DNA from: Candidatus Woesearchaeota archaeon
Lineage (GTDB): Archaea; Nanobdellota; Nanobdellia; Woesearchaeales; WJKL01
Assembly: GCA_018221125.1 (NCBI GenBank)
Contig: JAAOYC010000057.1
Location: 1 to 38,677 of the forward strand
Direction: 5' to 3'
DNA length: 38,677 nt
This document shows positions 1 to 38,677 of the stretch, in pieces. The position numbers and the translations under genes were made by a program. The notes under the pieces are model-generated. The model was not told where the DNA came from, did no database searches, and was given only the letters and a program-made list of their open reading frames with translations. How positions within the stretch are numbered: position 1 is the first letter of the stretch; each line of letters begins with the position of its first letter.

Positions 1-348
1 GAAACTGAATTCAAATATAGAGATATATATTTTGGATTTGATCCTTTTTCTGGAGAAGAAATTGTTTGGCAAAATGGAAAAGTAATCTGGTCAATGAATT
101 ATTATGGAGGAACAATCCTTGAGATTATTCCAACAAAACAAGTTTATGAATTCCTAAAAAAAGTCTTGCAACAAGTTACAGAAGAGAGACCATTCAGAGG
201 ACCAACTAATTTTAAAGAAGATGATTTTGAATATATTGATAAGAGTGAAGGGGATATTGATAACTTTACTGGAACTGAAAAGATTTTCTATAAAGGCAAA
301 GAAGTCTACAGACTAAATTATCACGGCGGACTTATTAAAACAAAATAA
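1..348 (+). CDS. DUF5680-like protein, 5'-truncated by the window edge
   Basis: Frame is open from base 1 (ETEFKYRDIYFGFDPFSGEEIVWQNGKVIWSMNYYGG...), upstream of the listed ATG at 94; resembles DUF5680 proteins. Confidence 0.65.
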   Translation, partial: ETEFKYRDIYFGFDPFSGEEIVWQNGKVIWSMNYYGGTILEIIPTKQVYEFLKKVLQQVTEERPFRGPTNFKEDDFEYIDKSEGDIDNFTGTEKIFYKGKEVYRLNYHGGLIKTK

Positions 349-350
349 TA

Positions 351-1853
351 CTAAACCTCACTGCTCATCTCAGTCCTTAAATTATCTTTCAAAATTATCC
401 TTTGCACAACTCTGTTCTTTCCAGTATCTTTTGCTTTGTATAAAGCAGAATCAGCTTCTTTGATCATATCAGAACTAGTAACTTTATCCATGCAGGAAAC
501 TAATCCTAAACTTATTGTAACTCTTCCTTTTGGCTGCGTCTCTCCACCTTCAAAATTAGTCTCTTCAATAGCTTCCTTCAATCTCTTTGCAGTCGTCATT
601 GCTTCGCTTGATTTCAATCCAGGCATCATGATTATAAATTCCTCTCCACCATATCTTCCAACAATATCTCCTTCCTTAACGTTTTTTTTCAAAACATTGC
701 TTAGCTCTTTCAGCAATTTATCACCCATAGGGTGCCCATGGGCATTGTTATATTTTCCAAAATCATCTATATCAAGAAGTATCAAAGCCAAAGGATTCTC
801 ATTGTTTATCCCTTTTTCAAGAGCTTTTTCAACAGCTTCTGTGAAATATCGCCTGTTATAAGCTCCTGTAAGCTTGTCAATTACAGCTAATTCTTTAACT
901 TCTCCATATCTCTGGGCATTTGCAACAGCAATAGCAACCTGGTCAGCCATTACTGAGATAAAATTTAAGCTTTCATCGCTTATCTTGCCCAAATCTTTTC
1001 CATAAAGATTTATCGAGCCAATGATCTCTTCCCTTCTTTTAAGAGGTATTGACAGCATTGAATTATAATCACTTTCCACTTCAATTCTAAATCTTGCCCT
1101 TATATCCTTAACAGTAATAATCTGTTTTTCTTCAATTGCTCTTTTTGAAACAGCTTTCTCTACTTCAGTCAATTTTTCAACCTCATTCTTTAAACAATAC
1201 TTTTTCTCTCCATCCTCTGTTTCAACAAAAACAGAACAATCAGTTGCCTTCAATGAATTGACTAAAAATTCCATTATGCTCTTTAAAACTTCATCTAACT
1301 CCAAGCTGGAATTCACCATCTTGATTATAGATTGCAAAGCAGTCAGCTCAGATATTTGGTTATCCCTTGATTGTTTCTGATGAGCAAGTTTAGGTAAAAT
1401 TTCAGCAAGTATTGATATCATCCTTCTGCACCAATCAACCTTTTCTCCATTTAATTCTTTTATCTCATCTGCTGCATCTGTTAATTCCTGTTCTTCAACT
1501 CCTAACCTGCTTGAGATATCAGAATAATCAAATTCTTCTCTTTTTATCGGCCCACAAATAACTGCTCCAATCTTCTTGTCATGCAGAAAAACAGGCTTGA
1601 TGATATTCATAGCTCCGTAAAAATTATACAGTGCAATTTCCCCTTCTTCCAGCTCATTCAGCTGCCTGTAATTTCTTTCTTTAAACAAGTCATATCTTTT
1701 TGATTTGATTAGATCAATAAGAAATGCATTTTCTCCAGAAACAACTATCTCATTCCCTTCTCTGTCTATAGTGTAAACAGGCAAGTTAAGCTCTTTTGCA
1801 AACTTATCCTGCACATATTTCCATAAACTAATGTCCAATTTGTTAAAATACAT
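351..1853 (-). CDS. PocR-like sensor + GAF + GGDEF domain protein (putative diguanylate cyclase)
   Basis: C-terminal DKLTGAYNRRYF, LDIDDFGKYNNAHGHPMGD, GRYGGEEF; central GAF-like region; N-terminal PocR-like ligand-binding region. Confidence 0.88.
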   Translation of the reverse strand: MYFNKLDISLWKYVQDKFAKELNLPVYTIDREGNEIVVSGENAFLIDLIKSKRYDLFKERNYRQLNELEEGEIALYNFYGAMNIIKPVFLHDKKIGAVICGPIKREEFDYSDISSRLGVEEQELTDAADEIKELNGEKVDWCRRMISILAEILPKLAHQKQSRDNQISELTALQSIIKMVNSSLELDEVLKSIMEFLVNSLKATDCSVFVETEDGEKKYCLKNEVEKLTEVEKAVSKRAIEEKQIITVKDIRARFRIEVESDYNSMLSIPLKRREEIIGSINLYGKDLGKISDESLNFISVMADQVAIAVANAQRYGEVKELAVIDKLTGAYNRRYFTEAVEKALEKGINNENPLALILLDIDDFGKYNNAHGHPMGDKLLKELSNVLKKNVKEGDIVGRYGGEEFIIMMPGLKSSEAMTTAKRLKEAIEETNFEGGETQPKGRVTISLGLVSCMDKVTSSDMIKEADSALYKAKDTGKNRVVQRIILKDNLRTEMSSEV

Positions 1854-1901
1854 TAATTATTCTAATTAGACTTAGTTTATATGTTTTTATATGCTGCTCT
1901 G

Positions 1902-1987
1902 TATAAACCCCTTGGCGCTTTAGAATTAGGATTTAGGTATTTTGGGTGTGAGGGAGTGGGTAAAAAATCGCGCCATTTGGGTTTATG
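1902..1987. other. Long-range inverted repeat / candidate structured RNA or terminal-inverted-repeat element
   Basis: ATAAACCC-CT-TGGCGC (1903-1918) pairs with GCGCCA-TTT-GGGTTTAT (1970-1986): 14 bp with one internal loop, enclosing about 51 nt. Confidence 0.5.
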
Positions 1988-2056
1988 AACATTTAAATTT
2001 GTGTTTTTCTTGCTTTACATTTTTTTGCTTTCTCCTGAGTATTTGAACCGCCTTTA

Positions 2057-2281
2057 TTAGTATGTGCATAATAAGCCAGAGTCATAGCCTTTAGCTAACA
2101 TCTCTCTTTGGCTTTCATCTATTGTATCTCCTCTTTGAGCATAATTTATAGGTATTGGTTTATATCCTTCTCTTGCAAAGTAAAGATCTTGTGTTACTTG
2201 AGATACACCTTCTTTTATCTTAACCACAACATCATCAAGACTTTTTGTAATATTTTTTAAGTTCACCATTTTTATCATCAT
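2057..2281 (-). CDS. small hypothetical protein
   Basis: 74-aa ORF with plausible composition; no recognised family. Confidence 0.4.
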   Translation of the reverse strand: MMIKMVNLKNITKSLDDVVVKIKEGVSQVTQDLYFAREGYKPIPINYAQRGDTIDESQREMLAKGYDSGLLCTY

Positions 2282-2311
2282 ATATTTAGGTTGTATTTAA
2301 TCAGACTGGCT

Positions 2312-2399
2312 TAGTAAGTTTGGTGGTTGCGCTCGCCTTGGTCTTCATCTTAATAACCTGATTGCCTATCACTGCGCACTACTTGGATAGGACTTACTA
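2312..2399 (+). ncRNA. Candidate structured ncRNA (strand tentative)
   Basis: 8-bp closing stem TAGTAAGT/ACTTACTA, internal CCTATC/GATAGG hairpin, locally GC-richer than flanks, TATA-like catatattta about 25-30 nt upstream, tandem hairpins plus T-runs downstream. Confidence 0.35.
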
Positions 2400-2409
2400 T
2401 AAAAATTGT

Positions 2410-2452
2410 GAAAACACTTCTGTGTTTTTTTGCAAAACGCTTTTGTGTTTTT
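2410..2452 (+). terminator. Tandem terminator-like hairpins
   Basis: AAAACAC-TTCT-GTGTTTT followed by T-run, then AAAACGC-TTTT-GTGTTTTTT. Confidence 0.4.
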
Positions 2453-2540
2453 TCTTCACTGGTCTTGTCTTTTTTGTGGTTTTCACCTCATTTTCTTATT
2501 GATTTTTTATTGTAATCAATTAATAATAATGTGGGGAAAG

Positions 2541-2592
2541 ATTTATATATACTTAACGTACATACAACATGTAAAACACGTTTCGTATATAC
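2541..2592 (+). promoter_or_regulatory. TATA box and imperfect palindromic operator candidate upstream of the AbrB-PhoU type regulator
   Basis: atttatatat at 2541-2550, then GTACATACAACATGT-aaa-ACACGTTTCGTATATAC (imperfect inverted repeat). Confidence 0.45.
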
Positions 2593-2614
2593 TTTAACTA
2601 TAAAGGTGTATAAG

Positions 2615-3496
2615 GTGAACATAAGAAAACTTGTAAAATCAGGAGCTGCTTCTCATACAATCGCTCTTCCAAAAGATTGGCTAACTAAAAACAAGCTAAA
2701 TAAAGGAGACCTCCTCTACATAGTTGAAAGAGACAATGAACTGGTTATATCTTCAGAAACAAAACAGCCCAAGCAAAGCACAAAAGAAATCTCAGTAGAG
2801 ATAGATGACAAGGAAATAAACACAATCCGGCGCCAGACAATATCTGCCTATATCAACAACTATCATTTATTTACATTCCATGGAAATTCTTTAAACAAAA
2901 AACTGGAAGAAATAAGAAAAATACTCCAGAATTTCCTGGCTTTAGAGATAGTAGAGCAGACCGCAACAAAACTTGTTGCAAAAGACTTTCTTAATCTGCA
3001 GGAATTCTCTCTTCCAAACACAATAAGAAGGATGGACATGCTAACTCGCTCTATAATCACAGACGCTAAAAAAGGAAAAAAAGAATCACAAGCACTTCAG
3101 TTCAGGGATTATGAAGTTGATAAATTATTCTTCTTAATCTCAAGATTGATAAGGGCTAACCTGTCAGACCCAGCTTCAAAACTATCAAATGTTAAGGCAA
3201 TGTCAACATGGTGGCTTGCAAAAAGCCTTGAATCAGTCTCAGATTCAGCAAAAAACATAAGCCAATACTTCAATAAAGATATTGAAGAGTTCTACAATGA
3301 AGCAGAGCAATTTTACTTGGAATGCATAAAAGCATATGTAAAGAGTGATAAAGAGCTTGCTGACAATATGATTGCAGAAAGAGTAAAATTATTAAAAAAA
3401 TGTGATAACATCAAAGGAGAACAAAAACAATTACTAAAGGGGTTAATAAATAACTCAAGAAACATTGCAAAGATTGTTTTAGACGGAGAAGACTAG
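2615..3496 (+). CDS. AbrB/SpoVT-like + PhoU-domain regulator (phosphate uptake regulator type)
   Basis: VNIRKLVKSGAASHTIALPKDWLTKNKLNKGDLLYIVERDNELVIS swapped-hairpin domain followed by an all-helical PhoU-like region. The ORF track starts at GTG 2531, but the TATA box lies inside that extension, so GTG 2615 is preferred. Confidence 0.82.
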   Translation: MNIRKLVKSGAASHTIALPKDWLTKNKLNKGDLLYIVERDNELVISSETKQPKQSTKEISVEIDDKEINTIRRQTISAYINNYHLFTFHGNSLNKKLEEIRKILQNFLALEIVEQTATKLVAKDFLNLQEFSLPNTIRRMDMLTRSIITDAKKGKKESQALQFRDYEVDKLFFLISRLIRANLSDPASKLSNVKAMSTWWLAKSLESVSDSAKNISQYFNKDIEEFYNEAEQFYLECIKAYVKSDKELADNMIAERVKLLKKCDNIKGEQKQLLKGLINNSRNIAKIVLDGED

Positions 3497-3504
3497 TCTT
3501 CTTT

Positions 3505-3891
3505 TTATTTTTTCTTCTTTCTCGCCAGCTGCTTGAAAGTCTCAATCAGATCAATCATATACTTTCCTTCATCTAATTTGAATATCAAAGGCTCGTTCTT
3601 AAACAGATGGACTAAATCCAGTTCATATTTTCCAGGCTGTAGAACCCTGATTGCCTCTATATCAAGAACAATTGGCTCGCTTTTATCAATCTCACTCCCA
3701 ACTAAATCAAATACATCCTTTTCAATCTCTTCTTTATCTTTTTTAGAAAGATTTGCTGTTTTCTCTTGTATTTCTTTTAATTTATCTTTCTTAATATAGA
3801 AAAAAAGCCTAGCACCGCATTTACATCCTTGAAGAATTTCTTCTGCTCCATCCTCATAAAAGGTGTTGCACCTTACGCATTGATGAGGCAT
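3505..3891 (-). CDS. Zn-ribbon protein (COG3364 / haloarchaeal OapC-like)
   Basis: CVRCNTFYEDGAEEILQGCKCGARLFF Zn-ribbon; conserved order next to DUF2073 and a GTPase. Confidence 0.75.
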   Translation of the reverse strand: MPHQCVRCNTFYEDGAEEILQGCKCGARLFFYIKKDKLKEIQEKTANLSKKDKEEIEKDVFDLVGSEIDKSEPIVLDIEAIRVLQPGKYELDLVHLFKNEPLIFKLDEGKYMIDLIETFKQLARKKKK

Positions 3892-3894
3892 TGT

Positions 3895-4293
3895 CTATCT
3901 CTTTTTTCCTCTTTTTTTAGCTTTTGTTTCCTTAGTCAATAGCTCTATCTTATGAGGGTCTTTCTTGATCTCTTTAACAATAGAAGCAGGACCTATTATT
4001 GTCATCCCTTGTCTGTCTCCTAATAACATTCCAAAAACAGCATTCCTGAGTTTTCTAACTCCAGCAACATTTCCTGCTATTCCCGGATCAATCACTGCTA
4101 ATTCTATTCCCTTAAAATCTTTGTTGATCTCTTCCATTGTTGCTTTTATCAGTTCTGTCTCTTCCTCTTTTTTCAGTCTGCCCTGCAATAAAACAATCTT
4201 GTTTTCCTTTGCAACATTCAGTATTTTTCTTATTCTTCCGACTGAACTAAGACCTTCAATTTCGCTATAAGGCATAAAACTTAATGTCACCAT
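3895..4293 (-). CDS. DUF2073 family protein (haloarchaeal OapB-like)
   Basis: GIELAVIDPGIAGNVAGVRKLRNAVFGMLLGDRQGMTIIGPASIVKEIKKDP; gene context. Confidence 0.78.
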   Translation of the reverse strand: MVTLSFMPYSEIEGLSSVGRIRKILNVAKENKIVLLQGRLKKEEETELIKATMEEINKDFKGIELAVIDPGIAGNVAGVRKLRNAVFGMLLGDRQGMTIIGPASIVKEIKKDPHKIELLTKETKAKKRGKKR

Positions 4294-4296
4294 CTT

Positions 4297-4932
4297 TTAT
4301 TTCACCACTTTAAACAAAGCATCATAAAAATCCTGGATCTTTTTTCCATATTTTGCAGATATTCCCACAACAGAATATTGGGGAAAAGCATCCTGTATTC
4401 TTTTGATGTCTGCTTTTTTCAAATCAATCTTGTTTGCTACAAGCAAGACAGGGATGTCCCTTGCAGCTAAATTTCCTATAATAGTTATATTGACCTGGCT
4501 GTAAGGATCCTTTGTTGCATCCAGCACAATTGTAACAGCATCCATGTCATCCAGCCACTTGATAGCGTCCACAACTCCTTTTGTTGCTTCCTTTGCTCTT
4601 TTCTTAGCTGCCTTTGCTTTCAATCCAGATTTCATAAAATCTTCATAATCAATCTTTGTTGCAATTCCTGGAGTGTCTACAAGATTAAAAGCAAGCTCCT
4701 TTTTGCCATCTTTTGACTTTATATTTACTTGCTCCTTTATTATAATTTCCCTTGTTTCATGAGCAACATTAGAAACAGTACTCATTTCTTCTCCAATCCA
4801 GTCAATGCATATCTTATTGGCTAAAGTTGACTTTCCTGCATTCGGAGGTCCATATAACCCTAGCTTGATCTGCCTTTTATCCTTGAACAGATTCTTGAAA
4901 AATTTATTTATAAAATCTTGGAAAAAACCCAT
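4297..4932 (-). CDS. Era-like small GTP-binding protein (haloarchaeal OapA-like)
   Basis: GPPNAGKSTL (G1), DTPG (G3), NKID (G4). Confidence 0.85.
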   Translation of the reverse strand: MGFFQDFINKFFKNLFKDKRQIKLGLYGPPNAGKSTLANKICIDWIGEEMSTVSNVAHETREIIIKEQVNIKSKDGKKELAFNLVDTPGIATKIDYEDFMKSGLKAKAAKKRAKEATKGVVDAIKWLDDMDAVTIVLDATKDPYSQVNITIIGNLAARDIPVLLVANKIDLKKADIKRIQDAFPQYSVVGISAKYGKKIQDFYDALFKVVK

Positions 4933-4986
4933 CTAAAACACCTTCTTGTCTTTTATTTTAATCTTTTTGTTTTTAAAGTTTGTGTT

Positions 4987-6141
4987 TTAATATTCAACTT
5001 TTAGACTTTTTTTTACAATATCCTTTACTCTTTCTATATCCTTCTCGCTAACTTCATCTCTCATTTCCATTCTGGCCAGTCCCTTGCATAACCTCATGAA
5101 TCCAATTGTCATCCTTGGGGATATCTCCACAAGATAATGGCTTTCCTTTTTCTTCAGCTCTGCTATAAAATTCACAACCTTTGACTGGATAGACCTTGGA
5201 AACTGTATTGTCTCTATATTCCTTGTATATTCAATATAATCCTTCACAAACTTGATATCATCCTTTCCAATTTCTTTTTTATCTCCTAAAACAATGCTCT
5301 CTGTTATCTTCTGGAATTTCTTCAAATCAGGCTTTTTAATCAAAAATACTAAATGGAACCTTGTAAGCAAAGCAGAGTCAAAAGGCAATTGCCTTTTCAG
5401 TTCAATCATGTTCTTTCCAGTGAACTTGTCTCCTTTTGGATTTGCTGTTGCAATTATCTTGACTCTTGCATCAAATCTGTAGTGCAATCCTGCTTTGTCA
5501 TATGTAACAAACCCTTTTTCCATGGCATTATATAACCCTGCTCTTGACTCCTCTTTCATCAAATTCAGTTCATCTATGCAGCATATCCCTTCATCTGCTA
5601 ATGGCAGTAATCCCTTCATAACTTCTCTTCCTCTTACTGTTACAACAAGACCTGCCCCAGAAGTCCCGCTGCCTAACCCAAACGAAGATATAGGGCTTAA
5701 GTTAAAAACACTTCTCAGGATGTCTGTTTTTCCTGTGCCAGGGTCTCCCAATAACAAAACATGTACTGGCTGCACTGCAAACAGCTGTATTGCAGCAGCT
5801 TTCTTGACAAGATCCATCCCAGTTATGTTTGGAGCTATTAGACTGGCTATTTTCTCAAAAGCATCTTCTGAAAATCTCTTGAAAAGCTTTTCTTCAAATT
5901 CCTTTCTTATATCTTCATTAACCTCTGCTGCATCAATTTCATCTGTCTTTGCCTTGATCTGTGGAAATTCCACAGTTCCTGCCATAGATGTCTCTAAACT
6001 CTCTATTTCCAAAGAAATCTTTTTATCTTTCAAAAGCTGCTTTATCAGCTTAATCCGCTTTAAACTGATTACATTTTCCAAAGAATTTAAAGCTTTTTTA
6101 TCTTCTTCCTTAAGTGGTTTTAAATTTGAAAAAATGCCCAT
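4987..6141 (-). CDS. MCM-like AAA+ ATPase lacking the canonical N-terminal OB region
   Basis: ITGMDLVKKAAAIQLF, GDPGTGKTDILR (Walker A), GICCIDELNLM (Walker B), ATANPK sensor 1, LLTRFHLVF arginine finger; only about 85-100 aa precede the AAA+ core. Confidence 0.75.
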   Translation of the reverse strand: MGIFSNLKPLKEEDKKALNSLENVISLKRIKLIKQLLKDKKISLEIESLETSMAGTVEFPQIKAKTDEIDAAEVNEDIRKEFEEKLFKRFSEDAFEKIASLIAPNITGMDLVKKAAAIQLFAVQPVHVLLLGDPGTGKTDILRSVFNLSPISSFGLGSGTSGAGLVVTVRGREVMKGLLPLADEGICCIDELNLMKEESRAGLYNAMEKGFVTYDKAGLHYRFDARVKIIATANPKGDKFTGKNMIELKRQLPFDSALLTRFHLVFLIKKPDLKKFQKITESIVLGDKKEIGKDDIKFVKDYIEYTRNIETIQFPRSIQSKVVNFIAELKKKESHYLVEISPRMTIGFMRLCKGLARMEMRDEVSEKDIERVKDIVKKSLKVEY

Positions 6142-6270
6142 TATACTACTCTGGAATCCTAACTCAAATAAAAAGTTTTTGCTATTTGATACATAAAAAC
6201 CAAATAGTTTATATATAAATTAGTATTATTTACTAATAATTATCAATATAACTAATGAGAGGTGCATAAA

Positions 6271-6423
6271 ATGCCTGAATATGAAGGAAGATGCATGAAA
6301 TGCAAAAAACAAGTAAAAATGAAAGATGTCGAAGAAGTTGTAATGAAAAACGGCATGAAAGCTGCAAAAGGCGTTTGCCCTAAATGCGGTACGAAAGTTT
6401 TTAGAATCTTAGGAAAAGCCTAA
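6271..6423 (+). CDS. 50-aa DUF5679-like Zn-ribbon protein
   Basis: MPEYEGRCMKCKKQVKMKDVEEVVMKNGMKAAKGVCPKCGTKVFRILGKA; two CxxC pairs, upstream gaggtg RBS; absent from the ORF track (below its size cutoff). Confidence 0.8.
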   Translation: MPEYEGRCMKCKKQVKMKDVEEVVMKNGMKAAKGVCPKCGTKVFRILGKA

Positions 6424-6523
6424 AAACTTTTTTTTTCTTTTTTTCTTTATAAGTTTTCATTAACAAGTATATAACAAAATTTAAATAGTAAACTTGTCAT
6501 TAATTAGTTTAAAGGTATAGCCC

Positions 6524-6745
6524 ATGGGAGACTTAAAAAACGAAGAATATATAGACTTAGTAAGAAAGTGCGCAACAATCATCTCTAAACCAGACAGAGG
6601 TCTGGAGATAATGGATTCTATAACCTTCAAAACAATAAAAGCAGCTGTTGATGAATCTTTATTTAATGAAGCCAATATCAATGATCAGGTTACTTATGTT
6701 TTATCTGATGATGGTGCAAAAGTTCTGGAAGTAAGAAAGCGATAA
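6524..6745 (+). CDS. small hypothetical protein
   Basis: 73-aa ORF with upstream TATA-like sequence and plausible composition; the overlapping minus ORF 6481-6681 is less plausible. Confidence 0.55.
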
Positions 6746-6795
6746 TTATAAGGGTTTCAATAAATTTTTATATCAAACATCTTTTTCTAATATTA

Positions 6796-8316
6796 ATGAT
6801 TAAGGGACAGGTTATTTCAGGAGAATTTGGAAAAATACTGATCAGGCAGAAATCTGATAAGAGTTTAGAACTTGGAGAGCTGTTAGTTGCAGATGCCGGT
6901 GAAAACAAGATTCTTCTGCAAGTCTTCAGTTTGTTGTATGGCTCGCAGATCTCTGATAAAAATCTTGAACTGATCTCTGGGTTAAAGCTTGAAGAAGATA
7001 ATGACCTGGAGTTTATGGATCCTCATCTAAGAAATTATACCCTTGCTTATCTAAAACCACTGGTTGTAACAGATAAAAAAGGATTAAAGCTTTGCAAAAC
7101 CCTTCCATCATTTTTCTCTTCTGTCAGGGAAATTTCAGCAGATGATTTGAAATTCCTTGATTCTCCAAAAAATCCATTATCCTTTGGAAACCTAAGAAGC
7201 GGTTCAAAAAACATGGATGTTCAAGTCAAACTAGACGGTAAAAAAGTTTTCTCACACCATATCCTGGTTCCGGGAACTACTGGAAGAGGAAAATCGGTTT
7301 TGCTGAAAAACATGCTTTGGGATGTGATGGATCAAGATTACTGCGGAATTCTTGTTTTAGACCCTCATGATGAATACTACGGGAGAAATGAACTTGGTTT
7401 AAAAGATCATCCATCTAAAAATATTGATTATTATACTTCAAACAATCCACCTCCTGGCTGTAAAAGCTTGAAAATCAATCTGAAGATAATAAAGCCAAGC
7501 CATTTCAATGGAGTTGCTGATTTCTCAGATCCTCAGAAACAGCTGATGAACATGTATTACAAGCAGTTTGGAAACAGATGGATTGAATCAGTCATTCTTG
7601 AAAGAAAGCTTGAGGTTTTGTTCAGAGATGACACATTAGCTGTTGTAAAAAGAAGATTGATCTATCTTCTGGATTTGGAATTTTCCCAGCACCAGTTAAA
7701 ATGCAATGGAATATTTGACTTGCTTGCAGGAGAGACAACAATAGCAGATATCTGCAGTGAACTAGAAAAATCAAAAACAGTTGTAATTGATACATCAAAC
7801 TTTCCATCTGCTATAGAACTGCTCATAGGAAGCCTTATTGCAAATGAAATTTTCAGCCATTATAGATCATACAAGATTAAGGGTTTATTAAAACAAAAGC
7901 CAGTTATCTCTATTGTCCTGGAAGAAGCTCCAAGAGTTCTGGGAAAAGAAGTTCTGGAAAAAGGAAGTAATATATTTGCAACAATTGCAAGAGAAGGAAG
8001 AAAATTCCAGGTTGGGCTGACTGCTATAACTCAGCTTCCATCATTGATTCCAAGGCAGATTCTTGCAAATATGAATACAAAGATAATTCTAGGAATAGAG
8101 ATGAAACCAGAAAGAACTGCAATAATAGAGTCAGCTTCCCAGGACTTATCAGAAGATGACAGAAACATAGCCTCCTTAGATAAAGGAGAAGCAATTATCT
8201 CATCTAATTTCACTAAATTTGCAACTCCAATTGCAATTCCATTTTTTGATGATAAAGTAAAAGAACAGCAGGAATCCTCTCATAAGCAGGATTTCTCTGG
8301 TGTAGAATTATCTTGA
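6796..8316 (+). CDS. herA: HerA-like DNA translocase/helicase (DUF87 ATPase)
   Basis: [19 protein letters not shown] Walker [29 protein letters not shown] Walker [21 protein letters not shown]. Confidence 0.85.
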
Positions 8317-8925
8317 TTACTTTTCCTTGCGATGTCTTACCCATATCATCTTCTTTTCCATCTTAGTGTAATATGTAGGAATTAATAATTTGATGATTTT
8401 AACAAAGAACACTATCGCAATATACAAAAGCAAAGCTCCAAAAAGAGTGTATTTATCAATGACGATATCTGTATAGATCAAGACAATTGCAATATAAGCA
8501 AAAAGACTTGTTTGCATATAAGAAGAAGCCATAAAAGCCATCTTTTTAGGAAGCACATGGAAAAAATCAGCCATGAATAGCCACAAGCTTATTATTCCAA
8601 GCATGATAACAACCATCACTTCTCTAAAATTCTGCAAAATCATATTTTGGATAGAAGGTTCAGCCAATCCATTGTATATGTGATGAAGAATGTCCATTGC
8701 AACAAACAACAATGCCATTGTATTTCCAACAGCAGTATTCCATCCCAATTTCTCTTTCTTGTATCTTCCAAAATAGATACTCATGAGTATCAACGCTGCA
8801 ATAAGTGGAATAGTAATCCACAATAATTCAGGATGATGATAAGGGGCAGTAACTAATTCTAAAAATCTGGAAAGGATAATATTTTCTTTGATTGTTGTTA
8901 AGCTTATTGCAGTTGCATTAATCAT
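8317..8925 (-). CDS. polytopic membrane protein, unknown function
   Basis: Several hydrophobic segments in 202 aa. Confidence 0.6.
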   Translation of the reverse strand: MINATAISLTTIKENIILSRFLELVTAPYHHPELLWITIPLIAALILMSIYFGRYKKEKLGWNTAVGNTMALLFVAMDILHHIYNGLAEPSIQNMILQNFREVMVVIMLGIISLWLFMADFFHVLPKKMAFMASSYMQTSLFAYIAIVLIYTDIVIDKYTLFGALLLYIAIVFFVKIIKLLIPTYYTKMEKKMIWVRHRKEK

Positions 8926-9013
8926 GTATCTTAGATTCTATGGGACTATTTAATATTTTCTACAAAACTTTAAAAGAAAAGTTTATATACTTTATAATCA
9001 GACAAATTCCAAA

Positions 9014-9472
9014 ATGGACACTGGAACAAATGTCAAAAGACTGGTTAAGATTGACGAACTTATCAAGAGAGGACTGGGAGATGAAGTGATAATAATCAAG
9101 AGCATCTATCTCGAGTTAGCAGATAATTTAAAGCAAGTAAAAGAGCTTATTTCTCAGGTAAGATTTGAAGATATTACAAAAAACAGTTCTGAAAAAATAT
9201 TAAAACCATCAAGAGATGCTATCAATTCCTTTATTTCTGGCCTGGCTCCTTTGGAAAGACTAGAAGGAAGGTTCTATAATATAAGTGAACAGGCTGTTTC
9301 CATGAAAAAAAAGCTGGAAGAGATGAAAAACACATTAGGAGTCTACGGCTCTGCAAAAAAAGCAGCAATTGATTTTGAAAACAACATAATCTATGAGTTT
9401 AAAGTGACTATCCAAAGAGAGTTTGAGCAGGACATTGAATTCAACAAAAAGCTTGACAGTGAATTAAGCTGA
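9014..9472 (+). CDS. hypothetical helical/coiled-coil protein
   Basis: 152-aa ORF with TATA box (gtttatatac) immediately upstream. Confidence 0.6.
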   Translation: MDTGTNVKRLVKIDELIKRGLGDEVIIIKSIYLELADNLKQVKELISQVRFEDITKNSSEKILKPSRDAINSFISGLAPLERLEGRFYNISEQAVSMKKKLEEMKNTLGVYGSAKKAAIDFENNIIYEFKVTIQREFEQDIEFNKKLDSELS

Positions 9473-9517
9473 TTTCTTAAAAATATTTATATAATACTAT
9501 TGTTTGTTTAATAAAAT

Positions 9518-10957
9518 ATGGTATCAAAAGAAGAACTTGAAAATTTAACTGAAATAGAGCTTAGTTTGCTGAAGAATTTTCAGGATCAGATAGACACATT
9601 GCACAGGCATGAACGTTATGTTTACAGATTGGTAAGAAGACTAAAAAGATTAAGAAAATGTATGGAAAAGGGAGATGAAAAAGAGGCTAATTCTTCTTTT
9701 GATGAAATCAAAGGCATTATCCAAGTTCTGAAAAGCGAAATTTTGGAGAAATTCAAGATATTAAAATCAGAAGCAGCAGCAGAAGAGATTCAGCAAACCA
9801 TGAATTATGAAAGAAAAAGAGGCCAGGCTTTCATAGATATAAAAAAATTCCTCATAAATACCTACAATAAACTTGCTAAAGAAGAAGAACTGCTGCAAAA
9901 AAAGAGAACATTAGCTGAAAGAAAGATAAGAAGAGCATTGATAAAATTAAGAGAAGGGATTGAAGAGACAGGTAGGAGAGGATTAAAATTAAATGAGCAG
10001 GTATTTTTATTAATTGAAAAACTGCATGAATTTAAAGAAACATTATACAACTTAATAGCCTATGAATATCAGCTTCTTAAAAATATAGAAAGTAATTTCT
10101 CAAGCAATCTCAAAACAGATGAAAAAATAGAAAAATTCGAAGATATAGATGGAAGGTTAAGGCAGGCTATTGTCAATATCAAAAAACATTTGAGAACAGA
10201 AAAAGAAGAAGTCTACAAGCCATTGATGAATCTCATTGGAAAAGAGATAAGCGGAGCAGAAGCCTTTTTCAGATTAAAAGAAAAAAAGAAAGGAGAGATA
10301 ATAACTTTGGATGATATAAAATCAGACATCTATACAATGATTGATTCCATGGAAATCCTTGAATATCTTTCTGCACTAGAAGCAAACAGGGATATTATTG
10401 AAGAAAAAGCATGGCCTCACATCTATAATTATAAAATAAAAGCCCAGGAGATTGTGGAGAAAATAAAAAAAGAATCTATTGTAGACCCTCTGACAGGATT
10501 ATTCACCAAAAAATTGATGTGGGCCCAATTAGATAACTTAACCTTTGGCTCAGCAGGAAAGCCAGATTCATTCTCAGTTATAATCATGGATATAGATAAT
10601 TTCAAATCTGTCAATGACGTATTGGGCCATCTTGTAGGTGATTCTGTTTTAGCCAAAGTTGCAAGATTGATAAGAGCAAATGTAAGAAACAGCGACATTG
10701 TATGCAGATATGGGGGGGAAGAGTTTGTTATCATAATGCCTAGAACAAAAGCAGCAGAAGCGATTTTAAAAGCAGAAGAGACTAGAAAAGCTGTAGAGAA
10801 GTATGAATTTGGCTTAAGAGACAGGAGAAGGGTAACAATATGCGGAGGAGTTGCTAGCTATGATGGAAAAGTAAGCAAAGAAGAGCTTATAGCATTTGCA
10901 GATGAAAAGCTGTATAAAGCCAAAAGAACACCTGGAAAAAATACTATTGTTTCTTAA
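9518..10957 (+). CDS. Coiled-coil GGDEF protein (putative diguanylate cyclase)
   Basis: Long charged helical N-terminus; DPLTGLF, MDIDNFKSVNDVLGHLVGD, RNSDIVCRYGGEEF (intact RxxD I-site spacing). Confidence 0.88.
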   Translation: MVSKEELENLTEIELSLLKNFQDQIDTLHRHERYVYRLVRRLKRLRKCMEKGDEKEANSSFDEIKGIIQVLKSEILEKFKILKSEAAAEEIQQTMNYERKRGQAFIDIKKFLINTYNKLAKEEELLQKKRTLAERKIRRALIKLREGIEETGRRGLKLNEQVFLLIEKLHEFKETLYNLIAYEYQLLKNIESNFSSNLKTDEKIEKFEDIDGRLRQAIVNIKKHLRTEKEEVYKPLMNLIGKEISGAEAFFRLKEKKKGEIITLDDIKSDIYTMIDSMEILEYLSALEANRDIIEEKAWPHIYNYKIKAQEIVEKIKKESIVDPLTGLFTKKLMWAQLDNLTFGSAGKPDSFSVIIMDIDNFKSVNDVLGHLVGDSVLAKVARLIRANVRNSDIVCRYGGEEFVIIMPRTKAAEAILKAEETRKAVEKYEFGLRDRRRVTICGGVASYDGKVSKEELIAFADEKLYKAKRTPGKNTIVS

Positions 10958-11012
10958 CTAACGAGTAGTAAAAACCGAAAGATTTATAAAGGAGTAATAA
11001 TATTAATATCAT

Positions 11013-11360
11013 ATGGGATTAGCTGACAAACTTAAGGAAGAAGGAATAAAAAAGACAACCATGTCTATAAGAGTCGAGGAAAAGTCAGGCAACTTGCTGG
11101 AATTCTATCTAAAAGCAGATAAGTTGGAAGGCGATGGTGACAGAAGATTTGTTTACGGCCCAGTTGTTCCAAATACTCATCCTGAACATGATGATAATGG
11201 CTATTTGGATTTAGTTAAAAACCTTGTTTCTGAAGAGATTCATATCTCTGAAAAAGAAGCCAAAAAATTAATTATAGCAGCACAGGTAAAAATAGAAGCA
11301 TGTGCAATAGCAGGAATCGAGATTTCAAATAAGCGGGATTTCTATTATATACCAGAGTAA
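11013..11360 (+). CDS. hypothetical protein
   Basis: 115-aa ORF with TATA box and start spacing. Confidence 0.6.
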   Translation: MGLADKLKEEGIKKTTMSIRVEEKSGNLLEFYLKADKLEGDGDRRFVYGPVVPNTHPEHDDNGYLDLVKNLVSEEIHISEKEAKKLIIAAQVKIEACAIAGIEISNKRDFYYIPE

Positions 11361-11475
11361 ATTATATACTCTATTCTCAATAAATTTAAATAACATCTAA
11401 TTTTATTTCTATTTGGGGCAAACAATATATGAAACTTACGAATAAAATAAGTAAGGTTTAAGATTTTCAAAGAAA

Positions 11476-12705
11476 ATGTTAAAATTCGCACATCTGGCAG
11501 ACTGTCATATCGGTTCTTGGAGAGATCCAAAACTAAGAGAAATCTCAACAAAAGCTTTTGCTAAAGCTATGAATCTATGCATGGACAGGAATGTAGATTT
11601 TATCCTGATTTCTGGTGATTTATTCAACACTTCAGTTCCTTCAATTGACTGTTTGAAAGAGACAGTAAAAAAACTCAAGGAATTGAAAGATAATGATATT
11701 CCTGTTTATATTGTTCCAGGCTCGCATGATTTTTCTCCATCAGGAAAAACAATAATAGAAGTTCTTCAGGAAGCTGGCTTGCTGACAAATGTTGCAAAAG
11801 GAGAAGAGTCCAATGAAAAGCTGAAGCTCAAATTCACAATAGACAAGAAAACAGGGGCAAAGATTACTGGATTGCTGGGGAAAAAAGGAGGATTAGAAAA
11901 AGATTATTATCAAAGCCTTGCAAAAGAGCATCTTGAATCAGAAGAGGGCTATAAAATCTTCATGTTCCATTCAGCTTTGACTGAATTCAAGCCAGAAGAG
12001 ATGAAAGATATGGACTCCCAGCCATTATCCTTTTTTCCAAAAAATTTCAATTACTATGCAGGAGGCCATGTCCATTACAGATTCAGGAAAAAAGAAGATG
12101 GCTATGGCTTGATTGCATTTCCAGGGCCTTTATTTCCAAATAATTTCAAAGAGCTTGAAGATTTGGAAAGAGGAAGCATCTACATAGTTGAAACAGATGG
12201 AGATGAAACAAAGATTGAGATTGAGCCAATCCAGATCCTTAACATCCACAAGATAAAGATTGAGGCAGACAATAAGACTCCTGCCCAGGTTGAAGAAGAA
12301 ATCAGCGAGGCTGTTGAAGGAAAAGAATTCAATAATACAATAATAACATTGAGGATTGAAGGAATATTATTATCTGGAAAAACATCTGACATTAATTTCA
12401 AGGAAATCTATGAAAAGCTCTACAACAAATCAGCTTACTTTGTTATGAAAAATACAAACAAGCTTACAACAAAAGAATTTGAAGAGATAAAAGTTGAAAA
12501 AGGCTCTGTTGATGATATTGAATCAAAGATGATTAAGGAGCATCTTGGACAGATCAAAGTAACAGATCTTAATCCTGAAAAAGAGGAAAGATTAATTAAA
12601 GACTTAATGCAAACTCTTTCTAAAGAAAAACTTGAAGGTGAAACAAATCCTGTTTTTGAAAGCAGATTAAAACAAGAATTTGATAACCTTCTGGATTTAG
12701 ATTAA
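11476..12705 (+). CDS. mre11: Mre11-like DNA repair exonuclease
   Basis: ADCHIGSWRD, ISGDLFNTS, VPGSHDFSPSG, MFHSALTEF, AGGHVHYR calcineurin-like phosphoesterase motifs. Confidence 0.85.
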   Translation: MLKFAHLADCHIGSWRDPKLREISTKAFAKAMNLCMDRNVDFILISGDLFNTSVPSIDCLKETVKKLKELKDNDIPVYIVPGSHDFSPSGKTIIEVLQEAGLLTNVAKGEESNEKLKLKFTIDKKTGAKITGLLGKKGGLEKDYYQSLAKEHLESEEGYKIFMFHSALTEFKPEEMKDMDSQPLSFFPKNFNYYAGGHVHYRFRKKEDGYGLIAFPGPLFPNNFKELEDLERGSIYIVETDGDETKIEIEPIQILNIHKIKIEADNKTPAQVEEEISEAVEGKEFNNTIITLRIEGILLSGKTSDINFKEIYEKLYNKSAYFVMKNTNKLTTKEFEEIKVEKGSVDDIESKMIKEHLGQIKVTDLNPEKEERLIKDLMQTLSKEKLEGETNPVFESRLKQEFDNLLDLD

Positions 12706-12706
12706 A

Positions 12707-12985
12707 ATGCCAAAATCAAGGATACATATGATAGTTCATGGTAGAGTTCAAGGAGTTTTCTTCAGGGCAAATGCTCAAAAACAAGCAAGAAAACTAAATA
12801 TTACTGGCTTGGTCAAAAACACTCCTGATAGATGTGTTGAAATCATTGCAGAAGGAGAAGAAACTGCTTTAAAGAAATTAGCAGTATGGTGCAGCAAAGG
12901 CCCACTGCTATCAAGAATAGATAATGTAGAAACAAGCTGGGAAAAATATACAGGAGAATTTGAGACTTTTTCTATAAGATATTAA
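12707..12985 (+). CDS. acyP: acylphosphatase
   Basis: MIVHGRVQGVFFRANAQKQARKLNITGLVKNT. Confidence 0.92.
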   Translation: MPKSRIHMIVHGRVQGVFFRANAQKQARKLNITGLVKNTPDRCVEIIAEGEETALKKLAVWCSKGPLLSRIDNVETSWEKYTGEFETFSIRY

Positions 12986-14388
12986 TCAATCAATTCTTTC
13001 ATCAATTTATTAACCATAGCAGGGTCTGCCTGCCCTTTTGTCTTTCTCATTACTTGTCCAATTAGGAACTGCAATGATTTCTTTTCTCCTGTTTGATAAT
13101 CTTCAACAGCTTTTGGATTCTCAGAAATAGCTTCTTCGCAGAATCTTTGTATCTGTTTTGTGTCAACTATCATCTTTACACCCTGCTTTGCAACATAATC
13201 TTTTGGAGAAAATGGTTTTTGTATCAGCTCTTCAAGGATTTTCTTAGCAACAGCATCTGTTATCTCTTTTTTCTCAACCATCTTCAATAATTCAATCAGA
13301 TGCTTTTCATCAATAACTAAATCTTTCATCTCTTTATTATTATAATTCAACACTCTTACTAATTCTCTTCTCAGCCATTTTGCAGCCAGAACAGGATCCA
13401 CTTCTTCAGCAACTTTCTCAAACAATTCTGCCAATAATCTTTCAGCTGCAATCACTCTAGCATCATCTTCTGTAATCTTAAAATCCCTTGCATATCTTAT
13501 TGCTTTTTCTTGAGCAAGCTCAGGCATTTTATCAGAAACTTCTTTAATCCATTTTGTAGAAATCTCTGTCTTGACTAGATCAGGATCAATAATATAACCA
13601 TACTCTTCTTCAACCTCTTTCTTCCTCATGCTTCTTGTTATTCCTACATCTGAATCCCATGCTCTTGTTTCCTGCACAATTGACTTAACTTCCTGCTTCT
13701 GTCTCTCAACTTCATATTTCAAAGCTCTTTCAATCTCTTTAAATCCAGTAATATTTTTTATCTCAACTCTTGTATATTTGCTTTCCTTAATGCTGATATT
13801 GGCATCTGCTTTAATCACACATCTATTAACATCAAATATTCCAAGATAATTAAGAATAGTAATCAGCTGCTTCATAAAATCTCTTGCTTCTTCAGGACTT
13901 TCCAAATCTGGTTCTGTAACAACTTCAACAAGAGGGTCTCCACTTCTGTTATAATCAACAAGCACATATTTGCTTTCCATTATCCCAGCAGGATGTATCA
14001 GAGCAGCAGGATCTTCTTCCATATGAACTCTTGTTATCCCAACAGTCTTTCCGCTTCCTAATCTTAACTTCCCATTTATTCCAAGAGGAATCTCATATTG
14101 AGAAATCTGATAGTTCTTTGCCATATCTGGATAAAAATATGATTTCCTGGAAAAAATAAGCTCAGGCGAAATCTTGCATCCCAAAGCAATACACAGCCTC
14201 AAAGCATACTCAACTGCTTTCTTGTTCAATACAGGTTTGCTTCCAGGCATTCCAAGGCAAACTTCACAAGTCCTTGAATTTGGTTTATCATCTCCAGAAG
14301 TTGCACAGCCACAAAATAGCTTTGTATCAGTAGCCATCTCAACATGAATCTCCAATCCAATTACAACATCTGTTGTGAATTTATTCAT
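12982..14388 (-). CDS. gatB: Asp-tRNA(Asn)/Glu-tRNA(Gln) amidotransferase subunit B
   Basis: VVIGLEIHVEMATDTKLFCGC, RTCEVCLGMPGSKPVLN, QISQYEIPLG, VRVHMEEDPA-like region. Confidence 0.96.
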   Translation of the reverse strand: MNKFTTDVVIGLEIHVEMATDTKLFCGCATSGDDKPNSRTCEVCLGMPGSKPVLNKKAVEYALRLCIALGCKISPELIFSRKSYFYPDMAKNYQISQYEIPLGINGKLRLGSGKTVGITRVHMEEDPAALIHPAGIMESKYVLVDYNRSGDPLVEVVTEPDLESPEEARDFMKQLITILNYLGIFDVNRCVIKADANISIKESKYTRVEIKNITGFKEIERALKYEVERQKQEVKSIVQETRAWDSDVGITRSMRKKEVEEEYGYIIDPDLVKTEISTKWIKEVSDKMPELAQEKAIRYARDFKITEDDARVIAAERLLAELFEKVAEEVDPVLAAKWLRRELVRVLNYNNKEMKDLVIDEKHLIELLKMVEKKEITDAVAKKILEELIQKPFSPKDYVAKQGVKMIVDTKQIQRFCEEAISENPKAVEDYQTGEKKSLQFLIGQVMRKTKGQADPAMVNKLMKELID

Positions 14389-14735
14389 GCTAATTTCCTC
14401 ACTTCTTTAACACTAATAACAACAGCCCCTTTTGCAGGCTCTTCTTTATTTTCTTCAAGAGCCTTCACAAAATCTAGCCATTCTCCTGAATCAAAATATT
14501 TAGCTTCTCCGATTAATTTATAGCCATTCCAATCTTTATCCCATACTGCAAGACAAACATTTGGATTTGCTAGAATGTTCTCTTTAGTTTGAGACATATG
14601 ATTATCTGTTATAATCAATTTCTCATCTTTTACTTTAACAAAAGCTACAACATTTACATTTGGTTTTCCATCTAGATTAACAGTAGCTAAAGATACAGGA
14701 TTCTCTTCAATTATTTTCTTAACTTCTTCTTTCAT
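14385..14735 (-). CDS. pyridoxamine 5'-phosphate oxidase-like FMN-binding family protein
   Basis: VSLATVNLDGKPNVNVVAFVKVKDEKLIITDNHMSQTKENILANPNVCLAVWD; ORF-track start at 14792 overlaps the upstream gene, Met at 14735 preferred. Confidence 0.8.
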   Translation of the reverse strand: MKEEVKKIIEENPVSLATVNLDGKPNVNVVAFVKVKDEKLIITDNHMSQTKENILANPNVCLAVWDKDWNGYKLIGEAKYFDSGEWLDFVKALEENKEEPAKGAVVISVKEVRKLA

Positions 14736-14940
14736 TTTCTCCAATATATTCAAATCTTGGAATTTCATTTCCATCAACATCAACCATTTCAAAAAACATT
14801 TCTTTAGGCCTTACCCAAAATGAATTATCTCCATAGAGTGCTTTGTAAACAACCATTTCCTGTAATGTTTCGCTATGCTTTGCTACTCCAATAACCTCAT
14901 AATAATTTCCCTTATAGTGTTTATATTTCCCTAATTTCAT
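14719..14940 (-). CDS. DUF1653 protein
   Basis: GKYKHYKGNYYEVIGVAKHSETLQEMVVYKALYGDNSFWVRPKEMFFE. Confidence 0.85.
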   Translation of the reverse strand: MKLGKYKHYKGNYYEVIGVAKHSETLQEMVVYKALYGDNSFWVRPKEMFFEMVDVDGNEIPRFEYIGENERRS

Positions 14941-16343
14941 TTTACCAAATCACTTCCAATTCTTATCAAGCTGTTTTCATCAAAATGATTTGCAATCAGC
15001 ATCATTCCAACTGGCAATTTACCTTCAAAACCAACAGGAACATTCATATGTGGTAGTCCTGCTAAATTCGGTCCAACAGTCAGATTATCAATATTATAAT
15101 GGTCTAAAACACTAAGCTTGTCAATATCTGTAAACTTAGGAGGCAGCATAGAAACAGTTGGGCATACCAAAGCATCAAATTCCTTGAATGCTTTCTTGTA
15201 TTCCTGGATTATCTTTGTCCTGACAGCCATTGCTTTCATATAATAAGCATCTCTGTATCCAGCCATTCTTGCAAAAGTTCCCAGTATAATCCTTCTTTTT
15301 GCTTCTTGTCCTAAATGCATGCTTCTAACTTTTGTAAAATATTCATTAAATCCCTCTTCAAGCTTCTCATGTTTTCCATATCTCATTCCGCAATACTTTG
15401 CCAAATTAGTAGAAGCTTCTGAAGTTGAAATCAGATAATAAGTAGGAATCCCAAATTTTATAGCTGTTGGCAAAGAAATCTCTTCATATTCAGCTCCCAG
15501 TCCTTCGAGCTCTGCAATCTTTCCCCTGACAGCTTTTTCAACACCAGCATCTGCTCCATTAAAAGCTTCTTTGATAACTCCAATTTTCATTCCAGAAATA
15601 TCAATATCAATCTGTTTTGTATAATCATCAACAGGCTTATCAGCGCAAGTGCTTTCATTTTCATCAAATCCAGCAATGACTTCCATCATCAAAGCAATAT
15701 CATCTGCATATTTTGCCATTGGCCCGATTTTATCTAAACTATTAGAATAATCAAGCAATCCATATCTTGAAACTCTCCCATAAGTTGGGCATAATCCAAA
15801 TACTCCGCAAAACGAAGCAGGATTTACAATACTTCCTCCTGTGCTTTCTCCTAAACTAATATGTGGAAAATCTGCTTTCTGGCTTATCCCTCCGCTTCCT
15901 CCACTTGAGCCACCGCAAGCTCTTTCTTTATCAAATGGATTCAAAGGTTTTTCATAACCAATTCCCATATTAACAGAAAATGCTCCAAAGCCAAACTCAT
16001 CCTGGCTAGTCTTTCCAATTACAATCCCTCCTTCTTTCTTCACTCTTTCAACAACAGTTGCATCAAAAGTTGGCCTATAACCCTTCAATATCCTGCTTCC
16101 TGCAGTTGTCTCAACTCCTTTTACACAGATAGCATCTTTAAAAGAGACAGGCAGTCCTGCTAATTTCCCTGAAGGATTCTTTGCAACCTTCTCAGCCTGC
16201 TCTAAAGCTTCTTTCTCAGAAACAGCATTAAAATAATGATATTCTTTATTGATTTTCTTAATCTGTTCAATGACTTTCCTTGTATGCTCAACTACATCAA
16301 TGTCTCCATTCCTTATCTGGGTAATAAAATCAACTGCTTTCAT
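14937..16343 (-). CDS. gatA: Asp-tRNA(Asn)/Glu-tRNA(Gln) amidotransferase subunit A
   Basis: Amidase signature GGSSGGSGG; SFKDAICVKGVETTAGSRIL; ALVCPT. Confidence 0.96.
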   Translation of the reverse strand: MKAVDFITQIRNGDIDVVEHTRKVIEQIKKINKEYHYFNAVSEKEALEQAEKVAKNPSGKLAGLPVSFKDAICVKGVETTAGSRILKGYRPTFDATVVERVKKEGGIVIGKTSQDEFGFGAFSVNMGIGYEKPLNPFDKERACGGSSGGSGGISQKADFPHISLGESTGGSIVNPASFCGVFGLCPTYGRVSRYGLLDYSNSLDKIGPMAKYADDIALMMEVIAGFDENESTCADKPVDDYTKQIDIDISGMKIGVIKEAFNGADAGVEKAVRGKIAELEGLGAEYEEISLPTAIKFGIPTYYLISTSEASTNLAKYCGMRYGKHEKLEEGFNEYFTKVRSMHLGQEAKRRIILGTFARMAGYRDAYYMKAMAVRTKIIQEYKKAFKEFDALVCPTVSMLPPKFTDIDKLSVLDHYNIDNLTVGPNLAGLPHMNVPVGFEGKLPVGMMLIANHFDENSLIRIGSDLVK

Positions 16344-16903
16344 TCTAAAGTAATTTTATTGATAATAACATCTTTTACAGGCTTATCATTAGCTCCTGTT
16401 TCAACTTTTCCAATCGCCTCAACTATATCCTTTCCATCAACAACCTTGCCAAAAACAGGATGCTTTGTATCAAGAAAATTATTATTTATTAAATTGATAA
16501 AAAATTGGCTTGAGCCAGTATTAGGTCCTGCATTTGCCATGGAAATTGTTCCTTTATCATTTCTATTGTTATCAGCAAACTCATCTTTTATCTTTGGAAT
16601 ATTTGGATCCCCCATTCCAGTTCCAGTTGGGTCTCCTCCTTGAATCATAAATCCGTCAATAATTCTGTGGAAAATAACACCTTTGTAAATTCCTTTTTCA
16701 ACCAATCCAATAAAATTTCCAGTTGTCAAAGGCATTGTATCCTCAAATAATTCAATTTTAAATTCTCCCATATTAGTATCAAATACAGCTATTTTATTCA
16801 TTTTATTTCCTCCTTTAAACAATAAGAGCATAGCAGCAGCAATTAATGCTATTGCAACATAAGATACCCTCTTTAGTGTTTTCTTCCTGATTCTTATTTT
16901 CAT
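16340..16903 (-). CDS. cyclophilin-type peptidyl-prolyl isomerase with N-terminal TM/signal segment
   Basis: VIFHRIIDGFMIQGGDPTGTG, GSSQFFINL; N-terminal YVAIALIAAAMLLLF. An internal Met could give a soluble form. Confidence 0.93.
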   Translation of the reverse strand: MKIRIRKKTLKRVSYVAIALIAAAMLLLFKGGNKMNKIAVFDTNMGEFKIELFEDTMPLTTGNFIGLVEKGIYKGVIFHRIIDGFMIQGGDPTGTGMGDPNIPKIKDEFADNNRNDKGTISMANAGPNTGSSQFFINLINNNFLDTKHPVFGKVVDGKDIVEAIGKVETGANDKPVKDVIINKITLE

Positions 16904-17184
16904 ACTGCCTTTGGCCCCTTAAAATAACCATCTTTCTTATGCTCAGTATTTTCCAAAGCTTCTTCCTGGCTTAAACTCTCTTCAACCAGGTCATCCCTCA
17001 ATCTATCTTTGATCTCAACAGAATGAAAAGCTCCTTCAATTCCTTTAGTATCGACTTTATCAATAGCAGAAAATGCTCCAAGAATCTCTTTTAAATCCTC
17101 AATAAACTTCTTTTCTTCTTCATCAGTCAATTTCAATCTAGCTAACTCAGCTACATTCCTGATAAGTTCTTTATCAACTTTCAT
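16900..17184 (-). CDS. gatC: Asp-tRNA(Asn)/Glu-tRNA(Gln) amidotransferase subunit C
   Basis: VAELARLKLTDEEEKKFIEDLKEIL; first gene of the gat cluster. Confidence 0.92.
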   Translation of the reverse strand: MKVDKELIRNVAELARLKLTDEEEKKFIEDLKEILGAFSAIDKVDTKGIEGAFHSVEIKDRLRDDLVEESLSQEEALENTEHKKDGYFKGPKAV

Positions 17185-17223
17185 AGTCTAAAGAATAGGT
17201 CTTTTATTTATATAGTTTTCTTA

Positions 17224-17907
17224 TCAAAGCCCAAGAAGAGTTTCTCTTGCAATAATGTTCATCCATTTGTCTCTTTCTAATGCTCTTTTATCAAATTCTT
17301 CCTTAGAGATATTTCCAATGTGATTCTCAGGGTCATCTGAGCAATACAGCAAAACAGCTCCTATGAATCCATTCTCTTTGCAAAACTTCATTCCAAGATA
17401 AGATTCAGAGCAGTCTATTCCTGTAACACTTTCATCATACATGCTATTTGTATAATTCTCATGGTCTGTTGTCGGGTCAAAGACAGCCATCACACTTCCA
17501 TGATTGTAACGTTTAGCAGAAACATTACTGTCCTTAAGAGCTTTTTCCAGTCTTCCCAAAAGAGCTTTATCAGGAACTAATATTTTTCCTTCATTGCCAA
17601 AATGAGCACAGTAAAGCTCAGAAGGTACAACATATTCCTCTAATTTTATATCCTTGGACAAGCTTCCCATTGAACCTAGAAATAATACTTCATCTCCTTC
17701 TTCTAACTTACCCATGTTCTTCATCATAGTCAAGCTGTCTAATACAGGGCCTGAGCCATAAGCCGCATCAACTATCTGTAAATCTTCATTATAGAACAAT
17801 CTGTTATTTGTAATAGGAATATGCTCTATTTTGTATTCCTTTAAAACTGCATCTGCAATTGGAGTAAAATCCTTATGAGGATCTCCAAAATTAAATATAG
17901 TTTTCAT
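17224..17907 (-). CDS. nucleoside phosphorylase superfamily (PNP/UDP-like) protein
   Basis: FLGSMGSLSKDIKLEEYVVPSE, GIDCSESYLGMKFCKENGF. Confidence 0.7.
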   Translation of the reverse strand: MKTIFNFGDPHKDFTPIADAVLKEYKIEHIPITNNRLFYNEDLQIVDAAYGSGPVLDSLTMMKNMGKLEEGDEVLFLGSMGSLSKDIKLEEYVVPSELYCAHFGNEGKILVPDKALLGRLEKALKDSNVSAKRYNHGSVMAVFDPTTDHENYTNSMYDESVTGIDCSESYLGMKFCKENGFIGAVLLYCSDDPENHIGNISKEEFDKRALERDKWMNIIARETLLGL

Positions 17908-17961
17908 CTTAGCCCCCCTACCCCCTTTGATTAAAGAAACTTAGTTATTTATATAGTTTAC

Positions 17962-18819
17962 CTAAAAATTGAATGTTCCTGCTAATAAGATAGCTCCGAT
18001 AATCACAATAACAGATGCAATTAACTTTCTCCAAACATACTCTCTTTCTTTTAAGAAAATAATACCTCCAAACACAGCAATTAAAACACTCAATCTTGTA
18101 ATCGGAAATACCAAACTTACTTCAGCTAAATCAAATGCTTTTAATCTAAAATAATAAGCAACTACTGAAAATAAAACAGCAATTAATGCCAATTTCCAAC
18201 TTTCTCTTACTAATTTCTTAGCTTCCTGTTTCTTGTTAATCAAGAAAGGAACAAGGATTAACCCAGGAATAAAATAAACTAAGAAACCATAAGTTCCAGG
18301 AGTAAAAAATCTTAATGCGTATTTGTCTACAATAGATACTAAAGCAAGTAAAAATGCTGATCCTAATATTAAAAGAGTTCCCTTATCTTTAACATTTTTC
18401 AAAAATCCTTTTTTCTTATAAGCTAAAATTAAAAGCCCTGTAAACATAACAAAAATTCCAATTACTTTTTCTAAAAATAAAGATTCAGATAATATCAAAA
18501 CAGAAAGAAAAAGTATAAACACTAATTTAGATTCATCAAGTGGTGCTTTTATTGAAACAGGAACAAGAGAATGGGCTTCATAATAAACAAAAGAGGCTAA
18601 TGCCCATAATGCTGATGCGATTATAACAATTAACCAAGGAAATAAAGCTCTAGGCAAAGCAAATTCTAATATCAACATAGGAATAAAAAATATAGCAGCG
18701 ACAAATTGCATAAGACAAACAAAAGATAAAGTATCTTCTTTTAACATAAGCACTCTATGAAGAATACTATTTATTCCACTTGCACACGCAGACAACAATG
18801 CATAAATCAGCCACAACAT
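17962..18819 (-). CDS. EamA/DMT-family transporter
   Basis: Multiple TM helices, duplicated EamA-like halves; Met at 18819 preferred over 18843. Confidence 0.8.
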   Translation of the reverse strand: MLWLIYALLSACASGINSILHRVLMLKEDTLSFVCLMQFVAAIFFIPMLILEFALPRALFPWLIVIIASALWALASFVYYEAHSLVPVSIKAPLDESKLVFILFLSVLILSESLFLEKVIGIFVMFTGLLILAYKKKGFLKNVKDKGTLLILGSAFLLALVSIVDKYALRFFTPGTYGFLVYFIPGLILVPFLINKKQEAKKLVRESWKLALIAVLFSVVAYYFRLKAFDLAEVSLVFPITRLSVLIAVFGGIIFLKEREYVWRKLIASVIVIIGAILLAGTFNF

Positions 18820-18820
18820 C

Positions 18821-19456
18821 TTAAACAAACTCCAATATATCAATCAGCTTATCAACATTATAATCAACAACTTCTTTAATTCTATTCAAATGAGGATTAA
18901 CAGCAAAACTTTTCATTTCTTTCATCATCCAATAATCATTTATATCATCGCCGCCAATTGCAATGCAATCTTTCTTATCAGCTCCTTCTCTTTCAATTAT
19001 TTCCTGAATAATCAATATTTTGCCTTCTCCTCTTCTGTATGTTGGATGATCTTCAATCCTCTGAAAAAATCCATTTTCATCAAATATAAATTCACGAGCA
19101 GAAAAAACTTCATCTATCCCAAAATCTTCTTTGACTAATTCAGCAAGAACACTTATTGCTCCAGTTATAACAACAATTTTATATCCTTTTTTCTTCAATC
19201 CTTCAATTAGTTCTTTTGTTCCTTCAAAGGCTTTATAATTTTTCAGGACATCAATAATTTGTTCTTTTGTAACTTTGTTTTTACTCCAGATTTTTTCTAG
19301 ATCTCTTCTGCCTTCTTCATAACTAACTCTTCCTTCTTCATAGCGCTTTAAGAAATCTTTATACCAGTCTGCAGCTCCGAATTTACCGGCTATTTTTTCC
19401 CAATTACCTAAATTAATCAAAGTTCCTTCCAAATCAATAAAAGCTATTTTATTCAT
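18821..19456 (-). CDS. HAD-family hydrolase (phosphoserine phosphatase-like)
   Basis: AFIDLEGTLI, VVITGAISVLAE, AIGGDDINDYWMMK; ATG at 19456 preferred over TTG at 19471. Confidence 0.85.
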   Translation of the reverse strand: MNKIAFIDLEGTLINLGNWEKIAGKFGAADWYKDFLKRYEEGRVSYEEGRRDLEKIWSKNKVTKEQIIDVLKNYKAFEGTKELIEGLKKKGYKIVVITGAISVLAELVKEDFGIDEVFSAREFIFDENGFFQRIEDHPTYRRGEGKILIIQEIIEREGADKKDCIAIGGDDINDYWMMKEMKSFAVNPHLNRIKEVVDYNVDKLIDILEFV

Positions 19457-19463
19457 CTTAGAA

Positions 19464-19604
19464 CTATTCAATCACACCAACACATTTCATCATAGTGTGT
19501 CCGCATGCTTTGCAGGAATATTTCTGAAACTTAGAATTGCCGCTGTCCATAATCCCAATCTTAGCAACGATTCCGCCGCATTTCTCGCATTTATCAGTAT
19601 CCAT
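19464..19604 (-). CDS. 46-aa zinc-ribbon protein
   Basis: MDTDKCEKCGGIVAKIGIMDSGNSKFQKYSCKACGHTMMKCVGVIE; two CxxC pairs, tightly packed with aspS; not in the ORF track. Confidence 0.7.
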   Translation of the reverse strand: MDTDKCEKCGGIVAKIGIMDSGNSKFQKYSCKACGHTMMKCVGVIE

Positions 19605-19608
19605 TATC

Positions 19609-21357
19609 TCACTCCTTTTTCTTTATCTTCTCTACATTAATATGAAGTTCTTTAAGCTGTTTCTCCTCAATTGAGGAAGGGCTTCCATCCATTGGACATT
19701 CAGCAGCCTTATTCTTAGGGAATGCTATGACTTCTCTGATATCATTGATTCCAGCCATTAATGCTACTGTCCTATCTAATCCAAGACCCATGCCTCCATG
19801 TGGAGGTCCCCCATACTTATAGGCATCTAATAAAAATCCGAATTTCTCATGTGCTTCCTCTTTATCTATTCCTATGAATTTCATTATCCTTTCTTGTATT
19901 TCAGGAATATTGACCCTTATACTTCCAGAAGCAAGTTCAATTCCATTCAATGTGAGATCCCAAAGATCTCCAAGCACTTCTTCAGGTCTTTTTTCGAAAT
20001 CAGCAATGAATTCTTTCTTTGGCATTGAAAACATATGATGTTCTGGTTCCCATTTGTCTTCATCTTCATTATATGCAAATAATGGAAAATCATTTACCCA
20101 GCAGAACTTGAAATCTCCTTCTTTAACTAATTCTAGATCATCTCTTAATTTCAATCTTAATTTTCCCAATATTTCATTAGCTGTCTTTTTCTTATCTGCA
20201 ATAAACATCAAAACACTTCCTGGCTTTGCTTTTGTTAATGAAAGTAATTCTTTCTGAACATCTTCGCTAAAATACTTTACAATATTGCTTTCTAATCCTT
20301 CAGCAGTTACTCTCATCCAAGCCATTCCTTTTGCTCCTTCTTTCTGGCTAAAATCAATATACTTGTCTAATTCTTTTCTGCTGAAATCTTTTTCAGGAAC
20401 AATGCACTTTACACTTTCAGCATCTTTGAAAACTCCAAAATCTGATTTCTTGACAATTTCACTGACATCAATCAATTCCATTCCAAATCTTATATCTGGC
20501 TTATCGCTTCCATATTTGTTCATTGATTCTTCATATGTAAAGATAGGAAACTTATCCAATTTGATATTCAACACTTCTTTAAAGATATGATTATAAAGTC
20601 CTTCTGTGAATTTTCTTATATCCTCAGATTCAACAAAACTCATTTCAAAATCAATCTGCATATGCTCTGGTTGCCTATCTGTTCTCAGATCCTCGTCTCT
20701 AAAGCAGATAGCTGTTTGATAATATCTGTCAAATCCTGAAATCATTAATATTTGTTTATACAATTGAGGAGATTGAGGTAATGCATAAAATTTTCCGGGA
20801 TTTACTCTTGATGGAACAACATAGTCTCTTGCTCCTTCTGGTGTTGATTTTACCAATACCGGAGTTGTTATTTCTAAAAATTTATTTTTATTAAAATAAT
20901 CTCTTGCAACTGTAATAACATTATGTCTTAAAGCTAATCTTTTCTGCATAATTGGTCTTCTTAAATCAAGATATCTATATTTCAGTCTCATGTCCTCTCC
21001 AGCTTCAAGTCTGTCATCAACTTCAATAGGAGGAGTTTCAGCTTTGTTCAAAACTTCAATCTTGGAAATTTCAATTTCTATCTTTCCTGTCTTCATCTTA
21101 GGATTTTCCATCCCTTTCTTTCTTTCAACAACTTTTCCTTCAACAGAGATAACATCTTCCCTTCTTAATTTCTCAGCTATAGAAAAATCATCTTTCTTTT
21201 CAGGATTAAAGACTACCTGAGTCAGTCCATATCTGTCTCTAAGATCTATAAAGATCAAGCCGCCATGGTCTCTTCTGCTATTAACCCATCCAGCTAGCTT
21301 TACTTCTTTCTTCAGATCCTTTGCTCCTAGTTCCCCGCATGTGTTTGTTCTTAACAT
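19609..21357 (-). CDS. aspS: aspartyl-tRNA synthetase, bacterial type with GAD insertion
   Basis: GWVNSRRDHGGLIFIDLRDR, ICFRDEDLRTDRQPEHMQIDFEMSF, KYGGPPHGGMGLGLDR; 582 aa including the central insertion. Confidence 0.95.
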   Translation of the reverse strand: MLRTNTCGELGAKDLKKEVKLAGWVNSRRDHGGLIFIDLRDRYGLTQVVFNPEKKDDFSIAEKLRREDVISVEGKVVERKKGMENPKMKTGKIEIEISKIEVLNKAETPPIEVDDRLEAGEDMRLKYRYLDLRRPIMQKRLALRHNVITVARDYFNKNKFLEITTPVLVKSTPEGARDYVVPSRVNPGKFYALPQSPQLYKQILMISGFDRYYQTAICFRDEDLRTDRQPEHMQIDFEMSFVESEDIRKFTEGLYNHIFKEVLNIKLDKFPIFTYEESMNKYGSDKPDIRFGMELIDVSEIVKKSDFGVFKDAESVKCIVPEKDFSRKELDKYIDFSQKEGAKGMAWMRVTAEGLESNIVKYFSEDVQKELLSLTKAKPGSVLMFIADKKKTANEILGKLRLKLRDDLELVKEGDFKFCWVNDFPLFAYNEDEDKWEPEHHMFSMPKKEFIADFEKRPEEVLGDLWDLTLNGIELASGSIRVNIPEIQERIMKFIGIDKEEAHEKFGFLLDAYKYGGPPHGGMGLGLDRTVALMAGINDIREVIAFPKNKAAECPMDGSPSSIEEKQLKELHINVEKIKKKE

Positions 21358-21409
21358 TACTCTAAAGATTTAGAGATATATTTATAAAATTTATGTTATT
21401 TTCAGGAAT

Positions 21410-22501
21410 ATGTTCAAGATAATAGCAAAAGACAAAGATGCAAGGACAGGAATCCTGAAAACAGCGCACGGCAAAGTAGAGACTCCATTCTTCATGCCAG
21501 TTGCTACAAAAACAGCTGTAAAATATTTAGACCCGAGAGACTTAGAAGAGATTGGAATACAGGCAATAATCTCAAATGCTTTTGTCCTGTCATTACGTCC
21601 AGGAATCAAGACAATTAAAAAAGCAGGAGGAATCCATAAATTCATGAATTTCCATAATTCTATTTTCACAGACTCTGGAGGATTCCAGAAAATAAAAGAT
21701 TCATTCTACATAAAAAGTTCAGACAAAGGTTTGCATCTAAAATCTCCATTTGATGGGGAAAAATTCCTATTAACTCCTAAGATGCTGATGAAAATCCAAA
21801 ATACAATTGCTTCAGATGTTGCAATGGTCATGGATGAGATGCCCTTGCCTAATCAGCCTAAAAAAGAAGTAATACTCGCTGTAAAAAGAACTCACAAATG
21901 GGCTGTTGAATGTCTTAAACATCATAAAAACAAAAAACAACTTCTTTTTGGAATTGCTCAAGGGGGATTATTTCCAGATTTAAGAGAAATGTCTGCAAAA
22001 TTCATCTCAAGTTTAGATTTTGATGGTGTTGCTTTTGGCGGCTTGGCAATTGGTGAGCCAGAGAAAAAAACTTACAAGATGATAAATGCTCAAGTCAAGC
22101 ATTTTCCAGAAGATAAAGTAAGATATCTTATGGGTGTAGGAAATCCTACTCAACTAATCAATGCAGTTTATGCAGGAGCAGACTGTTTTGACTCAACTTT
22201 TCCAACTCAAAATGCACGCCATAGCACATTGTTCACATCACAGGGGAAAATAAAAATAAAAAATGCAAAATACAAGAATGACATGAAACCAATTGACAAA
22301 AACTGCAATTGTTATGTCTGCAAAAACTACACTCGTTCTCACATAAGACATTTAATAAAGATGAAAGAAGCAAACGGATTAAGATATTGCACTTATCACA
22401 ATATTCATTTCATGAACAATCTGATGAAGCAGATAAGAGCAGCTATCAAAGAACATAAACTAGAAAAATTTAAAAATAGTTTTCTGAAAAAGTTCAAATA
22501 A
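21410..22501 (+). CDS. tgt: tRNA-guanine transglycosylase, bacterial-type (single domain, no PUA)
   Basis: TDSGGFQ, LFGIAQGG, GGLAIGEP, C-x-C-x2-C...H zinc site (CNCYVCKNYTRSHIRHL...H); 363 aa. Confidence 0.93.
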   Translation: MFKIIAKDKDARTGILKTAHGKVETPFFMPVATKTAVKYLDPRDLEEIGIQAIISNAFVLSLRPGIKTIKKAGGIHKFMNFHNSIFTDSGGFQKIKDSFYIKSSDKGLHLKSPFDGEKFLLTPKMLMKIQNTIASDVAMVMDEMPLPNQPKKEVILAVKRTHKWAVECLKHHKNKKQLLFGIAQGGLFPDLREMSAKFISSLDFDGVAFGGLAIGEPEKKTYKMINAQVKHFPEDKVRYLMGVGNPTQLINAVYAGADCFDSTFPTQNARHSTLFTSQGKIKIKNAKYKNDMKPIDKNCNCYVCKNYTRSHIRHLIKMKEANGLRYCTYHNIHFMNNLMKQIRAAIKEHKLEKFKNSFLKKFK

Positions 22502-23164
22502 TTATATCTTCTTACTTACAATGCCTTCTTTAACAACTCTGGCAACTTCTTTTCCAAACTCTTTTGCAGCTGCTGGCCCATTTGCAGTTATTATCCTATT
22601 ATCAACTACAACATCTTTCTCAACATACTTTGCTCCATTTGCAGATAAAATCTCTTCCTGATTTCCATCTTCATTCCAGACAGTTGCTTCTCTGCCTGTA
22701 ATCAATCTAGCTTCTGCAAGAACAACAGGAGCAATGCATATCGCTGCAACAACTTTATGGTCATTATCAGCACTCTGCACAAGTTCAATAACATCCTGAT
22801 TTCCAATCAATTCCTTAGAAGCCCCAGGCCCTCCGATCAAGACAACAGCATCATAGTCATTGGTATTAACATCTTTTATTGCAATATCTACATTTATCTT
22901 GCTTCCATCTGCACCAATTGCTTCCCCAACTTCAAAACTAGCAACTTTAACATCAATTCCAGCGTTCTCAAGCTCTGCTCTTGTATCTGCATACTCCACA
23001 GGCTGGAAATCAGCTTGCGCAACAACCATTAAAACTTTTTTTGCCATTCTTTCTCCCCCTCCAAATTCACCTTCTGTTTTAGGAAGTTCAGGAGTTATAA
23101 CAACTCCTGTTTGACATCCAGTAATAAAAATCAATAAAAATAATATTGAGATTAATTTTCTCAT
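22502..23164 (-). CDS. DJ-1/PfpI family protein with lipoprotein signal peptide
   Basis: ISILFLLIFITGC lipobox; VVLIGGPGA, AAICIAPVVLAEA nucleophile elbow. Confidence 0.88.
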   Translation of the reverse strand: MRKLISILFLLIFITGCQTGVVITPELPKTEGEFGGGERMAKKVLMVVAQADFQPVEYADTRAELENAGIDVKVASFEVGEAIGADGSKINVDIAIKDVNTNDYDAVVLIGGPGASKELIGNQDVIELVQSADNDHKVVAAICIAPVVLAEARLITGREATVWNEDGNQEEILSANGAKYVEKDVVVDNRIITANGPAAAKEFGKEVARVVKEGIVSKKI

Positions 23165-23727
23165 CTTTCAATTTTTTTTAGATTTCTCCACCAGTTATTT
23201 GAACTGGTTTTATCAATCAAACTCAACAATTTCTTTCCACTTTCTGTTTTAATACATTTCTTGCAGTTATCAATCCAGTTTTGTGCGTCTTTATGACCAA
23301 TCTCAATGTATTCCTTTGCTTGAACAGCACATTCAACATAATCTGCATCTTTTGCTACATTTGCTTCTTTAGATTCCTTTTTCTGAAATTCTTCATTCAA
23401 TGAATATATTTCTTTTCCAGGTTTCCCAAGATTACGCATTTGATCTTTACTTGCTTTTCTTTCTCCTTTTTTAAAATCAATATATCTTTGTCCAACTTTA
23501 TGCAAGTCATTAACTCTTGATTCATGCAGATCATGGAATAAACACATTTTTACAACTTTATCAGCATCGACATTCTCTAATTTTGCTAAGAAGTAGCCAA
23601 TAACAGCTGTTCTAAAACTATGCTCTGCTATATTCTCAGGATCTTTAACATTGATTAACCACCAGCCGCTTCTTTTGGCATGCTTCAACATTCCTGTTTC
23701 AAAAAAGAAATTTACAATGTCTTTCAT
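23161..23727 (-). CDS. HD-domain hydrolase (YfbR/HDDC2-like)
   Basis: ENIAEHSFRTAVIGYFLA, KMCLFHDLHESRVNDLHK. Confidence 0.88.
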   Translation of the reverse strand: MKDIVNFFFETGMLKHAKRSGWWLINVKDPENIAEHSFRTAVIGYFLAKLENVDADKVVKMCLFHDLHESRVNDLHKVGQRYIDFKKGERKASKDQMRNLGKPGKEIYSLNEEFQKKESKEANVAKDADYVECAVQAKEYIEIGHKDAQNWIDNCKKCIKTESGKKLLSLIDKTSSNNWWRNLKKIER

Positions 23728-24305
23728 ATTTTTCCCTTCAGTTTCAAATCAAGAACCAAATCTTCTAGCTTTTTCAAATCATATTTTACAGAATCAAACT
23801 TTCTTCTCATATCAGAATCTCTAAAATCAAATTTTAATAAAGCTCCATAAATCTCGCTCACAGCATCCCTTATACCAACAACTTTCTTGAATTTGCCGTT
23901 TCCAGCATACTGCACTGCTTTTCTTCCAAGCTCTCCAGTTAAGTCAATCAATCCCAATAGATAATGCTGTGTTGTAACTCTCAAAGATTTATGAGTTGGA
24001 ATTTTCTTGTTCTTGATAAAATGATAATAAAGTATTGCCTCAACATATTCTCCAATCGCAACCTTATAAGCCCCAATAGATTCAAGTTTAGAGCTATACG
24101 TAATAATCTTCTCAACTTTCTTTTTCTCAACTTCAATTTTCTTAACCAGTTTCCCAGCTTCTTTCAGATCATCCCTATGAACAGAATATATTATCTGCTT
24201 GGATAATTTCAGGATATCCCTGCTTTTCTTTATAACAAGCTCTCTGTTGTCATCAAAGCTGTTAAATTCCTTTTTCATCTCATTAAAGTCTTTTTTATTC
24301 AGCAT
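23724..24305 (-). CDS. translin family protein
   Basis: All-helical; ESIGAYKVAIGEYVEAILYYHFI, LLGLIDLTGELGRKAVQYA, RRKFDSVKYDLKKLEDLVLDLKLK. Confidence 0.8.
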   Translation of the reverse strand: MLNKKDFNEMKKEFNSFDDNRELVIKKSRDILKLSKQIIYSVHRDDLKEAGKLVKKIEVEKKKVEKIITYSSKLESIGAYKVAIGEYVEAILYYHFIKNKKIPTHKSLRVTTQHYLLGLIDLTGELGRKAVQYAGNGKFKKVVGIRDAVSEIYGALLKFDFRDSDMRRKFDSVKYDLKKLEDLVLDLKLKGKI

Positions 24306-24371
24306 TTTAAGAATGGATACATAGGGTAATTTATAAATGTTCCTGAAGCAAACGCCTCGCAGAGAATAGAA

Positions 24372-24389
24372 AAGTTTATATATAAACTT
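24372..24389. promoter_or_regulatory. 18-bp perfect palindrome over the TATA box of the triplet membrane-protein operon
   Basis: AAGTTTATATATAAACTT, about 18-35 bp upstream of ATG 24407. Confidence 0.45.
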
Positions 24390-24406
24390 CGCAAAAATAA
24401 GATAGC

Positions 24407-24973
24407 ATGGTAGAAGATAGTGTATTCAGAGGTGTAATAGTTTTCTTTGACAAACTAGGGATTTATGATGTAGTTCTTCCTTTCTTGCTTATATTTACAA
24501 TTGTTTTTGCTATTCTAGAAAAGACAAAAGTATTGGGAACAGAGGAAATAGAAGGAAAAAAATACACAAAAAAGAATCTGGATGCTATGCTTGCTTTTGT
24601 AACATCTTTTCTTGTTGTTGCATCAACAAAACTAGTTGCAGTGATTAATGAAGCTATAGCAAACACTGTCTTGCTGCTGTTGTTAGTTATCTTATTCCTG
24701 TTGTTAGTTGGCTCATTTTTCAAAGAAGGAGAGGATGTTGCTCTTGAAAAAAGTTGGAGAACTTTTTTCATGACAGCGATGTTCATTGGCATTGTATTAA
24801 TCTTCCTTAATGCATTGAATTGGCTTGAGCCATTCTGGGATTATTTGACAGACCACTGGGAAACGCAATGGGTTGCTTCGCTGATATTGTTGATTTTCAT
24901 AGTATTATTCATTTACTTTATAACCAAAACCCCAGGATCCCCTGCAAAATCAGAAGAAAAATCAGAAGAATAA
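24407..24973 (+). CDS. membrane protein, paralog 1 of a tandem triplet
   Basis: VVLPFLLIFTIVFAILEKTKVLG motif plus several TM segments. Confidence 0.75.
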   Translation: MVEDSVFRGVIVFFDKLGIYDVVLPFLLIFTIVFAILEKTKVLGTEEIEGKKYTKKNLDAMLAFVTSFLVVASTKLVAVINEAIANTVLLLLLVILFLLLVGSFFKEGEDVALEKSWRTFFMTAMFIGIVLIFLNALNWLEPFWDYLTDHWETQWVASLILLIFIVLFIYFITKTPGSPAKSEEKSEE

Positions 24974-24987
24974 AGAGGTACTAAAAA

Positions 24988-25554
24988 ATGGCTATATTTG
25001 AAGAGGGTATAGAATTCCTTGAATCAATGGGAATAGCAGATGTCTTGCTGCCTTTTCTATTAATATTCACAATTATTTTTGCTATTCTGCAAAAATCAAA
25101 GCTGTTAGGAGAAAACAAAAAGAATTTCAATGTTATCATTGCTTTGATAATTGGATTAAGTGTTGTAATACCTCATGTTCTTGATACTTATCCTTCTGGT
25201 CTCGATGTTGTAGACATAATAAATGAGGTGCTTCCTCAAATTTCATTAGTGGCCATAGCATTTATCATGCTGCTTATACTGGCAGGAATTGTAGGGGCAA
25301 ATATCTCAGGAAGCTCATTTGCAGGATTTTTTGTTGTGCTCGCAGTCATAGCAGTAACAGCGATATTTGGTTCAGCACTTGGCTGGTGGGAATCAGCATG
25401 GTTTTATGATTTCTTTGGAGAAGAAGCAGTATCTCTCGTAGTTATGATACTTATATTTGGGTTGATAATCTGGTTTATAACAAGAGACGAATCAAAAGGA
25501 CAGAAGATTGGAGGAGCAATAAAAGACTTTTTTGATTTTATGGCAGGTAAATAA
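24988..25554 (+). CDS. membrane protein, paralog 2 of a tandem triplet
   Basis: VLLPFLLIFTIIFAILQKSKLLGENKKNFNVIIA. Confidence 0.75.
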   Translation: MAIFEEGIEFLESMGIADVLLPFLLIFTIIFAILQKSKLLGENKKNFNVIIALIIGLSVVIPHVLDTYPSGLDVVDIINEVLPQISLVAIAFIMLLILAGIVGANISGSSFAGFFVVLAVIAVTAIFGSALGWWESAWFYDFFGEEAVSLVVMILIFGLIIWFITRDESKGQKIGGAIKDFFDFMAGK

Positions 25555-25556
25555 AC

Positions 25557-26132
25557 ATGGAAACATTTCTTGAACTCGGGGTTCTGAATTATTTTTCTAT
25601 AATATTTCCAGCATTATTGGTGTTTGTAATTGTCTTTGCTATATTAGAAAAGACAAAAATGCTTGGAGAAAGCAAATCAATCCATGCGATTGCAGCAATA
25701 TGTGCTGCATTCCTGGTGATGCTTTCAAAAGATATCCTATCCATAATCAGTTTTGGAGCTCCTTGGTTTGTGCTTGTTTTTGTTTTCCTTGTATTGCTTC
25801 TCATGATATATAGATTCATGGGAGCTTCAGAAGCAGACATTTCTTATGTTATTACAAAAGACAGGCCAATCCAGTGGACTATTTTTATAATAGCAATAAT
25901 CATAATTATTGCATCAATTTCTAATGTATATGGCCAGAGACTTCTAGAAAAAGCCCAAGGTGAGGGCTTGACTATAGAAGAATATAAAGAAAAGGAAGAA
26001 GCAGAAGGAAGAACATTTAGAGGAGAATTACATAATACTATTTTCAATGCAAAGATTTTGGGCATGATGCTGATGTTTCTTATAGCTGTCTTTACAATCT
26101 CATTATTATCAAGAGAGTCGATAGCCCACTAA
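25557..26132 (+). CDS. membrane protein, paralog 3 of a tandem triplet
   Basis: IIFPALLVFVIVFAILEKTKMLGESKSIHAIAA. Confidence 0.75.
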   Translation: METFLELGVLNYFSIIFPALLVFVIVFAILEKTKMLGESKSIHAIAAICAAFLVMLSKDILSIISFGAPWFVLVFVFLVLLLMIYRFMGASEADISYVITKDRPIQWTIFIIAIIIIIASISNVYGQRLLEKAQGEGLTIEEYKEKEEAEGRTFRGELHNTIFNAKILGMMLMFLIAVFTISLLSRESIAH

Positions 26133-26134
26133 TC

Positions 26135-26830
26135 TTATTTCTTTTTTCCAGAAGAAGGCTTCATTTTTTTAGCAAGCCTGGAAAGTTCATTTACATTTGA
26201 AGTAAAAGTAGGAAGTACTTTTTTGAAAACCTGTTCCATTGCTTTTACATCAGTGCTCACTCCTTTGATTCCTTTGTCATACTCAGATACTTTGCTCAAA
26301 ACACCAGAATGCAGTGCTTCAAATCTTTCTTTCAAATCCTTGAATTTCTGCTCCATCTTGGCGATCCTAGATTCTGTTAATTCTTTCCATTCAATGATCT
26401 TGTCAACATTTTTCATTAGCTCTTCCCATTTCTCATCAATTATAGATTCTGCAACTTCTTCAATAGCTGTTTTATCAACAGCCGGTGCTGCTGCAGGCAT
26501 TGCAGGCGCATAAGCCGGCGGCATTGCAGGGGGAGGCATAGCTTCAGGAGGGGGCATTGGCTGTGATTCAGGAGCAGGTCCTCCAGGTGGTGCTGGTGGT
26601 GCTCCTTCTCCTACTCCTCCTTCTCCTCCTACGGCTCCTTTTATATCAGCCTGGCTCATAGCATCAAATATCTGTGAAGAACTGTAGCCTTCCTGCTGTA
26701 AAGTCTGAATAACCTGATCATTAGAAACTCCTTGCTGCCTCATCTCAATAACTCTATCAGTTGGTATCCCTTCTGGAGCAGCTGCGCCAGGTGCTGCTGG
26801 TTTCTTTTTCCCTAATCCAAATAAAGCCAT
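26135..26830 (-). CDS. Protein with N-terminal UBA-like helical module, Pro/Ala/Gly linker and C-terminal coiled coil
   Basis: TDRVIEMRQQGVSNDQVIQTLQQEGYSSSQIFDAMSQ; PAPPGGPAPESQPMPPPEAMPPPAMPP; KMEQKFKDLKERFEALHS. Confidence 0.75.
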   Translation of the reverse strand: MALFGLGKKKPAAPGAAAPEGIPTDRVIEMRQQGVSNDQVIQTLQQEGYSSSQIFDAMSQADIKGAVGGEGGVGEGAPPAPPGGPAPESQPMPPPEAMPPPAMPPAYAPAMPAAAPAVDKTAIEEVAESIIDEKWEELMKNVDKIIEWKELTESRIAKMEQKFKDLKERFEALHSGVLSKVSEYDKGIKGVSTDVKAMEQVFKKVLPTFTSNVNELSRLAKKMKPSSGKKK

Positions 26831-26881
26831 TTTATATCCCTCTTTTTCTGTTAATATCCTTTATAACATATATAAAGATTT

Positions 26882-27337
26882 CTATTTGCCTTTTTCCTCA
26901 AGCTTTTCTTCAACTATCTTTTCAACTTCTTCTCTTGTAGCAAAATTAACAGGTTCCCATAGATCAACATATTTCCTGATTACTTCAATATCCTCTTTTA
27001 CTGCAAAGCCTTTCAATGAATCTACAACCATGTCTGTTCTTACTTTCAGATCATTCAGCTCTTTCTTTATATCAAGAACATCAGAATCATTAGTCTTTAA
27101 TTCGCTGGCAACTCTTTTCCTTTCATTCAGCATATTCTTCTCAGTTACTTCAATCTTCCTGTTTAATTCAGTATATCTGCTTTCAAGAATCCTCAGCCTT
27201 CTCGCAACCTCATTGACCTGCCCAATAATAACAGCAACATCAGGCCCTGCCTCTTCTTTTTTCTTCCCAAACAGCCCACCAAGTTCAAATCCTTTTTTCT
27301 TATGAGCTTCTTGTCCTTGCATAGGCATTTCAGGCAT
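26882..27337 (-). CDS. coiled-coil protein of the pilus-like locus
   Basis: Long heptad-rich helix RLRILESRYTELNRKIEVTEKNMLNERKRVASELK, C-term FATREEVEKIVEEKLEEKGK. Confidence 0.7.
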   Translation of the reverse strand: MPEMPMQGQEAHKKKGFELGGLFGKKKEEAGPDVAVIIGQVNEVARRLRILESRYTELNRKIEVTEKNMLNERKRVASELKTNDSDVLDIKKELNDLKVRTDMVVDSLKGFAVKEDIEVIRKYVDLWEPVNFATREEVEKIVEEKLEEKGK

Positions 27338-27365
27338 TTTAAAGTAAAATATACTAAACTAATAT

Positions 27366-28385
27366 TTAAAGGTATATGATATCCTTATCAATTTCATGTT
27401 TATGTTTGATTACAATATCTATCTCAGCTTTATCAAAAATTAAATTACTTATGCCTAAAACTTTGCATGCTTCTAAATATAAAATAAAGAATTTTGCAGG
27501 CCCTAGTTTTTTTATCTTATTAAAAGTGTATTCAAACGTCTTCAATGGAACCTTTCCAAAATATAATTGTTGTCTATGCAAATAATGTTTAATTTTGCTA
27601 ATATTAATTTTATTCTTTCCTTTTTTATCCAAAAATATCTGAATATTCTGTTTGTTCTTAATCATATGCATAAATAAAATAAAATAACACATCATACCTC
27701 CTAAAAAATAAAAATTAGTATAATTAGAACTTACCCATGCAAGAATATCTTCTTTTGGTTTTTTGCTCTTAAGTAATTTCTTTTTAACAGTTAATAATTC
27801 TGCTTTAAATTTGTTAACATAAGAAATATAATCTAAATTAACATCTTTTTCTCTTGCAATCTTAGTTATTTTATGGGCATCTTCATCAAACAGATTGTCC
27901 CCTAATTTTGCATAAAACATCCTAAGATTTGCCAATCCATCTATTCTTAAGCTATGTAGTATCATGCTTAGTAAATTTTCTTCTTCTTTTTCAGAAACAA
28001 GATGTGAGTTATGCCATCTGCTGGCTATAACTCTATCATGCCAATGAGTTAATTCATGAATCAACATAGGATAAAAACCTTTAGGATCCTTAAAATAATA
28101 ATTTGCATTAAGATTCAAATAACATTTTTTCAATTTTGGATGTTTCCAATATCTAAACTGGCCGCCATAAGGAAAATCTTTCTTAGGTAGCAACCTAATC
28201 CCTACAACCATTCCTTCTTCAATAAATTCAGGATGAGATTTAAAAGCCTGATATAACTGGCTTTCTAAAACAGCTATTTTATTTTTACCAAAAGAACTCA
28301 ATAATTTTTTCTCGATTAATATAATTAATCTAAATCCAAGCCCTTTAAAGTTTCTATGCCTAAATGCCTCATCTCTAAACAACAT
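27366..28385 (-). CDS. putative HExxH zincin-like protein
   Basis: FYPMLIHELTHWHDRVIASRWHNSH. Confidence 0.6.
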   Translation of the reverse strand: MLFRDEAFRHRNFKGLGFRLIILIEKKLLSSFGKNKIAVLESQLYQAFKSHPEFIEEGMVVGIRLLPKKDFPYGGQFRYWKHPKLKKCYLNLNANYYFKDPKGFYPMLIHELTHWHDRVIASRWHNSHLVSEKEEENLLSMILHSLRIDGLANLRMFYAKLGDNLFDEDAHKITKIAREKDVNLDYISYVNKFKAELLTVKKKLLKSKKPKEDILAWVSSNYTNFYFLGGMMCYFILFMHMIKNKQNIQIFLDKKGKNKINISKIKHYLHRQQLYFGKVPLKTFEYTFNKIKKLGPAKFFILYLEACKVLGISNLIFDKAEIDIVIKHKHEIDKDIIYL

Positions 28386-28448
28386 ATGTTATTATTTCAC
28401 ATACAGCTATTTAATTCTTACTAATTTAGATAGATTTATATACTAAAC

Positions 28449-28502
28449 ATATTATAAAATACATATAATATATGAAGTATTACAAAATATATTTTATAAT
28501 AT
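28449..28502. promoter_or_regulatory. 13-bp perfect inverted repeat upstream of the RHH-pilus ATPase operon
   Basis: ATATTATAAAATA (28449-28461) and TATTTTATAATAT (28490-28502), between TATA box (~28434-28444) and ATG 28504. Confidence 0.5.
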
Positions 28503-28503
28503 A

Positions 28504-28650
28504 ATGGCAAAGCGCCCAATCTCAGCAACAATTGATAAAGAACTGATTTCTTGGATAGAAAAAGAACTCAAAGATAAAAAAAAGTACAGAAATAAGTCTC
28601 ATCTAATTGAAACAGCTCTAGAGTTATTAAAGGAGGGAAAAAATGGCTGA
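28504..28650 (+). CDS. 48-aa ribbon-helix-helix (CopG-like) regulator
   Basis: MAKRPISATIDKELISWIEKELKDKKKYRNKSHLIETALELLKEGKNG; overlaps the start of the downstream ATPase gene by 8 nt; not in the ORF track. Confidence 0.78.
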   Translation: MAKRPISATIDKELISWIEKELKDKKKYRNKSHLIETALELLKEGKNG

Positions 28651-30916
28651 ACCATATTCATATGATTTAATCAGGGAGGGAGAAGAGGTTATACTTAGAA
28701 TAGACTGCGAAACCCTGGCTTATATTCCATCTATAGAAGACAATTCAACTGTAATGGCTAAAACCCTGGGCATTCTCATGGAAACCGGACCTGTAACTAA
28801 GATTGTTTTTGCCCAGAAAAGGGATTATGAATATGATTTCTATCAAACCCAGCTTTTGATGGAAATATCTCAGCTCTATAACAGGCTGGCAAAGCAAAAA
28901 GAATTATTCTCATATTATGGAACAGGCGCTGAATGTGAAAAATGGTTTTCTTCAAGATATGCAAAGATCCGCCTGCTGATCTTCAGGCTTCTGAAAGAGG
29001 ATCCATTGGGAGCATATGTCTCATTAAAAAGAGAATATAGAAGAGAAACGATTGAGTTTGAAAAAACAATTGACCAAAGATATCTGGAATGCCAGAAAAA
29101 ATACATGTCTTTGCTGGATTATTTGATAAAAGAGCTGGACAAGACAAGATTGATCACAATAGCAAGGCCTTATCTTCCAGGATATATTTTAGAAAAAAGA
29201 GCTGTCTATCGAAGAATCTTCAAGCCAACAATAAAGCCTGATTTCATGTTTACAAAATTAATGGCATCATATCCAGAAGACGGAGAAGATATGGCAGCCT
29301 ACACTCTGGAAAAGAAAAGCTCAGAAGTGACAATCTTCAAGCTTCCAGATAATGTCCAGTATCTTTATCATTTGATCCCTCCTGAATTCAGGCTTTCTGA
29401 GGAAAAATATGAAATCCTGGATCTAGCAAGAAAGATTATGGCAGAGCACAAGCCAAAAAAACAGGAATTTATTGACCCTGAAAGAATGCGGACAGTATTC
29501 TATAATGTGGGTTATGACTTGATTGAAGAACTTTCAAATTACAGAAATACAAGGCTAAAAGAAGATGAGATAGATGAACTCACAGAGATTCTTGTAAGAT
29601 ACACAGTTGGATTTGGATTGATAGAAGTTTTGCTGCAAGACAAAAAAATCCAGGATATCACAATAAACAGCCCAGTGGGCCAAACCCCGATGTTTTTGGT
29701 GCATGCTGATTATGGAGACTGCACAACCAATATTATCCCAACACCTCCTGAATCTGAATCCTGGGCTTCAAAACTTAGAATGATTTCTGGAAGACCTCTG
29801 GATGAGGCAAATCCTGTCTTAGATACAGAGATAACCATTCCTCAAGCAAGAGCAAGGATAGGAGTCATAGCTCCTCCATTAAATCCCTCTGGCCTGGCAT
29901 TTGCATTCAGGCGCCATCGTGACCAGCCATGGACACTTCCTTTGTTCATAAAAAACAGGATGATCAATCCATTAGCAGCAGGGCTTATGAGCTTTATTAT
30001 AGACGGAAACAGGACTATGCTTATTGCAGGAACAAGGTCTGCTGGAAAGTCCTCTTTCCTTGGTTCAATCCTTGTTGAAATCATGAGAAGATATAGAATC
30101 CTGACAATTGAAGATACGCTGGAACTTCCAACATCTGCATTAAGAAAGATGGGTTATAATATCCAGTCAATGAAAGTGCGCTCTGCATTAGCAAAAAAAG
30201 GGGCAGAAGTCTCTGCAACAGAAGGAATCCGTACATCTCTAAGAATGGGAGATTCTGCATTGATTATAGGAGAAGTAAGAAGCAAGGAAGCTCTTGCATT
30301 ATATGAAGCAATGAGAGTGGGTGCAATGGCCAATGTTGTAGCAGGAACAATCCATGGTGAAAGCCCTTATGGAGTATTTGACAGGGTTGTAAATGACTTA
30401 GGCGTCCCAAGAACTTCATTCAAGGCAACTGACTTGGTTGCTGTAGCAAATCCAATAAAAAGTGCAGATGGCATGCAGAGATGGAGAAGAATCACTCAGA
30501 TAACTGAAGTAAGAAAAGAATGGGAAAAAGACCCTCTTCTTGAAAATGGTTTTGTTGACTTGATGAAATATGATGCAAAAACAGACGAGCTTATTCCTTC
30601 AGATGAGCTTGTAAATGGAGAATCAGATATCCTAAAAGCAATTGCAGGAAATGTAAAAGAATGGGCTGGAAATTGGGATGCTGTATGGGATAATGTGACC
30701 CTAAGGGCAAAAACAAAAGAAACTCTTGTTAAATACAGTGAAAAAGCAAAAATGCCTGATTTGTTAGAAGCCCATTTTGTAGTTCTATCCAATGATATGT
30801 TCCATAAATTTTCAGAATCAGTCAGAAAAGAAGTTGGTTCCTTGGACAGCAAGAGGATATTCTTTAACTGGGACAACTGGCTGAAAAAAGAAATCAAAAA
30901 AATAAAGATTAAGTAA
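28643..30916 (+). CDS. Type II/IV secretion (ArlI/TadA/GspE-like) ATPase
   Basis: MLIAGTRSAGKSSFLGSIL Walker A, ILTIEDTLELP, SALIIGEVRSKEALALYEAMRVGAMANVVAGTIHGESP. Confidence 0.9.
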   Translation: MAEPYSYDLIREGEEVILRIDCETLAYIPSIEDNSTVMAKTLGILMETGPVTKIVFAQKRDYEYDFYQTQLLMEISQLYNRLAKQKELFSYYGTGAECEKWFSSRYAKIRLLIFRLLKEDPLGAYVSLKREYRRETIEFEKTIDQRYLECQKKYMSLLDYLIKELDKTRLITIARPYLPGYILEKRAVYRRIFKPTIKPDFMFTKLMASYPEDGEDMAAYTLEKKSSEVTIFKLPDNVQYLYHLIPPEFRLSEEKYEILDLARKIMAEHKPKKQEFIDPERMRTVFYNVGYDLIEELSNYRNTRLKEDEIDELTEILVRYTVGFGLIEVLLQDKKIQDITINSPVGQTPMFLVHADYGDCTTNIIPTPPESESWASKLRMISGRPLDEANPVLDTEITIPQARARIGVIAPPLNPSGLAFAFRRHRDQPWTLPLFIKNRMINPLAAGLMSFIIDGNRTMLIAGTRSAGKSSFLGSILVEIMRRYRILTIEDTLELPTSALRKMGYNIQSMKVRSALAKKGAEVSATEGIRTSLRMGDSALIIGEVRSKEALALYEAMRVGAMANVVAGTIHGESPYGVFDRVVNDLGVPRTSFKATDLVAVANPIKSADGMQRWRRITQITEVRKEWEKDPLLENGFVDLMKYDAKTDELIPSDELVNGESDILKAIAGNVKEWAGNWDAVWDNVTLRAKTKETLVKYSEKAKMPDLLEAHFVVLSNDMFHKFSESVRKEVGSLDSKRIFFNWDNWLKKEIKKIKIK

Positions 30917-30977
30917 AAAACCGATGGAGTTGGTGCCAAATTTACGAGCTAAAAAATAAAAAAGAGGAAATTTAAGC

Positions 30978-33164
30978 ATGCCGCCTCCTGAACCTCCTAA
31001 AATTGATGAATTATTAAAGAAATACAAGCAAAGAATAGGAAAAGAGCTGGACTTAACTCCTGAAGCAGCAGTTGCAAAGCCTACTTTCTCCCGCGAATAT
31101 AAGCAGTTCAAAAAAGAGTACCTCCCAAAAAGACTTTCATTCTATGAAAAAGCATGCAACATCAGCGGACGAATCCTTAAGCTGACTCCTGATAAAAAGA
31201 AAGCAGCATTGATGCAGGAAGATCTCAATACCTGCCATCTTAACATAACTCCAACAGGAGTTCTTTCATTTGCAGTTCTTGCCCCCCTATTGATTATCTT
31301 ACTTGGCTCTTTAATCTCATTCGCTATATTCGAAGCATTATTCTTTGTAGTATTCTTCTTGATAGTAGGGCTGGTTATTATATCACCTCTGATGAATATG
31401 CCCCGTTATTTGGCAAACAACTGGCGTATGAAAGCCTCAAACCAGATGGTTTTATGCATATTTTACATGGTAACCTATATGAGGCACACTTCTAACTTAG
31501 AACATGCGATAAACTTTGCAGCAGAACATTTGTCTCCTCCATTATCCCTTGACTTAAAAAAAATACTCTGGGATGTTGAAACTGAAAAATATGAATCAGT
31601 TAAAGAATCTTTAGATGAGTATTTAGAAACATGGAGAAAATATAATAAAGAATTCATAGAAGCGTTCCATCTGATTGAATCCTCTCTTTACGAGCCGTCT
31701 GAATCAAGAAGATTAAGCCTTTTGGACAAATCACTGGATGTAATCCTTACAGAAACATATGAAAAGATGCTTCATTATGCTCATAATCTTAAATCTCCAA
31801 TTACAATGCTGCACATGCTTGGAATAATCCTTCCGATTCTGGGGTTAGTGATACTCCCTCTTATTGTGAATTTCCTTGGAGAAGTTAAATGGTATCATAT
31901 AGCTACATTATATAATATTGTTCTTCCAATTGGAGTTCATTTTCTTGGAAAATCTATACTTTCGAAACGTCCAACAGGTTATGGAGATACAGATATCTCA
32001 GAAGAGAATCCTGAACTTAAAAAATACAGGAATGTTCTTATAAAGATAGGGGGATTCGAGCTTGCAATAAATCCTTTAGTTATCAGCATTGTCATAGGAG
32101 TGATCTTTTTCTTGATTGGAATGAGCCCATTGCTAATGCACTCCCTTGATATCCCTGATATCGGCTTCTTTGGAGTTGATGGATCAACACCTTGCGGCTA
32201 CAAATACTGTCTGTTAGAATACAGGCAAAGTTCTTCTGAACTAACACCTGACAAGATAGTGGGGCCTTATGGGATTGGCTCGGCTATTCTCTCTGTATTT
32301 GCTGTCCTGGGTATAAGCTTGTCTTTTGGGATCTACTATAAACTAAAATCAAAGAATGTGATAAAAATAAGAAACAAGGCTAAAAAACTTGAAGATGAAT
32401 TTGCATCTGCATTATTTCAGCTTGGAAACAGGCTTGGAGATGGCTTGCCAGCAGAGATTGCATTTGGCAGAGTCGCAGAAGTCATGAAAGATAGTGTTTC
32501 TGGAAGTTTCTTTGAAGTTGTAAGCTCAAACATAAGAAGGATGGGGATGTCTGTAGAACAGGCTATATTCAATCCTAAAACCGGCGCAATTGTTTACTTT
32601 CCTTCCAAGATGATAGACTCCTCAATGAAAGTCCTGATACAATCCATCAAAAAAGGCCCAAAAGTTGCTGCACAATCCCTGACCAACATTGCAAGATACA
32701 TAAAGGAGATCCACAAGGTAAATGAAAGATTAAGAGACCTTATGGCAGATATCATCTCTTCAATGAAAGCCCAGATATCATTCCTGACGCCGGCAATTGC
32801 AGGCATTGTTGTTGGAATTACTTCAATGGTTACAACTATCCTTGGAAAACTTGGAGGGCAGCTTGGAAAATTGGCAGAGACAGGAGAAGCAAGTGCAAGC
32901 CAGCTGAACTTGGTAAGCATGTTTGGAGACGGCATTCCAACATATTATTTCCAGTTGATAGTGGGACTCTATGTAGTGCAGATAGCCTATATCCTGACAA
33001 TAATCTCAAATGGGATAGAAAACGGCTCAGATAAACTAGCTGAAAGATATGCTCTGGGAAACAACCTGACCAGAAGCATTGCCCTATATGCCATAATAAC
33101 CTTGTCTGTCATGCTGCTGTTCAATATAATAGCAGGACAGATAATGCAAGTTACATTTGTATAG
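30978..33164 (+). CDS. Type II secretion F/TadC-family platform protein (two T2SSF-like halves)
   Basis: Two soluble helical domains each followed by TM helices (MKASNQMVLCIFYMVTYMRHTSNLEHAINFA...; LEDEFASALFQLGNRLGDGLPAEIAFGRV...); directly downstream of the ATPase. Confidence 0.85.
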   Translation: MPPPEPPKIDELLKKYKQRIGKELDLTPEAAVAKPTFSREYKQFKKEYLPKRLSFYEKACNISGRILKLTPDKKKAALMQEDLNTCHLNITPTGVLSFAVLAPLLIILLGSLISFAIFEALFFVVFFLIVGLVIISPLMNMPRYLANNWRMKASNQMVLCIFYMVTYMRHTSNLEHAINFAAEHLSPPLSLDLKKILWDVETEKYESVKESLDEYLETWRKYNKEFIEAFHLIESSLYEPSESRRLSLLDKSLDVILTETYEKMLHYAHNLKSPITMLHMLGIILPILGLVILPLIVNFLGEVKWYHIATLYNIVLPIGVHFLGKSILSKRPTGYGDTDISEENPELKKYRNVLIKIGGFELAINPLVISIVIGVIFFLIGMSPLLMHSLDIPDIGFFGVDGSTPCGYKYCLLEYRQSSSELTPDKIVGPYGIGSAILSVFAVLGISLSFGIYYKLKSKNVIKIRNKAKKLEDEFASALFQLGNRLGDGLPAEIAFGRVAEVMKDSVSGSFFEVVSSNIRRMGMSVEQAIFNPKTGAIVYFPSKMIDSSMKVLIQSIKKGPKVAAQSLTNIARYIKEIHKVNERLRDLMADIISSMKAQISFLTPAIAGIVVGITSMVTTILGKLGGQLGKLAETGEASASQLNLVSMFGDGIPTYYFQLIVGLYVVQIAYILTIISNGIENGSDKLAERYALGNNLTRSIALYAIITLSVMLLFNIIAGQIMQVTFV

Positions 33165-33232
33165 AATTCTAACCACTGGTCACTGGACATTGGGTCGCAG
33201 AGCTTATAAAGAATAAAGTTTATTATAATTGT

Positions 33233-33922
33233 ATGAAATTTGATTTATCAAAAATTAGATTAAGCAAAAATGACATAAATAAAGGACTAACATTACCTAA
33301 AAAGTCTTCTAAAGAATTAGCAGAGTTTATTGGTATATTGGCTGGAGATGGGCATATTAGCTTTAATACATGTCAATCTAAAATTCTTATCACTTGTAAT
33401 TTCTTAACAGAGTATGATTATTTAACCTATGTAAAAGGATTAATCTTAAAATTATTTAACATTAATGTAAAAGTTCGTAAGAGAAACAATATAAATGCAG
33501 CAATTATATGTTTTTACTCCTCAGCATTAGTCTCTTTCATGAATCAAATCGGCTATTATAAACATAAAATTAATATTATCATTCCTAGTTGGATAAAAAC
33601 AAATGACACTTATATGGCTACATTTACAAGAGGGTTATTCGATACCGATGGTTGTGTATTCGTTTCTGATAAAGCTGGATCGCCTAAATATCCTTGTGTA
33701 GAATTAACAACCATTAATTTAAAATTAGCTGAAGATATTAAGAAATTTCTAGAAAGAAAAAAATTCAGAACATCAAAAGTAAGATCTTACTATTATAGGC
33801 ACAGTAATAATGCATCCTACAAAGTTTCAATATATGGCTGGTTAAACCTTTCAAGATGGTTAAAAGAAATAGGATTCTCAAATCAGTATAAATTAAATAA
33901 AGCTTTAAGATATAGAAAATAA
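33233..33922 (+). CDS. LAGLIDADG-type homing endonuclease
   Basis: LAEFIGILAGDGHI and FTRGLFDTDGCVF motif pair in 229 aa. Confidence 0.87.
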   Translation: MKFDLSKIRLSKNDINKGLTLPKKSSKELAEFIGILAGDGHISFNTCQSKILITCNFLTEYDYLTYVKGLILKLFNINVKVRKRNNINAAIICFYSSALVSFMNQIGYYKHKINIIIPSWIKTNDTYMATFTRGLFDTDGCVFVSDKAGSPKYPCVELTTINLKLAEDIKKFLERKKFRTSKVRSYYYRHSNNASYKVSIYGWLNLSRWLKEIGFSNQYKLNKALRYRK

Positions 33923-33925
33923 AAA

Positions 33926-34078
33926 TGGGAATGCTGGGATTTGAACCCAGGATTTAGGGCAGTTCACCTTTCGTTGAACAACTCACCTACGTGACTGAGA
34001 TTCGCTAAGGACTACCCTTCAGCGTATTTAGCTACACTTATTATGTGTATGTGCTCTCCCAGTCTGAGCTACATTCCC
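33926..34078 (-). tRNA. tRNA-like gene with about 75-nt extra internal sequence (intron candidate); isotype undetermined
   Basis: Minus-strand GGGAATG/CATTCCC acceptor, GCTC-AGACTGGGA-GAGC D arm, CTGGG-TTCAAAT-CCCAG T arm, discriminator A, no encoded CCA; 153 nt total. Confidence 0.75.
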
Positions 34079-34111
34079 ATCAAATCAAAAAATAAAAAAG
34101 GATTTATAAAT

Positions 34112-34588
34112 CTATTCTATTTTCTCTTCAACAACAGGTTCTTCTTTTTTCTCTTCAGGTTTTGGAGCTTCTTCTTTTTTCAAATGAAGTTTTTCTTCAA
34201 CAGCTTCAACAACTTCTTCAACTTTCTCTTTGACATCTTCTACAACATCTTTTGCTTTCTCTACAATGCCTTCTTTCTCTTCTGTTGCTCCTTCGCTTTT
34301 CCCAACAACTTCCAGTTTTCCAAATTTCCCTGTAGTCAGTTGCTTCTCTCCCTGAAATTCATTAACATATCCATTTGTTATATGAACCTTGTCTCCAGCC
34401 TTGATTTGGTCAATCTGTTCATTCCACAAGCTTAATTTAATCTCCCCTGTCTCATCCTTTGCTTTAGCAGTAGCTACTCTTCCGCTTTTGTCAAACTTTT
34501 GGAATTCCTTGATTTCTCCAACTTCTACTATTTCAATAACAATATCAACATCGCCTTGTCTTACTTCTAAATCTTGAATCTGTACCAT
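34112..34588 (-). CDS. OB-fold nucleic-acid-binding protein (SOSS-B/RPA-like) with charged C-terminal tail
   Basis: KFDKSGRVATAKAKDETGEIKLSLWNEQIDQIKAGDKVHITNGYVNEFQGEKQLTTGKFGKLE; Glu/Lys/Val-rich tail. Confidence 0.85.
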   Translation of the reverse strand: MVQIQDLEVRQGDVDIVIEIVEVGEIKEFQKFDKSGRVATAKAKDETGEIKLSLWNEQIDQIKAGDKVHITNGYVNEFQGEKQLTTGKFGKLEVVGKSEGATEEKEGIVEKAKDVVEDVKEKVEEVVEAVEEKLHLKKEEAPKPEEKKEEPVVEEKIE

Positions 34589-34624
34589 TTGATTTCACAT
34601 CCTTCTTTTTATATTACAATAATT

Positions 34625-34717
34625 TAAGGTGCTATATCACCTTATTCTCAAAAAATTTAACTGTTTTAAAAAGGTTGCGATAGCAACCCCTATAAACTTT
34701 GAGATTCTTCTCAAAGT
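34625..34717. other. Cluster of three perfect hairpins
   Basis: TAAGGTG-CTATAT-CACCTTA (34625-34644), GGTTGC-GATA-GCAACC (34673-34688), ACTTTGAGA-TTCT-TCTCAAAGT (34696-34717). Confidence 0.55.
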
Positions 34718-34779
34718 GTGTTGAGCTTTGTTTTGGCTTTGTTAAAACTTTGTCAATTTTTATTGCTATCTTGGGCATT

Positions 34780-34944
34780 TTATTTCATCTCCTCAAATTC
34801 AATATACCATCTCTGGGTTTTTTCATCAAAATTAAAAACAACATCATATTTCTTGGATTTGTCAATGGCAAAAAGCAAAGGCATAGGTACAGTTGTCTCA
34901 AACGAGCTTCCTCTTTTGTACATCTTTCTTCTTATTGTTGCCAT
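34780..34944 (-). CDS. 54-aa small conserved-looking protein
   Basis: MATIRRKMYKRGSSFETTVPMPLLFAIDKSKKYDVVFNFDEKTQRWYIEFEEMK; starts 1 nt after the stop of the giant surface-protein gene; not in the ORF track. Confidence 0.65.
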   Translation of the reverse strand: MATIRRKMYKRGSSFETTVPMPLLFAIDKSKKYDVVFNFDEKTQRWYIEFEEMK

Positions 34945-34945
34945 T

Positions 34946-37900
34946 TTACCTTAGTCTGCTCAACTCCCTGTTTATTTTATCAAGCTGCGAATCAATTACA
35001 TCTTCCTCAATCACAGCCGCTTTCTTAGGCTTGATTAGCTTCTTTCTGGGAATTTTATGTTCTTTGAAATATTCATCACAATATTTATCTACAAATTTCT
35101 TTGGCCAGCCTTCAAATACTAATGCTTCTTTGGCTTCTTCGGGTGTTATTCCCTTCAATATTGCATTTCCAAGGAATACATCTAACCTGCCCTTATACCC
35201 TCCCTTTCTTTGTTCATGGAATGCTTTTTCTTTTCCACGGGAAATTCTTCTTTCTTCAGCAGCCCTGATTTCAAGTTCTCTTTGCCGGGCATGCTCAATC
35301 TCTCTCTGTTTTGCTCTCTTTCCTCTCAATTCTCTTTCTTTCCCAGCTATTCTTTCCTTCTCCCTTCTTCTCAATTTCCTCTTGAAAGCACCATATCTAT
35401 TGCGAATAGCTCCAATTTTTTCCTTCCCTTCTCCCCTTTTCCTCCTCTTGAATGCTATAAATTTCCGGTAAAACATCATTCTTTCATAATTCCTAGATGT
35501 ATAGACACCTAAAATCAGGACACCAGCAGCTAAGATAGTCAGCAAGAATCCTCCAATATTATCTCCAATGAATCCTGCTGCTGCTTTAATCGCCCCAATG
35601 CTTGCTGGAATATATCTGTCTTTTATAAAAGAGCCAAAATCTCCAGTAACATAATTAATTCCATTCCAAAATCCTGAAATAACCTCCTTGCTCCATGGCC
35701 AGTAAGTTCCTGAGATAAATCCTCCTGTATTGATTGTAGCCTCCCTAATAACAGGCCAGGCCTTTTCTGTTAAAAATCCAGTTATAATTTGCAATATTGT
35801 TTTGTAAGTCAAAGGCATTTCAACTTCAGGTCCAGGAGTATAGCATAATCCAGAAGTTGCATTGCAGCTATTTATACAATCACTGTCTGACATACACTGC
35901 TTGCCATCTCCGCAAGGCTTACAACCAGGTCCTCCGCAGTCAATATCTGTCTCATCATAATCCAGGATTCCATCCTGGCAACCAAGATAATATTCACAGC
36001 TTCTGTTTTCCTCTGGCTTGATAAATTCCTGAACATTAGTTATAATCCTCTGATTATATAGATCATCGCATCTGTTCAAATCCCAGCAAGTTCTCCATTG
36101 TGTGCCATTTGGCAGGCATGGGCTCCATTCAGTGCAGTTCCATTCTTCTCCGCAGATTGTTGTCCCTCCTCCTCTTCCAACAGCTGTTGGTGCTGGCGCA
36201 GAAGGACAGGTTCCGCAATCAACATTGCAAATAGGATAATTATTGTCATTGCCGCATGCATTAGGTGAAACACAAGCTCCATCTCCGCATTTAGCATAGA
36301 TATTCTGGAGTGTCCAAGGAGAAGTCAAGTCAATAGGTATCCTATAAATAAATCCTGCATAAGTTACATTGCCTGCATAAACATTCTCATTTGTTATATT
36401 TGAATTGGCTACATATAAATCATGAATAGTCAAAGTGTTGCTATGGTATATATCAGACTGGTTAACAATAGAATTACTCACTACAGAATATTCCACATGT
36501 GAATTATCAAATGTTGAATTTGAAATATTTGTATAGGCAACAGTTGAATCATGCACAATACAAGGCCCACTAATACAAATTGAACCGGTTATATTAGATG
36601 GATCCACCCACCATCCATCCCCGCTTGAATCTTCTATATAGCTATTGTTGCAAAATGAATTGGTTAAGTTTGAATTTATTACAGTGCAGTTAATTGAAGT
36701 AAAGTTAGTTAATGTCGAATCATCGATTGTTGAGTTAGTCACAGTGGAATTAATTATAACTGAGTCATTAATATCTGAATTTATTTCTGTAGAATTGTAG
36801 ATACTGTCATTATAATTAGTAGAATCCACCACAGTGCTGTCTACAACTGTTGAATTAATCTTAGTTGAATTTATAATGGTCGAATTTGTGATATCTGAAT
36901 TATCTATGGTTGAGTCATTTATTGTAGAGTCTATTACTGTAGAATCTGTTATGTTTGAATTGTTTATAGTAGAGTCTGTTATATTTGAATTATCAATTAT
37001 TGAGTCATCAATAGTGGAATTTGTAATGTTTGAATCAGTTACATTTGAATCAATAACTGTGGAGTTGTCTATGGTTGAATCTATTATAGTTGAATTGTCA
37101 ATTGTAGAGTCATCAATAGTGGAGTTGTCAATTGTAGAGTTTGTGATTGTTGAATTATCAATTGTTGAGTTAGTAATGTTTGAGTCAATAATTGTTGAAT
37201 TCGTTACGTTAGAGTCTATTATTGTGGAGTCATTGATGTTTGAATTAGTTTCATTAGAATTAATTATTGTACTATTATTGTTTACTGAATTTGTTACCGT
37301 ACTATTTATGATTGTAGAATCTATCTTTGAGGAATTTGTGATGTTTGAATTGTCAATAGTTGAGTTAATTATTGTTGAATTGTCTATAGTGGAATTTGTT
37401 ATAGTTGAATTAGTTGCATTTGAGTTGTTGATTGTTGATGAGAGGAATACTTGAACAGTAATATCCTCAATAGCTGTTTCTTTATTTCCAACATTATCAT
37501 AAGCTATTGATTGTAATATATATGTCCCATCTGAAGTAGGATTCCATGTATAATTCCAATCTGTTGTTCCTGTTGTATTCACTAAACTTCCACTTATATT
37601 CAATTCTACTCTTTCTACACCAGAATAAGCATCACTTGCATTACCAGTTACATTATATGGAACAGCATTTTGACCCAATGCTTCTTGATCAGCAGGAGTT
37701 ATTATATATGACTCCGGAGGCGTGGCATCTATAGTAAGATTATAAGTCACAGAACTACCTTCATTACGATTTGAGCTACTGTCAGTGCAATTTACACTCC
37801 AATTATACTGCCCATCAGGTAGGGTTGGTGTAAAGAAATTAACTCCATTATTTGTTACAGAACTATTTGTTAGATTAATAGCTCCATTGAGGATTAAACT

Positions 37901-38677
37901 ACAGTTTGCTATTCCTGTACCGTCTGTTACATTATAAACAAGGGTGATATTATTTGTTGTCGTGTTTAAAGTATTGTTTGCTGGAGAGATTAGTGTTATA
38001 TTTGGAGGGGTTGAATCTAATTGCAATATTGTCAAATTATTACTGCAATTCGTATCTCCATCCCAACTGCCATCATTTGGTGTTATGCATGCCTGCCAAA
38101 CATCTCCAACAGTGGTTTCTTGGCTGACAATCAAATCTGTTCTGTTATTATACAATGCAAGGATTTGTTCTGCTGAAAGTGAACGGTTATAGATTCTTAC
38201 TTCATCTACTGTTCCGTCGAACAGCTCGCCATTGACTCCATCCACGCTTCCCCCCCATCTTGTGCCTATTTTTAGAGTACTTGGGATTAAATTTGTTTGG
38301 TATGTGCTTGTTTGGTTTAATATTCCATTTAAATACAGAAAAAGGGTACCATTAGTATATGTTACAGCCACGTGATTCCATCCAGTACTTACTTCTCCTG
38401 CTGTAATGGTTGTTCCATTACCATATTCAAAGACCCGTGCACCATTGTCAGTTGCTCCGTATAAGCTTCCGTTCCAGACTGCTAAATCAATGACTTCTGT
38501 AGTCCCAAGCTGCCCTAAATCTATCCAGGTTGTTCCTCCTTCATATCTGTAAACCTTTCCTGAGTTATATGTTCCGCCATACAAGCTGCCATTCCAGACT
38601 GCCATTGACCAGACAACAGTCTCTGAGCCTAGTCTTCCTACGTCTGTCCAGGTTGTTCCGCCGTCATATCTGTAAAC
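34946..38677 (-). CDS. Giant surface protein, N-terminus beyond window: propeller-like repeats, LamG, Ig-like, pentapeptide repeats, TSP1-like and Cys-rich modules, TM, basic cytoplasmic tail
   Basis: Frame stays open to the window end (VYRYDGGTTWTDVGRLGSETVVWSMAVWNGSLYGG...), so the listed Met at 38605 is internal; domain motifs read directly. Confidence 0.9.
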   Translation of the reverse strand, partial: VYRYDGGTTWTDVGRLGSETVVWSMAVWNGSLYGGTYNSGKVYRYEGGTTWIDLGQLGTTEVIDLAVWNGSLYGATDNGARVFEYGNGTTITAGEVSTGWNHVAVTYTNGTLFLYLNGILNQTSTYQTNLIPSTLKIGTRWGGSVDGVNGELFDGTVDEVRIYNRSLSAEQILALYNNRTDLIVSQETTVGDVWQACITPNDGSWDGDTNCSNNLTILQLDSTPPNITLISPANNTLNTTTNNITLVYNVTDGTGIANCSLILNGAINLTNSSVTNNGVNFFTPTLPDGQYNWSVNCTDSSSNRNEGSSVTYNLTIDATPPESYIITPADQEALGQNAVPYNVTGNASDAYSGVERVELNISGSLVNTTGTTDWNYTWNPTSDGTYILQSIAYDNVGNKETAIEDITVQVFLSSTINNSNATNSTITNSTIDNSTIINSTIDNSNITNSSKIDSTIINSTVTNSVNNNSTIINSNETNSNINDSTIIDSNVTNSTIIDSNITNSTIDNSTITNSTIDNSTIDDSTIDNSTIIDSTIDNSTVIDSNVTDSNITNSTIDDSIIDNSNITDSTINNSNITDSTVIDSTINDSTIDNSDITNSTIINSTKINSTVVDSTVVDSTNYNDSIYNSTEINSDINDSVIINSTVTNSTIDDSTLTNFTSINCTVINSNLTNSFCNNSYIEDSSGDGWWVDPSNITGSICISGPCIVHDSTVAYTNISNSTFDNSHVEYSVVSNSIVNQSDIYHSNTLTIHDLYVANSNITNENVYAGNVTYAGFIYRIPIDLTSPWTLQNIYAKCGDGACVSPNACGNDNNYPICNVDCGTCPSAPAPTAVGRGGGTTICGEEWNCTEWSPCLPNGTQWRTCWDLNRCDDLYNQRIITNVQEFIKPEENRSCEYYLGCQDGILDYDETDIDCGGPGCKPCGDGKQCMSDSDCINSCNATSGLCYTPGPEVEMPLTYKTILQIITGFLTEKAWPVIREATINTGGFISGTYWPWSKEVISGFWNGINYVTGDFGSFIKDRYIPASIGAIKAAAGFIGDNIGGFLLTILAAGVLILGVYTSRNYERMMFYRKFIAFKRRKRGEGKEKIGAIRNRYGAFKRKLRRREKERIAGKERELRGKRAKQREIEHARQRELEIRAAEERRISRGKEKAFHEQRKGGYKGRLDVFLGNAILKGITPEEAKEALVFEGWPKKFVDKYCDEYFKEHKIPRKKLIKPKKAAVIEEDVIDSQLDKINRELSRLR
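36637..37445 (-). repeat. About 54 tandem pentapeptide repeats, consensus (S)(T/N)(I/V)X(N/D), encoded by a degenerate 15-bp DNA period
   Basis: STINN SNATN STITN STIDN STIIN STIDN SNITN ... SNLTN SFCNN SYIED counted in register in the translation. Confidence 0.9.

Follow-up and report, generated by a model that had tools for sequence, protein, structure and literature searches.

A pentapeptide-repeat solenoid dense in N-glycosylation sequons in a predicted surface protein of a Woesearchaeales archaeon

Introduction

Pentapeptide-repeat (Rfr) proteins, among them HetL, MfpA, Qnr, AlbG, Nostoc NP275/NP276 and the designed beta1, share a five-residue repeat with a small residue at position i-2 and a hydrophobic residue at i. 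Their published consensus permits Asn at i-1 as well as Ser/Thr at i+1 (PMC7337050), and four pentads make one coil of the solenoid (PMC8145042). The luminal domain of SV2C is a pentapeptide solenoid that lies outside the cytoplasm and bears functional N-glycans (PMC8145042). SV2C is an animal protein with about five coils and no sequon-laden array, and we compare it with the present protein at the level of the fold only. TibA and Ag43 are surface adhesins built on a beta-solenoid, TibA being heavily decorated with sugars; both are bacterial, O-glycosylated and secreted as autotransporters.

Large surface proteins are among the main suspects in the contact of DPANN archaea with their partners. 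The SPEARE and other giant proteins of Nanohaloarchaeota are described, in the sections of the reports considered here, as large proteins that carry adhesion domains (LamG or others), a C-terminal transmembrane (TM) helix and a cytoplasmic tail, and one of the giant proteins has propellers and Ig-like domains (PMC6642349, PMC10266531).

Here, we describe a protein of a Woesearchaeales archaeon that has features of both groups. It shares with Rfr proteins the five-residue repeat with a small i-2 and a hydrophobic i residue, in an array that far exceeds eight tandem repeats and matches them in sequence and fold. It differs from them in using Ser/Thr-Ile/Val in place of Ala-Asp/Asn-Leu, in lying within a large, apparently membrane-anchored surface protein, and in coupling Asn at i-1 to Ser/Thr at i+1, a coupling that canonical Rfr controls lack. 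Like SPEARE proteins, it has an extracytoplasmic LamG domain and a TM helix near the C-terminus. Unlike them, it has no counterpart of the conserved cytoplasmic ATPase domain (VirB4/TraG-like, earlier called restriction) reported in those sections, and it carries a pentapeptide array, which the same sections do not mention. Our literature search, of incomplete coverage, found no paper joining the pentapeptide repeat with DPANN and no description of a densely sugar-tagged pentapeptide column on archaeal cells.

Results

Completed protein and domain order

The window, that is, the whole 38,677-nucleotide stretch of DNA analysed, belongs to a genome of 964,591 bases in 68 contigs (78.6% complete). 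The closest homologues of the protein, from 'Candidatus Woesearchaeota archaeon isolate Bin_028' and 'archaeon isolate DeMMO1_7', are of the same family as this genome, which agrees with a sequence-only reading that had taken the DNA for that of a DPANN archaeon and places it in Woesearchaeales. The gene and its parts are as follows:

34946..38677 (-): open frame of the surface protein, its C-terminal 63% (1243 aa), running off the window's high-coordinate edge
38411..38677 (-): last blades of a seven-blade beta-propeller with repeats of 42-44 aa, from sequence and overlap; the other blades lie on contig C20
38162..38410 (-): C-terminal half of a LamG domain interrupted by the propeller (PF13385, E 4.5e-15)
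37517..37717 (-): Ig-like domain, Big_7 (PF17957, E 1.5e-12)
36632..37441 (-): solenoid of 54 pentads, (N/D)S(T/N)(I/V)x, aa 413-682, with 41 sequons
37250..37327 (-): aa 451-476, the first of two internal Lys-(15)-Asn-(10)-Glu motifs that occupy core positions; spacing shared by relatives
36785..36862 (-): aa 606-631, the second of these Lys-(15)-Asn-(10)-Glu motifs, again on core positions; spacing shared by relatives
36293..36631 (-): conserved cap 3' of the array, aa 683-795, with more pentad-like strands
35828..36292 (-): Cys-rich region with CGDG, W-x-C-x-x-W-x-x-C (TSP1-like) and DIDCGG modules
35558..35827 (-): juxtamembrane stretch with no sequons and, in relatives, helical-looking repeat expansions
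35489..35557 (-): transmembrane helix, by hydropathy
34946..35488 (-): basic K/R/E-rich cytoplasmic tail with no sequons, ending in a small conserved GWPKKF domain

Searching the genome at the DNA level located the missing N-terminus, which the earlier reading had proposed to recover from another contig: contig C20 ends in propeller repeats, and its last 59 bases are exactly the first 59 of the window's gene, with reading frames in agreement. Contigs split at a repeat should share such an exact 59-bp stretch, and we infer from the assembly that C20 and the window join into one gene, a collapsed repeat copy being the other possibility. Joined to C20 (G000:C20, L072:4487-6741), the protein has 1975 aa; for a protein called "giant" in the earlier reading, this is modest next to a related one with a frame of 4007 aa. 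The joined protein runs from a hydrophobic segment (signal or anchor) through LamG with the inserted propeller, the Ig-like domain, the solenoid and the cap to the Cys-rich module, the TM helix and the cytoplasmic tail. Propeller and LamG modules had been placed on the N-terminal side from the letters alone, and both the Pfam matches and the C20 overlap bear this out: PF19755 matches the propeller fragment, and removing the propeller, in which we count seven blades by eye, raises the LamG score from 57 to 79.8 bits and widens the profile match from 69-150 to 16-150. The nesting of a seven-blade propeller in a LamG domain (G000:C20 L072:4487-6741 with window 38162-38677) is an unusual arrangement in its own right.

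On the C-terminal side, hydropathy supports the proposed TM anchor, with the cytoplasmic tail beyond it. A C-terminal query matched 84 of 99 relatives, mainly through the Cys-rich modules, which are common in the order. The Cys-rich fragment had no Pfam match up to E 5, TSP1 included, and the earlier comparison with TSP1 thus found no backing. The tail, about 180 aa long and basic, likewise had no Pfam match. Its small C-terminal domain, with the motif GWPKKF(V) (window 35050-35200, -), is common to surface-protein tails in four genomes (also at L054, L055, L058, L059 and L060) and is apparently undescribed in Pfam.

Pentad array and fold

The array consists of 54 pentads in a single phase, as first read from the sequence, and comparison with shuffles upholds the unbroken register: Ser or Cys occupies pentad position 2 in 52 of 54 pentads, a count that never exceeded 22 in 5000 composition shuffles, and up to 25 perfect pentads follow one another (at most four in shuffles). 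Position 1 is Asn in 36 pentads and Asp in 17, position 3 is Thr in 34 and Asn in 11, and position 4 is Ile in 34, Val in nine and Leu in two. A hydrophobic residue recurs at each fifth position in 47 of 54 pentads, with the phase never lost; the seven remaining core residues are non-hydrophobic and some of them (K, N, E) are conserved. Among pentads occurring at least three times, none of 37 copy pairs had identical DNA (mean nucleotide identity 0.77-0.91), indicating that the array is old and maintained at the protein level; this synonymous divergence rules out recent DNA slippage as its origin.

Several lines of computation assign the array to the Rfr-type pentapeptide solenoids, a repeat fold that is itself already known. 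The pentads fit the amended consensus with Ser at i-2, Ile/Val at i and Asn/Asp at i+2, while Thr at i-1 is not listed there. In phmmer searches against PDB sequences, pentapeptide proteins, both designed and natural, matched best, with E-values from 3e-8. The Pfam search suggested by the earlier reading fell short, with PF13599 (Pentapeptide_4) reaching 32.6 bits (E 8.3e-8) against a curated cut-off of 38 bits. Structure prediction, which might have returned disorder, gave strands in most pentads in both AF2 models. With three relatives aligned, pLDDT was mostly about 80 over the array, dropping in the distal part of the cap, and Foldseek matched the model to mixed beta-helices, TibA and Ag43 among them, which does not imply homology. 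With the array alone as a single sequence, confidence was low (mean pLDDT 56, low mid-array), and the top 29 PDB matches were all pentapeptide proteins. TM-scores to known pentapeptide structures were low (0.1-0.4), and together with the pLDDT of 56 this makes the expected coil geometry, a right-handed, four-sided beta-helix with four pentads to a coil, a tentative one. Together, the AF2 strands and the sequence and fold matches support the pentapeptide beta-solenoid that had been proposed.

The length of a coil could not be read from pentad-type periodicity, as no lag stood out along the array. The distance from core Lys to core Glu was 20 residues in seven of seven cases in G280, a genome of another order of the class; 20 residues make one coil of four pentads, in which Lys and Glu could stack, and the spacing thus suggests a 20-residue coil. 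In the window's own family it was 25 residues (once 26) in five cases. The loci with these spacings are the two motifs of the window, L053, L055, L080 and L081. At four pentads per coil and a rise of about 4.8 Å per coil, 54 pentads would make about 13.5 coils and about 6.5 nm, a short column instead of the long stalk first envisaged.

Sequons and their coupling

The array holds 41 N-x-S/T sequons in 270 aa, with at least one in 34 of 54 pentads. This density, pointed out in the sequence-only reading, exceeds what composition yields in both types of shuffle: 21.7 are expected from full shuffles (SD 3.3, maximum 33) and 33.8 when columns are shuffled separately (SD 2.2, p ~0.002). In the window's array, 10 of 11 pentads with Asn at i-1 have Ser/Thr at i+1, compared with 6 of 43 others (p 3e-6). 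The same coupling is found in the other arrays (34/43 vs 20/112, p 1.8e-12) and is absent from canonical pentapeptide controls (27/95 vs 16/67, p 0.59). Asp is close to Asn in shape and is not a glycosylation site. Over eight arrays in six genomes, Ser/Thr stands at i+1 in 42 of 52 pentads with Asn at i-1, in 2 of 10 with Asp and in 16 of 93 with Thr (Asn vs Asp, p 4e-4, which holds with duplicate hexamers removed); repeats within one protein are related, and the coupling p-values are therefore indicative only. For the second form, Asn versus Asp at i+2 was not coupled to Ser/Thr at the next i-1 (p 0.30), and this commoner form of the sequon thus gives no sign of selection by that test. We conclude that at least the N-x-T form appears to be under selection, most simply for N-glycosylation.

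Sequons are confined to the predicted outer side of the protein, being absent from the juxtamembrane stretch and the tail. A search of the window's own genome (78.6% complete) did not detect the archaeal oligosaccharyltransferase STT3, which is present in all five other genomes with arrays and in each of the family's three other genomes. Among Woesearchaeales surface proteins with Cys modules, sequon enrichment was independent of detected STT3 (p 0.40). Genomes without detected STT3 were considered as a natural experiment, which we abandoned: an earlier, smaller sample had hinted at a difference, and the enrichment is about two-fold either way. N-glycosylation of the array is thus supported but unproven. 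As a separate observation, Woesearchaeales surface proteins (L090-L125 and others) show an about two-fold enrichment of N-x-S/T and none of D-x-S/T.

Relatives of the array protein

A strict DNA pattern run over about 400 genomes found arrays in four others (G002, G200, G239 and G280); the arrays of G001 were found through the cap, which makes five other genomes, with a patchy spread. G280 has two array proteins. Counted by one rule, the array has 13 pentads in G002 and 48 in the window. The cap, about 110 aa long, and the Cys-rich region together share 46-47% identity with three proteins of two further genera. Array proteins carry differing outer domains across relatives, so that the arrays behave like a module that surface proteins can exchange. 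One homologue has a subtilase domain. A glycyl-tRNA synthetase gene, identified by sequence, lies upstream on C20 and likewise upstream of the 4007-aa frame of G002, which supports a shared locus. A homologue in G003 without pentads was set aside as an orthologue of the window protein: it and a paralogue on contig C6 of the window's genome each precede a similar gene (MiaB-like by eye), and this shared downstream gene probably makes it the orthologue of the C6 protein instead. A viral origin was rejected, since no relative was found in viral contigs by alignment or by the DNA pattern.

Discussion

The array is real and partly explained: an archaeal surface protein carries a variant pentapeptide solenoid with a glycosylation signature that can be tested. 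We consider it reasonably probable that the whole is a membrane-anchored surface protein with an Rfr solenoid that is N-glycosylated in part, likely for contact with cells or surfaces. Its outer part would be a chain of sugar- or protein-binding modules (the propeller in LamG and the Ig-like domain), followed by the Rfr-type beta-solenoid of about 13.5 coils, the conserved cap, the Cys-rich modules, the TM helix and the basic cytoplasmic tail. The solenoid would turn the Asn of N-x-S/T sequons outward, in both sequon forms, where STT3/AglB would be expected to glycosylate part of the array sites; 41 glycans at once on so short a column are unlikely, and occupancy is probably partial. Such a solenoid would set the binding modules apart from the membrane as a stiff spacer, covered with sugars and presumably resistant to proteases. 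Of the rigid, glycan-coated stalk first proposed, the solenoid and the sequon density beyond composition stand, the stalk's length does not, and a full coat is unlikely. Contact with other cells or surfaces is the likely job of the whole protein, and adhesion is our best guess at its function, given a domain order like that of DPANN proteins proposed for host contact (PMC6642349, PMC10266531). More tentatively, the pentapeptide solenoid may have become, in Woesearchaeales and their relatives, a column dedicated to displaying N-glycans, in which pentads switch from one sequon form to the other (N-S-T and N-x-T), conserved Lys-Glu pairs on core positions pin adjacent coils and relatives vary freely in array length, a reading that we hold as possible rather than probable.

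The same solenoid could owe its Asn/Thr pattern to structure (side-chain ladders, turns and solubility), with sequons as a by-product and little or no glycosylation. The published consensus already permits Asn at i-1 with Ser/Thr at i+1 (PMC7337050), Asn at i+2 is uncoupled from Ser/Thr, STT3 was not detected in the array's own genome and the enrichment does not follow STT3. That Asp at i-1 lacks the coupling that Asn shows, and that canonical pentapeptide proteins lack it too, argues against a structural cause and makes this account unlikely, if by no means negligible. A folded solenoid might itself be doubted in favour of a disordered, mucin-like glycosylated linker rich in Asn, Ser and Thr, as the low-complexity composition and the low mid-array confidence of the alignment-free AF2 model would allow; the in-phase hydrophobic residue in 47 of 54 pentads, the strands in both models, the pentapeptide matches by sequence and by fold, the conserved Lys-Glu spacing and the conserved cap nevertheless make such a linker very unlikely.

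Archaeal S-layer proteins are typically glycosylated and TM-anchored, and the protein could be a structural, S-layer-like glycoprotein of the cell surface and not an adhesin. We find this quite unlikely, as LamG, the propeller and the homologue with a subtilase domain better suit binding or processing, and the arrays are patchy: among about 400 genomes the strict pattern picks out four others, and G001 brings the number to five. Least credible of all, and barely so, is an ice- or mineral-binding beta-helix like that of the spruce budworm antifreeze protein, in which outward Thr rows bind. A weak similarity to CfAFP exists (E 0.012, below the cut-off; PDB 1m8n, E 0.061), but there is no regular T-x-T row, Thr standing at both i-1 and i+1 in five pentads, and the pentapeptide matches are far stronger.

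If true, the partly glycosylated solenoid that we favour would add the display of glycans on archaeal cells to the roles of the pentapeptide fold. The array is a compact, expressible unit for which a beta-solenoid and partial N-glycosylation are predicted, and it offers a sequence signature for selected glycosylation sites.

Additional observations

A secretion- or pilus-like cluster (24407-33164) lies near the surface protein:

24407-26132: three small multi-TM proteins
28643-30916: T2SSE ATPase
30978-33164: large multi-TM protein

A LAGLIDADG homing-endonuclease-like protein (33233-33922, +) adjoins these secretion genes. This window of a DPANN archaeon also holds two diguanylate cyclase (GGDEF) genes (351-1853, -, and 9518-10957, +), each with its GGEEF motif intact. 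GGDEF matches were found in 35 of 60 Woesearchaeales genomes and not in any archaeal genome used as a control, a distribution that suggests c-di-GMP-like signalling in Woesearchaeales.
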